Source: Tahibacter aquaticus | GTDB lineage: Bacteria; Pseudomonadota; Gammaproteobacteria; Xanthomonadales; Rhodanobacteraceae | DNA: 59,459 nt | Direction of reading: 5' to 3' | Assembly: GCF_004363655.1 (NCBI RefSeq) | Contig: NZ_SNZH01000004.1 | Location: forward strand, 387,825-447,283 | In this document: positions 1-59,459 of the stretch, piece by piece | Numbering within the stretch: position 1 is the stretch's first letter | Layout of the letters: each line of letters begins with the position of its first letter | Made by a program: the position numbers and the translations under genes | The notes under the pieces: generated by a model | Databases searched by the model: none | What the model saw: the letters and a program-made list of their open reading frames with translations, nothing else | Told to the model about the DNA's origin: nothing

Positions 1-122
<122 letters not shown>

Positions 123-164
123 CTAAGGAGGTGGATGAGTTCAACGGTGTTGCGACTCAAAAGA

Positions 165-240
<76 letters not shown>

Positions 241-269
241 CTAAAACGTCAACCGCGACAGCAATTCAA

Positions 270-343
270 TGGAGCGGGAGACGGGAATCGAACCCGCACA
301 ATCAGCTTGGAAGGCTGAAGTTCTACCATTGAACTACTCCCGC
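270..343 (-). tRNA. tRNA-Gly (anticodon TCC)
   Basis: The reverse complement gives a 74-nt tRNA with acceptor stem GCGGGAG/CTCCCGC, anticodon loop CTTCCAA with TCC as anticodon, T-loop GGTTCGATTCC and an encoded CCA at 270-272. It is the middle member of the tuf-linked tRNA array. Confidence 0.95.
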
Positions 344-358
344 TCAAGCAGAACCGGC

Positions 359-444
359 TGGTGGAGGGAGGTGGATTCGAACCACCGAAGGCGTGAGCCA
401 GCAGATTTACAGTCTGCCCCCGTTGGCCGCTTGGGTATCCCTCC
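359..444 (-). tRNA. tRNA-Tyr (anticodon GTA)
   Basis: The reverse complement is an 86-nt class II tRNA with acceptor stem GGAGGGA, anticodon GTA in GACTGTAAATC, a long variable arm (about 15 nt) and an encoded CCA at 359-361. The long variable arm is expected for bacterial tRNA-Tyr. It is the promoter-proximal tRNA of the tuf-linked array. Confidence 0.95.
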
Positions 445-488
445 AGCGCGGAGCCCGGCATTCTCGTCATCCGCAGTACGAAAGTCAA
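445..488 (-). promoter_or_regulatory. Probable sigma-70 promoter of the tRNA-tuf operon
   Basis: On the minus strand TTGACT (488-483) is followed after 17 nt by GAGAAT (465-460), a reasonable sigma-70 pair just upstream of tRNA-Tyr. The stretch between the -10 and the tRNA (459-445) is almost all G and C. A GC-rich discriminator is known from stringently controlled stable-RNA promoters. The spacing and position fit; the -10 is a weak match, so this is a prediction. Confidence 0.5.
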
Positions 489-786
489 TGCCATTGCGGC
501 AGGAAGTTCGCGGCTGCAGACATGAGCGGTTTGCGGGGCGCGGACAATACCCGGATCGCGGGCGCGATGCCAGCCCTTGCCGGAAATTTTTCCGCTGAGC
601 CGATCCGTACTGGAATTGCGCGTACGGCGCGGCCGATTGTGACCAATTGTCATAAAGCGTGATGGACATCACATTCGGGCACGTACTGTGCTTTGTTGCC
701 GTGCCTGCCAATAGGCAGTTCCTGATTGTTCCCAGGGGGCAATAACCGTGGCCAGGCACCAACCCACCGCTCAAGGAGTCGTTTCC
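489..786. other. Intergenic region between the tRNA promoter and the usher operon
   Basis: No reading frame here looks real. Besides the tRNA promoter at its left edge, it contains a CRP/Clp-like operator (658-673) and the ribosome binding site AAGGAG (773-778) of the first gene of the rightward operon. Confidence 0.5.
658..673. promoter_or_regulatory. CRP/Clp-type operator upstream of the usher operon
   Basis: CGTGA-N6-TCACA matches the consensus TGTGA-N6-TCACA at nine of ten positions. CRP, and Clp of xanthomonads, recognise this motif. It lies 114 bp upstream of the chosen start of the first exported gene. The -10 candidate downstream (TACTGT, 684-689) is weak, so the promoter class is not clear. 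Confidence 0.5.
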
Positions 787-1464
787 GTGACCACCACCCT
801 TTCCCGCCTCGCCCGTCGTCTGGGCTTCGCCGCTGTCGCCATCGCCGGCGTCAGCGCTTTCCCGTCCGCCGCGTTCGCCCAAGCCAATGTCGACGTGAAC
901 ATCACGATCAGCAACGGCATCACCATTCTTTACTACTACTCGGCACTGGACATCAACCTCGATTCCACCACCCTGGCCAGCCTGCTGACCACGGGCTGCA
1001 CCGCCGGTACCGTTGCCGGTACCTTCAACTGCGACGTGGGCGCTGCCGGCCCGGTCGTCGCCACCGCCGCGGGCGGCGTGGTGACGGCGTCGTTCGCCGG
1101 TCCGGGCGGTGGTGCCATCAATACCGCCGCCGTGCCGCTGGTGCTGTCCAACGTCTGGTCGGTCCGCGCCGTCGGTGGCGCCAGCGCCAATACCACGGTG
1201 CAGATTTCCCGCGGCGCCGACAATTCGCTGGTCAACGGCGGCAGCTCGATCGTGATCAACGACAACTACGGCATCAACACCGGCGCCACCTCCGCCCTGG
1301 CCGGCGCTTCGCCGCGCATCGTGCAGTTCCCGGACCCGGGCCTGGGCGGCCTGGTCACCGGCAGTGTCGCGCTGTCGCTGAACCTCACCAACGCCACGGC
1401 GACCGGCACGTACAGCTCGGCACCGGGCAACGTCAACTACGTTCTGACCGTCACCAACACCTGA
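787..1464 (+). CDS. Exported protein, probable major subunit of a chaperone-usher-like structure
   Basis: A 225-residue protein of unknown family. I chose the GTG at 787 because AAGGAG (773-778) precedes it by 8 nt; a GTG at 748 in the same frame would add 13 residues without a good ribosome site. The N-terminus has two arginine pairs, a hydrophobic segment and a cut site near SAAFA-QANVDV, a clear Sec signal peptide. The mature part is rich in Ala, Gly, Ser, Thr and Val, has one Cys pair, and ends in a beta-strand-like YVLTVTNT. As the first gene before a chaperone and an usher it is the natural candidate for the main structural subunit. That role is inferred from position and composition; no named pilin family was recognised. 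Confidence 0.65.
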   Translation: MTTTLSRLARRLGFAAVAIAGVSAFPSAAFAQANVDVNITISNGITILYYYSALDINLDSTTLASLLTTGCTAGTVAGTFNCDVGAAGPVVATAAGGVVTASFAGPGGGAINTAAVPLVLSNVWSVRAVGGASANTTVQISRGADNSLVNGGSSIVINDNYGINTGATSALAGASPRIVQFPDPGLGGLVTGSVALSLNLTNATATGTYSSAPGNVNYVLTVTNT

Positions 1465-1466
1465 AC

Positions 1467-2063
1467 ATGAACCGGCACGCCATCCCCATGGCAGCTGGCG
1501 TCCTGGCCGTGGCGTTCTGCGCCACGGCCGTGGATGCCTCCAGCCTTGCCGCAGGCGCCGTCCCGGGCGTGCGCAGCCTGGGGCTGAACCGCACTGCCGG
1601 ATCGTTCGAAACCAGTGTCAGCCGGCTCGACCTGGACACCATACGCAGCACCGAAGTAGCTCCCCAAGGCGCGCTCAATGCCAGCATTGCCAGTGCCCAG
1701 GCGCGTCTGGCGGGGAATGGCCTGGTGGTGGACTTTCCCGGCCCGGGACAAGCCCAGGTACCGGCGATCGTACGGCCGCTGGGCGTGCTGTGGCGCTGGT
1801 CGCCACCGGCCGGCGGCGATCGGCGCGCGCCCAACGTGCGCGTGCGCCTGGTCGGCCCGAATGGCCAGCCGGACGAAATTTCCACCGTGGAAAACCCGAG
1901 CCGGGGCGTGCGCGCCCAGTTGGTCCTGCGCCAGCCGTTGCTGAGCAATGACGCGGACGGCCCGTTCTGGAGCGGCGAGGCCGAACTGCGCATCCAGACG
2001 ACTGACGTAGCCGAACCCGGCACCTACCAGGGCCGCATCGAAATCACCTTCGAGAACACCTGA
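1467..2063 (+). CDS. Exported protein, possible minor subunit of the same structure
   Basis: A 198-residue protein starting at the ATG 2 nt after the previous stop codon. A hydrophobic N-terminal segment ending near CATAVDASS acts as a likely signal peptide. The rest has no motif I can name. It ends in EITFENT, which resembles the VTNT end of the preceding protein, so both may carry a terminal beta strand of the type handled by pilus chaperones. Its stop codon is 1 nt from the chaperone start, so it is translated from the same message. A minor or tip-adjacent subunit is a guess from context. Confidence 0.6.
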   Translation: MNRHAIPMAAGVLAVAFCATAVDASSLAAGAVPGVRSLGLNRTAGSFETSVSRLDLDTIRSTEVAPQGALNASIASAQARLAGNGLVVDFPGPGQAQVPAIVRPLGVLWRWSPPAGGDRRAPNVRVRLVGPNGQPDEISTVENPSRGVRAQLVLRQPLLSNDADGPFWSGEAELRIQTTDVAEPGTYQGRIEITFENT

Positions 2064-2064
2064 C

Positions 2065-2904
2065 ATGCGCCGCTTTTATCTCTTTTATCTTTTTTTGACA
2101 TTTCTCATCTGCGGCACCGCAGCAAACGCACAGGTCGGGCTCAGCCCGCAAATACTCGATATTTCTTTGGACGGGCCGGCGGGCTCGCATTCGTTCCGCC
2201 TGTTCAACTACACCAAGGAAGACAAGGCCGTTAAGGTTTCCACGGCAAATTGGACCATGGACGCCGACGGCAAGGTTTCGACCATCGCCACGACCGAGCA
2301 GTCGCTCGACGGCTGGCTGGTGATCAACCCGGTCGAATTCGTGGTCAAGGCCGGGCAGAACCAGGTCGTGCGCATCGCCGCGCGGCCGGCCGTTGCCCTG
2401 GGCGCCGGCGAGCATCGCGCCATGGTCTGGTTCGATGAGCAGCCGCTGCCTGGCGCGCCGTCCGCCGCGACCACGCTGCGCACCGTGTTCCGCTTCGGCG
2501 GTGCCGTCTATGGCCATGTCGGCCCGGTTCAGCGCCAGGGCGAATTGATCGACGTGCAGGCCCGCGACGGCGACGCCACGCTGCAGCTGCGCAATACCGG
2601 CAACGCCACCAGCCGCTGCAGCGGTTCCTACGCGATCTGGCGCAAGGCCGAATTCCCGGGCGATGCCAAGACCGGCGTGGTGGAAAAAGTCGGCACCGAT
2701 GACATGGTGCTGCCCGAAGGCGCGGTCATGGCCGGCCGCCTGCCGAATGACGCCGTGCTGCCGGAAGCCAGCCGCCGTGTCGTCTTCGCCTACACGGGCA
2801 ATCGCCTGCCGCCGGGCGAATACGTGCTCGATCTGAACGGCAGCTTCGGCGATTCGACAGTCGATCGCAGCGTCGCCTTCCGCGTTCCCGCCGCGGCGCA
2901 CTGA
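2065..2904 (+). CDS. Periplasmic fimbrial (PapD-like) chaperone
   Basis: A 279-residue protein with a Phe/Leu/Tyr-rich signal peptide ending near GTAANAQ; this segment is unusually AT-rich for the region. The mature start VGLSPQILDISLDG, then SFRLFNYTKEDKAVKVSTANW and GQNQVVRIAARP, follow the first immunoglobulin-like domain of pilus chaperones, in which paired strands bind and cap subunits in the periplasm. The length is slightly above the usual 230-250. It sits between the two small exported proteins and the usher-like gene, with 11 nt to the latter. The assignment to a divergent chaperone branch is firm in type but not in subfamily. Confidence 0.75.
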   Translation: MRRFYLFYLFLTFLICGTAANAQVGLSPQILDISLDGPAGSHSFRLFNYTKEDKAVKVSTANWTMDADGKVSTIATTEQSLDGWLVINPVEFVVKAGQNQVVRIAARPAVALGAGEHRAMVWFDEQPLPGAPSAATTLRTVFRFGGAVYGHVGPVQRQGELIDVQARDGDATLQLRNTGNATSRCSGSYAIWRKAEFPGDAKTGVVEKVGTDDMVLPEGAVMAGRLPNDAVLPEASRRVVFAYTGNRLPPGEYVLDLNGSFGDSTVDRSVAFRVPAAAH

Positions 2905-2915
2905 CCCCGGCAACC

Positions 2916-5528
2916 ATGGCAAATCCTCCCGTTCCAGCACGCAAGCTGCAGCACGGAGCCTGGCTCTGCGCCGGTTTCAGCATGGCGCTGGCCGGTGCAG
3001 CCATCGCGGCGCCGTCACCGGCCCCCGGCCCTTCGCCGGAAGCCAGCGGACCGGACTTTCCCTTCGTGCGCAGCACCGACGGCCGCTCGTCCTCATCGGC
3101 CCTGCTGGTCGGCCTGCTGGTCAATGGCGTCGATCGCGGCCGCGAGATCGCCGTGCTCGGCGGCGAGCTGGATGGCGAGACCAAGGTCGCCATCGGCATG
3201 CTCTGCGATGTACTCGGCCTGCACGCCCAGCGCGGCGAGGATGCCTGGCGCATCAGCACCCCCATCGGCGATGCGGTCATCGCCCGCGCCCAGATCGTGC
3301 GCATCGGCGAGATCGACTACGCTCCCCTCGCCGCCAGCGGCGAGGCCCTTGGGCTGGACATCCAGTTCGACCGCAACGAATTCGCCCTGCGCGCCCGCGG
3401 CGCCTGGCTTGACCAGCTGGACGGCAGCGCCGGCGCGGCGCCCGTGACCGAAGACCTGCCCATCGACGTACCCGCGCCGCGCGCCAACCTGTCGGCCTGG
3501 CGCAGCGAGCTGATTACCCGCCACGTCGCCGGCAGTACCGATACCACGACGCTGACCGAACTCGGCGGCGCCCTGGGCAGCGGCAACTGGCATCTGCGCT
3601 ATTTCGACGACCTGCAAGGCCAGCGCCGCCTCGACGAATGGGGCTGGCTGATCGATCGCGGCCGCTCGCGCTGGTTTATCGGCCAGCAGCAGGTCACCTT
3701 GAGCTCACTGCTGCCCGGCCTGTCGCTGACCGGCGCGCAATGGGCCAATACCAACCGACCGGACGTCGCCTACGGCGACGGCGTGATCGGCAACGAGGTG
3801 ATCGCCAGCCGCATCGCGACCGGCCGGCAGATCCAGGGCGACGGCCCGCCCGGCGGCATCGCCGAGCTGCGAGCCAACGGCGCCGTGGTCGCCCGCACCA
3901 TCGTGCGCCTGGACGGCCACTACCGCTTTCCCGAGATTTCCGGCATTCCGTCCGATGCGATGCTGGAAATCGCCCTGTACCGCCCGGCCAGCAACGACGT
4001 GCCGGTGCGGGTGGAACAAGTCACCCTGCGCGCCAGCGACGATCTGCTCGCCGCCGGCACCTATGTCCTCCACGCCGGCGCCGGCACGCAGGAAAACCCG
4101 CTCGACAGCGCCGATCTGGAAAAAGGTGAGGCCGGCTTTGCCCGCGTCCGCGCCGGTATCAATCGCCGTCTCAGCGTCGACGCCACCGTGCTGCGCGCGA
4201 ACGAGCAGGACTACGCCTCGGCCGGCATTGCCTTGAATTTGGGCCGGGCCGGCGTGTGGTCTGGCCATCTGGCGCAGAGCAACGGCGCCGGCGCCGCCGA
4301 ACTGCTTGGCGAAGGCGGCCGCGGCGCCGTGTTCTGGACCGCCAGCCTGCGCGAGTTCCAGAGCGACTACTTCGCCGACAACAGTCCCGCGCGGCGCGAC
4401 AACCAGATTGAAGCCGGCTGGCAGCGTCCGCGCCTGCGCCTGAGCCTGATTGCGCGCGATTTCCAGGATCCGGTGCTCGGCGACCGGCGCTACCTCAAGC
4501 CGGCGCTGGCGGCACAGCCGCTGGAGCGACTGTGGCTCAGCGCCCGGCCCGACTACCTCGGCAACTACAGCTATGCCGCCACCTGGCAGCCGTTTGCGCG
4601 CACGCGCCTGGGTGCCTCGCGCTATGCGCAGCGCAAGCAGATCGACTGGCAGCAGCAGCTGACGCCGCGCTTCGATCTGACAACAGCTGTGGTCGATGAT
4701 GACAACTATGGTCAACGTCAATCTGTGGTGCTGTACCGGCGCCCGCCCGAGCGCTACGGCTGGTGGTGGGGTGCGGGTGCGCTGCACAGCCGCGGACGCT
4801 ACGGTGCGCTATTCGACGCGGGTTCCGAGCTGCGTCCCGGCCTGAACCTGCGCCTGCAGTACCAGAACGATCCGCTGTATGCCGGCGCCGGCATCGACAG
4901 CAAGGTGATCTCGCTGCAGCTCACGGCCGACTTTGCGGTCACGCCCAGCGGCCTTACCCGCGGCGCCTTCAATCCGGAGCAGCGCCGGGTCGGAGCGATC
5001 GCCGCGCATATCGATGCGAAGAAGCTGCCGGCTGGTGTCTCCGCCGCCACGCTGGAAGGCGTCGGCGTGCTGGTCGACGGCCAGGTGCGCGGCGAACTGG
5101 ACAAGGACGGCCGTGCGCTGATCTACCGCCTCGCGCCCGGCGTGCATCGCGTTGCGCTGGACATGGAAAACCTGCCGATCGATCTGAATCCGGCGGATGC
5201 GACGCGCAATGTCGAAGTCCGCGCCGGTTCGACCACGCCGCTGGAATTCACCCTCAGCGTGCAGCTGGGCTGCGCCGGCTTTGCCGGGATCGAGGCGGCC
5301 GGCTGGCGCGTCGTTGCCGTCGACGCCCAGGGCACCGAGGCGGCGGCCAGCGCCGTCAACAGCATCGGCTACTACCGCCTCGACGCCTTGAAAGCCGGCA
5401 CCTACGAACTGCGCCTGATCGACGCCAGCGGCAGCATTGCCGCGCGCCGCCCGCTCGCCCTGGACACGGCCTTCAAATTCCAGCAAGACCTGACCCGCCC
5501 GCGCACCACGCCGGAGCCATCGCCATGA
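2916..5528 (+). CDS. Outer-membrane usher-like protein
   Basis: An 870-residue exported protein with a hydrophobic leader (about residues 10-32). The central part alternates short amphipathic strands (GNWHLRYFDDLQGQRR, RSRWFIGQQQVTLSSLLPG) typical of an outer-membrane barrel. It contains a plug-like segment, GPPGGIAELRANGAVVART to YRFPEISGIPSDAMLEIALYRP, near residues 310-360, as in fimbrial ushers. The C-terminal 90 residues (GWRVVAVDAQGTEAAA to GTYELRLIDASG) resemble a carboxypeptidase-regulatory-like beta sandwich. In ushers this barrel threads chaperone-bound subunits to the surface. It overlaps the next gene by 4 nt (ATGA). It is divergent from FimD/PapC and may be closer to the CS1/alternate ushers; that subtype is uncertain. 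Confidence 0.65.
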   Translation: MANPPVPARKLQHGAWLCAGFSMALAGAAIAAPSPAPGPSPEASGPDFPFVRSTDGRSSSSALLVGLLVNGVDRGREIAVLGGELDGETKVAIGMLCDVLGLHAQRGEDAWRISTPIGDAVIARAQIVRIGEIDYAPLAASGEALGLDIQFDRNEFALRARGAWLDQLDGSAGAAPVTEDLPIDVPAPRANLSAWRSELITRHVAGSTDTTTLTELGGALGSGNWHLRYFDDLQGQRRLDEWGWLIDRGRSRWFIGQQQVTLSSLLPGLSLTGAQWANTNRPDVAYGDGVIGNEVIASRIATGRQIQGDGPPGGIAELRANGAVVARTIVRLDGHYRFPEISGIPSDAMLEIALYRPASNDVPVRVEQVTLRASDDLLAAGTYVLHAGAGTQENPLDSADLEKGEAGFARVRAGINRRLSVDATVLRANEQDYASAGIALNLGRAGVWSGHLAQSNGAGAAELLGEGGRGAVFWTASLREFQSDYFADNSPARRDNQIEAGWQRPRLRLSLIARDFQDPVLGDRRYLKPALAAQPLERLWLSARPDYLGNYSYAATWQPFARTRLGASRYAQRKQIDWQQQLTPRFDLTTAVVDDDNYGQRQSVVLYRRPPERYGWWWGAGALHSRGRYGALFDAGSELRPGLNLRLQYQNDPLYAGAGIDSKVISLQLTADFAVTPSGLTRGAFNPEQRRVGAIAAHIDAKKLPAGVSAATLEGVGVLVDGQVRGELDKDGRALIYRLAPGVHRVALDMENLPIDLNPADATRNVEVRAGSTTPLEFTLSVQLGCAGFAGIEAAGWRVVAVDAQGTEAAASAVNSIGYYRLDALKAGTYELRLIDASGSIAARRPLALDTAFKFQQDLTRPRTTPEPSP

Positions 5529-7471
5529 ACGCACGACTTTGCCTGCTAGCCCTGTTCGGATTCGCCAGCGCGGCCCAGGCCCAGGTACCGGCCAACGGCA
5601 GCTTCGAAACGGGCGATCTCACCAGCTGGACCACCGGCGGCTATACCCGCGTCGGCGCGATCCGCGCCAGCAATATCACGCCCACCACGTCGCTGGTGAT
5701 TCCCGACGGCACCTGGGCGGCAGCCATCTCCACCGGCCCGGGCGAACGCGCCACCGGCACCACCGGCGGCGTCGATTTCGACGGCCTGGGCGGCGTCAAC
5801 GACTACGACCTGAGCTACCTGCAGTCCGTATTCACCCTGCCGGCCAACTCCAACTACGTCGCCTTCAACTGGGGCTTCGCCTCGGGCGAACAGAACGAGC
5901 CCGACCAGTACGACGACGTGATGGATGTCACCGTCAACGGCACGCGCATCATGACGCGCTCCAGCTGCAAGTTGAACGGTTCGAGTTATTCGCCATTTCC
6001 CAACGCCAACTGCCAGAGCGCAACCGTCGTCGATCACACCGTCAACAACACCGCGACGGCCAACCTGCGCACCATCAACCTGCGTTTCGGTTCGCCCGTG
6101 TTCCAGCGCATCTGCCTGCCGCTGCCGGCGGGGCTGGTCACCGGCAGCAACGTCACGCTGCGCTTCAACGTGGCCGACCAGAATGATCACCAGGTCGATT
6201 CCACCCTGTTCATAGACGACGTGGAGATCAAAAGCTCCTGCAACGAGGTCGGCACCATCGTGCAGCTGACCACGACCACCGGCCGCAATGTCGAGGTCAA
6301 GGGCGGTGGCTTCCTGTTCCGCCAGGCCAGTGCGCGCGCGCTGGCCACCGATGCCACCGGCAAGACCGTTGCCTTCATCACCAGCGCCGATCACGGCAGC
6401 AATGCCAACCTGCTCGACCAGATCTATATCTGGAACGGCACCAGCTTCAGCCGCGCCAGCTGGACCGGCACCCAGATGGCCAGCGGCGGCCAGATACAGA
6501 ACCTGGCACTGTCGCCGCTGCAGGACAGCACCCTGCTCGGCCGCTATATCGTCTTCGCCGCCAAGCTCAGCGAAACCGACAACTACGAGATCTACTACTA
6601 CGACCGCAGCACCAGCGCGCTGGCCACGATCACCACGACCAGCGGCTGCGACAACACCGACCCGACTGTCGACGGCGACGGCGGCGTGATCGCCTGGGTG
6701 TCCAACTGCAATGCACTGACGTCCGCCGGCAGCCTGCGCCGCATCGTCGTGCGCAACATGGCCACCAGCGCCAACACCATCGTGCCCGGCCCGGCAATGT
6801 GCGCTGCCAACCGCGAAGCACGCGGCGTGCGCCTGACCAAGAACGCCAACGGCCGCTACCTGGTGTTCGAATCCGACTGCCAGCCGGTGGCCTCCGGCAA
6901 CACCGATCTGAACTACGAAATCTTCCGCTACGACCGCAACGGTGCCGCCACCGCCGCCGCCAGCTACCTGCAGATCACCAGCACCACCACCAATGCAAGC
7001 GCCGCGCAGATCACCCAGAACAGTTTCGCCGTGCTCGACGGCTCCAGCGACGGCCGCTATACGTATTTCATTTCCAACGGCAACCTCACGCCCAGCGGCA
7101 GCATCTTCAATGCCGACTACAGTTTCGAAATCTTCCGCTACGACGCCAACGCAGCGCTCGCTTCGCGCACTGTCCAGCGCACCAACGGCTCGGACAGCGA
7201 CTACATCGGCGTCGACACCGGCGTCGACGGCGCCACCGACTACGCCTTCGAGCGTTTCGAGCGCAATACCTTCAATACCAGCGTCGGCCGACGCCGCATA
7301 CCGACCACCGGCACCGACAGCGAAAACCTGCTCGCCAGCGCCTCGTTCGTGTTCGGCGCACGCATAGGCCTGGACGGCGTGGTGCCGGTGGTGAATTTCC
7401 TCTCGCCGGAAAACTTCCTCGGCACCAATGCCGACGGCAATACCGAAGTCTGGCAGGGGAGAGTGCAATGA
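5525..7471 (+). CDS. Large exported protein with N-terminal lectin-like part and beta-propeller-like repeats
   Basis: A 648-residue protein with a signal peptide ending at ASAAQA-Q. Residues 20-235 start NGSFETGDLTSWTTGG and contain DSTLFIDDVEIKSSC. This is the pattern of choice-of-anchor, PEP-CTERM-type beta-sandwich domains. From about residue 250 to the end there are repeated strands of the TolB/PD40 type (VAFITSADHGSNANL, NYEIYYYDRSTSALATITT, YLVFESDCQPVASG, NYEIFRYDRNG), suggesting a propeller. Translational coupling (4-nt overlaps on both sides) with the usher-like gene and the next exported gene makes a surface-exposed tip or adhesin role plausible. No catalytic motif is seen. Confidence 0.65.
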   Translation: MNARLCLLALFGFASAAQAQVPANGSFETGDLTSWTTGGYTRVGAIRASNITPTTSLVIPDGTWAAAISTGPGERATGTTGGVDFDGLGGVNDYDLSYLQSVFTLPANSNYVAFNWGFASGEQNEPDQYDDVMDVTVNGTRIMTRSSCKLNGSSYSPFPNANCQSATVVDHTVNNTATANLRTINLRFGSPVFQRICLPLPAGLVTGSNVTLRFNVADQNDHQVDSTLFIDDVEIKSSCNEVGTIVQLTTTTGRNVEVKGGGFLFRQASARALATDATGKTVAFITSADHGSNANLLDQIYIWNGTSFSRASWTGTQMASGGQIQNLALSPLQDSTLLGRYIVFAAKLSETDNYEIYYYDRSTSALATITTTSGCDNTDPTVDGDGGVIAWVSNCNALTSAGSLRRIVVRNMATSANTIVPGPAMCAANREARGVRLTKNANGRYLVFESDCQPVASGNTDLNYEIFRYDRNGAATAAASYLQITSTTTNASAAQITQNSFAVLDGSSDGRYTYFISNGNLTPSGSIFNADYSFEIFRYDANAALASRTVQRTNGSDSDYIGVDTGVDGATDYAFERFERNTFNTSVGRRRIPTTGTDSENLLASASFVFGARIGLDGVVPVVNFLSPENFLGTNADGNTEVWQGRVQ

Positions 7472-8268
7472 GCCGTCGTCCGATACTTGCGTCTGCGCTG
7501 CTGCTCGCCGCGGTGTCCGCCCACGGCAACCGCTCCGATGTGCTGCAGGGCGACGCCTACGGCCACCGCATCAGCGCCGACCCGGCCCTGTGCGCCTACG
7601 AACCGATCGACATGTCGGCCGCGGCCAGCCTGGCGCCGATCGCCGCCGGCGGCAGCGCGAGCGCGCTCGACGACGGCGCTGCCGTGGTCGATCTGCCGCA
7701 GGCGTTTCCGTTCTACGGCACGGCACCGACGCGCCTGTCGGTTTCCACCAATGGATATATCGCTTTTGTCAACGCGGCCGACGAAGAAGACGGCGGCGAC
7801 TACAACAACGATCCCTACGTACCCAGCCTGCCGGACAATGCGCGCGCGGGCTCTGCGCGTCTGTACGTCTACCACGACGAACTCAACGGCGAAGGCGGCG
7901 GCGCCAGCCTGCGCAGCGCCTATTTCGCCCACTGCCCACGCACCTCGCTGATTCCGGACGAAGCCTGCAGCGTGATCGCCTGGAAAGGCTGGTCGCGCGG
8001 CGGCAGCAGCGGCAGCCTCGACGTGACCGCGGTGCTGTACCACGGCAGCGGCAATATCGCCCTGCAGTACGCCAGCCTCGACGCCAGTGCCGGCAATTCG
8101 GCCTGCATCGGCGCCCAGTCCGACGGAGCCATCGACGGCGTCAGCTGGAGCTGCAACGGCGGCCGCAGTCTGGCCGCGGCCACGGCGGTCTGCATTTTCG
8201 ACCCGGCCTATGCGCCGCCGGTGGTGGAAGACGCCCTGTTCGCCGACGGTTTCGATCTGCCCGAATGA
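7468..8268 (+). CDS. Exported protein ending in the LFADGFD tail
   Basis: A 266-residue protein that overlaps the previous stop codon (ATGA). The signal peptide ends near AVSAHG. The body has STNGYIAFVNAADEED, resembling a NIDO or PEP-CTERM-like exported beta domain, four or more cysteines consistent with disulfides, and the C-terminus EDALFADGFDLPE. That tail is shared with other exported proteins here (ends at 9946, 12629 and 15083). It is the last gene of the six-gene operon. The next gene is convergent, 13 nt away. Function unknown. Confidence 0.65.
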   Translation: MSRRPILASALLLAAVSAHGNRSDVLQGDAYGHRISADPALCAYEPIDMSAAASLAPIAAGGSASALDDGAAVVDLPQAFPFYGTAPTRLSVSTNGYIAFVNAADEEDGGDYNNDPYVPSLPDNARAGSARLYVYHDELNGEGGGASLRSAYFAHCPRTSLIPDEACSVIAWKGWSRGGSSGSLDVTAVLYHGSGNIALQYASLDASAGNSACIGAQSDGAIDGVSWSCNGGRSLAAATAVCIFDPAYAPPVVEDALFADGFDLPE

Positions 8269-8281
8269 TCGCGCCGCCGTT

Positions 8282-8779
8282 TCAGCCGTTGCGCTCGATG
8301 TTGTGCCGCACGCGTTCAATTTCTGCCTGCTGGTCGCGCGACATGGCGATGATCTTTTCCGCATAGGCAGACAGAATCACATCGTCTTCGGTCTGCGGCA
8401 GCCAGGGCGGCACACCGGTCGGCCGGCCTTCCGGCGCATCCAGCGCGACGAAGCTGATGACGCAGTGGGTAGCCAGCCGCTCCAGCCCGGACTTGAGGTC
8501 GCGCGCAATCACGTCGACGGCGAAGTGCATGCTGCTGGCTCCGGTACGGATGAGCTTGCAGCGTACGACGACAATATCGCCGATCAGTATCGGCTTGACG
8601 AACTGGATGCCGCCCAGCGCCACCGTCACGCAGTACTGCCCGCTCCAGCCCACGGCCGCGGCGTAGCCGGCCTGGTCTATCCACTTCATGACCATGCCGC
8701 CGTGCACCTTGCCGCCGAAATTGACGTCGGTGGGCTGGGCCAGGAATCGGAACGTGGTTTCGCGCTGTTGGCCGGGCAT
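8282..8779 (-). CDS. Acyl-CoA thioesterase, YciA/ACOT-type hotdog protein
   Basis: A 165-residue cytoplasmic protein. The segment TDVNFGGKVHGGMVMKWIDQAGY is the hallmark of the hotdog-fold acyl-CoA thioesterase family (YciA/BFIT/ACOT), where the Asn/Asp and the HGG turn shape the active site for hydrolysis of acyl-CoA to fatty acid and CoA. FVKPILIGDIV and SGLERLATHCVISFVALD are the second half of the fold. The length matches single-domain members. It stands alone between exported-protein genes, tail to tail with the operon on its left. Its substrate cannot be told from the sequence. Confidence 0.85.
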   Translation of the reverse strand: MPGQQRETTFRFLAQPTDVNFGGKVHGGMVMKWIDQAGYAAAVGWSGQYCVTVALGGIQFVKPILIGDIVVVRCKLIRTGASSMHFAVDVIARDLKSGLERLATHCVISFVALDAPEGRPTGVPPWLPQTEDDVILSAYAEKIIAMSRDQQAEIERVRHNIERNG

Positions 8780-8833
8780 TGCTGGGGCTCGCTGGGCTTG
8801 CTTGACGGGCGCTCATGCTAACCCAGGGCCAAA

Positions 8834-8874
8834 CGTGACGCACGTCACATTTTGACATTAACCGTTTCTATACT
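8834..8874 (+). promoter_or_regulatory. CRP/Clp operator with a -10 box at class II spacing
   Basis: CGTGA-N6-TCACA at 8834-8849 is nine of ten to the CRP/Clp consensus. TATACT at 8869-8874 is a good -10. With transcription starting about 7 nt further on (near 8881), the operator is centred near -40, the position of activator sites in class II CRP promoters. A TTGACA at 8852-8857 is only 11 nt from the -10, too close to serve as a normal -35. So activator-dependent transcription of the exported-protein gene at 8921 is the better reading. Confidence 0.6.
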
Positions 8875-8920
8875 TTTCGAGACGCTCAGGGGTTATCGCA
8901 AGAACCAATTGGGGTGATCC

Positions 8921-9946
8921 ATGAATCGCAAGGCGATCGCGCTGGTGACAGCGCTGGCGTGTACGGGCGCGGGCGCGGCAGAGGTAACGGTCAAGAACGA
9001 TTCCCTTGGCGATTTCGACCCCGGCGCCATCGTCTGGGGCTTTGCACCCGGCGAAGCGGCAGCGTCCTGGCTGACCTCGCCCTGCAACGGCAATCTGCGC
9101 GCGGTGCAAGTGTTCTGGCGCTCGCCCAACGCCAATTCCGCCGTCGAGATCCACGACTCCATCACTGTCTTTCGCGGCGGCACCTTTCCCAATCCCGGTG
9201 CCGAGGCAGCCGTGATCGGCGGTCCCGTGCTCAACGACGGCGTGATCAACCAGTGGCGCTTCCTCGACGAGAACAACACGATTCCGCTCAACGTGCCGCT
9301 GAGCAACGGCGAGGTGTTCGTCATCTCGTTCAAGTTCTTCACCGAGCCGCTGGCCGGCAGCGGCCCCAGCGTGGTGCGCGACGCCGACGGCATCCAGTCC
9401 AACCGCAACGCGCTGCTGGCAGACTTCGGTGGCACCTTCGTCTGGTTCAACAGTGCCACCCTGGGCCTGACCGGCGACTGGGTCATCCGTGGCGTCGTCG
9501 ACTGCCCGGTCGTGGTGCAGAACGCCGATGTCGCGGTGAATCTCAGCGCCAGCCTGCCGCTGTACAGCCCCGGCGCCCCGCTCGACTACACCGTCACCGT
9601 AAGCAATGCCGGACCGGTCGCCGCGGCGAATACCAGCATCGTCGACATCTTCCCCGCCGGCTATACCGCCACCAGCTGGACCTGCAGCGCCAGCGGCGGC
9701 GCCAGCTGTACCTCAGGCGGCAGCGGCAACATCACCCAGAACGTGAGCCTCCCCTCCGGCAGCCAGGTCATCTACCAGGTCAGCGGCACGGTCGATGCCG
9801 GCACCACCGGCAGTCTCAGCAACGCAGCTACCGCCGTCGTCGGCGGTTCCGTCACCGATCCCAGCCCCAGCAACAACACCATGTCGCTGCTCCTGTTGCC
9901 GGAAAGCGACCGGCTGTTCAAGGACACGTTCGAACCGGTGAACTGA
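8921..9946 (+). CDS. Exported protein with a DUF11-like domain and an LFKDTFEP tail
   Basis: A 341-residue protein with a short signal peptide ending at GAGAA-EV. Residues about 200-325 (NADVAVNLSASLPLYSPGAP, DYTVTVSNAGPVAAANTSIV, VTDPSPSNNTMSLLL) match the DUF11/conserved-repeat beta domain found in bacterial surface and exported proteins. The N-terminal 190 residues form an unrecognised beta-rich domain. The protein ends RLFKDTFEPVN, a variant of the tail shared by neighbours. It is a single-gene unit behind a CRP/Clp-type promoter. A 10-bp hairpin lies 22 nt past the stop codon. Role unknown; surface or secreted. Confidence 0.65.
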   Translation: MNRKAIALVTALACTGAGAAEVTVKNDSLGDFDPGAIVWGFAPGEAAASWLTSPCNGNLRAVQVFWRSPNANSAVEIHDSITVFRGGTFPNPGAEAAVIGGPVLNDGVINQWRFLDENNTIPLNVPLSNGEVFVISFKFFTEPLAGSGPSVVRDADGIQSNRNALLADFGGTFVWFNSATLGLTGDWVIRGVVDCPVVVQNADVAVNLSASLPLYSPGAPLDYTVTVSNAGPVAAANTSIVDIFPAGYTATSWTCSASGGASCTSGGSGNITQNVSLPSGSQVIYQVSGTVDAGTTGSLSNAATAVVGGSVTDPSPSNNTMSLLLLPESDRLFKDTFEPVN

Positions 9947-10337
9947 AACGCTCGCCGCTGTCGCCTACGTCACGCCGCGCACCGCGGCGTGACGCCGATC
10001 CGCCCGCCTCCTCTGCGCCACCATCCGCATCCCTGCGCAGGCGCACCACAGCCATACCATCGCCACGCCGCCGTGATCCGGGACTGACCGCGCCTGCGCT
10101 TCGCACTACGCAGCCGGCACGACACAACGCCCGCTGATGCCCTGCGGAACTCCGCGCCCGACCCGGGCGGCCCGCTGTATTCCGTGCTGAATTCCGCGCT
10201 GAGACATCGACAGCGCTCGCGGCACTACGCGTTATGGCTTTTGCCACGTTTTGGCAATCGCGCCATTTCCTGGTTTTTCCAATCGCGCGGACTTCATGCC
10301 GGCGCCGCCGGCGTCGGCTGCCCTCAAGGAGCTGTAC
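9947..10337. other. Intergenic region before the first RCC1-repeat gene
   Basis: No convincing gene. It begins with a perfect hairpin (9969-9993) and ends with the ribosome site AAGGAG (10326-10331). A somewhat T-rich patch near 10240-10280 may carry the promoter, but I cannot place boxes with confidence. Confidence 0.5.
9969..9993 (+). terminator. Hairpin after the DUF11-like gene, without a T tract
   Basis: GTCACGCCGC (9969-9978) and GCGGCGTGAC (9984-9993) form a perfect 10-bp stem with a 5-nt loop. There is no T run after it, so it may protect a 3' end or act with Rho and need not be an intrinsic terminator. Confidence 0.4.
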
Positions 10338-12629
10338 ATGGCCGTCCACCGCAACATACTCGTGTTTTCGCTGGTCTTGCTCGCCCCGATTCTCGCCGGC
10401 ATCGCCAGGACCAGCACTGCCGCCACGATCGCCGCCGGCGGCTACCACACCTGTGCCATCGGCGAAGCCGCTGGCGAAATGCGCTGCTGGGGCAGCGGCA
10501 GCTACGGCAAGCTCGCCAACGGCAGCGGACCGGAACTGGACCGTGCCGCGCCGGTCGCCATATCGTCGCCGATAGCGCGCTGGCGCTCGGTTGCCGTCGG
10601 CGACAGCCATGCCTGCGCGATCGCCGCCAGCGGTGCCGTGTATTGCTGGGGCTATAACGGCTTCGGCCAGCTTGGCGACGGCACGTCGATCACGCGACCG
10701 GCACCGGTAGCCGTGGTTGGTCTGGGCAGTGGAGTGGCGCAGCTCAGCGTGGGTCTGAACCACAGCTGCGCGCTGATGCACAGCGGCAAGGTCAATTGCT
10801 GGGGAGCCGGCGAGTTCGGCCGCCTAGGCTCCGGCCAGGTCGCCAACCAGACCACGCCTGGCGAAGTTCTCACCTTGACCGGCGCCATCTCCGTCGGCGC
10901 GGGCGCATACCATACCTGCGCCGCCATCAACGATGGCAGCGTGAAATGCTGGGGGCGCAACGGCAGCGGCCAGATTGGCGACGGGTCGGCGGTAAACCGG
11001 CTCACTCCCGTCTTCACCTCTATCACCATCGCCGCGACCGAAGTCGCCATCGGCGGCTACCACGGCTGCGCCCGCAGCGCCGCCGGCGCAGTGCAATGCT
11101 GGGGTTACAACGCCGACGGAGAACTCGGCAACGGTACGACGGCAACGAGCACTGTCGCGGTGAACGTCGAGGGCCTTGCCAGCGGCGCTACCAGACTGGC
11201 CGCCGGCATTTACCACAGCTGCGCGCTGACTGCGGGCGATATCCTCAAGTGCTGGGGTTACAACGGCTATGGCCAGATCGGCGATGGCGCTACGGGCCCT
11301 GCGGTAGTGCGCCCTACCAGCGTGGTCAATCTGCCTATCCCGGTCGCCGAAGTCACTGCCGGCAACGACCATACCTGCGTACGCGCCAGCGGCAACCGCA
11401 TCCAATGCTGGGGACGTGCACTGCATGGGCGCACCGGTGTCGGCAATACCGCAACCAGCCCAGGCTATGCGCAACGTCCGCTGGCCGTCTCTGGCCTTCC
11501 CGCACCAGCAGTCAAGCTGTCGCTGCGAACCAACAATGCCTGTGCCGTAACCGTCATCGGCTCGGCCAGCTGCTGGGGTAATAACGAGTCCGGCCAGATC
11601 GGCGACGGCCTGGCGCTGCCGCATGCGACGTTTGTCTATCAAGCAGGCCCGCGCGACGTGGCAGACCTGAGCTCCGGCGTGCGCGATATTGCCACCGGCG
11701 ATCTGCATGCCTGCGCGCTGAAGACCAACGGCACGGTCTGGTGCTGGGGCAGCAATATCTACGGCCAGCTCGGCGACCAGACCGCGATTGCGCGGCGCAC
11801 ACCGGTACAGGTCATCGGCATCGTCAATGCGGTACAGATCGCCGCGGGCATCGGCTTTTCCTGCGCCCGTACCGCGGTCGGCGGCGTGTGGTGCTGGGGA
11901 TTCAACACCAACGGCCAGCTCGGCAATGGCACGAATACCCACAGCCTGCAGGCGGTTCCTGCGATCGGCCTTGGCCAGGACATCGTCGACCTGAGCCTGG
12001 GCAACGCGTTTGCCTGTGCTGTCAGGAACGACGGCAAGGTGCTGTGCTGGGGCAGCAACACGCGCGGCCAGCTCGGCGATGGCACCGCGACAGCGCGCAA
12101 TGTGCCGACCCTGGTCAACGACAATTTCGGTATCTATGCCGGCATCGCCACCGGTGGCGAATTCAGCTGCGGCCTGACCAGCGCCGGACAGGCCAAATGC
12201 TGGGGCTACAACGATGTCGGCCAGCTCGGTGACGGTTCGCTGATGCAGCGATCTACGCCAGCCGGTGTCGCCACATTGAGCAGCGGCGTGGCGCGGTTGG
12301 CGGCAGGCCAGTATCACGCCTGCGCTCTGCTCTCCAGCGGCCAGCTCAAGTGCTGGGGCTACAACGCGAACTATCAGCTCGGCGACGGAACCCTCGTCAA
12401 CCGCACGCAACCGGTGCCGGCCGCCAATGTCAGCGGCAGCATCCACAGTCTGGCGCTGAGCGGCCAATCCAGTTGTGTCGTGCTGGCCGACGAAAGCAGC
12501 CGCTGCTGGGGGCTCAACAGCGCCGGCCAGCTCGGCAACGGCAGTATCGCGGCCAACTTCGCCGTGCCACAGGAAATTGCCCAGTGGCTGCGCGACGACC
12601 TGATCTTCCGCGACGATTTCGAGCCTTGA
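10338..12629 (+). CDS. Exported 14-repeat RCC1-type protein, first of a tandem pair
   Basis: A 763-residue protein. The ATG at 10338 is preceded 6 nt away by AAGGAG; the in-frame ATG at 10251 is not. The signal peptide ends near RTSTA-ATIAAGG. The mature protein contains 14 copies of an RCC1-type repeat of about 50 residues: Gly-Xaa-Tyr/His-His-Xaa-Cys-Ala followed by CWG-x-N-x-x-GQLGDG. Fourteen blades would make two 7-bladed propellers. Each repeat holds two cysteines, unusual in the family but sensible for disulfides outside the cytoplasm. It ends DDLIFRDDFEP, the shared tail. Neighbours suggest a cell-surface protein; no enzyme motif is visible. Confidence 0.75.
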   Translation: MAVHRNILVFSLVLLAPILAGIARTSTAATIAAGGYHTCAIGEAAGEMRCWGSGSYGKLANGSGPELDRAAPVAISSPIARWRSVAVGDSHACAIAASGAVYCWGYNGFGQLGDGTSITRPAPVAVVGLGSGVAQLSVGLNHSCALMHSGKVNCWGAGEFGRLGSGQVANQTTPGEVLTLTGAISVGAGAYHTCAAINDGSVKCWGRNGSGQIGDGSAVNRLTPVFTSITIAATEVAIGGYHGCARSAAGAVQCWGYNADGELGNGTTATSTVAVNVEGLASGATRLAAGIYHSCALTAGDILKCWGYNGYGQIGDGATGPAVVRPTSVVNLPIPVAEVTAGNDHTCVRASGNRIQCWGRALHGRTGVGNTATSPGYAQRPLAVSGLPAPAVKLSLRTNNACAVTVIGSASCWGNNESGQIGDGLALPHATFVYQAGPRDVADLSSGVRDIATGDLHACALKTNGTVWCWGSNIYGQLGDQTAIARRTPVQVIGIVNAVQIAAGIGFSCARTAVGGVWCWGFNTNGQLGNGTNTHSLQAVPAIGLGQDIVDLSLGNAFACAVRNDGKVLCWGSNTRGQLGDGTATARNVPTLVNDNFGIYAGIATGGEFSCGLTSAGQAKCWGYNDVGQLGDGSLMQRSTPAGVATLSSGVARLAAGQYHACALLSSGQLKCWGYNANYQLGDGTLVNRTQPVPAANVSGSIHSLALSGQSSCVVLADESSRCWGLNSAGQLGNGSIAANFAVPQEIAQWLRDDLIFRDDFEP

Positions 12630-12824
12630 GCGCAGGGCAAGCGCCGCCGCTGGGCCGCTGTACGGCTGGCTCGCCCATGGCGGCCAGCCACAGCCGACAC
12701 AAAGAATAAATTTAATTTTTATATTTTCTGGTGAAAACCCTCTCGCGTCGAGCGCCCGGCATGCATGGCATGTCGAAGCATCGTCGACGGCATGTATCGA
12801 CGGAAACTCCTACGGAGAAAAACC
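12630..12824 (+). promoter_or_regulatory. AT-rich leader before the second RCC1-repeat gene
   Basis: Positions 12701-12730 are strikingly AT-rich (aataaatttaatttttata type sequence) in an otherwise GC-rich region, as expected for a promoter or UP element. GGAG at 12814-12817 is the ribosome site for the ATG at 12825. Exact -35 and -10 boxes are not assigned. Confidence 0.35.
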
Positions 12825-15083
12825 ATGGCGCGACGAAATGGAATTTCCTTGTTAAATTTTTTGCTTGTTCCACTACTACCGGCCGGCGCAAACACCGCCA
12901 GCGCAGCGACCATCGCCGCAGGCGGCTACCACAGCTGCGCCATCGACGACACCACCGGCGAGATGCGCTGCTGGGGCCGCGACAACCTGGGCCAGCTCGG
13001 CGACGGCAAGAGCGTGGACCGCTCAGCTCCGGTCGCGGTCAGCACCAGCGTGCCGCGCTGGCTCTCCGTCGCCACCGGCGAAAGCCACAGTTGCGCCATT
13101 GCTGCCAACGGCCCGGTGTATTGCTGGGGCTACAACGCCTTCGGCCAGCTCGGCGACGGTACCCTGACCAATCGCCAGACGCCGGTAGCCGTGGCCGGTC
13201 TGAACAGCGGCGTCCGCCAGCTCGCGCTGGGCAGCCATCACAGTTGCGCCCTGATGCACAGCGGAAAAATCAACTGCTGGGGCAATGGCGCCAACGGCCG
13301 CCTCGGTTCCGGCCAGACCACCAACCAGGCCACGCCGGCAGAAGTGCTGACGGTGACCGATGCGGTTGCCATCGGCGTGGGCGGTGGTCACAGCTGCGCG
13401 GTGCTCGCCGACGGCAGCATGAAATGCTGGGGCCTCAACATCGACGGGCAGGTCGGCGACGGCACACAGACCGACCGTGCCATACCGGTATTTGTCTCCG
13501 GCAATATCACGGCACACGCCATTTCGCTCGGCGGTTTTCATAGCTGCGCACTGAATACAGCCGGCGCCTTGCAGTGCTGGGGCAGGAACGCCTCGGGCCA
13601 GCTGGGCGACGGCACCACCATCCGGCGGCTGACCCCCGTCGCCATTGGCGCAATCGGCAGCGGCGCGAGCCAGCTGGTCACCGGCGCCTATCACAGCTGC
13701 GTCCTCGCCAGCGGCAACGTGCTCAAGTGCTGGGGCTTTAACGACACGGGTCAGCTCGGCAACGGCACGGTCACCGGTTCGACCGTTCCGCTCAACGTCG
13801 TCAATGCAACAGCACCAATCCTCGCGCTGAGCGCGGGCCTTGCACACACCTGCCTGCGCAGCAGCGGCAACCGCATCCAGTGCTGGGGCAATGGCGACTA
13901 CGGCAGGACCGGCACCGGCGACAGCAGCGCCAGCTCGCCGCTGGTCTCGCTGCCGGCGCTGATCTCCGGCCTGCCCGCTGGCGTGGCCAGCCTCAGCCTG
14001 CGCAGTAACACCAGCTGCGCGAGCACCAGTCCCGGCTCGGCGCACTGCTGGGGACTCAACAGCCCTGGCCAGATCGGCGACGGCGGCGTAGTACGGCATG
14101 CAGGACCGCGCAACGTTGCCGGCCAGCAGTCGGCCGTCGCCGGTGCAGCCATCGGCGACGCCCACGGCTGCGCCGTCAAAACCAATGGCACGGTCTGGTG
14201 CTGGGGCAGCAACACCTACGGGCAGATCGGCGACCAGACCACGCTGGCGCGACCGATCGCCGTACAGACCGTCGGCATCACCGACGCCGTGCAAGTCGGC
14301 ACCGGCCTCGCCTTCTCCTGTGCACGCACCGCGGCCGGCGCGGTCTGGTGCTGGGGGATCAACAGCTACGGCCACCTGGGCGACGGCAGCACCACCAACC
14401 GTTCCCAGCCGGTGGCCGTTGTCGGTTTGAACGGCGGTGTCGTTGCCCTCAGCGTCGGCGACCGTCATGCCTGCGCCGTGCGCAGCGACGGCAGCGTGCG
14501 TTGCTGGGGATACAACAACCTGGGACAGGTCGGCGACGGCAGCCAGACCAACCGCCTGGTTCCCGTGGCGATCAACGACGGGTTTTCCAGCTATGTCGCC
14601 GTAGCCGCGGGGAACGAGCACAGCTGCGGCATCACCACGGACGGACAAGCCAAATGCTGGGGCAGCAACGTCTACGGGCAGCTGGGCGACGGCAGCAATG
14701 TAACGCGTTCATCGCCAGCTGGCGTAACTACCTTGACCAGCGGCGTGAGGCAGATCGCCACGGGCGACTATCACAGCTGCGCGCTGCTGAGCACCGGTGC
14801 GCTGAAGTGCTGGGGCCGCAACAATCTGTACCAGCTTGGCGACGACACCGTCGCCAACCGGACGCAGCCCGTCACCGCAAGCACCATCGCCGGCGATATC
14901 CAGACCGTGGTGCTGGGCATGCAGGCCAGTTGTGCCGTGCTGTCCGGCGGCAGCGCAAAATGCTGGGGCCTGAACAGCAATGGCCAGCTGGGCAACGGCA
15001 GCATCGTCAATACGCGTATCCCCGAGCCTGTCGCCCAGTGGCTGCGCGACGACCTGATCTTCCGCGACGGCTTCGCGCCTTAG
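12825..15083 (+). CDS. Exported 14-repeat RCC1-type protein, second of a tandem pair
   Basis: A 752-residue paralogue of the preceding gene, similar from the first mature residues (ATIAAGGYHSC) to the last (VAQWLRDDLIFRDGFAP), so the pair arose by tandem duplication. The ATG at 12825 has GGAG 7 nt upstream. A hydrophobic leader ends near ANTASA. It also has 14 CWG-x-N-x-x-GQ/GR repeat cores, each with a partner His-Ser/Thr-Cys-Ala. Separate leaders and an AT-rich spacer suggest each copy has its own promoter. A strong hairpin follows the stop codon. Function unknown; probably a secreted or surface beta-propeller. Confidence 0.75.
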   Translation: MARRNGISLLNFLLVPLLPAGANTASAATIAAGGYHSCAIDDTTGEMRCWGRDNLGQLGDGKSVDRSAPVAVSTSVPRWLSVATGESHSCAIAANGPVYCWGYNAFGQLGDGTLTNRQTPVAVAGLNSGVRQLALGSHHSCALMHSGKINCWGNGANGRLGSGQTTNQATPAEVLTVTDAVAIGVGGGHSCAVLADGSMKCWGLNIDGQVGDGTQTDRAIPVFVSGNITAHAISLGGFHSCALNTAGALQCWGRNASGQLGDGTTIRRLTPVAIGAIGSGASQLVTGAYHSCVLASGNVLKCWGFNDTGQLGNGTVTGSTVPLNVVNATAPILALSAGLAHTCLRSSGNRIQCWGNGDYGRTGTGDSSASSPLVSLPALISGLPAGVASLSLRSNTSCASTSPGSAHCWGLNSPGQIGDGGVVRHAGPRNVAGQQSAVAGAAIGDAHGCAVKTNGTVWCWGSNTYGQIGDQTTLARPIAVQTVGITDAVQVGTGLAFSCARTAAGAVWCWGINSYGHLGDGSTTNRSQPVAVVGLNGGVVALSVGDRHACAVRSDGSVRCWGYNNLGQVGDGSQTNRLVPVAINDGFSSYVAVAAGNEHSCGITTDGQAKCWGSNVYGQLGDGSNVTRSSPAGVTTLTSGVRQIATGDYHSCALLSTGALKCWGRNNLYQLGDDTVANRTQPVTASTIAGDIQTVVLGMQASCAVLSGGSAKCWGLNSNGQLGNGSIVNTRIPEPVAQWLRDDLIFRDGFAP

Positions 15084-15091
15084 CCTATGCA

Positions 15092-15119
15092 GCGGCGCGA
15101 TCTGCACCGATCGCGCCGC
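15092..15119. terminator. Perfect hairpin between convergent genes
   Basis: GCGGCGCGATC (15092-15102) pairs perfectly with GATCGCGCCGC (15109-15119) around a 6-nt loop. It lies between the RCC1-repeat gene and the end of ychF and could serve both strands. No T tract follows on either side, so intrinsic termination is uncertain. Confidence 0.45.
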
Positions 15120-15125
15120 CGCTGT

Positions 15126-16217
15126 TCAGACGTTGAAACGGAAGTGCAGCACATCGCCTTCCTTGACGATGTAGTCCTTGCCTTCCAGGCGCAGGCGGCC
15201 AGCGTCGCGACAGCCGGATTCGCCCTTGTACTTGATGAAATCGTCGTAGGCGATGGTTTCGGCGCGGATGAAGCCGCGTTCGAAATCGGTGTGGATCACC
15301 GCGGCGGCCTGCGGCGCGGTAGCGCCGACCTTGACCTGCCAGGCGCGCACTTCTTTCACGCCGGCGGTGAAATAGGTCTGTAGTCCCAGCAAGCGGTAGC
15401 CGGCACGAATGACCCGGTTCAGGCCGGGCTCGTCCAGGCCCATGTCCTGCAGGAAGGCGTCGCGGTCGGCGTCTTCGAGCTGGGACAGTTCTTCCTCGAT
15501 GGCAGCGCAGACCGGCACCACTTCAGCACCTTCGACTTCGGCACGCGCGCGCACTTTGTCCAGCAGTGGATTATTGGTAAAGCCGTCTTCCAGCACATTG
15601 GCGATGTACATCAGCGGCTTCATCGTGAGCAGGAAAAGATCGCGCACCAGCGCCTTCTCGTCCTCGTCCAGACCGGCGGCGCGCGCCGGCTTGCCTTCGT
15701 TGAGCGTGGTCGCGAGCTTCTGCAGCACGGGACGCTTGGCCATGGCCTCCTTGTCGGCGGCCTTGGCTGCGCGCTCGGCGCGGTTCAACGCTTTCTCCAC
15801 CGATTCGAGATCGGCCAGCGCCAGCTCGGTGTCGATGGTCTCGATGTCCGAGATCGGATCGATCTTGCCCGCCACGTGGATGATATCGGTGTGCTCGAAG
15901 CAGCGCACCACATGGGCGATGGCATCGACTTCGCGGATATGCGCCAGGAACTTGTTGCCCAGGCCTTCGCCCTTGGACGCGCCGGCGACCAGGCCGGCAA
16001 TGTCGACGAATTCCATCGACGTGGGAATGACCTTCTGCGGCTTGACGATATCCGACAGCGCATTCAGGCGCGGGTCCGGCACCGGCACCACGCCGATGTT
16101 CGGGTCGATGGTGCAGAAGGGGAAATTGGCCGCGGCGATACCGGCCTTGGTCAGCGCGTTGAACAGGGTGGACTTGCCGACGTTAGGCAGGCCGACGATG
16201 CCGCATTTGATGCCCAT
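15126..16217 (-). CDS. ychF: YchF-type P-loop ATPase (Obg family)
   Basis: A 363-residue protein. Walker A is GLPNVGKST (residues 9-17), the G3 region is [18 protein letters not shown], and the specificity motif is NVLED where GTPases have NKxD. That change underlies the ATP preference of YchF/OLA1. The C-terminus is the TGS domain ([15 protein letters not shown] to [11 protein letters not shown]). YchF binds ribosomes and affects translation and oxidative stress responses. It is the last gene of the leftward lolB-ispE-prs-rplY-pth-ychF block, 43 nt after pth, the usual neighbour in gammaproteobacteria. Length and ends are normal. Confidence 0.95.
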
Positions 16218-16260
16218 GGGAAAAATCCAGTATTTGGTATTCGTGAAGGTGCGCGGACGG

Positions 16261-16842
16261 TCAAGGCTTGGTCGTGTGCAAGCGCTTCATCGCCTCGTTG
16301 AAATCGCCCGACAGCGCCAGCGGCAGCACGTCGAAGGCGAGGCCGATCGAGGCCATGATGGCCTCCTCGTCGCGGGCTCCGGCGCGTCCGAGCACCCAGC
16401 CGGTGACTTTGTCCTTGTGGCCCGGATGGCCTATGCCTACACGCAGGCGATGGAACTTGCCGTCGCCCAGGTGGGCCATGATGTCGCGCAGGCCGTTCTG
16501 GCCGCCGTGGCCACCGTCGAACTTCAGCCGCGCCGTTCCCGGCGGCAGATCGAGTTCGTCGTGGGCGACCAGCATCTCGTCCGCGTCGATCTTGTAGTAG
16601 CGCAGCGCGGAAGCCACCGCGATGCCGCTCTTGTTCATGAAGGTGGTCGGCTTCAGCAGAAGCACCGATTGTCCACCTATGGAAACTTTCGCTGTTTCTG
16701 CATGCAGCTTTGATTCCACGCCGAAGCGCGCGCCCAGCTGCTGCGCCAGGGCGTCAATAAACCAGAACCCGGCGTTGTGCCGGGTTCTGAGATAGTCGGC
16801 CCCGGGGTTGCCGAGGCCGACGAGCAGGCGCAGTTGAGCCAT
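16261..16842 (-). CDS. pth: Peptidyl-tRNA hydrolase
   Basis: A 193-residue enzyme that releases tRNA from peptidyl-tRNAs dropped by ribosomes. The start [20 protein letters not shown] gives Asn12 and the catalytic base His22. [10 protein letters not shown] and [16 protein letters not shown] with [12 protein letters not shown] carry the other active-site and tRNA-binding residues. The length matches the family. It lies 33 nt after the L25 gene, a conserved pairing in bacteria. Confidence 0.95.
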
Positions 16843-16875
16843 GCGAAGCAGCTACGCGTCGTAGGACGCGGAACC

Positions 16876-17619
16876 TTACTTCTTCTTGGCCGGAGCCGCC
16901 GGAGCCTTGGCTGCCGGGGCCTTGCCTGCCGGCGCCTTGCCGGCAGCCGGAGCTGCTGCCGCCTTGGCCGGGGCCTTGCCCTTGGCCGGTGCCGCTGCAG
17001 CGGCCGGCGCCGCGTCGGCCACAACTTCTTCGACTTCTTCGCGCGCCAGCTTGGCCAGTACCACGGCCACGTCGTGTTCCTTGCCCAGCTTCAGTTCCGG
17101 AATTTCCAGACCGGCCGGCAGCTTCAGGTCGGACAGATGCACGATATCGCCCTGCGACAGCTCGCTCAGGTCGACTTCGATGTACTCCGGCAGATCGCGC
17201 GGCAGGCAGGAGACGACGATCTCGTTCAGCTCGTGCGTGACCAGCACGCCAGCGGTCTTGCCGGCCGGCGACTTTTCCTGGTTCAGGAAGTGCAGCGGAA
17301 CGCGGATCTTCAGCGCTTCGTTTTCGTTGACGCGCTGGAAATCCAGGTGCAGCAGGCGCTGCTTGTACGGATGGCGCTGCATGTCACGCAGCAGGGCCTT
17401 CTGGTTCTTGCCGTCGATCTTCAGGTCGAGGATGGCGGAATAGAACCATTCGTGCTGGGAGGCCATGAAGACGTCCTTGTGCACGAACTGGATGCTCTGC
17501 GGCTTGTCGGTGCCGCCGTACAGGATGGCCGGGACGACGTCGGCATGACGCAGGCGGCGGCTCGCACCTTTCCCCTGGTCTTGGCGCAGTTCGGCCGGAA
17601 TTTCGTGGATTTTTGCCAT
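16876..17619 (-). CDS. rplY: Ribosomal protein L25, Ctc (long) form with Ala/Pro/Lys tail
   Basis: A 247-residue protein. The N-terminal domain (RQDQGKGASRRLRHADVVPAI to LHLDFQRV) is the 5S rRNA-binding L25 fold. The following TL5/Ctc domain (VPLHFLNQEKSPAGKTAG to LPAGLEIPEL) ends near residue 195. The last 50 residues consist almost only of Ala, Pro, Lys and Gly, a low-complexity basic tail. Long L25/Ctc proteins are common outside enterics, but this tail is longer than the minimal family. It lies between prs and pth, the usual order. Confidence 0.92.
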   Translation of the reverse strand: MAKIHEIPAELRQDQGKGASRRLRHADVVPAILYGGTDKPQSIQFVHKDVFMASQHEWFYSAILDLKIDGKNQKALLRDMQRHPYKQRLLHLDFQRVNENEALKIRVPLHFLNQEKSPAGKTAGVLVTHELNEIVVSCLPRDLPEYIEVDLSELSQGDIVHLSDLKLPAGLEIPELKLGKEHDVAVVLAKLAREEVEEVVADAAPAAAAAPAKGKAPAKAAAAPAAGKAPAGKAPAAKAPAAPAKKK

Positions 17620-17641
17620 GATGAAACTACCTTCGATGATG

Positions 17642-17688
17642 AAACCGCCTCGCAGCGGCTTGAAGGCTCTTCCGCGACCAGAAGAGCC
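17642..17688 (-). terminator. Tandem hairpins between prs and rplY
   Basis: Read on the minus strand, GGCTCTTC and GAAGAGCC (17688-17665) form an 8-bp stem with an 8-nt loop. A second, smaller stem of the AAGCCGC/GGCGGTT type covers about 17660-17643. They lie between the prs stop codon and the L25 start and could attenuate or process the message. Confidence 0.4.
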
Positions 17689-17706
17689 GGAGCGTCGACT
17701 GACGGA

Positions 17707-18663
17707 TCAATCGACGTAAAGCGAACTCACCGATTCGCCGAAAGCCACGCGGCGTATCGTTTCGGCCAGCAGTTCCGCCACCGTCAGCTGGCGGATGCGC
17801 GGGCAGGCCTGTATTTCTGCAGTCAGCGGGATGGTGTCGGTAACAACCAGCTCGTCCAGCTGCGAATTCATGATGTTGCTCATGGCCGAGCCCGACAGCA
17901 CCGGATGGGTGCAATAGGCGACGACCTTCTTCGCGCCCTGCCTCTTCAGCGCATTCGCTGCGGCGCAGAGGGTACCGGCGGTATCGACGATGTCGTCGAC
18001 CAGCACGCAGGTCTTGTCGCGCACGTCGCCGATGATGTTCATCACGGTCGATTCGTTCGGACGCGGACGGCGCTTGTCGATGATGGCGAGGTCGGCATCG
18101 TCGAGGCGCTTGGCGATCGCACGGGCGCGCACCACGCCACCGACGTCGGGGCTGACCACGATCAGGTTGCCCGTGCCCTGGCTGCGCCAGATATCGGCCA
18201 GCAGCACCGGTGAGGCATAGACGTTGTCGACCGGAATATCGAAGAAGCCCTGGATCTGGTCAGCGTGAATGTCGACCGTGAGTACGCGGTCGGTGCCGAC
18301 CGTGCCGATCATGTCCGCCGCCACTTTGGCGGTGATCGGAACGCGCGCGGAACGCGGGCGGCGATCCTGGCGCGCATAGCCGAAATACGGAATCACCGCG
18401 GTCACCGTGGCGGCCGATGCGCGCTTGAGCGCATCGATCAGCACCAGCAGTTCCATGAAATTGTCAGCGGTCGGCGCACAGGTCGGCTGGATCACGAACA
18501 CGTCCTGGCGACGTACGTTCTCTTCGATCTCGACCTGTACCTCGCCATCGGAAAAGCGCCCGCACAGCGCCTTGCCGAGCGGAATGCCGAGCCGGTGCGA
18601 TACGCTCTCCGCCAGCCGCCGGTGAGCATTGCCGGTGAACAGCATCAAACCCTGCGTATTCAT
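17707..18663 (-). CDS. prs: Ribose-phosphate pyrophosphokinase (PRPP synthase)
   Basis: A 318-residue enzyme that makes PRPP from ribose 5-phosphate and ATP for nucleotide, His and Trp synthesis. I start it at the ATG at 18663 because GGTGGAG directly upstream is its ribosome site; an in-frame GTG at 18678 overlaps that site. Key parts seen are the flexible loop [20 protein letters not shown], the [11 protein letters not shown] segment, and the PRPP-binding loop [14 protein letters not shown]. It follows tRNA-Gln and precedes rplY, the conserved order. Confidence 0.95.
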
Positions 18664-18721
18664 GCGAATCTCCACCAACTGCCGACGATCGGGCCTAAAC
18701 GCCCAAGATGATGTGATTCAG

Positions 18722-18797
18722 TGGCTGGGGCGGTAGGACTCGAACCTACGAATGCGGGAATCAAAATCCCGTGCCTTACCGGCTTGGCGACGCCCCA
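18722..18797 (-). tRNA. tRNA-Gln (anticodon TTG), overlapped by the ispE stop
   Basis: The reverse complement is a 76-nt cloverleaf with acceptor stem TGGGGCG/CGCCCCA, anticodon TTG in GGGATTTTGATTCCC, T-loop GGTTCGAGTCC and an encoded CCA at 18722-18724. Its first 22 nt (18797-18776) are also the last codons and TAA stop of ispE. It is transcribed in the same direction as ispE and prs and must be cut out of that message. Confidence 0.95.
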
Positions 18798-19651
18798 GCA
18801 ATAAAACGTTCCAGTTCGACCTGCAGCGGCGAGCGGTTTACGCCGCGCGCCACGTGGGCCGACCACTCCTGCGGACAGGCTGCTGCCAGCGCGATTGCCT
18901 CGTCTTCGCTGGCCACGTCGACAAAGACGCAGCCACCGGAACCGGACAGGCGCGGACGACCAGCAGACGTTTCCAGCCATCTCAATGCAGCCGCTATCGC
19001 GGGATAGCGCGCGCTGACTACCGGCTCGAACGCGTTCGAGGTTTCAGCCCCAGCAAGGAAGCGCGGAATTGTCGTGGGCGGCGCATCGCGTGTCAATTCC
19101 GCCGCCTGGAACAACGGCCCGGTCGGCACTGGGGTGTGCGTATCGACAATCACATACCAGCGCTCGGGAATTTCAATCGGCACAAGCACTTGGCCTACGC
19201 CTTCGGCCCAGGCCGAATGTCCGCGCACAAAAACCGGCACATCGGCGCCCAGGCTCAGGCCCAGCTCGGCCAGCCGGTCTTCGTCCAGGTCGCAGCACCA
19301 CAGCCGGTTCAACACCACCAGCACGGTAGCCGCATCGGAACTGCCACCGCCGAGGCCGCCGCCGAGCGGAATGCGCTTGGTCACATCAATGTCGGCGCCA
19401 GCCCGTGGTCTTGCAAAGGCCTGCAGGCAGCGCGCGGCGCGTACGACCAGGTCGTGCTCCGGCGCCACGCCATCCAGCGCGGACACGCGGTGGATTTCGC
19501 CGTCGCCGCGCAGGCGCAGACGAACGGTGTCGCCGCGATCGAGCAGCTGGAACACGGTCTGCAGCAAGTGATAGCCGTCGTCGCGACGGCCGACAATATG
19601 CAGGAACAGGTTCAGCTTGGCCGGTGCCGGCCAGGCAGTCCACTCGCTCAT
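18776..19651 (-). CDS. ispE: 4-diphosphocytidyl-2-C-methyl-D-erythritol kinase
   Basis: A 291-residue GHMP kinase of the MEP isoprenoid pathway. The substrate-site PAPAKLNLFLHIVGRRDDGYH is near the start. The ATP loop PLGGGLGGGSSDAAT is at residues 95-109, and LSGSGGCVF is near residue 245. The start overlaps the lolB stop by 4 nt. The final residues GASPSR and the stop codon are encoded by the 5' part of tRNA-Gln, so the gene cannot change its end without changing the tRNA. Confidence 0.93.
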   Translation of the reverse strand: MSEWTAWPAPAKLNLFLHIVGRRDDGYHLLQTVFQLLDRGDTVRLRLRGDGEIHRVSALDGVAPEHDLVVRAARCLQAFARPRAGADIDVTKRIPLGGGLGGGSSDAATVLVVLNRLWCCDLDEDRLAELGLSLGADVPVFVRGHSAWAEGVGQVLVPIEIPERWYVIVDTHTPVPTGPLFQAAELTRDAPPTTIPRFLAGAETSNAFEPVVSARYPAIAAALRWLETSAGRPRLSGSGGCVFVDVASEDEAIALAAACPQEWSAHVARGVNRSPLQVELERFIAGASPSR

Positions 19652-20262
19652 CGGACCTGCCAGTCCTCGATGAACAGGCGCACACGCTGCTTGCCCTTGG
19701 TGGCGAATACCTTGCGCGGCAAGGCGGGTTCGCTGCCGGCGAAATAGTCGCGGTATTCGATGGTCCAGCCCGCCTGCAGCAGCTTTGCCGGCCGTTGCGC
19801 CTCGTCGAACACCAGCTCAGCCTTGCCCTTGGGCGCACGCAGGCCGCGCACCCAGAACTCCAGCTCGGCCACGGGCAGCTGCCAGTTCGCTTCGCGCGCC
19901 AGCAGTTCCGCCGCGCTGGTGCCGGTCAGTGCCTGCTCGCGCACGCCTTCCAGCGTGGCCGAACGCGCATCGCCGTGCAGGCGCCAGTTCTTGCCGCTGA
20001 TCGGAGCGCGCAGGCGCAGATCGTAGCGCTCGCCCTGCTGCAGCCATTCCACATCTGCATTGCCGCCGTCGTCGCCGTTGCTGACCGCGATGCGTCCCGT
20101 GAGCTGCCACTCGCGCTGTGCCAGGATCGCTGTCTCGCGCTGCTGCTGCACGCGCAAGGTGGCATCGTCTTCGCGCAGGCGCAGCGGGGCGCAGGCACTC
20201 AGGCTCAAGGCCAGCAGCGGCAGCACCCAGCGCAGCCCCGCGCCACCCGGGCTCAGGCGCAT
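19648..20262 (-). CDS. lolB: Outer-membrane lipoprotein LolB
   Basis: A 204-residue lipoprotein. The ATG at 20262 forms TGATG with the stop of the upstream TPR gene; longer starts in the frame run inside that gene and are unlikely. The signal peptide ends in the lipobox LSAC (Cys near residue 24). The segments REWQLTGRIAVSNG, ANWQLPVAELEFWVRG and AGWTIEYRDY match LolB, which accepts lipoproteins from LolA and inserts them into the outer membrane. It is followed by ispE as in E. coli and Pseudomonas. Confidence 0.9.
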   Translation of the reverse strand: MRLSPGGAGLRWVLPLLALSLSACAPLRLREDDATLRVQQQRETAILAQREWQLTGRIAVSNGDDGGNADVEWLQQGERYDLRLRAPISGKNWRLHGDARSATLEGVREQALTGTSAAELLAREANWQLPVAELEFWVRGLRAPKGKAELVFDEAQRPAKLLQAGWTIEYRDYFAGSEPALPRKVFATKGKQRVRLFIEDWQVR

Positions 20263-21989
20263 CAGACGCCCAGCCTGCGCATGGCCTCGACCACCGCTTT
20301 GTTCTTCGCGTCCTTCTTGCGCGCCGCCTCGAACACCGCGCGCGCTTCGTCGCGCTTGCCCTGCACCCACAGCACTTCGCCCAGGTGCGAGGCGATTTCG
20401 CCGTCGGACTGCTTCTCGAAAGCCTTGCGCAAGGCCTTCTCCGCTTCGTCCAGGTTGCCGCGGCGGAACTGCACCCAGCCGTAGGAATCGATCACCGCCG
20501 GATCTTCCGGCTTGACCTTCAAGGCTTTCTCGATCAGGCCCAGCGCTTCGTCGAGCTTGCGATTCGCATCGGCCAGGGTATAGCCCAGGGCGTTCATCGC
20601 GTCGAAATCGGCCGGCTTGAGTTCCAGCACGCGGCGCAGGTCGGTCTCGGCGCTGTCGGTGCGATTGTTCGCCGCCGCATGCAGCGCCCGCGCATACAGC
20701 AGGCGCGTGTCGTCGGGCATCTGGCGCAGGCCGCGCGCATAGACTTCCTGCACTGCCTCGGGCTGCTCGCGCTTGTTCAGCAGTTCGGCTTCCAGCATGA
20801 AGGCATCGCCGAGCTGCTCGGGCTCGTCGCCGACCCGCTGCTGCAGCTCGTGCGCCAGCCCCATGGCCGCTTCGTGCTTGCCCTGATCGTCCATCAGCAC
20901 GGCAAGGCGCACCTGGCTGGCGAACCAGTCTTCGTTGTCGTTGCCGACCTGTTCGTACCAGCTCAGCGCAGCGGTTTTCTGCTCCAGCATTTCCGCCAGC
21001 TGGCCCAGCAGATGGGCACGCGCCGCGCGCTCTTCGACCGGGCGCGACTTGAGTTCGTCGTACAGCGACTGGATCAGGCTCTTGTCGTTGCTGCGTGCGG
21101 CATAGGCTGCGCGTGCCTGATAGCTGTAGTCGTCCTGCGGACCGTCGGCGAGCAGCTTGGCCGCGGCCTTGTTGTCGCCGTCCTGGCCCAGCATCAGCGC
21201 ATAGGCGGCGCGCAGGCGAATGTCCTTGGGCGAGCGCTTGATCGCCTCGCGGTAGTCGCGGCCGGCACGCGCCTTGTCGCCTTCGTCCACCGCCAGCTGG
21301 GCCGACCAGGCATAGGCATTGGCGCTGGCGAATTTCTTCACCGACAGGTCGGCCAGGGTGCGCGACTGTTTCTTGTCGTCCAGCTTGAAGGCGAGCTGGC
21401 TCATCGCGACCCAGGTTTCCTCTGCCGCTGTCGCCAGGCCCAACGGTGTCGCCAAGCGCTGCAGCAACAGGGCAGCGGCCGGCTTGTCCGGTGCACTCAG
21501 CAATACCTGGCCGATCAGGCGCCAGCCCTGCTGGTCCGGCAGCATCGCAAGCTTCGAAAGCGCCTGGAATGCAACATCCGAATTGCCGTCGCTCAAGGCC
21601 AGGCTGGCTTCAACCTGGCCTTGCCCCGGATCGGTAGCACGCAGGCTGCGCCAGCGCGCCAGGGTTTCGCGGGCCAGGGGGTAGTCCCTGGCAGCCAGCG
21701 CGACGCGCGTCGCATGCGCGGCAACCAGGGGGTCGTTGCTGAGGCTGGCGGCTCGCGCATAGCGCTGCGCCGCTGCCTTGAGATCAGCCTGGCCCAATGC
21801 AAACTCGCCGGCCAGCAACTGGGCGAGCAGATCGTCGTCCGTGGGCAGCGGCTTGACCACGGCCTGGCCCGGCTGTGCGGCGGCCTGGCGCGGCGGCACC
21901 GTGGTGCAGGCCGCCAGGGAGAAACAGGCCGCCGCGGCGACCGCGACAGAGCGCGTCCAGGCACGTTCAGCGCGAAATTTAATCCACAT
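20262..21989 (-). CDS. TPR-repeat lipoprotein upstream of lolB
   Basis: A 575-residue protein with a signal peptide and lipobox SLAAC (Cys near residue 28). The remainder is a run of about 12 tetratricopeptide-type helical repeats; clear units include ALALGYTLADANRKLDEALGLIEKALKV-like and IDSYGWVQFRRGNLDEAEKAL segments near the C-terminus. TPR lipoproteins of this size precede lolB in pseudomonads and xanthomonads and are thought to act in envelope assembly as protein-protein scaffolds. The precise role is not known. Its stop overlaps the lolB start, and its start faces hemA across 210 bp. Confidence 0.8.
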   Translation of the reverse strand: MWIKFRAERAWTRSVAVAAAACFSLAACTTVPPRQAAAQPGQAVVKPLPTDDDLLAQLLAGEFALGQADLKAAAQRYARAASLSNDPLVAAHATRVALAARDYPLARETLARWRSLRATDPGQGQVEASLALSDGNSDVAFQALSKLAMLPDQQGWRLIGQVLLSAPDKPAAALLLQRLATPLGLATAAEETWVAMSQLAFKLDDKKQSRTLADLSVKKFASANAYAWSAQLAVDEGDKARAGRDYREAIKRSPKDIRLRAAYALMLGQDGDNKAAAKLLADGPQDDYSYQARAAYAARSNDKSLIQSLYDELKSRPVEERAARAHLLGQLAEMLEQKTAALSWYEQVGNDNEDWFASQVRLAVLMDDQGKHEAAMGLAHELQQRVGDEPEQLGDAFMLEAELLNKREQPEAVQEVYARGLRQMPDDTRLLYARALHAAANNRTDSAETDLRRVLELKPADFDAMNALGYTLADANRKLDEALGLIEKALKVKPEDPAVIDSYGWVQFRRGNLDEAEKALRKAFEKQSDGEIASHLGEVLWVQGKRDEARAVFEAARKKDAKNKAVVEAMRRLGV

Positions 21990-22199
21990 CCAGATGCACC
22001 ATCGTCGTTGCGCACCCGCACCAGGCGGTTTGCGATTGCCCGCCCCGGAGGACGGACTTGCTTGATCTTGCCGGACCGCGCCCGCACACTAGCTGCGATT
22101 TTGTGCGATGCGGCAGCCTGTTGGCCGCATTCCTGGGCCTAGCCGGCCCCACTACGCGTCCAAGCTTAGCTGATTGTTGCCCGCGCGGCCCCGTCATCC
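21990..22199. promoter_or_regulatory. Divergent promoter region of hemA and the TPR-lipoprotein operon
   Basis: This 210-bp gap separates the start of the leftward TPR-lolB operon from the rightward hemA-prfA pair, so both promoters should lie here. I could not identify convincing -35/-10 pairs, and the hemA start lacks a strong ribosome site. Confidence 0.4.
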
Positions 22200-23474
22200 A
22201 TGGCATTGCTAGCCCTCGGTCTCAATCACGTCACCGCCCCGCTGGACCTGCGCGAGAAAGTCGCGTTCGGTCCCGAGCAGGCCCGCGCGGCAGTCGAAGA
22301 ACTGGCCGCGCAAGCTGGCATCGAGGAAGCTCTGATCCTGTCCACCTGCAACCGGACCGAACTGTATTGCTCGGTAGCCGATGGTGCCCAGATAGTGCCG
22401 GCACAGTGGCTGCACAAGCACCACCAGTTGAACCTCGGCCGGCTCGACGAGTTCCTCTACCGCCACGACAACGAAGCCGCGGTGCGGCACATGTTCCGTG
22501 TCGCCACCGGGCTGGACTCGCTGATCCTGGGCGAGCCGCAGATCCTCGGCCAGGTCAAGGACGCCTACCAGCTGGCACGCGCTGCGCGCACTCTGAAAGC
22601 GCCGATGGAACGCATGCTGCAGCACACCTTCGCCGTGGCCAAGCGCGTGCGCACCGACACGCGCATCGGCGCCAGCCCGGTGTCGGTCGCCTATACCGCC
22701 GTACGCCTGGCCGAACAGCGCTTCGCCGACCTGGCCGGCGCCTGCGTGCTGCTGATCGGCGCCGGCGAAACCATCGAACTGGCCGCACGCCACCTCAGCG
22801 ATGCGAAGGTGCGCCGGCTGATCGTCGCCAACCGCACGCTGGACCACGCGCAAAGCCTGGCCCATCGCTGCGGTGGTTACGCCATCGGCCTGAACGACCT
22901 GCCCGCACACCTGGCCGAAGCCGACATCGTGATTTCCTCCACGGCCAGCCGCGAACCCGTGCTGACCCGGGCCATGGTCGAGGCCGCGCTCAAGGCACGC
23001 CGGCGCAAGCCCATGTTCCTGGTCGACATCGCCGTGCCGCGCGACATCGAAGCCGACGTGGCCAAGGTGGACGACGCCTATTTGTATACTATTGATGACC
23101 TCAGGCAGGTGATCGACGAAAACCTGCGCTCGCGGGAAGCCGCAGCACGCGAAGCCGAAGCCATCATCGACCTGCAGGTCGAGCGCTACATGGCCTGGCG
23201 CCGTGCCCTGGACCGCGGCAATCCGGTACAGGATCTGCGCCGCCAGGCCGAAACCGAGCGCGACGAAGTGCTGGCCCGCGCCACCGCCATGCTCGCCCGC
23301 GGCCGCAGCGCAGAAGAGGCGCTGGCCTTCCTCGCCAACACCCTGACCAACAAACTACTGCACGCGCCCAGCGCCAACCTGCGCGCTGCCGCGCTGCGCG
23401 GCGACGGCGAACTGATCCAGGCTGCCGCCCGCCTGTTCGACCGCGCTGCCGCCAACGACGACAAGGACGCATGA
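22200..23474 (+). CDS. hemA: Glutamyl-tRNA reductase
   Basis: A 424-residue enzyme that reduces glutamyl-tRNA to glutamate-1-semialdehyde, the first step of tetrapyrrole synthesis by the C5 route. The catalytic Cys50 lies in [33 protein letters not shown] is the tRNA/substrate region, and [17 protein letters not shown] begins the NADPH domain. The C-terminal helical dimerisation part ends in [13 protein letters not shown]. It overlaps prfA by 4 nt (ATGA). The hemA-prfA pairing is classical in gammaproteobacteria. Confidence 0.95.
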
Positions 23475-24556
23475 GCCCTTCCATCCGCCGCAAACTGGAA
23501 CAGCTGGCCGAACGCTTCGAAGAAGTCGGCGCCCTGCTCGCCCAGCCCGATGCCGCCGCCGACAACAACCGCTTTCGCGCGCTCAACCGCGAATACGCCC
23601 AGCTCGAGCCCGTCGCCGCAGCACTGCAGGCCTTCGACACGAACGAAGCCGCCTATACCGCGGCCCAGTCCATGCTCAAAGACGCCGAGATGAAAGAGCT
23701 GGCCGAGGCCGAACTGCCGCAGCTGGCCGCGCGCCGGGAGGCACTGGAAAAAGACCTGCAGCTGCTGCTGATTCCGAAAGATCCCCGCGACGACGCCAAC
23801 CTGTTCCTCGAAGTGCGCGCCGGTACCGGCGGCGACGAGGCGGCGATCTTCGCCGGCGACCTGTTCCGCATGTACAGCCGCTACGCCGAGCGCCAGCGCT
23901 GGAACGTGGAAATCATTTCGTCCAGTGCCGGCGAACACGGCGGCTACAAGGAAGTCATCGCCCGCGTCGAAGGCAAGGGCGCGTTCGCGCGGCTGAAATT
24001 CGAATCCGGCACCCACCGCGTACAGCGCGTGCCAGCAACCGAAGCGCAAGGCCGCATCCACACCTCGGCGGCCACGGTCGCCATTCTTCCCGAAATGGAC
24101 GAAGTGGACGATGTGGAAATCCGCGACGCCGACGTCAAGGTCGATACCTTCCGCGCCTCCGGCGCCGGCGGCCAGCACGTCAACAAGACCGATTCGGCCA
24201 TCCGCGTCACCCACCTGCCCAGCGGCATCGTGGTCGAATGCCAGGACGAACGCAGCCAGCACAAGAACCGCGCCCGCGCGTTCTCGCTGCTGAAGGCGCG
24301 CCTGCTCGACAACGAACGCTCCAAGCAGGCTGCCGAACAGGCGGAAAACCGCCGCCTGCAGGTCGGTTCCGGCGACCGCAGCCAGCGCATCCGCACCTAC
24401 AACTTCCCCCAGGGCCGCATCACCGACCACCGCGTCGAAGGACTGACCCTGTACCGCCTGCCCGAAATCGTCGAAGGCGACCTGGACGACCTGATCCAGC
24501 GCCTGACCCAGGAAAACCAGGCCGATCTGCTGCAGGCGCTGACGCAGAACGGCTGA
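23471..24556 (+). CDS. prfA: Peptide chain release factor 1
   Basis: A 361-residue factor that ends translation at UAA and UAG. The stop-codon-reading tripeptide PAT is in [17 protein letters not shown], and the peptidyl-transferase GGQ is at residues 233-235 ([17 protein letters not shown]). All domains are complete. It is translationally coupled to hemA. The prmC methylase gene that often follows is absent; a small membrane-protein gene on the other strand follows instead. Confidence 0.95.
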
Positions 24557-24583
24557 TGCGGCCGCTGCGTGCGCGACAGGGCG

Positions 24584-24976
24584 TCAGCGCTTGCGCCCCT
24601 GCCGGAACCCGGCAACCGCGCCGAGCAAGGCCACGCCGACACCGATGTGCGGCAACCACAGCGGCCAGGGCAGCAGCAGCGCAAGGCCGCCGAACGCCGC
24701 TGCAAGCAGAAACAGCCAGGCCGCCGCGCGATTGCGCCAGAACAACAGCAGGCCGGCCAGCACCAGCAGCAGCGTGGACAGCCAGAACAGCAGCACCATC
24801 AGCGACGATAGCTGCCCTTCGTACACCATGTTCAGCATGCTTCGTATCGAAACCAGCGTAGTAACGCTCTGAAGCAGCGCGGCAGCCAGTACGACAACAT
24901 CGAGTACTGCCCGCGGCGCGTTCGCCGGCGAAGCGACCGGTGCTTCGGGTGTGCGGTATGGATCGTGTTGGGTCAT
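24584..24976 (-). CDS. Small integral membrane protein, unknown
   Basis: A 130-residue protein. The ATG at 24976 has AGGAG 7 nt upstream; an earlier in-frame start at 25048 lacks one. After a polar N-terminus (MTQHDPYRTPEAPVASP) there are four hydrophobic segments (AVLDVVVLAAALLQSV, LMVLLFWLSTLLLVLAGLLLF, AAWLFLLAAAFGGLALLL, LPHIGVGVALLGAVAG), so it spans the membrane. It ends in the basic tail RQGRKR. It is convergent with prfA. No family recognised. Confidence 0.6.
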   Translation of the reverse strand: MTQHDPYRTPEAPVASPANAPRAVLDVVVLAAALLQSVTTLVSIRSMLNMVYEGQLSSLMVLLFWLSTLLLVLAGLLLFWRNRAAAWLFLLAAAFGGLALLLPWPLWLPHIGVGVALLGAVAGFRQGRKR

Positions 24977-25034
24977 CGGTGTACTCCTGTCATCGCATTC
25001 CCTGGAATGGCCAACCGTATTTTGCCCCGCGCCC

Positions 25035-25334
25035 TCAGCGCGCCGCACGCCAGACCGGTTCGTCCAGCTGCATCTTCTTGCATAGCACGCGAAACAGCTC
25101 GGTCACGCGCGCGATGGGACGAATCGCGCGTTCCTGTACCTGCAGGCCAAGCAATTCCACCGCCAGGCGGTACTCGCCGTCGACGACCAGCTCGCTTGCC
25201 GCATCGACGTCCGGCCAGGGCAGCAGGTCGGACAGCAGCTCGATCAGCACGCCCACTTCCCATTGCAGCTGGGCATTGACGAGGTCGACTTCGGGCTCGG
25301 CATCGGTATCGCTGTCAATCTCGTTTTCAATCAT
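25035..25334 (-). CDS. Small acidic protein resembling MafI-family immunity proteins
   Basis: A 99-residue protein with an acidic start (MIENEIDSDTDAEPEVD). It has the pattern LLSDLLPWPDVDAASELVVDGEYRLAVELLGLQ then TELFRVLCKKMQLDE. This spacing of ELL, an E-x-x-LA-x-ELL block and a C-terminal helix recalls MafI-like immunity proteins of polymorphic toxin systems. I judge this from memory of the family pattern only. No toxin gene is next to it; the upstream gene is a divergent AraC regulator 161 bp away. It could equally be an unrelated small helical protein. Confidence 0.45.
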   Translation of the reverse strand: MIENEIDSDTDAEPEVDLVNAQLQWEVGVLIELLSDLLPWPDVDAASELVVDGEYRLAVELLGLQVQERAIRPIARVTELFRVLCKKMQLDEPVWRAAR

Positions 25335-25495
25335 GGCGGTTCCGGAAAAAACAGCATCGACCCAGCACAGCAGCGGGCTTCGCAGCAGGCTTCCTGCCCT
25401 TGGCCCACGGCAAGAAAATGCACCCCGTTTGGCGTGGAACGCTATCACAGTCGCCCGCCCGGCCGCTCGGCCGGAACCCTGTGTATGCTTTGCCC

Positions 25496-26296
25496 ATGCT
25501 GATCCGCCCCTGCCTCGCGCTGCGTCCCTACGTCCAGTCGATCTGGGCGACGCACGGTACGACCGGCCCGCCGCAGTGGCCGCGCGAACGCGTTCTGCCC
25601 GGCGCGCAGATGCATCTGGCTTTTCGCCTCGACGGTGGCGGTGTGCGTCTATACCGCAACGCCGACGACGCGCCTGCGAGCACACTCGGCCATGCCGTCG
25701 TCGCCGGACTGCGCAGCAGCCCGTATTTCAAGGACATTTCCACACCTTCGCGTTCGGTCGGTGCCTTGCTGCAGCCCGGCGCCGCACTCGCCCTGTTCGG
25801 CTGCGGCGCCGACGAACTGAGCGAACAGCATGTGGCGTTGGACGCACTCTGGGGCAATGCCGCCGATAGCGCGTACCAGCAGCTCGCCCACGCCGCCGGC
25901 CCGGAACAACACGTTTTCCTATTGCAAAAATTCCTATTGCATCATCTGCGCCCGGTACGCGGCCTGCACCCGTCATTCGCCCGGACCCTGCAAGCCTTCC
26001 GCCACGACAGCAGCATCGCGGCCGCCGTGCAGGCCAGCGGCTGCAGCCACCGTCATTTCATTACCCAGTTCAAATCCAGCGTCGGCCTGCCGCCCAAGCG
26101 CTATGCGCGCCTGCTGCGCCTGCAGCATGTGCTGCACTGGCCGGATCGCTCGGCACCCTGGAGCGAAATCGCCCTGGCTGCCGGCTTCAGCGACCAGGCC
26201 CACCTCAACCGCGAATTCGGCCAGCTCACCGGGCTTGCGCCCCAGCAATGGCGGCGCGCACGCGCGGCGTCGCCGTTGCATCTGCGCGTGGACTGA
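25496..26296 (+). CDS. AraC-family transcriptional regulator
   Basis: A 266-residue protein. I start it at the ATG at 25496, where homology-like sequence begins (LIRPCLALRPYVQSIWATH, typical of the N-terminus of DUF6597/AraC regulators). The C-terminal 90 residues hold the double helix-turn-helix: IAAAVQASGCSHRHFITQFK and SEIALAAGFSDQAHLNREFG followed by GLAPQQWRRAR. The N-terminal half would sense a ligand. It is followed in the same direction by VOC and GyrI-like genes, which it may control. Confidence 0.85.
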   Translation: MLIRPCLALRPYVQSIWATHGTTGPPQWPRERVLPGAQMHLAFRLDGGGVRLYRNADDAPASTLGHAVVAGLRSSPYFKDISTPSRSVGALLQPGAALALFGCGADELSEQHVALDALWGNAADSAYQQLAHAAGPEQHVFLLQKFLLHHLRPVRGLHPSFARTLQAFRHDSSIAAAVQASGCSHRHFITQFKSSVGLPPKRYARLLRLQHVLHWPDRSAPWSEIALAAGFSDQAHLNREFGQLTGLAPQQWRRARAASPLHLRVD

Positions 26297-26380
26297 TCGC
26301 CGGGCACCGGTCAAATTTATCCAAGACAGACGCCAGAGCCACTCGCTAGGCTGCGCTCACCTTCACCGCAGGAGACCGCC

Positions 26381-26824
26381 ATGGCCGTGCACGAACTGTT
26401 TCCCTATCTCTGTGTCGCCGACGCCGATGCGGCAATCGCCTTCTATGCCCAGGTATTCGGCGGCGAGGAAAAACTGCGCCTGGTCGAACCCGGCGGACGT
26501 ATCGGTCATGCGGAAGTCGATCTCGGCGGCGGACTGCTGATGCTGTGCGAGGAATTCCCCGAGTACGACATCCGCAAACCCGACAACGCCACCGGCACCA
26601 GCGTCAGCCTGCATATCCATGTGGACAATGCGGACGACGTGATCGCCCGCGCGGTCGCCGCCGGCGCCACCGTGCTGATGCCGGCGCAGGACCATTTCTA
26701 CGGCGAACGCTCCGGCACGATCCGCGATCCCTTCGGCCACCGCTGGAATATCGGCCATTCCATAGAGCAGGTCAGTGCCGAAGAAATGCAGCGCCGCTAC
26801 GATACGACCGAACAAAGCGGCTGA
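26381..26824 (+). CDS. VOC-superfamily (glyoxalase/PhnB-like) protein
   Basis: A 147-residue protein with AGGAG just upstream of the ATG. It begins LFPYLCVADADAAIAFYAQVFGGEE and ends with the pair FYGERSGTIRDPFGHRWNIGHSIEQVS, the pattern of PhnB-like members of the vicinal oxygen chelate fold. Such proteins bind small molecules or metals and include lyases, dioxygenases and resistance proteins. The reaction cannot be told. It lies 84 nt after the AraC gene and may be its target. Confidence 0.82.
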   Translation: MAVHELFPYLCVADADAAIAFYAQVFGGEEKLRLVEPGGRIGHAEVDLGGGLLMLCEEFPEYDIRKPDNATGTSVSLHIHVDNADDVIARAVAAGATVLMPAQDHFYGERSGTIRDPFGHRWNIGHSIEQVSAEEMQRRYDTTEQSG

Positions 26825-26954
26825 TCGCCACCACCTGTTGCCCTCCTGGCGAACTCAGGCCGGTTTGCCGCCGACCGTGCCGGCGGCGCGCTGCATCGTA
26901 TACATTGGCGAAGTCGCCCGACCGCATCCGCCGACAGCCACAGGAGCCGCCCGC

Positions 26955-27425
26955 ATGATCGATACGCCGCACATCGTCCGCAGCGACGCGCAGCAGACTG
27001 CCGTCATCCACCTGACCATCGCCCGCGAGGACATGCCAGCCTTCATCGGCGCCGCCGCGAACGAGCTGATCGGCGCGATAGCCGCCCAGGGCGCCGGCCC
27101 GACCGGTCCCATGTACTCCTATCACCTGCGCAACCCCGGCGACACCTTCGATTTCGAACTCGGCTTTCCGGTCAGCAAACCCATTGCGCCGGCCGGCCGG
27201 GTCAAGCCCGGCCAGCTGCCCTCGCTGCGCGTGGCACGCACGGTCTACCGTGGCGGCTACGAAGGCCTGGGCGCCGGCTGGGGCGAATTCATGGACTGGA
27301 TCGAGGCCAACGGCCATCGCCGTGCGGAAACCCTGTGGGAGCGCTATGTCAGCGGGCCCGAGTCGGGCAACGATGCAGCGCAATGGCAGACCGAACTGAA
27401 CCGGCCGCTGCTCGGCGGCGAATAA
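26955..27425 (+). CDS. GyrI-like / AraC effector-binding domain protein
   Basis: A 156-residue stand-alone protein with AGGAG 8 nt before the ATG. The segments IAREDMPAFIGAAANEL, GAGPTGPMYSYHLRNPGDTFDFELGFPVSK and RTVYRGGYEGLGAGWGEFMDWIEANG match the GyrI-like small-molecule-binding domain, which is found fused to AraC/MerR regulators or free as SbmC/GyrI and hydrolase-like proteins. WERYVSGPESGNDAAQWQTEL is the usual C-terminal part. It follows an AraC gene and a VOC gene on the same strand, which suggests a small-molecule response unit. Confidence 0.8.
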   Translation: MIDTPHIVRSDAQQTAVIHLTIAREDMPAFIGAAANELIGAIAAQGAGPTGPMYSYHLRNPGDTFDFELGFPVSKPIAPAGRVKPGQLPSLRVARTVYRGGYEGLGAGWGEFMDWIEANGHRRAETLWERYVSGPESGNDAAQWQTELNRPLLGGE

Positions 27426-27570
27426 GCGGGGCGAATAAACGCGGCGAAATAGCACCGGCGAAAACCGTCGGCGTTGCGACCGCCTGGCACCGTCGTGCAT
27501 CCAGCAGGAACATCCGGCGCAATTCGCTGCGCCGCCAATCTCCCTCGCCCTCACGGACACCGCGCTGCCC

Positions 27571-28884
27571 ATGTCTATCCGCCGGTTTTTCCTGCTAGCC
27601 CTGTTCGCCTGCACCAGCACCGCCCGCGCCGCCGAAGAACAGTGGCTGCTGAACATCGATCTGTGGGGCACGCCCTACTACCAGCTGCTGCAGCTGCAAG
27701 ACCAGGCCGGCGCACTCAGCGGCACGCTCGACAATGACCCGGTCGCCGGCCAGCGCAAAGGCCGCAAATTGCATTTTTCCGCCACCGATGCACAGCAGGC
27801 GCGCTACGTCTTCAACGGCGAGCAGCAGGCCGGCAGCCTGTCCGGCAAGGCCGACTTCCCCGACAGCAACCATCCCGAACGCCGCGCCGTGCACGCCTTC
27901 AGCGCACGCCGCCTGCCCGCACGTCCGCCCGGCCCGCCGCGCCATCTGAACTACCAGGCCGACAGCTATGCCAATACCTTCAGTGCCGAGCGCACACCGG
28001 TACTGACGCTGTGGCCCGGCGACAGCGTCAGCACCGCCACCATCGATTCCGGCGGCGTCGACCAGCACGGCACTACCGTCGCCCTGTTCGGCAATCCGCA
28101 GATCGGCCCGTTCTATGTCGCCGGCGCCATGCCCGGCGACACCCTGGTCGTGCGGCTCAAAAAGATTCGCCTCAACCGCGACTATGCCGACAGCCTGGAC
28201 AGCATCGTGCACCGTGCGCTGGGCATCGCGCAGGCAGGCAAGGCCACCGAACTGGGCAAGCCCGTGCGCTGGAAACTCGATCGCACGCGCGGCATGGCCA
28301 GCCCTGAAAACGCCGGCGCCAGGCTCGCCGCGTTCGAGGTTCCCGTGCGCCCCATGCTCGGCGGCCTGGCCGTGGCACCGGGTTTCGGCTCGCCACCCAT
28401 GTCCACCGGCGACACCGGTAGAAATGGTGGAAATATGGATTTCAACGGCGTAGTCGAAGGCACTACCGTCTACCTGCCGGTCTACCAGCCCGGCGCCCTG
28501 CTCTATCTCGGCGACGGCCATGCCCTGCAAGGCGACGGCGAAACCTCGCAGTACGCGCTGGAGACCTCGCTCGATGTGGAATTCAGCGTGGAAATTCAAC
28601 GCGGCAACAGCGTCGCCATGCCGCGGGTGGAATCGCCCAGCCAACTGATGGTGCTGGGCCAGGCCGGCTCGCTCGACGAAGCCCTGCGCGCCGCCACATC
28701 CGGCCTGAGCCTGTGGCTGCAGCAGAGCTACGGCCTGAGCCTGTCCGAAGTCGCCCAGGTGCTGGGCAGCAGCGTGGAATACCGCATCGCCAACCTGGCC
28801 GGGCGCAGCGTAGGCCTGGTGGCCGCCATCGACAAGCAGCGGCTGCAGAACATCCCGTCACACGCTGCCGCACCATCGCCATGA
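27571..28884 (+). CDS. Exported acetamidase/formamidase-like protein
   Basis: A 437-residue protein with a signal peptide (FLLALFACTSTARAA). From about residue 130 it follows the FmdA/AmdA family: VLTLWPGDSVSTATIDSGG, GAMPGDTLVVRLKKIRLN, STGDTGRNGGNMDFNGVVEG, LYLGDGHALQGDGE. In the family this fold hydrolyses short amides to ammonia and acid. The first 110 residues after the leader form an extra beta-rich domain. Export of such an enzyme to the periplasm is less common than the cytoplasmic form. The substrate is unknown. Confidence 0.8.
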   Translation: MSIRRFFLLALFACTSTARAAEEQWLLNIDLWGTPYYQLLQLQDQAGALSGTLDNDPVAGQRKGRKLHFSATDAQQARYVFNGEQQAGSLSGKADFPDSNHPERRAVHAFSARRLPARPPGPPRHLNYQADSYANTFSAERTPVLTLWPGDSVSTATIDSGGVDQHGTTVALFGNPQIGPFYVAGAMPGDTLVVRLKKIRLNRDYADSLDSIVHRALGIAQAGKATELGKPVRWKLDRTRGMASPENAGARLAAFEVPVRPMLGGLAVAPGFGSPPMSTGDTGRNGGNMDFNGVVEGTTVYLPVYQPGALLYLGDGHALQGDGETSQYALETSLDVEFSVEIQRGNSVAMPRVESPSQLMVLGQAGSLDEALRAATSGLSLWLQQSYGLSLSEVAQVLGSSVEYRIANLAGRSVGLVAAIDKQRLQNIPSHAAAPSP

Positions 28885-28981
28885 TCTTGCCGCGCGTTTA
28901 AACCCTGGACACGTACGGCGCATCCGAGCTGCCGCGCGCGGGCACTTGCGCCCGCGTTTCGTCTGCTTCCTGGGGAAAGCC

Positions 28982-30256
28982 ATGTCACTGTTGTCCCGTC
29001 ATCGCCGCCGCGGCGGCGTGCTGTTCGCCCTGCTCGCCTGCAGCCTCGCCGTCCACGCCGCCGAGGCACCCAGCGAGACACCGGAACAAGCGCTGGTACG
29101 CCTGCTCGATGCCAACCGCAGCGCCTTGAGCATAGGCGCCGACGGACTGTCCGGTCCCGGCGCCAAGAGCCTGGTCGAACGCGCGCGCCATGCCCAGTTC
29201 GTGCTGATCGGCGAAGACCACGGCTTTGCCGACGTGCCGCAGTTCGTGCTGGCGCTCAAGCAGTCGCTGGGCAAGGACGCGCCGGAAAACCTGGTGCTGG
29301 AAATCGGCCCCTATGCCGCCCAGCGCCTGACCCAGGCCGTACGCACCGACAAACTGCGCGAGCTGGCGCTGGAATATCCGGGCGCGATGCCGTTCTTCGA
29401 CTGGCAGGACGACGGCAAGCTCGCCGGCGCCTGGCAGCGCGGCAATCCACGCGACGTGCTGTGGGGCCTGGACCAGGAGTTCCTCTTCGGTGCGCGCATC
29501 AGCCTGCAACGCCTGCAGCAACTGACCCAGCCCGGCAAGGCCCGCGACGCCGTAGACCGCTTGCTCGCGCGCGATGCCGCCGCCAGCAAGGAATCGCTGG
29601 ACAAGCACGATGCCGGCCCGGCGCTGCTGCTCAATCTGAGCGACGCCGACATCGCCAGCCTGCGCGACGCGCTACAGGCCGCGCCCGGCAGCGAAGCGGC
29701 GCAACTGGTGGACGAACTGGACCAGAGCGCACAGATCTACCGTAGCCAGAACAGCGACGGCTACGCGTCCAACAGCCAGCGCTCCCAATTGATGAAAAAG
29801 CACTTCATGCGCTACTACCGCGCCGCCCAGCGCGCCGGCAGCGCAGTACCGCGCGCCCTGTTCCGCTTCGGCGCCTATCACATGACCCGCGGCATCACGC
29901 CGACCAACCTGTACGACATCGGCAATTTCGCCAGCGAATTCGCCGCCAGCAACGACAGCCAGTCCCTGCATATCCTGGTACTGGCCGGCGGCGGCGCCAG
30001 CAACAAGTGGATGCCCTTCGTCGCCGACACGGCACAGAAATCCGTCGCCTACGACGCCAGGAAGGAACTCGCCGAACTGGGCGCGCTGCCGTTCCTGCAG
30101 CAGTCGTTTCCGCAAGGCGCAACCGTGTTCGATGTCGACGCCCTGCGCCGCACCGGCAAGGCCCGCCGCAGCGGCGGTGAAGATTTCGCAAAACTTGTAT
30201 TTGGCTACGATTTCATCGTCATCGTCGCCGAGATGAAACCCGCCAGGAACTACTGA
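28982..30256 (+). CDS. Exported protein of the ChaN/TraB/EreA-like fold
   Basis: A 424-residue protein with an Arg-rich leader and hydrophobic segment (GGVLFALLACSLAVHA). The motif FVLIGEDHGFADVPQFVLAL near residue 70, then ENLVLEIGPYAAQRL and FRFGAYHMTRG, resemble the Glu-x-His motif and core of the EreA/ChaN (haem-binding or esterase-like) superfamily. It starts 97 nt after the amidase-like gene and is probably in the same unit. The family assignment rests on few motifs; the activity is unknown. Confidence 0.55.
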   Translation: MSLLSRHRRRGGVLFALLACSLAVHAAEAPSETPEQALVRLLDANRSALSIGADGLSGPGAKSLVERARHAQFVLIGEDHGFADVPQFVLALKQSLGKDAPENLVLEIGPYAAQRLTQAVRTDKLRELALEYPGAMPFFDWQDDGKLAGAWQRGNPRDVLWGLDQEFLFGARISLQRLQQLTQPGKARDAVDRLLARDAAASKESLDKHDAGPALLLNLSDADIASLRDALQAAPGSEAAQLVDELDQSAQIYRSQNSDGYASNSQRSQLMKKHFMRYYRAAQRAGSAVPRALFRFGAYHMTRGITPTNLYDIGNFASEFAASNDSQSLHILVLAGGGASNKWMPFVADTAQKSVAYDARKELAELGALPFLQQSFPQGATVFDVDALRRTGKARRSGGEDFAKLVFGYDFIVIVAEMKPARNY

Positions 30257-30432
30257 GCGCATCCGGCCGGTGCCGGCGCCACGGCACCGACTGCTTCCTG
30301 CAAACCACGGGCCGACAGCCGCCGTCGCCAAGCGCATACCCGGCACAGCACGTAAGGCGCATCCGTAGGGCACGATGAGCGAAAGCGAATTGCGCCGTCT
30401 TCACCACGCCGCTGCGCACCTGCAGCGGCGCT

Positions 30433-31320
30433 TCACCCCACATGCTGCTGCAAGCCCGCGAACAAGGCATCGAACGTCACCTTGCAGTGCGGACTCTTGC
30501 GCAGATCCTCGTGCATGGTCAGCCAGGTTTCCAGCTTCAGCGAAAACGACCTGGCCAGCACGCGCACCAGGCGCGGCTCGCGCCGTGCCAGGGCTACCTG
30601 GCAGACGCCGATGCCCGCACCGGCGCGAATCAGCGCCAGCTGGGCCAGGTCGCTGTCGCAGCGGAACGCAAATGCGCGGCGCTGCCAGGCCGGCAGCGTT
30701 TTCTTCGCCGCACGCAGGAACGGCGTTTCCTCGTCATGGCCGATCAAGGCATGCCGGGGCAGATCGTCCAGGCTGCGCGGCGTGCCGCAGCGCTGCAGGT
30801 AGTGCGGATGCGCATGCAGGCCCAGCTCGACCTGGCCGACGCGCCGCGCAACCAGCAGCTCCTGCCGGGGCGCGGTCATGCGCACGGCAATATCCGCTTC
30901 GCGCCGCAGCAGATCCTGTACGCGGTTGGACACGACCAGTTCCACCGTCAGCAAGGGATGCGTGGCCTTCAGCGCCGCCAGCAGCGGCGGCAGTACCTCG
31001 CAGCCGATCACTTCGCTCGCCGTGACACGCACGGTGCCCTTGACACCGTCGCCGTGGCTTTCCGCCGCGCGCCGCAGTGCCGCGGCGCTGCTGTGCATCG
31101 CCTCGGCATGGCTGCGCAACTCCAGCGCCGCCTCGGTCGGCGCCAGGCCGCTTTGCGAACGCGTGAACAAGGTCAGGCCCAGGGATTTTTCCAGCGCAGC
31201 GATATGCCGGCCTATGGTCGGCTGGGCCACGCCCAGGTCGCGCGCCGCGCCCGACAGCGAAGCCTCGCGCAGCACGGCGAGGAACGAGCGGTACAGCTCC
31301 CAGCCAATCGGCTTATCCAT
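30433..31320 (-). CDS. LysR-family transcriptional regulator
   Basis: A 295-residue regulator. The N-terminal winged helix reads LYRSFLAVLREASLSGAARDLGVAQPTIGRHIAALEKSLGLTLFTR. The substrate-binding domain starts near residue 90 (GTVRVTASEVIGCEVLPPLL). The start at 31320 is the ATG that lies inside a palindrome (ATACAAATCTGTAT). It diverges from the reductase gene at 31415, the classical arrangement of a LysR regulator and its target. Confidence 0.9.
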   Translation of the reverse strand: MDKPIGWELYRSFLAVLREASLSGAARDLGVAQPTIGRHIAALEKSLGLTLFTRSQSGLAPTEAALELRSHAEAMHSSAAALRRAAESHGDGVKGTVRVTASEVIGCEVLPPLLAALKATHPLLTVELVVSNRVQDLLRREADIAVRMTAPRQELLVARRVGQVELGLHAHPHYLQRCGTPRSLDDLPRHALIGHDEETPFLRAAKKTLPAWQRRAFAFRCDSDLAQLALIRAGAGIGVCQVALARREPRLVRVLARSFSLKLETWLTMHEDLRKSPHCKVTFDALFAGLQQHVG

Positions 31321-31332
31321 ACAAATCTGTAT
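31319..31332. promoter_or_regulatory. Inverted repeat at the LysR start, possible autoregulatory operator
   Basis: ATAC-N6-GTAT, with inner bases extending it to ATACA-N4-TGTAT, overlaps the LysR start codon and lies in the 94-bp divergent gap. LysR-type sites often contain an imperfect ATAC-N7-GTAT or T-N11-A palindrome, so this may be the regulator's own site, one base shorter than the usual spacing. Confidence 0.4.
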
Positions 31333-31414
31333 AGCTGCCATGAAGGTTTCGACAATTTCATGCTAGCACGCACAGCGGCAGAATGGCCTCACCCATCCAG
31401 CAGCGGAGATAGCC

Positions 31415-32422
31415 ATGAACAACACCAGACTCGCCTTGGTCCTCGGCGCCAGCGGCGGCATCGGGGGCGAAGTCGCCCGCCAGCTGCGCGACCAGGGTTG
31501 GCAGGTGCGCGCCCTGCAGCGCGGCCTGGCCCAGGCCAGCCTGCAACGCGACGGCATGCAGTGGGTCCGCGGCGACGCGATGAACCGCGACGATGTGCTG
31601 CGGGCAGCGCAAGGCTGCAGCGTCATCGTGCATGCGGTAAACCCGCCCGGCTACCGGCGCTGGGCCGAACTGGTACTGCCGATGCTGGACAACAGCATCG
31701 CCGCCGCCAAGGCCGCACACGCCACCCTGCTGCTGCCCGGCACCGTCTACAACTACGGCCCCGATGCGTTTCCGCTACTGGACGAAGAATCGCCGCAACA
31801 TCCGCAGACACGCAAAGGTTCCATTCGTGTAGAAATGGAACAGCGCCTGCACGCCGCCAGCGGCCACGGCTGCCGCGTGCTGATTGTCCGCGCCGGGGAC
31901 TACTTTGGCCCCCACGCCGGCAACAGCTGGTTTTCCCAGGCGCTGGTCAAGCCGGGCAAGCCGGTCGCTGCAGTACAACTGCCCGGTGACGCCGGCGTCG
32001 CCCACCAATGGGCCTACCTGCCCGATGTGGCACGCAGCATGCTGGCCCTGCTGGAACGGCGCGACAGCTTGCCGGCATTCGCCCGCTTCCATCTGCAAGG
32101 CCATTGGGATGCCGACGGCCGTCAGATGGGCGAGGCCATTGCCCGTGCCGTACAACGCCACAGTGGCCGCACACCGCGCCTGCGCCGTTTTCCCTGGTGG
32201 CTGCTGGCCCTGGCCTCGCCCTTCGTCGCCACGCTGCGCGAGCTGCGCGAAATGCGCTATCTCTGGCGCCAGCCGGTGCGCCTGAGCAACCGGCGCCTGC
32301 TCGACGTACTCGGCAGCGAGCCACATACCCCGCTGGACGAAGCCGTCACCGCCACCTTGCAGGGGCTGGGATGCCTGGTGCCGTCTGCGGCGCCGGCAGC
32401 ACTGCCACCGCGCGCGAGCTAG
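31415..32422 (+). CDS. NAD(P)-dependent epimerase/reductase-like protein (extended SDR)
   Basis: A 335-residue protein. The Rossmann motif LVLGASGGIGGEVARQLRDQG is at the start, followed by VIVHAVNPPGYRRW and PGTVYNYGPDAFPLLDE, which has the Tyr of extended short-chain dehydrogenases. RAGDYFGPHAGNSWF and HQWAYLPDVARSMLALLER complete the fold. It diverges from the LysR gene, which probably controls it. The substrate is not evident. Confidence 0.82.
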   Translation: MNNTRLALVLGASGGIGGEVARQLRDQGWQVRALQRGLAQASLQRDGMQWVRGDAMNRDDVLRAAQGCSVIVHAVNPPGYRRWAELVLPMLDNSIAAAKAAHATLLLPGTVYNYGPDAFPLLDEESPQHPQTRKGSIRVEMEQRLHAASGHGCRVLIVRAGDYFGPHAGNSWFSQALVKPGKPVAAVQLPGDAGVAHQWAYLPDVARSMLALLERRDSLPAFARFHLQGHWDADGRQMGEAIARAVQRHSGRTPRLRRFPWWLLALASPFVATLRELREMRYLWRQPVRLSNRRLLDVLGSEPHTPLDEAVTATLQGLGCLVPSAAPAALPPRAS

Positions 32423-32672
32423 AGCCTGCAGGCTCTCCACCTTGCAGCGGCGCATGCCGACAACACCTTGCGAGCGTTGGCACAACGGACACATCGTTTC
32501 CAACGTAACCGCACCGCGCCTTGGCAGGGCGCGGACCGGCGCAGCAACGTCCCGCAACGGAAGCAACATCCGGCGCCGTCACAAATCCGACATGTCCCGC
32601 CTCTAGGCTGCGCCGCCTGGGCTCCGCATCGGCGGTGCCGGCGCCGGCCAACCCGGCAATGGAGAACCGATC

Positions 32673-33182
32673 ATGCCGGTAGCAACCCGCTTCGTCGTAC
32701 TGCTGGCGCTGGCCATCGCCTCGCTGTCTGCCCTGGCCGCACAGCCCTATGTCGACCTGGAGCAACAGCTCACGCCCGAGCAGCGCCACGCCACTGGCCT
32801 GGACACGCTGACATCGCAGCAGCTGGCATTGCTCAACCGCCTGTTGCGCGAGAAGTCCGAGTCCGTTCCGGCCGGCACGGTCGCCGATGCCGCAGGCAAC
32901 GAAGCACCACCGCACCGGGAAAGCGACAGCCCGCGCGCCGTTCCCATGGACCTGGAAATCCGCACCATCAAAAGCCGCCTGCGCGGCCCGGTCAGCAGCT
33001 GGGAACCCGGCACCGAGTTCCGCCTGGAAAATGGCCAGACGTGGAAAGTGCTAAAAGGCGAAATGACCCTGCGCAAGCCGCTGGAGTCGCCGGAAGTGCT
33101 GGTCGTGCCGGGCCTGGCTGGACGCTGGTTCCTGCAGGTGGACGAGGACTATCCGAAAGCGCGGGTCTATCGCATCGATTGA
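32673..33182 (+). CDS. Small exported protein, unknown
   Basis: A 169-residue protein with a signal peptide (VVLLALAIASLSALAAQ). A region rich in Gln, Leu and Arg follows (residues 25-60), then a C-terminal domain of about 75 residues containing IKSRLRGPVSSWEPGTEFRLENGQTWKVLKGEMTLRKPLESPEVLVV, beta-rich and SH3-like in appearance. It stands alone. I know related hypothetical proteins only by pattern and give no function. Confidence 0.6.
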   Translation: MPVATRFVVLLALAIASLSALAAQPYVDLEQQLTPEQRHATGLDTLTSQQLALLNRLLREKSESVPAGTVADAAGNEAPPHRESDSPRAVPMDLEIRTIKSRLRGPVSSWEPGTEFRLENGQTWKVLKGEMTLRKPLESPEVLVVPGLAGRWFLQVDEDYPKARVYRID

Positions 33183-33293
33183 GCGGGGGCTTGGCGGCTT
33201 CGCGCGCCGATGCCTGGGCGCTTTAGCTCTTTTCCCGAGGCTCGCCGAAGGAAAGAGCGCTACAAAACCGGGAAGCCCGGAGCGCGGCGCCCG

Positions 33294-34040
33294 TCACGGC
33301 CTCCTGCCTTCCGAATGGCTTTCCGCCCACTGCCGCCGCGTACGCCGCCGCAGATGGCCGGTATAGGCATTCAGCACAAAGTAAACAATTCCCGGCAATC
33401 CGGTCTGCAGCATGCTCGGGTTTTCCGGCAGCAGCCAGGCCAGAGCGGCCGACAGCACGGCAAACGCCGGTACCAGTGCCCAGCGCTGGATTTCGCCCCG
33501 CGTCGCCTTGCGCTCGAAGCGCGACAGCTTCAGCGTATCGCGCAGGCGCCAGGCATGGGCATAGAACAAGGCCATCACGCCACCCAGGGTGCCGAAGGCC
33601 AGCGCATAGGCATAGAACATGGCGCGCAGATCGGCCACCGTGTCCACCACGAAGCGTGTCGGCAGCACGCCAGCGCTGAGCCAGGCGAAGAATGCGCCGA
33701 ACAGCATCTTCAAGGGGTAGACATACACCAGTACCAGAAACACCAGCAGCAGGCCCAGCTGGCGCGAACGCGCATCGTCCAGGCCGTATCGGCGCGACCA
33801 GGTATCGTGGCCGGACCAGAACAGCAGGATCATCAGGAAACTGGCCGCGAAGGTCGGCACGGTCTTCAGCGCGGACACCAGCTTGCCGATGCTGTCGGGT
33901 ACATCAGAGCCGGCGATCACCAGCACGGTCACGGTGAACGCAAACGAAGCATCGAGGAAGGACTGGAACCGGGTGACGTCGAGGCCACGGTCGACGAAGC
34001 CGTCGGCCCCCGGCTGGGCTTCCTCGCGCAGGTTCTGCAT
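33294..34040 (-). CDS. TMEM175-like (DUF1211) membrane protein
   Basis: A 248-residue integral membrane protein. RFQSFLDASFAFTVTVLVIAG carries the RxxxFxDxxFAF signature of the bacterial TMEM175 family, potassium-selective channels of six helices. Five further hydrophobic segments follow, including FAASFLMILLFWSGHDTW and GLLLVFLVLVYVYPL. I start at the ATG at 34040; an in-frame ATG at 34085 would add 15 residues, and neither has a clear ribosome site. Ion selectivity is not predicted. Confidence 0.75.
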   Translation of the reverse strand: MQNLREEAQPGADGFVDRGLDVTRFQSFLDASFAFTVTVLVIAGSDVPDSIGKLVSALKTVPTFAASFLMILLFWSGHDTWSRRYGLDDARSRQLGLLLVFLVLVYVYPLKMLFGAFFAWLSAGVLPTRFVVDTVADLRAMFYAYALAFGTLGGVMALFYAHAWRLRDTLKLSRFERKATRGEIQRWALVPAFAVLSAALAWLLPENPSMLQTGLPGIVYFVLNAYTGHLRRRTRRQWAESHSEGRRP

Positions 34041-34332
34041 GGTCGGCGTCGTGACTGACAGGAATCGGCAAAGCCTAGCATGCACGGCGCCGGCAGCTCA
34101 GCGTGCAACGGCATCCGGTGCGTGCCAGAGACCCTTCTGGCAGTCGGCGCAGGCTTCGCCCCAGCTCAGCGAGATGCCGCGGCCGGCGCGGATGCTCAGG
34201 AACGAAGCCCGGTCGACGCAGCCCACCGTTTCAGCGCGAGCAAGCCGTCGCGTCCCGTCGCGTAAAGCGGCTGCAGCACCGCGCCGGCAGTTTTTCGCCC
34301 GGCACCGGCTCGCCCCGATCCATCGTCTTCGC

Positions 34333-34518
34333 CTATTCGATGCCTTCGCGATACAACGCCTGCCGCTGCGCCGGGGCCAGACCGCGCGCCTGGCGCACGG
34401 CCGGACTGTCGTAGCCGGTATCGCACTGCGGCGTGTCGGTCGCCAAGGCGAAGAACAGGTCACAGCCGCTCAGCATCGATGCCGCCGCCCACACAACGAC
34501 AACACGTGACCTGCGCAT
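34333..34518 (-). CDS. Short lipoprotein gene, perhaps truncated
   Basis: A 61-residue product with a lipobox (AAASMLSGC, Cys near residue 19) and GGAG just before the ATG. It stops early at GIE. Downstream on the same strand, other frames read LLALKRWAASTGL and SLSWGEACADCQKGLW, which look protein-like, so an indel may have cut a longer gene of about 140 residues. A genuine short lipoprotein cannot be excluded. Confidence 0.45.
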   Translation of the reverse strand: MRRSRVVVVWAAASMLSGCDLFFALATDTPQCDTGYDSPAVRQARGLAPAQRQALYREGIE

Positions 34519-34554
34519 GGGGCTCCGCTAGCTGCCCTGCAACTCCAGCGAGGG

Positions 34555-35145
34555 CTAGCGATCGATCGCCTTCGCCGCGCACTGCTCGTCCGGCCTGCCC
34601 TTGACGCTGAGTATCGCGGCGTCGTCCTTGCTCCAGAACTCCACTCCGTCCGCGACGTATTTCGCGCCGCTGCCCGACGGCGCCAGCGTGGCATAGACCG
34701 GCTTGCCCTTGCCTATTGTCAGCACCGCCAGCGGCACCTGGGCTTCGGTATAGAAATATGCGGTAACGCTGCCGGACCTGGGACAGTCATACGGCGAGGC
34801 AGCCGGCACCAGCACCTGGCCGGCCTTGATCTGCAGCTGCGCGATGCGCGCCTCGTAGCGCGACGACGCGCAGTTCTCCGCGTGTTCCTGGCCGGCGCAG
34901 GCGTCGCGCTCGCTCAGCCATCGCTTCTGCAGCCTCTTCTCCGCGGCCCGGTCGGCGGCGGTCATTTCCTTCAGCGCAGCGGTATAGATCTGGTCCAGCT
35001 TCGCATCCAGCTTTGACAGCGCGTCGCTGTTGCAGACCATTTTCTCGACCGTGCTTCTGGCTTTTCCACAATTGAACGAAGGCGCTGCCGCCCAGGCGGA
35101 AACCGGCGCAAGCAGCACTAGCGGAACCAGCACAGATACCTTCAT
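34555..35145 (-). CDS. Exported lysozyme inhibitor: LprI domain fused to MliC domain
   Basis: A 196-residue protein with a signal peptide (VPLVLLAPVSAWAA). Residues 22-110 are the LprI (DUF1311) domain: FNCGKARSTVEKMVCNSDALSKLD, then RWLSERDACAG and CASSRYEARIAQLQ with paired cysteines. Residues 120-196 match the MliC family: YDCPRSGSVTAYFYTEAQVPLAVLTI, ATLAPSGSGAKYVADGVEFWSKDDAAILSV. Both families inhibit lysozymes, MliC being specific for C-type lysozyme, so this may be a bifunctional periplasmic shield for the wall. The fusion is known in some proteobacteria. Confidence 0.8.
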   Translation of the reverse strand: MKVSVLVPLVLLAPVSAWAAAPSFNCGKARSTVEKMVCNSDALSKLDAKLDQIYTAALKEMTAADRAAEKRLQKRWLSERDACAGQEHAENCASSRYEARIAQLQIKAGQVLVPAASPYDCPRSGSVTAYFYTEAQVPLAVLTIGKGKPVYATLAPSGSGAKYVADGVEFWSKDDAAILSVKGRPDEQCAAKAIDR

Positions 35146-35305
35146 CGACGATCTCGGGGCAAGAGGGGCGCCGCGGCGGCGCAACAGCCTGCATCATAGC
35201 GATTGGCCGCGGCGCACGCCGCTCCCGCAGACCCCACGCGGCCGTGCAACCGTGGCAGCCGGATACGTATCCGATGGCGGCACCCGCCCCTTCCGGAGCC
35301 GCCGC

Positions 35306-36382
35306 ATGAACCGCCTGTATCGCGTCCTCGTTCTGTTGTCGCTGCTGGCGCTGCCAGCCGTCGCGCAAGCCGCCGTTGCGCCCGATGTTGTCGCCAGCTA
35401 CGCCCAGTCGCACGGCTTCAGCGGCACCGTCGTACTGCAGCAACCAGGCAAGCCGCTCTACCGGCGCAGCTTCGGCCTGGCCAGCCGCGCCTTCAAGCAG
35501 CCGAACACGCCGGATACGCGCTATCGCATCGCCTCGATCACCAAGGCATTCACCGCCGTGCTGGTGCTGCAGCTGGTCGAACAGGGCAAGCTCGATCTGC
35601 AGCAGCCGATTCGCCGCTACCTGCCCGGCTATGCCGGCAACGGCGGCGGCAAGGTGACCCTGCACCAGTTGCTCAACCACACCTCGGGCCTGCCCAACTT
35701 CGACCAGGTGAAAGACCTGGCCACGGCGCTGAGCGAAGGCGTGCCGAATTACCAGAAGCCGCGCACCAGCAGCCAGCTGATGACCGACTACTGCAGCGGC
35801 GATCTGGTGGCCGAGCCGGGCAAGGCCTTCGACTACAACAACTGCGACTACATCGTGCTGGGCAAGATCGTCGAAGCGGCCAGCGGCAAGCCGTATGCCG
35901 AGCTGCTGCGCGAGCGCATCGCGGTTCCGCTGGGCCTGAAGCACACCGGCCTGCTGCGCCAGAGCGACATCGTCGAAGGCCTGGCCGATACCTACATGTA
36001 CCGCGAAGACCTGAAGTCGCTGGCCAACGACCTGCCCGTGTACGCCGAAAACTGGTTTGCCGCCGGCAGCCTGTATTCGACCGCCGACGATGTGCTGGCC
36101 TTTGCCGACGGCCTGTTCGGCGGCAAGCTGCTCAGCGCTGCCTCGCTGCAGGCCATGACCACGCCGGGCCTGGACGACTACGGTTACGGCGTCTGGTCGT
36201 ACGAGATGACCATCGCGGGAAAAAAGCAGCGCATCGTCAAGCGCCCCGGCCGCATCATGGGTGCGCAGGCACAGCTGTTCCATATGCGCGATAGCGGCAT
36301 CACGCTGGTGCTGCTGGCCAATACCGATGCCGTAGACCTGGACGAATTCGCTGCCGAGGTCGCGCGCCATAGCGCAGACTGA
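35306..36382 (+). CDS. Exported serine hydrolase, class C beta-lactamase fold
   Basis: A 358-residue protein. GGAG lies 7 nt before the ATG at 35306. The signal peptide ends near AVAQA-AV. The active-site SxxK is Ser77-Ile-Thr-Lys80, the YxN is Tyr177-Asn-Asn179, and LLNHTSGLP is the typical second-domain motif. Such proteins are penicillin-binding-like peptidases, esterases or AmpC-type enzymes. The third KTG box is not obvious, so the substrate stays open; a resistance role is not supported. Confidence 0.85.
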   Translation: MNRLYRVLVLLSLLALPAVAQAAVAPDVVASYAQSHGFSGTVVLQQPGKPLYRRSFGLASRAFKQPNTPDTRYRIASITKAFTAVLVLQLVEQGKLDLQQPIRRYLPGYAGNGGGKVTLHQLLNHTSGLPNFDQVKDLATALSEGVPNYQKPRTSSQLMTDYCSGDLVAEPGKAFDYNNCDYIVLGKIVEAASGKPYAELLRERIAVPLGLKHTGLLRQSDIVEGLADTYMYREDLKSLANDLPVYAENWFAAGSLYSTADDVLAFADGLFGGKLLSAASLQAMTTPGLDDYGYGVWSYEMTIAGKKQRIVKRPGRIMGAQAQLFHMRDSGITLVLLANTDAVDLDEFAAEVARHSAD

Positions 36383-36886
36383 AGCAATAGAAACTTCTTT
36401 TTTTTTCTTAATTTGCACTACACCGTGCCGATGGCCGCCTGTGCCGCGGCCGCGGCGGCACCGCGCGCGCTTCGGCCTGGCGGCTTGCGTCAGGAAGCAG
36501 CCTGGCTGGCAACGACCGCAGCAAGCCGGGCAAACCACCGCTTGCGCCGCAGCCGCTGCAGCAGTCGCGCAGCAATCGCCGCGGGCGGTGCCGGCGGCCC
36601 GGCAGCGCCGCCAGCCATGCCTGACCAGAGAAACAGCGGCAGCACACGCCCGGCCGCCAGCCCCGGCCCGGCAAACCAGCCCCGCACCGCACCGGCGGCG
36701 CTACGGCCCGGCCACCTTCCCGGCCGCGCCGGCGTGAAAACCGCGTGACGAATCCGCGCCATTTATCCCTCGCCAGCTGGCCCGTCGCCACCGCGAAAAA
36801 CCACGCCATCCGTGTGAACAACTCGTGCACATTTTTCACACCTGCCTTGCGCTATGCATGCAAGCCTGCCGAGGGGACAACCAGCC
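36383..36886. other. Intergenic region before the hybrid kinase operon
   Basis: No gene is supported. It starts with a T tract (about 36396-36413) just after the hydrolase gene, without a clear hairpin. Frames on the minus strand between 36490 and 36762 encode a hydrophobic stretch (LAAGRVLPLFLWSGMAGG), which could be a decayed membrane protein but has no start signals. The region ends with a palindrome at 36812-36841. Confidence 0.45.
36812..36841. promoter_or_regulatory. Inverted repeat upstream of the poly-HAMP kinase gene
   Basis: GTGTGAA (36812-36818) and TTCACAC (36835-36841) form a perfect 7-bp inverted repeat 16 nt apart, 46-75 bp upstream of the kinase start. The 30-bp size suits a dimeric regulator. 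The half-sites are too far apart for CRP. The regulator is unknown. Confidence 0.4.
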
Positions 36887-42603
<5,717 letters not shown>

Positions 42604-42604
<1 letters not shown>

Positions 42605-44325
42605 TGCCACACACCACGCCACCCGAGCAGGGCAAGGTCAACATCCTGCTGGTCGACGACCAGCCTTCGCGCCTGCTCAGCTACGAAGCCGTGCTGGCCC
42701 AGCTCGGCGAAAACCTGATCACGGCGCACTCCGGCGAAGACGCGCTGAAACGGCTGATGGAAGCCGAATACGCCGTCATCCTGCTCGACGTGAGCATGCC
42801 CGGCATGGACGGCTTCGAAACCGCCGAGCTGATTCACCAGCACCCGCGCTTCGAAACCACGCCGATCATCTTCGTCACCGGCGTCCACGTCGGCGACCTC
42901 GATCGCCTGCAGGGCTACCGCCTGGGCGCGATCGACTACGTGCAGGTACCGCTGCAGCCCGACATCCTGCGCAGCAAGGTCGCCGTGCTGGTCGAGCTGT
43001 ACCGCAAGCGCCGCGCCCTGGCCGGCGCCAATGCCAGCCTGGTCAAGGTCAACCACGCGCTGCAGACCGAGCGCGCACTGGAACTCGAAGCGCTGTCGCA
43101 GACCCTGGCCCTGGCCAACGCAGATCTGTCTGCCGCCAATGCGCGGCTGGAAGCCGAAGTCATCGAACGCCGCCGCGCCGAGGAACAGGCACGCCATCTG
43201 GCGGAAAAACTGCGCGAAGCCGACAAACGCAAAGATGAATTCCTCGCCACCCTCGCCCACGAACTGCGCAACCCGCTGGCGCCCATCCGCAGCGCGCTGA
43301 GCCTGATGCAGAGCGACAAGCCGGCCAACGGCGAGTCCTCCTCGCTGGACGTGATCGACCGCCAGCTGCGCCAGCTGGTACGCCTGGTCGACGACCTGCT
43401 CGACGTGTCGCGCATCACCCACGGCCGCATCGAACTGCGCCGCCAGCTCACCCCGCTGGCCCCGCTGCTGGCTACGGCGGTGGAGATGACCACGCCGCAT
43501 ATCGAATCCAATGCGCATCGCCTGCACCTGGCCATTCCGCCGGAAACCCTGCTCGTCGACGGCGACCCGCAGCGCCTGACCCAGGTATTCGGCAATCTTT
43601 TGAACAATGCCTGCAAATACACATTGACTGGCGGCCGCATCGACCTCGGCGTCGCCGTCGACGGCGGCCAGGTCGTGGTATCCGTGCGCGACAGCGGCAT
43701 CGGCATACCGCCCGAACGCCTGCGCGACGTGTTCGACCTGTTCGTGCAGGTCGACACCTCGCTGGAGCGCTCCCAGGGCGGCCTGGGCATAGGCCTCACC
43801 CTGGTGCGGCGCCTGATCGAGATGCACGGCGGCAGCGTACGCGCCCACAGCGACGGCGTGGGCCTGGGCTCGCGCTTCGAAGTGCGCCTGCCGCTGGCCG
43901 CCGTACTGCCGGCCAGCGCCGAGCCCGTGGCCGCGCCGGTGGCCGCGCAGCAAACCGCCGGCCGGCGCGTACTCATCGTCGACGACAACCACGATGCGGC
44001 CAACATGCTGGCCCAGCTGCTGGGCATGTCCGGCCACGACGTGCGCACCGTCTACGACCCGCAGCTGGCGCTGGCGGAAATTCTCGCCTTCGCCCCGGAC
44101 ATCGCCTTCCTCGACGTGGGCATGCCCAAGCTCAACGGCCTGGAACTGGCCACGATGATCCGCGCCAGCGAAGGTGGCCAGCACGTCGTACTGATCGCAC
44201 TGACCGGCTGGGGCCAGGAAGACGACCGCCGCCGATCACGCGAGGCGGGCTTCGACCGGCATCTGGTCAAACCGGCCGATCCGTTCGAGATCGAGAAGAT
44301 TTGCCGGGAAGTGGTGCGGAGGTAG
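42604..44325 (+). CDS. Hybrid histidine kinase with N- and C-terminal receiver domains
   Basis: A 573-residue soluble protein starting in the TGATG junction with the previous kinase. Order: receiver (residues 10-130; VNILLVDDQPSRLL, phospho-Asp in VILLDVSMPGMDG), coiled coil (150-205), HisKA box LAHELRNPLAPIRS with His219, ATPase (NLLNNACKYT, GIGIPPERL, GGLGIGLTLVRRL), and a C-terminal receiver (about 455-573; VLIVDDNHDAANMLAQLL, AFLDVGMPKLNG). There is no HPt or output domain, so the pair probably passes phosphate to a partner elsewhere or to each other. The coupling suggests a joint pathway with the poly-HAMP kinase. Confidence 0.9.
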
Positions 44326-44897
44326 CGAGTTCCGCAGTTCGCAAGTCGGAGGCAACACCGAAGTTCAAACAGCTGCAGCGGCCTGGGTGCGCGCCGCAGC
44401 CCATCTTTGTCCCTCTCCTCCCAGCAAAGCCTGGGGGAGGTTAGGTGAGGGGGCAGGAACACCAGCAAGGCCCAGCACCGCGCCTTTCGCCGCACCGCAG
44501 CGAGTCTGAACGACTGACCCGCGCGCGCCCCATGCCGGCTCTGTTTCCACTTTCCTTGCCTGTCGCACCGGCATCGCTCTACCAGGCCCGGTCTCGCTGC
44601 GCGCACAAGCCCGGCAGCAGATGGCGGATGGATTCGCCATGACCGATTGTCAAACCATCGTCGCGAAATCCAGCGTTCCCGGCTGTCGCCAATGCCATTC
44701 GTATACCGGTTCCCGCACTTCACTCCTGTTTCCTGTTCGCTCATCCCATCGCCGTTGACCCGTCGACCAGCGGATTGGCCTACTCGTCCTGCGTCGACGA
44801 CGCGGGAGTTGTCGGAGCGAGGACAAGGAAAGCCGCAACGGTATTCCGTCCGAGCCGGCAGCGCTCTTTTCGGACAATCCACCCAGGAGATAAAATA
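44326..44897. other. Intergenic region after the kinase operon
   Basis: No gene is supported. It contains an imperfect hairpin repeat at 44411-44452 and, at its right edge, AGGAG (44885-44889), the ribosome site of the next small gene. Short frames present here lack start signals and typical composition. Confidence 0.5.
44411..44452. repeat. Imperfect purine/pyrimidine palindrome, REP-like
   Basis: CTCCTCCCAG (44415-44424) can pair imperfectly with CTGGGGGAGG (44431-44440), and the flanks CCCTCT and GGTGAGGG extend it. Such C/T-rich and G/A-rich palindromes are common extragenic repeats in xanthomonads. It lies 86 bp past the kinase stop and may act as a terminator. Confidence 0.35.
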
Positions 44898-45155
44898 GTG
44901 AAAAATACCACACGCTCCATAATGTATTTCTGTGCTGCCTTGCTGGCGGGGCTTTCTTCGAATGCGGCCTTCGCAGCACAATGTGTCGGCGAACGACATG
45001 CCATGGAAGGTGCAGACCACCATATGCAGGCCATCTGCTACGCAGATCCCTACGAAGGGCAGTTGCAGGACTGCTCCTTCGCGTTTGGCGTCTACTCGGT
45101 GCTCGCCAATCAGTACGAACAGTGCATCGCCCGCGATCACGGCAATGTTGGCTAG
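44898..45155 (+). CDS. Small exported cysteine-containing protein, unknown
   Basis: An 85-residue product starting at GTG 44898, with AGGAG 8 nt upstream. The signal peptide runs through IMYFCAALLAGLSSNAAFA. The mature peptide of about 60 residues has four cysteines (QCVGERH, AICYADP, DCSFAFG, QCIARDH), probably two disulfides, and several His. Earlier in-frame starts have no ribosome site. No family recognised. Confidence 0.6.
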   Translation: MKNTTRSIMYFCAALLAGLSSNAAFAAQCVGERHAMEGADHHMQAICYADPYEGQLQDCSFAFGVYSVLANQYEQCIARDHGNVG

Positions 45156-45424
45156 TCGCGCCGACACAACAGGTACCGATCTGCAGCCCAGCCAGGTGGC
45201 TACGTCGGTGCACGGCGGGCCGTCTTGCTGAACTGGTCGCGTGAGCGCTGTCGCAGCAGCCACCTTTTCGGCAACCGCACAGCCTTGCGCGTACCGGATG
45301 ATTCGATCGCCCGTTGCCAGATTCCGCTGCCGCATCCCGCGTCCCTGTTCGACGTGGGATGCGGTCGCCGGGTACAACACGGCACCGCTGCGCGGGCCGC
45401 CGCCCTTTCATCCATCAGGTCACT

Positions 45425-45748
45425 ATGAACCCCACCGCCGTCGCTCACCCCATCGCCTTTGTTCTGGGCGGCATGGTGCTAGTCTGGTTTTTCCTGATCC
45501 ATATCCTGCTCAAGCGACTGGAGAGGAAACACCCCGACACCTACGAGAGCATGGGAAAACCCAGCCTGTTTCTGCACAACACCCCCAGAACGGCGAATGC
45601 TACGCTCAGGTTCATTGCGCTACGTCAGCATCGTCCGCTGGGCGATGCGACGCTGAGCCGCTTGTCCGATGGAATGATGATCTACTTCGCGCTGCAGATC
45701 GCCGTTGTCGTCTGGACCGTCGTCAATGGCGTGCTGCCCCTGGCCTGA
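45425..45748 (+). CDS. Small membrane protein with two helices, UspB-like layout
   Basis: A 107-residue protein from the ATG at 45425. One hydrophobic segment near the N-terminus (IAFVLGGMVLVWFFLIHILL) and one near the C-terminus (MIYFALQIAVVVWTVVNGVL) flank a basic loop with HPDTYESMGKPSLFLHN and LRFIALRQHRPLGDATLSRLSD. The layout recalls UspB-type proteins, but similarity is too weak to name it. Confidence 0.55.
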   Translation: MNPTAVAHPIAFVLGGMVLVWFFLIHILLKRLERKHPDTYESMGKPSLFLHNTPRTANATLRFIALRQHRPLGDATLSRLSDGMMIYFALQIAVVVWTVVNGVLPLA

Positions 45749-45809
45749 CACCGCCTTCAGACTTCGCATCGATGTCGTCATGCGGCAGTAGCCGCTCGAG
45801 TCCGTGCGC

Positions 45810-47300
45810 CTACGGACAACCGGTGTTTCCCTGGGCATCGCCGCAGGTTGTGCTCCGGACCAGCGACTGGGCGTAGACATGATTCGCCAGAACACCGGGC
45901 GAAATGTTCGTATTTATATACTTTGTTGCGGCGAAGCCGATCAGCGGCAGCCCACGCAGGCGCACGCCGTTGAGGTCCGGCCGCAGCAGGCGCGGAGCGC
46001 CTGCCGTGTTGCGCGCAAAGCTGAGCTGCACCGTGCCGGCCTCGAAACCCGGTTGCGGATTCCACACGCGGACACCACGCGGCGAACCGAGCACCGGCGT
46101 CCTGCCGCTGGCCGGCGCTGGTCCGAAATAGACCACGTCGGTGACGCCGCAGAGCGAGAATTCCGGCAACACGCGGGACGGGCTTTCGCCGGTTTCGGGC
46201 GGCACGTCTGGCCGCAACGATACCGGGCTACCTTCCGTATCCCAGGCATTGGCATCGAATTGCGCACAGGAGGCCGCATAGACCGTGCCGCCGAACAGCT
46301 GCTCGTACGGCGGCACCGCGGGCTCTGGCGTCGTCCAGCTACTCCAGCCCAGGTACAGCGTATCGGCGTGATACGGCTTCGACGGCGCTGTCAGCACCCA
46401 TTCGGTGAAGCTGCCCGTTTCCGGTTCGTGCAGGACTTCACCGGCGACAGCATCGGTTGCCAGCACGGCGGACACGGCGTCGATCGCGCGGAAGGGATCC
46501 CGCAGTGAAAACAGCAGCTCGCGCCAGCTGCCATCGAGCAGCACAGAGGCCTTGACCGGCTGCTCAGGGCCGCTGTTGCCCAGGCGCAGATAGTTCTGAA
46601 CGATGTCGGTTTGCGAATACAGCGGACTCCGCGAGAAATCGTCGATGGCCGTGGCGCTGCCGCCCAGCAGCGTGCCGGCCGCAACATCGACGATAGCGAA
46701 GTCGCCGGACAGGCCGCCGCCAGGCCGCAGCAGGTTCGGATTGATCGGATCCACATCGCGCACGAGGGGACAATTGCGCGGACCGTTGCTGTCGACCGCG
46801 TCGGCCAGCGGTCCGGCCAACTCAGCCAGTTCGAACACCTGCACATAGCCTTCGTGCGTGCGCGATGGCAGCGTCGGCCCCGTGTCGGCCATGTCGTTGT
46901 CGAAATAGAAGGTCATCAGGTCTGCGGACCAGCCGCCGTCCGGCTGCATCGTCCATTCCGGCTTGTCCGGCGCGGTACAGCTGGTATCGCGCGTGCGCAA
47001 CTGCGCCGGCACGGACTCGCCGACAGAAACGACAGAACCGGTCCAGCTGTCGTACGGACCGAGAAACAGCGCGAAATCCAGCGTATCGCGGCCGTTATAC
47101 GACTCACGCAACTGCACCCTCAACGACTTCGCGCGCGGCGTACCGTTGTGCAGCCGCAGGATGGTGCTCTGGCCGTTATGCACCGTGTAATACGGAAACA
47201 GCAGCAGCTGGCCGGTTCCCTGCGAATTGACGAACATGGCCGAAGCAGGCATCGACGCAGCGGACAGCGCCAGCAGCCCGGCGAGCGAGGAAATTTTCAT
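45810..47300 (-). CDS. Large exported protein, unknown
   Basis: A 496-residue protein. The ATG at 47300 has AGGGAA 7-8 nt upstream. The signal peptide SLAGLLALSAASMPASA precedes MFVNSQGTGQLLLFPYYTVHNGQSTILRLHNGT. The body is beta-rich with several Cys and no catalytic motif. It ends TTCGDAQGNTGCP with two cysteines; it does not carry the IFxDGFE tail. I recall similar uncharacterised proteins in proteobacteria but no function. It is transcribed alone. Confidence 0.65.
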   Translation of the reverse strand: MKISSLAGLLALSAASMPASAMFVNSQGTGQLLLFPYYTVHNGQSTILRLHNGTPRAKSLRVQLRESYNGRDTLDFALFLGPYDSWTGSVVSVGESVPAQLRTRDTSCTAPDKPEWTMQPDGGWSADLMTFYFDNDMADTGPTLPSRTHEGYVQVFELAELAGPLADAVDSNGPRNCPLVRDVDPINPNLLRPGGGLSGDFAIVDVAAGTLLGGSATAIDDFSRSPLYSQTDIVQNYLRLGNSGPEQPVKASVLLDGSWRELLFSLRDPFRAIDAVSAVLATDAVAGEVLHEPETGSFTEWVLTAPSKPYHADTLYLGWSSWTTPEPAVPPYEQLFGGTVYAASCAQFDANAWDTEGSPVSLRPDVPPETGESPSRVLPEFSLCGVTDVVYFGPAPASGRTPVLGSPRGVRVWNPQPGFEAGTVQLSFARNTAGAPRLLRPDLNGVRLRGLPLIGFAATKYINTNISPGVLANHVYAQSLVRSTTCGDAQGNTGCP

Positions 47301-47570
47301 TGCGCATTCCCTGACAGATTCTGTCGGTGGAGACGCCTTTTGCGGTCGTTCCCCCCAAGAGCGCGCACGCCGGTATACGCCGCGTCGCCCGTTCGCTATC
47401 CATCGCCTGAATCGCACCACCCGCAGCACGTGGCCGTTGCAGCCACTGCCGGGGCGAGAAAAAACGCCGCCAGTCTGCGTCTGCTCCGCGGGAGGCCAGT
47501 CGGGAAATCAGCCGTCCAGCATCGGCCATCGCCGCGTCTGCCGGGTGTATACACCGCTGCCTTTCCGAAC

Positions 47571-48590
47571 TCACTCAGGTGACGGCGAATGTCTTCGACT
47601 GACAACGATCTTTCCGGTTGCCCGCCCGGTTTCAGAATAGGCAATCGCTGCGCCGACATCATCGAACGGATAGATCCGGTCGATGACCGGGCGGATAACA
47701 CTTGCATCGATGAGCGCCGCAATTTCGGCCAGTTGCATTCCACTCGGCCGCATGAGCATGAAGCGATAGCGGCACTGGCGCTGTTTGGCCAGACGGCGGA
47801 CCCGCCAGCTCATGGCGCGTATCGCGAGCCGCACGTAGAAGGGCAGAGGCCAGTCGCGCGTCATTTCAATGTCGGGAGGGCCGGCAACGGACACGACGAT
47901 TCCCCCTCGCTGCAGAACATCGAATGACCTGATCAACGCGTCTCCGCCCAAGGTATCCAAGACCATGTCATAGCCGTTGATAATTTGTGCAAAGTTCTGG
48001 CTTCTGTAGTCGATGACTTCGTCCGCACCCAACGACCGCACCAGTTCATGCTTTGCCGCGCTCGCCGTAGTCGCGACATAGGCACCCAGATGTTTGGCCA
48101 GTTGCACGGCAAACGTTCCGACCCCACCCGCCCCCGCATGAATAAGCACTTTTTGACCCGGCTTGAGGTTGGCAAGATCGATCATGGCTTGTCGCGACGT
48201 GAGCCCGACCAACGGAATGGACGCCGCTTCCTCGAACGTGAGGCTTTTTGGCTTCAGTGCAACTTCGTCCTCATGTACGGCAATTCGCTCTGCGAACGAT
48301 CCGATCCGCTGCCGGTTCGGTCGCGCAAAGACCTCATTGCCGACAGAAAAGCCGCGCACGTCGCAACCTGTCGCGATGACGACACCGGCCAGGTCGGTAC
48401 CCATCACCAGCGGAAACCTGTAGTCGAGCAGGCGTCGCAATTCCCCTCGGCGCACCCGGATGTCGATAGGGTTCACACTGGCGGCCCGGATATCGACCAA
48501 CACGTCGCGTGGGCCGACCACCGGCTCCGCAACGTCGCCAAACTCAAGAACCTGCTGCCCACCGTAGGAACGAATGAACCACGCTTCCAA
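47571..48590 (-). CDS. Zinc-independent MDR oxidoreductase (quinone reductase-like)
   Basis: A 339-residue medium-chain reductase. The N-terminal half has VRAASVNPIDIRVRRGE-like sequence (DIRAASVNPIDIRVRRG) and the start of the GroES fold. The cofactor domain has LIHAGAGGVGTFAVQLAKHLGA, the NADPH-binding AGGVG pattern of zeta-crystallin/quinone reductases. The catalytic zinc ligands of alcohol dehydrogenases are absent. VLDTLGGDALIRSFDVL and the end GRATGKIVVS are standard. The substrate is unknown. Confidence 0.88.
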   Translation of the reverse strand: MEAWFIRSYGGQQVLEFGDVAEPVVGPRDVLVDIRAASVNPIDIRVRRGELRRLLDYRFPLVMGTDLAGVVIATGCDVRGFSVGNEVFARPNRQRIGSFAERIAVHEDEVALKPKSLTFEEAASIPLVGLTSRQAMIDLANLKPGQKVLIHAGAGGVGTFAVQLAKHLGAYVATTASAAKHELVRSLGADEVIDYRSQNFAQIINGYDMVLDTLGGDALIRSFDVLQRGGIVVSVAGPPDIEMTRDWPLPFYVRLAIRAMSWRVRRLAKQRQCRYRFMLMRPSGMQLAEIAALIDASVIRPVIDRIYPFDDVGAAIAYSETGRATGKIVVSRRHSPSPE

Positions 48591-49219
48591 TGCCGACTCC
48601 TTCCAAACGCGTAACGTCAGGCCCGATTATGCCGCCAGATCCCGCGGGGGTTCCGCCGCAAAAAAGTGCGCCGGAGTTGCGAAGCCGTTGTCTCGCCATC
48701 GGATTGTGGTTCGTCCCGATCACGCCAAACGACAGGACCGTTGCCGGTCTCCAAAGCCGACTCAGGGGCCAATCTGCCCCTATGGACTTGGGGTGTCGCT
48801 CCCTGCCGGGCGCGACTCGGCCGCGCAACGAATATCGATTGCCAGGGATATAAACATCCAGAAAAATCATTTGCCGCCCATTCGACAAGTCGACGCCTTG
48901 TAGCAGGTGAAACCCCGCCGCAGCGAGCCCCGGCCTGGACCGGTTTTCGGCGCCGCGCTTCAGCGGATTTCGCCCAGGATGCACAACAGCTACCCCAAGT
49001 GTCGGTTTTCAGCCGCTTTTCGCGTTTTGCCCAATTGCCAGCTCTCGCGAGCCAATTTCGGCCCTGGGCTGAGTAAAAACCCGGTTGACCTTGTTCCAAT
49101 GAGCGCGGAATACCAATTCGCCTGCGTACCCTGGGACGGACCAGGCATGCCGGGGAAGCCACGGTTTTTGCACCCGCTACCATCAACCTGCCCGTCGTTT
49201 CGACCCAAAAGGTGGATTT
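48591..49219. other. Intergenic region with no recognised gene
   Basis: This 629-bp stretch separates the reductase gene from the first P-domain gene. Frames in it have no ribosome sites and a composition unlike the neighbours. I see no tRNA, terminator or repeat in it. It may be a remnant of a lost gene. Confidence 0.45.
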
Positions 49220-49840
49220 ATGCACATCAGCAAGTTTGTGTCCGGTCTTTGCCTGCTGTGCCTGTCCGGTGCGGCCTCGGCAGGAGTAGCCGGCTTCTGC
49301 AATGCAAACCCCATCACCATCACCGACAACGCTACCGCCAGCCTTTAACCGTCGGCCATTACCGTGACCGGCGCACCGGGCAGGATCACCGGCGTGACGG
49401 TTTCCCTGTTCGGCTTCAGCCATGCCTTCCCCGACGATGTCGGCCTGGTACTGGTCGGACCCGCCGGCCAGGCACTGCTGCTGCAGTCCAGCGCCGGCGA
49501 TGCCGCTCCCGTCAGCGGCGTGAGTTATTCCTTCAGCGACACGGCCAGCGGCCCGCTGCCCGATCTGACTGCCTGGACCTCCGGCAGTTTCAAGCCCACC
49601 AATTACCTGGGCACGGACACCTATCCGGCGCCCGGCCCTGGCACTACGTACTCCAACCCCGGCCCGTCCGGCGGCGGCACGGCGACCTTCGCCAGCGTGT
49701 TCGGCGGAACCACATCCAACGGCACCTGGAATCTGTGCGCCGTCGACTTCGCCACCGGTGACGCAGGCTCCATCGCCAACGGCTGGTGCATCGATTTCAC
49801 CGGCACGCCGGTGTCGCTGCAGCAGTTCAGCGTGGACTGA
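49220..49840 (+). pseudogene. Exported P-domain protein gene interrupted by a nonsense codon
   Basis: From the ATG at 49220 the frame encodes a signal peptide (KFVSGLCLLCLSGAASA) and the start of a domain, then meets TAA at 49346-49348, and continues in the same frame to 49840 without another stop (206 codons in all). The part after the stop (GVTVSLFGFSHAFPDDVGLVLVGP, SNGTWNLCAVDFATGDAGSIANGW) is a proprotein-convertase P-domain-like beta sandwich. In the neighbour at 49902 the aligned position is a Tyr codon in ASLYPS; here it is ASL-stop-PS. So one base change explains the break. Confidence 0.75.
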
Positions 49841-49901
49841 ATCAGGAGCGCCGCCAGCCCTGTGCGGCGGCCCGCCATCATCGACAGATCGGGAGTCAGC
49901 A

Positions 49902-51856
49902 ATGCGTCCTAGCCTAGTTCTCAGCGCGTTCACGCTGGTGCTGGCGGCATCTTCTGCCGCCGCCAAAACGCCGGATATTTCCAGCGAGCCGCAGCTCGTG
50001 CTCAACAGCCGTTCCAGCAGCGGCCAGACCGCCGCGCCGCCGGCCCCGCCCGCGGTGCGCCCGCGCGGCGGCACCTCGTATACCAATGCCACTGCCATCA
50101 CCATCACCGACTGCCCGAACCCCTGCCCGGCCTCGGGCCAGGCGGCGTCGCTATACCCGTCGCCGATCGCCGTCGCCGGCGAGACTGGCGTGGTCGAGCG
50201 CGTGTCGGTCACCATCAATGGCTTCAGCCATGCCTTCCCGGCCGATACCGATTTCCTGCTGGTATCGCCCTCGGGCCGCAAGAGCGTGCTCATGTCCGAC
50301 TTCGGCGCAGGCTCGCGCGGCGTCAGCAACATCAACCTGGGCCTGGACGACTACGCCGCCCGCCCGGTGCCCTCGACCGTGACCGGCAACACCGGCGTGC
50401 CCTTCGTCACCGGCAGCTACCGGCCGGCCAACTCCGGCACTACCGACCTGTTTCCGGCCCCGGCCCCGGCCGCGCCGTATACGTATACCTTGTCGGCCTT
50501 CAACGGCGACGCGCCGAACGGCACCTGGAACCTCTACATCATCGACGACGCCAACCTCGACGGCGGCAGCATCTCTCCGGCGGCTGGACGATCAGCTTCG
50601 ATGTGCGTCCGCCCGCACCGGGTGCCGGCGACATCCTGGTCAGCGAATTCCGCACCCGGGGCGAAGGCACTACGCCGCCGGGCTCGGACGGCTCGGCCGA
50701 CGAATTCATCGAGCTGTACAACAACACCGACAACAACATCACCGTGATCGACGCCCTGCCCGGTGCCGACCCCACCAGCCCGACCGGCGCCGGCTGGCGC
50801 ATCGCCGGTGCCCAGGGCGCGACGGAAACGACATTCCTGGTGCTTCCGCAGACCCTGTCCACGGGCGGCCCGCTCGCCCTGCCGCCGCGCGGCCGTTTCC
50901 TCATCAGCAGCCAGCCGACCACGCCGGCACCGGCAGGCAACACCTATAGCCTGTCCACCTACCCGACCGGCACCGGCATCACCGCCAGCGGCTCGGCCAA
51001 CATTTCGGTCAACCCCGCTTCGGCAGCCGTGGGCTTCCTGCCCGACGACGTCGGCCTGGCGGTATTCAGCACCGCCGCCGCACTGACGCCAAACCGGCTC
51101 GATTCGGTCGGCTACAGCTCGGTGACCAATGCCAACTACAAGGAAGGCAGCGGCCTTGCCCCGGCCGCCGGCGTCACCGCGGCTGGCCAGCACAGCTGGG
51201 TGCGCCGCTACAGCAGCAGCGGACCGCAGGACACCGGCGACAACGCAGCCGACTTCGTGCTGGTATCCACCACCGGCGCCACCCTCAGCGGCGTAGCCTC
51301 GGTACTGGGCGCGCCCGGCACGGAACGCGGCACGACCGCGACGGCGTATACAACGATCAGTTCGCCCATTATCCACAGTGGCGATATCGCGGTCAGCCTG
51401 ATCGACCCGCTGGTGAACTCCGTCACCGCGCCTAACCAGGTACGCGATCCGACGGCCGTGGCCAACGGCGCCGCCGGCACGCTCAAGCTGCGCCGCCGCT
51501 TCACCAACAACACCGGCCTGCCCATCGTCGCCCTGCGCTACCGCGTGATCAAGATTCCGACCCTGACCGGCGGTGCGGCCGCAGCCGGCGACTACCGCCT
51601 GCTCAATTCGCCGGCACAGACCATCACCCTGACCGACACCACGACCGTGTCTTCGCAGGCACTGAACGTACAGACCCCGGCGGCGCAGGCATCCGGCGGC
51701 GGCCTGAACTCCAGCGTGGCCGAAGGCATCATCACCACGACGGCTCCGCTGGCCAACGGCGCCAGCACCGTGGTCGAGTTCAACCTCGGCGTACAGGTAG
51801 ACGGCAGCGCGCGCTTCCCTATCGTGCCGGAAGCATTGACCGTACCGCCGCAGTAA
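49902..51856 (+). pseudogene. Exported P-domain plus lamin-tail protein gene with a 2-base frameshift
   Basis: GGGAG precedes the ATG at 49902. Frame one encodes a signal peptide (SAFTLVLAASSAAA) and a P-domain (VSVTINGFSHAFPADTDFLLVSP to NGTWNLYIIDDANLDGGSIS), then goes out of frame. From 50576 another frame restores SGGWTISFDVRPPAPGAGDI and runs to 51856, with a lamin-tail-like part (LVSEFRTRGEGTTPP, ADEFIELYNNTDNN) and a beta-rich C-terminus. The break is at a TC dinucleotide run (atctctccgg, 50571-50580) with two extra bases. Joined, it is about 650 residues. A sequencing error is possible. A strong terminator follows. Confidence 0.75.
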
Positions 51857-51880
51857 ACGCCAGCAACAGCAGCAGATAAC

Positions 51881-51911
51881 AAAGGGCGCGGATGACATCC
51901 GCGCCCTTTTT
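51881..51911 (+). terminator. Rho-independent terminator after the lamin-tail gene
   Basis: AAAGGGCGCGGAT (51881-51893) pairs perfectly with ATCCGCGCCCTTT (51897-51909) around a GAC loop, followed by more T. A 13-bp GC-rich stem with a T tract 25 bp past the stop codon is a textbook intrinsic terminator. Confidence 0.9.
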
Positions 51912-52066
51912 CTTGCATTCACCGGCGAGCGCATGTGCGAAGCATCCGCCTGCGCGCGCACCGCGACCTTAAGCCGCACCGATTGGCGGCGCGCCAGCAG
52001 TTACCGCCGCCGGCACAGCGGTATCCTGCAGTACACCGCTCGACAGCGGTCGCCCAGGACACCGCC

Positions 52067-52606
52067 ATGCGTGCTTCGTCAGACCGCGTCACCACCGTGG
52101 ATATTCCTGCACAATCGTACGTTGTCAATTTTTATGCGACCACCGACCTGGCCGACGCCTACGCCGTCGAGCTGCCGCGCGATGCATCGAACGATCCCGA
52201 GGTGCTGGCGCGTTTCATCTTCTCGCGATCGCCGCGCTGGGCCGGCTGGCTGATGCACCTGCGCGATGCGCTGGTTGCCGTGTTCGGCCTGAAGACCGCG
52301 CGCCAGCTGCAGGCGCTCGATGCGGTTGCGATGAAGCAGCGCGTCGGCCTGTTCCGCATCTACCGCCGCAAGCCCACCGAAATTCTGCTGGGCGAAGACG
52401 ACAGCCACCTCGACTTCCGCCTTTCGGTGCTGTGCTCGCAGGAATCGGCGCCGGCGGCCACGCGACGGCTCACCGTCTCGACCGTGGTGCACTGCCGCAA
52501 CCGGCTCGGCCGCGTCTATCTTTTCCTGATCGCGCCGTTTCACCGGCGCATCGTGCGCGCGTCGCTGCGCCAGGCAGCGCGCGCGGGCTGGCCTACGGCG
52601 GCATAG
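52067..52606 (+). CDS. DUF2867 family protein
   Basis: A 179-residue protein. I start at the ATG at 52067; earlier in-frame starts give a low-complexity basic leader. The segment AYAVELPRDASNDPEVLARFIFSRSPRWAGWLMHLRDALVAVFGLKTA and the end RNRLGRVYLFLIAPFHRRIVRASLRQA follow the DUF2867 pattern, whose role is unknown. No signal peptide. Confidence 0.75.
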   Translation: MRASSDRVTTVDIPAQSYVVNFYATTDLADAYAVELPRDASNDPEVLARFIFSRSPRWAGWLMHLRDALVAVFGLKTARQLQALDAVAMKQRVGLFRIYRRKPTEILLGEDDSHLDFRLSVLCSQESAPAATRRLTVSTVVHCRNRLGRVYLFLIAPFHRRIVRASLRQAARAGWPTAA

Positions 52607-53067
52607 ACCCGTCTGCGATGGATGCGGGCTTTTGCCGCGCATGCAGCAGGGCTGAAAATTCTCGACAGACCGGCTGGCAGGCGAACGGCAACGCGCAGCC
52701 ATGTCCTAGCCTGCACGCCGCACGGATCAGTTGATCGGTCAACACGCACCGCTCATACACCGCCGTCAGAAACCACGCGGCATCGTTGTCGTTGGCAATG
52801 CCGCTGCCGCCCAGCCATCGGCATGAACAGCATCGGCAGCTCATTGAAACCGTTTTCATCGCAAGCAAGGCGCGAGTACAGGGACTGGAAATTCACGCAG
52901 AGCACGTCGAGAGTCGCGTCACACACACCGCGAAATTTCCACCGGGCGACTCGAGCACTCCGCGTTTTTTGTGTGTTGGTTTTCGCAGGCGTGCAGGTCT
53001 TATGGCAGGGCGAGAGTAAACCTGCCCCTGTCTACAATCGTGCTCCCCCAACCCGACGGAGTATTCC
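52607..53067. other. Intergenic region with one copy of a 24-bp repeat
   Basis: No gene is supported in this 461-bp stretch. It holds the first copy of a 24-bp direct repeat (52880-52903), a possible -10 box TACAAT at 53033-53038 and the ribosome site ACGGAG (53056-53061) of the next gene. Confidence 0.45.
52880..52903 (+). repeat. Direct repeat, left copy
   Basis: The 24 bases agggactgga-aattcacgca-gagc recur at 53773-53796 with two transitions. The two copies flank the exported gene at 53068-53610. Confidence 0.55.
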
Positions 53068-53610
53068 ATCAACCGCCATCTACTCGCCGCGCTGCTCGCC
53101 CTGACCAGCGGCGCCGCTTCCGCCGAAATCGTCACTGTGCGCTACGAATTCTTCGACGACGCCGCCTATTCCTACCGCTACGGCTGGTTCGGCTCTGACC
53201 TCGGCCCGACCGAAGGCACCATCCTCGGCACCAAGCTCGTGCTCAAGGATTACCGCGTACCGGCCGGCCTCGACGCGGCACACTTCCACTTCGACTTCGC
53301 GCTCCCGACCACCGGAACCTCGCCGTCCATCTTCATCGAAGGCACCGAGATGGGCTGGTCCGGCACCGGCACGTTCGATTTTGAAATGAAGACCGACGGT
53401 TTCAACGGCACCATCCTGCCCGGCGGCTTCGGCGCCACCATGATGCACGTGCTGCCCGACGGCAGCGCCATCGCCGGCGGCACGTTCTTCGGCGACCAGT
53501 ACCTCGAATTCACCGTCGACCGTATTCCGCCGGACGAAATCTTCCTCAGTTCGTTCGAGGAGAACTTCGAAGAGGCGAACGAAACGCACGCCGCCTACCC
53601 CGCTCACTGA
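53068..53610 (+). CDS. Exported protein apparently starting at ATC, with an internal IFLSSFE motif
   Basis: A 180-residue product. ACGGAG (53056-53061) is followed after 6 nt by ATC at 53068, and from there the frame reads x-NRHLLAALLALTSGAASA-EIV, a perfect signal peptide. No ATG, GTG or TTG occurs near it in this frame; the first GTG (53137) would cut off the leader. So the start codon is either a rare ATC or a mutated or misread ATG. The mature protein is beta-rich (FHFDFALPTTGTSPSIFIEG). It contains PDEIFLSSFE, like the tails of other exported proteins here, but then continues 17 residues. Confidence 0.6.
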   Translation: MNRHLLAALLALTSGAASAEIVTVRYEFFDDAAYSYRYGWFGSDLGPTEGTILGTKLVLKDYRVPAGLDAAHFHFDFALPTTGTSPSIFIEGTEMGWSGTGTFDFEMKTDGFNGTILPGGFGATMMHVLPDGSAIAGGTFFGDQYLEFTVDRIPPDEIFLSSFEENFEEANETHAAYPAH

Positions 53611-53772
53611 CAACGCCACGCCGACGGCGGCGCTCCTCCTCTCACCAAGCCGCCTTTCCCCCTTCGCGTCACGTCGCGCCGTCAAGGCGTGCGTGGCGTC
53701 CCGACTGCAGCGGCGGACCCGGACACGGTCCGCCGCTGCGTCGAGCGCAGCGAACACCGTGGAAGACGGTCT

Positions 53773-53796
53773 AGGGACTGGAGATTCATGCAGAGC
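53773..53796 (+). repeat. Direct repeat, right copy
   Basis: Copy of the 24-bp sequence at 52880-52903 with two mismatches (a to g and c to t), in the same orientation, 893 bp to the right. Confidence 0.55.
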
Positions 53797-53811
53797 GTTT
53801 CGAACGCCCAG

Positions 53812-54258
53812 TCATGCAGGCAGCAAATCTGGGCTGTCAGAATCCCATTGCCCCCTCGCGAATGCAGTCACCGATTTCCCACCATTTTCGTCATGCTGAA
53901 GGCCAGCGGCGGAAATCCCGAACTTGAAAAGCACGGTTATTCCGTAGGTGAATCTCGGGTCTGCATCGAGCTTCTTCAGTCGTTCCAGCCACGTTTCACT
54001 TTCACTCCACTCAAGCTGAATTCCATCCACTGAAATTTCCGTCAGAGGGCGGTAGAGGCTTATGCAAACGAGCCGCACGGTTGCCAGGTCGTAAACCAGC
54101 TGCAGAGAGTTCCCGAACCGATATTCGGTCAGTGTTTTTTCCTCTCTGTCTTCACCGACATGGTCTGCGTTTCCCACCAAGCCCTTGATTTCATCACGCC
54201 CCATTCCGAACTTGAGTGGCCCGACACCTTCATAAGGAGTAATCACATAGTTAGTCAT
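53812..54258 (-). CDS. Probable immunity protein next to a VgrG remnant
   Basis: A 148-residue soluble protein beginning TNYVITPYEGVGPLKFGMGRDEIKGLVG, a pattern seen in small proteins next to Rhs/VgrG-type toxins, followed by alternating beta and helix segments. Base composition is lower in GC than the window average. It starts 14 nt after the stop of the VgrG remnant, in the position of an immunity gene. The role is inferred from context; I cannot name the family. Confidence 0.5.
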   Translation of the reverse strand: MTNYVITPYEGVGPLKFGMGRDEIKGLVGNADHVGEDREEKTLTEYRFGNSLQLVYDLATVRLVCISLYRPLTEISVDGIQLEWSESETWLERLKKLDADPRFTYGITVLFKFGISAAGLQHDENGGKSVTAFARGQWDSDSPDLLPA

Positions 54259-54272
54259 GCGTCAGATTTCCC

Positions 54273-54704
54273 CTACGGCAGTAGACCGTTCTTTTGAAGG
54301 CACTTGAAATATTCGAGCATTTCCAACATTGCTTCATTGTATTTGGTCGGATCTGCTGTTCGGCCAGCAACAGACAGCCTTCCGCGTCCGCGCGATACAT
54401 GTCGTAGGTAGAACGCAGCACGACAGGGGCGCAGGTTCGCAATGTACAGATGCTGCTTACCGCGACGGCCTGCCGAGCGGAAATGTACGCATTGGCCGTT
54501 CAGATGGCGCCGGGCACCGCCGTCCAGCTCGAAATCCACGCTGATCGACTGGCCCAGCAGATCGTCGGCGGAAACGCCTTTCTCCTCGCTTTTCAGCGTG
54601 AGCTGCAAGTCGAACAACGCGGAAAGCGCTTCGCGCCCCTGCAACATGTCGAAGCGCAAACGCTCGGGGCCAAGCGGCGTAGTGACGTTCAGGGTGCGAT
54701 TCAT
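54273..54704 (-). pseudogene. VgrG N-terminal remnant joined to a short foreign tail
   Basis: A 143-codon frame. Residues 1-95 (LNVTTPLGPERLRFDMLQGREALSALFDLQL, SADDLLGQSISVDFELDGG, HLYIANLRP) are the N-terminus of a type VI secretion VgrG spike, normally over 600 residues. The rest is not VgrG: it ends ADPTKYNEAMLEMLEYFKCLQKNGLLP. Another frame over the same DNA reads STYDMYRADAEGCLLLAEQQ, so the tail may be the end of an effector with an indel. A deletion seems to have joined spike start and effector end just before the immunity gene. No T6SS structural genes are in the window. Confidence 0.7.
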
Positions 54705-55175
54705 GGCGAAACCCCTCGGCAGATGCAGGCCATCTCACCCACGCAGCGCAAGACAATACCGCCGCGCATGGAATAGTTTAATAATGCATCAAAGACTAAC
54801 AGATATTTTTTGCAACAATGAAACGATGACCATACCCTGGCAGATGGCCTAGGCATGTGTGTCGCCAGCGCGGCATCCCTCTCACTGAACTGACGAACTG
54901 GCATCGTCCAGCCACCCCGGACAGCGCGGGGACTGACAGGACCGCCGCGGCCGACGCACGCGCGCAAGCCGACAACGATTCGCGCGCGTCTGGCGGATTT
55001 CCCTCAATGGATACGGGGGTTTTTCGATACTCAGGCGCACAGATTCAAGGCAGCGCGGTTCTTTTCTGGAAAACTTCTTTTGCATCGTTTGCAACAGATA
55101 TTCAAACGCTGCAACGGCCCAGCGCGACGCCGCCCACAACGGCAGCGCTATCTGTCCACATTGAGGAGTTCTTTC
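54705..55175. other. Intergenic region between the VgrG remnant and a rightward gene
   Basis: No gene is supported. An AT-rich patch at about 54775-54830 would suit the promoter of the VgrG remnant on the minus strand (TTGCAA is visible), but a full promoter is not assigned. GAGGAG at 55162-55168 is the ribosome site of the next gene. Confidence 0.4.
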
Positions 55176-55646
55176 ATGACGCAAAATCTTGTCGACCTGG
55201 TGTTCACAGCCGAACAACTCGCCGCCTTCGACGCAGCCCTGGACCAACTCGAAACCCTGTGCCAGGGTTTCATATCCCTGACGCCCGACGAACGCCGCTC
55301 GCTGCGGCACATGGGCTCGGTTTCCGAGCCGTACTGCCGCAAGACGCTCAGCGTGATGTCGCAAAACCCGCAAGTGATTCCGGCCAGCGTCAACCTGGCT
55401 GGCGGCCTGCAAGACCTGGCCACGCTGGATACGCTGGCGCCGCGACTCGACCGCCTGCAACGCCTGTCCGAGCGCGGCGAAGATACGGAAGCCGCGCTGG
55501 GCAGCGACATCATGTCGCTAGTATCCGAAGGCTATGCGCTGCTGGACGTGGCGGGGAAAAGCCAGGGACTGGACAGCCTGCGCAAGGAGCTGTCGGTACG
55601 ATTCCGGCGGCGCAAGGCAGCCAAGGACGAGGGTACGGAAACCTGA
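55176..55646 (+). CDS. Small helical protein, unknown
   Basis: A 156-residue soluble protein with GAGGAG about 7 nt before the ATG at 55176. The sequence is helical (LVFTAEQLAAFDAALDQLETLCQGF, LGSDIMSLVSEGYALLDVAG) and ends in the basic stretch RFRRRKAAKDEG. The pattern SLTPDERRSLRHMGSVSEPYCRKTL suggests a compact helical bundle. I have seen comparable hypothetical proteins in proteobacteria but know no function. Confidence 0.6.
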   Translation: MTQNLVDLVFTAEQLAAFDAALDQLETLCQGFISLTPDERRSLRHMGSVSEPYCRKTLSVMSQNPQVIPASVNLAGGLQDLATLDTLAPRLDRLQRLSERGEDTEAALGSDIMSLVSEGYALLDVAGKSQGLDSLRKELSVRFRRRKAAKDEGTET

Positions 55647-55724
55647 AGCCCCGCGCCCGCTGCCAGGACCTGGCAAGACAGGGCCGGCACGGGGCTGCTT
55701 TGCCCTTCCCCTGAACGGTAAAAC

Positions 55725-55747
55725 GAGCCTGGCCCAGGGCCAGGCTC
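55725..55747. repeat. Perfect 23-nt palindrome
   Basis: GAGCCTGGCCC and GGGCCAGGCTC are exact inverted repeats around a single A, 79 nt past the previous stop codon. It could be an extragenic palindrome or transcription terminator; no T tract follows. Confidence 0.5.
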
Positions 55748-55856
55748 TCCCGGCGTTTCGACACCTGGGCATGGATGGAAACCGCTTCTTGGGACCGACG
55801 CAAGGCCCGGTAAGTTAACCTGACCCCGTTATCCCGAATCACATGGGGCCAAGCCA

Positions 55857-56723
55857 ATGCCGATTGACGCCAAATTGATTCGCGTAATGATCGCATCACC
55901 CGGCGACGTTTTGGCCGAACGCGAAATAATACGAAAGGTGATTCAGGATTGGAATGCTGTAAATGCCATTGATCGTTCGACTGTGCTCATGCCGATTGGC
56001 TGAGAAAACGACTCGTCTCCGGAAATGCACGGCCATCCTCAGGATCTGATTTCCAAACAAATACTAAAAGATTGTGATCTTCTTATAGCCGTATTTTGGA
56101 CAAGGCTCGGCAGCCGGACTGCATCCGCCGCCAGTGGCACAGTACAGGAAATCGAGGAACACCTTGCTGCCTTGAAGCCAGCAATGATCTATTTTTCTTC
56201 TGAACCAGTTAGGTTAGATAGCATTGATCCCGAACAATACATCGCGCTGAATGAGTTCAAGAACGAATGCAAGCGTCGAGGGCTAATAGCCGAGTATGGG
56301 ACGAAGTCAGCCTTTCGCGAAATGCTCACACAGCATCTTGCTCTGACAATAATTCGTCAGTTCCAAAGAAATGAGGCCGATAGATTCGGCATACCTTCCG
56401 TGTCACAACGCCCTCCACCTCTAAAGCTTTCGAGCAGCGCTGAGGATCTACTCAGGTTTGCATCAGAAGGACATGAAGGGACGGTTGTAATGTTCTCAAC
56501 ACTCGGCGGCCTCACCATCGAAGCTTCAGGAACAACTCTTGTTGGAGAGGGTTCTGATCCGCGGGAAGAAGCCAATTGGCGATCTGCCTTGAAAGAGCTG
56601 TTCGACAACGCACTAGTCGAAGATAGAAGCGGCAAAGGAGAGGTGTTTCAGCTAACGCAGCGCGGCTATGACGTAGCGGACGCTATCGGCCCGTATGTTT
56701 ATGAACCCGACCCACCTGACTGA
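55857..56723 (+). pseudogene. DUF4062-domain gene interrupted by an in-frame TGA
   Basis: From the ATG at 55857 the frame reads LIRVMIASPGDVLAEREIIRKVI, then STVLMPIG, a TGA at 56001-56003, and continues in frame ENDSSPEMHGHPQDLISKQILKDCDLLIAVFWTRLGS to 56723 (288 codons). DUF4062 is a TIR-like domain often at the N-terminus of STAND and defence proteins; its conserved motif after MPIG is Trp-Glu, so the TGA replaces TGG. The C-terminal half (LSSSAEDLLRFASEGHEG) is helix-turn-helix-like. Base use is clearly lower in GC than the left part of the window, which suggests transfer. Confidence 0.75.
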
Positions 56724-56978
56724 CCGACAAACTGGGTAAGGGTTTAATTCGTGGGCGATGTCAGCGGCAACGGGGGCTCCAGCGCAAGGTTTATCAGAGG
56801 TTTCTTGGCATTGCGAGCCGGCTTTGTTTTTTTGGGTCAACGAATTGGCGTTGAGTCAGCGCCATTTGGGTTCTCCGCAGTGGGTACGCTAGCTTCTGAC
56901 CGCGTCAGCAACTAACCGGGGCAAGTCCACCTGGCCAGTTTTCGGCAACGCCCGTTTTTCGGGAGTCAGGTTGGACCG

Positions 56979-57557
56979 TTATTTGCGTCCGTCAACTTGC
57001 GAATCCACGGTCTTCTGGAGTTCGAGTGATGCGTCACGAACCAAATCGTAGAGCTGCTCAGCGATCTTTATCCCGTTGTCAGTGACCATAGGCTCGTTGC
57101 TATCGGTGAGATGGAACTCGAATGATCCATCATTTGCCAGAGCTGCCGCACTCTCAATTTGCTTGAGTATTTCTGTTGGTAGCACAGGTTCGTATTTGTA
57201 GAGGAATTCATCAAGACTATCCGCATGTCTCGAGAATTCAGTTGCAACTTCCCAGCAGGCTTCATAAAAGTCCATATCCGGATTTCTCTTACGGGGAAGC
57301 ATTGATCTCGACATTTTTCTAAGCTCTGTCAGTGCGGCAAACTGCCTGGAAAAAAAAACTTCTGAGTTCTTCAGCGACAACTTCAACCGCTCGATCTCTC
57401 TCGTAAGTTCTGACTTGTAAGTTTCAAGATGCCTGTCAAAGTTGTGCTTAATGGCGGACTCAATCCCCTTTTCCACGAGAATTTTTACCAGAACGCTAGC
57501 GCCGATGGCTGTAAAGCCAGCGCCCCCGAGTATCGCCATGATGTTATCAATGTTCAT
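56979..57557 (-). CDS. Membrane-anchored coiled-coil protein, unknown
   Basis: A 192-residue protein starting at the ATG at 57557 (AGGAAA about 10 nt upstream). An N-terminal hydrophobic helix (NIMAILGGAGFTAIGASVLVKILV) is followed by a coiled coil (NFDRHLETYKSELTREIERLKLSLKNSE) and a helical C-terminal domain. Low GC and position downstream of a truncated ATPase gene on the same strand suggest a two-gene unit. A longer frame start at 57692 lacks a ribosome site. Function unknown. Confidence 0.6.
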   Translation of the reverse strand: MNIDNIMAILGGAGFTAIGASVLVKILVEKGIESAIKHNFDRHLETYKSELTREIERLKLSLKNSEVFFSRQFAALTELRKMSRSMLPRKRNPDMDFYEACWEVATEFSRHADSLDEFLYKYEPVLPTEILKQIESAAALANDGSFEFHLTDSNEPMVTDNGIKIAEQLYDLVRDASLELQKTVDSQVDGRK

Positions 57558-57745
57558 AGTCGCCAATTTCCTGAATTGAGTTAAGTATTCCGACGCCGAC
57601 TCCTCCGTCAAAAATCTCGACAGGGCACGCAGATCCCGCCGCTGCGTCACTCGCGCCTGCTGCAATGACCCAGCCGTTTCTGCACAGGTCACGCCGCTAA
57701 TTGGTAGACCTAAGCGGGCGTCTACATGCCAAGCGCCTGGCGGTA

Positions 57746-59017
57746 CTAGATATCTGCGGTATTTAATGCCCGGGAATGCTGCGTAAAGTAGCGACCGACC
57801 TCATTGGCGGAATGAAGACCATCGTCGCCCCTCGGCTTGGAAGTGGCGAATATTATCTGATGCTCGACTAAGTACGACGCGCTTTCGTCCGCAATGATGC
57901 TCTGAAGACGACGGCTCCGCTCCGGCTCTAGTCCACCATCATCAACCCCGTCAAGCATTATGAATCTCGGCACGCGCATCTGCGAATCTCTTGTGCTCAC
58001 ACCAAGCAACGCGAGGTGAAAGAGATGCCGCAATACCACCGCAGAGCTTTCGGAAAAATTTCGAACACCATTGACAAGAACATTATTGTCGGCAAATTCA
58101 AATCTTACTTCTCTTGCGTGAATAAATTCTTCCTGGCGGGGCAAATCCAGCTTGAGCAATCTTATTAGCTCATCTTCGATTGCAGAGGCCACCGCAATCT
58201 TTCTTTTTTCTTGCCTAGCAAGCAAATCGTCTATGACAACATTCAGCGTTGCCTGCTCGGACGCTAGCTCGTCGCGTTGTTTCTGCAAAGCCGTAACTGC
58301 ACCAGCTAGCGCTTGCTGTTCATGAGCTTGTTTCAGCGCTTCCGTAAGCGAACCCACATTTCTTGCCGCATCTTCAATTGCCAATTCCGCCTCAGTAGAC
58401 CAGCTAAAAGCGATAGAGAGGTACTCGCTTTCTAGTCTTTTTACCTCGCTGTCCAAGCGAGGCAGCTCACGATCAAGTTCACCAATTTCAGCGTCCCGAC
58501 TTGACATTAGATGCGAAGATTCTTTTGTCTGAATGGCTAGCTCGTTCTTCATTCGAAGAAGATTGCTGGACGTATCCTGCTTCGGCAAAGCATGTTTGCA
58601 TAGATGGCAGTGTTCGCCACGCGCCACCCCGTCTATTTCTGAGAGACATGCTGGACACACAGAGAACTCGAGTCCATCCAAGATTTCTCTGGCCACTTGT
58701 GACTCTTCAAGATGCTTAACGCGGCGCTTCAATTCCTCCAGAAATAGCCGCGAATCCTGCTGCTGCAATTTCAGTTCAACCAACCGATCCTTAGCCTTGT
58801 TGCGTGAAGCTTCAGAGTTACGCAACTTGGCGCGAAGTTCCGCCGCGCGGTCAACGACCTTTTCATCGGGCGACACATAGTTATCTCGCTTAAGTTTCGC
58901 GGCTTCTAGATCTGCCATCGCCTCTAGCCGCGCGTTGTCGAGAAACTGAACGCGTTTAGACGCATCCTCAACACTGAATCCTTTGGCGTGCCCGAGAACC
59001 GTGTATATGCCCGCCAG
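57746..59017 (-). pseudogene. Rad50/SMC-like ATPase gene, 5' end lost by IS3 insertion
   Basis: The remaining about 423 codons lie between the IS left end and the TAA-type stop at 57746. They encode long coiled coils (AAELRAKLRNSEASRNKAKDRLVELK), a zinc-hook-like middle with two Cys pairs (CPACLSEID, HCHLCKHAL), then a second coil and the C-terminal ATPase half: FSESSAVVLRHLFHLALL (signature-like) and RFIMLDGVDDGG (Walker B-like). The Walker A part should lie upstream and is not present here. It may lie beyond the IS. Such ATPases occur in DNA repair and in defence systems. Confidence 0.75.
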
Positions 59018-59046
59018 TGAACCGCCCCGGCTTCCCCGGAGACTCC
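59018..59046 (+). repeat. Left terminal inverted repeat of the IS3-family element
   Basis: The element is taken to start at TGAACCGCCCCGGCTTCCCC, a G/C-rich TG-start end of the type seen in IS3-family members, 50 bp before orfA. The matching right end is outside the window, so the boundary is an estimate. Confidence 0.55.
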
Positions 59047-59067
59047 ATCTCTTGAGAGGATGGAGCA

Positions 59068-59388
59068 ATGAGCAAGTCAGCAAATTTTCCGAAGGAAGTG
59101 CGCGAGCGTGCGGTTCGGCTGGTGCTGGAACAGCAGGACAGCCACGCATCGCAATGGTCGGCGATCGGTTCGGTCGCGGCAAAGATCGGCTGCACGCACG
59201 AGACGTTGCGACGCTGGGTGCGTCAGGCCGAGCGTGACGAGGGCAAGCGAGCCGGCCCGACGACGAGCGAGCAGGAACGCATCAAGGCGCTGGAACGGGA
59301 GAACCGCGAGCTGCGCCAGGCGAACGAGATCCTGCGCAAGGCGTCGGCGTATTTTGCCCAGGCGGAGCTCGACCGCCGACCGAAGTGA
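59068..59388 (+). CDS. IS3-family transposase OrfA
   Basis: A 106-residue DNA-binding subunit. KEVRERAVRLVLEQQ and the helix-turn-helix around SVAAKIGCTHETLRRWVRQAE are followed by a leucine-zipper-type helix (RIKALERENRELRQANEILRKASAYFA), as in IS3 OrfA. GGATGGAG precedes the ATG. Its stop TGA overlaps the orfB ATG (TGATG), and orfB lies in the -1 frame, as required for the frameshifted OrfAB transposase of this family. Confidence 0.92.
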   Translation: MSKSANFPKEVRERAVRLVLEQQDSHASQWSAIGSVAAKIGCTHETLRRWVRQAERDEGKRAGPTTSEQERIKALERENRELRQANEILRKASAYFAQAELDRRPK

Positions 59389-59459
59389 TGAAGCGGTTCA
59401 TCGACGAGAACCGGAACGTCTACGGGGTCGAGCCGATCTGCAAGGTGTTGCCGATCGCC
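59388..59459 (+). CDS. IS3-family transposase OrfB, N-terminal fragment
   Basis: Twenty-four codons are present: MKRFIDENRNVYGVEPICKV and on. This is the characteristic beginning of IS3 OrfB, the DDE integrase-like catalytic part, where FIDEHR and YGVEPIC are conserved. It continues outside the window. Confidence 0.85.
   Translation, partial: MKRFIDENRNVYGVEPICKVLPIA

Follow-up and report, generated by a model that had tools for sequence, protein, structure and literature searches.

A short C-terminal tail on diverse exported proteins of Tahibacter aquaticus and its co-occurrence with a second type II secretion system

Within the window, by which we mean the whole analysed stretch of 59,459 nucleotides of Tahibacter aquaticus DNA, four genes encode proteins that end in similar short tails. 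The first (7468..8268, + strand), which likely starts at 7468 with the signal peptide MSRRPILASALLLAAVSAHG, is an exported protein with the tail VEDALFADGFDLPE (8224..8265, +; ALFADGFDLPE, stop at 8266-8268). An exported DUF11 protein (8921..9946, +) carries the tail ESDRLFKDTFEPVN (9902..9943, +; RLFKDTFEPVN, stop at 9944-9946), and an exported RCC1-repeat protein (10338..12629, +), for which the translation indicates a likely start at the methionine at 10338, carries LRDDLIFRDDFEP (12588..12626, +; LIFRDDFEP, stop at 12627-12629). A second RCC1-repeat protein (12825..15083, +; likely start at the methionine at 12825, again from the translation) is a paralogue of the latter with 58% identity and ends in the variant tail LRDDLIFRDGFAP (15042..15080, +; LIFRDGFAP, stop at 15081-15083), in which A replaces E/D to give F-A instead of F-[ED]. 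All four tails could be read in the sequence as the first-pass annotation had described them; its statement that the bodies are otherwise unrelated is correct insofar as their families differ, but does not extend to the two RCC1 paralogues. A DNA pattern for [ILM]F-x-[DN]-x-F-[DE] matched three times in the window, at the tails ending at 8268, 9946 and 12629, and not once in 100 shuffles. A fifth protein named in the annotation (53137..53610, +) does have EIFLSSFE near its end, 16 residues before it, but its membership is doubtful: serine occupies the D/N position, as in 0 of 37 tails from the host genome, and a crude predictor finds no signal peptide, so that this is probably not a functional tail.

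Across the host genome, the tails follow the consensus D-x-[IL]-F-x-[DN]-[GD]-F-[ED]-x(0-3)-stop, which spans about nine residues and occurs in dozens of copies. Strict matches at the DNA level number 29 versus 0 for a reversed-pattern control (46 versus 0 for the host in the count over 299 genomes described below). In 451 genes called with a home-made gene caller in the window and in stretches fetched around motif matches, 35 strict matches fall inside the final 12 residues of the protein and one falls elsewhere. Most host tails (31/37) end at most three residues past the motif; the printed tails contain neither a hydrophobic stretch nor a basic end, and the logo of the 37 host tails has no conserved cysteine. 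With a home-made predictor at a lax setting, signal-peptide-like N-termini were found in 31/34 tail proteins versus 150/305 others (p=8e-7) in host stretches that had been picked around motif matches, and in 54 of 61 tailed versus 96 of 249 other proteins (p=4e-13) in loci of named relatives. Under the strictest threshold the contrast is smaller, with 9/34 versus 37/305 in the host (p=0.026) and 13/61 versus 27/249 in the relatives' loci (p=0.029). At the lax setting of this crude predictor, most tail proteins possess the N-terminal export signal expected of type II secretion system (T2SS) cargo. The first-pass interpretation is supported in part: the proposal of a shared sorting or secretion-type tag on exported proteins, lacking a transmembrane segment or basic end, holds genome-wide and order-wide, and in the genes sampled the motif is commoner on proteins with signal peptides.

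To judge by their sequence matches, the tailed bodies are of extracellular type, the matches listed including subtilases, M14 and M12B-like peptidases, an ExeM/NucH nuclease, phospholipase C, beta-propellers, MAM and DUF11. Among the families listed, they are mostly unlike those of 72 untailed host proteins with signal-peptide-like N-termini, and several match families that elsewhere bear PEP-CTERM, GlyGly-CTERM, MYXO-CTERM, LPXTG or T9SS tags (among the matches listed). No NCBIfam (E<=10) or Pfam (E<=1) model matched the tail itself in the five window proteins, and no named tail model appeared among the best 25 of the 63, 45 and 62 families listed for larger protein sets. A search of the open-access literature found no description of the tail, and text matches to the motif string were spurious.

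Like PEP-CTERM, the tail stands at the C-terminus of dozens of otherwise unrelated exported proteins in a genome and is limited to a minority of lineages, but unlike it, it has no PEP motif, transmembrane helix or basic end. As most tails stop within three residues of the motif, leaving no helix or basic cluster, and exosortase (PF09721) has no match in the host, we reject PEP-CTERM membership; the likeness to PEP-CTERM or MYXO-CTERM that the first-pass annotation had drawn finds no support as regards processing by a membrane enzyme. The C-terminal domain of the T9SS of Bacteroidota also directs Sec-exported proteins over the outer membrane, but such domains are folded and comprise about 70-100 residues, far more than the roughly nine of the tail. 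The GlyGly-CTERM/rhombosortase and MYXO-CTERM/myxosortase systems share bodies with the tail proteins, whose matches listed include the rhombosortase- and myxosortase-dependent families M36, ExeM, RbtA and MXAN_5453, and passages in one study state that the substrates of both systems travel by the T2SS (PMC11980579). Their tags, however, consist of a motif, a helix and a basic cluster and are cut by intramembrane proteases; the present tail, not being tripartite and having no helix, basic end or conserved cysteine, belongs to neither.

Over 299 genomes of the host order, Lysobacterales, the tag count is bimodal, and 229 genomes from other orders of the same class show no clear motif excess, so the tag is apparently restricted to one order. 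We called genomes with an excess of at least 10 tag-rich, a cut-off chosen after the data had been seen. In nine tag-poor genomes with 31 motif matches, none of the 30 matches inspected was a tail under a definition that also required 60 residues upstream. One locus in tag-poor G019 has the motif five residues ahead of a stop, in an open reading frame of only about 40 codons.

The first-pass annotation had also suggested a search for a gene that tracks the motif across genomes. Neighbouring genes gave no such partner, as no neighbour is universal (an ECF-sigma gene in 10 loci, a kinase-like gene in seven, one cytochrome cluster). A candidate was found in a second T2SS, here T2SS-A, which was chosen by guess rather than by unbiased profiling, so that other genes may have the same profile. 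In genomes at least 98% complete, a class A GspD occurs in 49/50 tag-rich versus 4/151 others, according to a 299-row table compiled by hand and a threshold (E<=1e-188) fixed after the data had been seen, which G230 just misses at 6.5e-184; this near-complete co-occurrence is confined to one order and to few independent events. A further 21 tag-poor genomes of at least 98% completeness have an A-like GspD short of the threshold (the second T2SS of family f2, G230 and G275). In a panel of 60 genomes, two GspDs over the cut-off were present in 30/30 tag-rich versus 5/30 tag-poor members, so that every tag-rich panel genome has the T2SS that cargo presupposes, and all 30 tag-rich members have a GspG at class A level (164 bits or more).

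The T2SS-A genes are laid out as one cluster of gspC-D-E-F and another of gspG-N, and beyond gsp genes and conserved flanks no recurrent extra gene was seen in these clusters. The GspC of class A has a PDZ domain in all three systems scanned, compared with neither of two class B candidates; tag-poor G061 likewise has a PDZ-like GspC end, in its A-like system. In the GspD tree, the class A proteins from 16 tag-rich genomes group together as a single clade. In the class B tree, tag-poor genomes without T2SS-A nest beside tag-rich ones (f1 g5 by G150, and the main f2 clade by G091/G237), indicating that tag and T2SS-A, which are jointly absent in several lineages, were lost together more than once. 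G019 lacks any match to GspD or GspG. The tracking is imperfect in both directions. In family f8, genomes with only a class B GspD have kept some tails (among six loci inspected per genome, real tails numbered six in G097, two each in G063 and G056, one in G107 and none in G018), while G257 has a GspD of the class A clade and no tails, and G064, G089 and G119 have a class A GspD and few motifs.

Of the homologues of tail-protein bodies in the loci sampled, 0/2 from tag-poor or f8 genomes and 3/6 from tag-rich ones ended in tails. A T2SS-type body need not bear a tail, since untailed ExeM homologues occur in tag-rich genomes. Short ExeM forms with visible ends are untailed in both groups of genomes; the long form is tailed in the host and ends in an F-Q variant of the tail in G012, tails also close the forms of 1065 residues in G016 and G034, and in G269, which lacks T2SS-A, about 670 other residues follow the long form up to an untailed end. 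This ExeM comparison is thin, G031, G110, G279 and G281 having been left out of the end counts because the frame runs beyond the fetched locus.

The near-constant co-occurrence suggests that the tag is the address label of the second secretion machine. We give a probability of roughly 50% to the reading that a dedicated T2SS-A recognises the tail as a short, linear secretion signal at the C-terminus, and, at slightly less than even odds, regard the tail as a linear, transplantable signal common to the cargo of this dedicated second system. An N-terminal signal peptide would take the tailed protein over the inner membrane; the protein would fold in the periplasm with its D-x-[IL]-F-x-[DN]-[GD]-F-[ED] tail exposed; T2SS-A would bind the tail, plausibly via the PDZ domain of its GspC, and the protein would exit through the class A secretin. 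T2SS-A would then be the reader of the tail and the GspC PDZ domain its putative docking site, and no partner beyond T2SS-A would be needed. In known cases of T2SS recognition (PelI/Pel3 with OutC/OutD, VesB with the EpsC PDZ domain), the signals are conformational or internal, unlike a linear C-terminal motif on dozens of cargo candidates, while a role of the GspC PDZ domain in cargo choice would parallel that of EpsC for VesB. Passages in the literature describe flexible loops as acting as T2SS signals (PMC7949064), and parts of another report state that a subset of cargo can depend on the PDZ domain of GspC and that a linear universal T2SS signal is lacking (PMC12369372).

A possible, if rather doubtful, alternative is that the tail acts after secretion, by retaining the protein or docking it at the surface: once the protein had left by a T2SS, its tail would bind a receptor in the outer membrane or on the surface. 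Such a role is suggested by the anchoring tags that families matched by the tailed bodies carry elsewhere (among the matches listed) and by GlyGly-CTERM and MYXO-CTERM proteins, which use the T2SS and whose tag, according to passages in PMC11980579, serves anchoring; the tails of f8, found with a class B system only, likewise fit a tag on any T2SS cargo. Docking alone, however, leaves unexplained why tails are absent from class B-positive genomes without T2SS-A, and no receptor candidate was found. We consider it unlikely that a sortase-like or T9SS-like processing or attachment enzyme recognises the tail and shares the phylogenetic profile of T2SS-A by chance: many proteins served by one partner is the pattern of known C-terminal sorting systems, and exosortase-like matches occur in 15/30 tag-rich versus 1/30 tag-poor genomes, but they are missing from the host and the other 15 tag-rich genomes, and the tail has neither membrane helix nor basic end. 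It is very improbable that the tail reflects structure or chance, be it as the final strand of a common C-terminal fold, as a recombination cassette or as an effect of composition. Although a MAM-like or choice-of-anchor domain immediately ahead of the tail is common to some of the tailed proteins, the differing bodies (RCC1, nuclease, phospholipase, subtilase, DUF11) led us to reject a single shared domain as its origin, and the reversed-pattern (29 versus 0) and shuffle (0/100) controls led us to reject composition. In two structure models, one for a MAM C-terminus and one for an RCC1 protein, the tail is also among the lowest-confidence parts, which proves little as both models are poor (mean pLDDT 59 and 54).

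How the T2SS chooses its cargo is a long-standing question. A tail of nine residues that is common to dozens of cargo candidates and tracks one of two T2SSs per cell would make this choice directly testable, and, if T2SS-A does read the tail, T2SS cargo would be predictable from sequence. Should the tail instead be an anchor, it would represent a class of C-terminal sorting tags of Gram-negative bacteria that do without a helix, a class for which we found no name. On either reading, the tail singles out dozens of proteins in each genome as secreted or surface-located, across an order rich in uncultured members.

Four window proteins, ending at 8268, 9946, 12629 and 15083, had been proposed in the first-pass annotation to share a short C-terminal tail, which we confirmed in the translated sequences; the fifth proposed carrier, ending at 53610, is doubtful. 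The further claim that the bodies are unrelated holds in part: one is without a Pfam match and one is a DUF11 protein, but the other two are RCC1 paralogues. The pattern [ILM]F-x-[DN]-x-F-[DE] occurs at three places in the window, each of them a tail, and not once in 100 shuffles. Across the host genome (7.27 Mb, 82 contigs, window included), [ILM]F-x-D-x-F-E gave 29 matches against 0 for the reversed control, 46 against 0 with N permitted beside D, and 227 against 62 in a looser form. Gene calling, by a codon model of our own making, covered 80 stretches, comprising 96 of the first 100 loose-pattern places (those outside the window) and six strict-pattern places. Defined loosely as F-x-[DNSG]-x-F-[DE] at most 15 residues from the protein end, tails were found in 39 of 476 called genes, a few of which resemble chance (e.g. 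loci L031 and L053); 33 of the 39 have a signal-peptide-like N-terminus, compared to 161 of 337 untailed genes. As the first 100 of the 227 places supply 31 of these 39, the genome may, very roughly and by extrapolation, hold some 60-75 loose-form tails. In a logo of 37 host tails, whose F and [ED] columns are dictated by the search expression, D stands at -2 in 25, followed by [IL] in 35, F in 37, [DN] in 36, F in 37, and E in 28 or D in 9. The motif lies at most three residues from the end in 31 of the 37 and at most four in 32, and over 163,240 residues the strict form occurs 35 times within the last 12 residues and once elsewhere.

The bodies recall proteins with sorting tags. Among the best 25 of 45 NCBIfam families (E<=0.01) matched by 35 host tail proteins are rhombosortase-dependent M36 (6), choice-of-anchor J (5), an LPXTG serine peptidase family (4) and myxosortase-dependent M36 (2), with single matches to T9SS-dependent M36, ExeM/NucH, ExeM-GG, MXAN_5453 MYXO-CTERM-anchored, ScyF PEP-CTERM and choice-of-anchor D; several of these probably reflect shared domains only. 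For the 61 tail proteins encoded at loci of named relatives, the listed matches include choice-of-anchor Q 12 times and rhombotarget A four times. As a rough control, we used 72 untailed signal-peptide-like host proteins, some of them membrane proteins, whose listed Pfam matches include TonB receptors, amidohydrolases, GGDEF proteins and transporters; the best 25 of 63 families of tailed and the best 25 of 104 of untailed proteins do not overlap. An untailed window protein (3066-5525) matches CarboxypepD_reg, as do four tailed ones. Around the tail genes, ECF-type sigma factors recur in ten loci and Ser/Thr-kinase-like/TPR proteins in seven, with a sigma gene within about 500 bases of the tail gene in L151, L139, L135, L153, L130 and L083, and a regulatory link is possible. 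A conserved cluster of a multihaem-cytochrome-like, a small lipoprotein-like and a ~390-residue tail protein recurs in L070, L107, L116 and L165 (part of it in L137).

A collection scan with a GC-rich form of tail plus stop listed 80 of 112 stretches, several from one genome. By name, 65 are of Lysobacterales/Xanthomonadales type (equivalent order names), including Dokdonella, Tahibacter, Pseudofulvimonas, Chiayiivirga and many MAGs, one is Marinicella, 12 are 'Proteobacteria' only, and one each is gamma- and alphaproteobacterial; in these last two, gene calling gave no tail gene. Among 232 genomes from the class (three of this order), none outside the order exceeded its control by more than 6, as judged by eye. 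Across 299 genomes of the order, the motif count is bimodal, and we call genomes with an excess of at least 10 tag-rich. In tag-poor genomes (nine, one without matches), none of 30 inspected motif matches, out of 31, counted as a tail by our definition.

Most tag-rich genomes carry a second type II secretion system (T2SS-A). Two GspDs above the family cut-off were found in 30/30 tag-rich and 5/30 tag-poor panel genomes; exosortase-like PF09721 matches (best 30-41 bits) occur in 15/30 and 1/30, respectively. In the GspD tree, a class A clade (support 97) takes one GspD from each of 16 rich genomes, while the remaining one, class B, groups with the sole GspD of tag-poor genomes. An enlarged tree adds three genomes of family f8 (G082, G117, G152) and the tag-less G257 to class A, and leaves the class-A-like GspDs of G230, G275, G023 and G061 outside. 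GspG of class A level was found, among 66 genomes searched, in 30/30 rich ones and in G230, G257, G275 and four f2 genomes (G023, G061, G075, G175). The tag-less f1 genomes G257 and G275 have their class-A-like genes clustered in one region (L426, L427), possibly acquired horizontally. T2SS-A genes, named by resemblance under imperfect gene calling, are split over two clusters, gspC-gspD-gspE and gspG to gspN. Clustering of 16 loci of the former gave gspF-like (7), ftsE-like (7), ftsX-like (6), helicase-like (10), trxA-like (8) and rho-like (7) genes; rsmE was often seen close to the latter, in 10 out of 18 loci, of which two are tag-poor. All three class A GspCs scanned have T2SSC and PDZ domains, and tag-poor G061 has a GspC that aligns with those of class A through the PDZ part; neither of two class B candidates scanned, of weak GspC identity, matched PDZ.

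With thresholds fixed after inspection and significance tests that ignore phylogeny, a class A profile run on these 299 genomes found class A GspD in 89/105 rich versus 20/194 other genomes, in 71/79 versus 8/170 at >=90% completeness, and in 49/50 versus 4/151 at >=98%, the last set leaving out of class A 21 tag-poor genomes with an A-like GspD under the threshold. Independent events are fewer than these counts. Tails and T2SS-A are jointly absent from the f1 main clade, f1 g5 (G053, G269), the f2 main clade and f9 G019; in the class B tree, g5 is nested beside rich G150 and the f2 main clade lies beside rich G091 and G237. G019 yielded neither a GspD nor a GspG match; one of its motifs (L390) stands five residues before the stop of a ~40-codon ORF and could be a remnant tail or chance.

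Sixteen rich genomes fall below the class A threshold: f8 G063 and G097, and 14 drafts of f4, f9, f10 and f12 (150-530 contigs), in which the gene is possibly missing or split. Class A is absent from 33 of 39 f8 genomes, yet these show a small motif excess (0-15). With six loci inspected per genome, we found six real tails in G097 (11 matches), two in G063 (17), two in G056 (8), one in G107 (10) and none in G018 (6); tails can therefore persist without class A. At L306 of G063, a genome lacking T2SS-A, a body of exported type ends in an in-frame stop and the motif comes directly after it, possibly as a decaying tail. Conversely, G257 has class A without tails, and G064, G089 and G119 have it with few motifs.

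Proteins secreted by a T2SS fold in the periplasm, and for a subset of them a GspC PDZ domain can be required (PMC12369372, PMC7949064). The tail sequence fits a short exposed peptide; in two AlphaFold models, both poor, it is among the lowest-confidence parts. We therefore rank first, at a probability of roughly one half, that the tail is a signal read by T2SS-A, which would recognize it for secretion. A docking tag acting after the T2SS comes second and seems rather unlikely. Least probable of the three is recognition by some processing or attachment enzyme. In our reading, the tail would occupy the position that other lineages give to their sorting tags.
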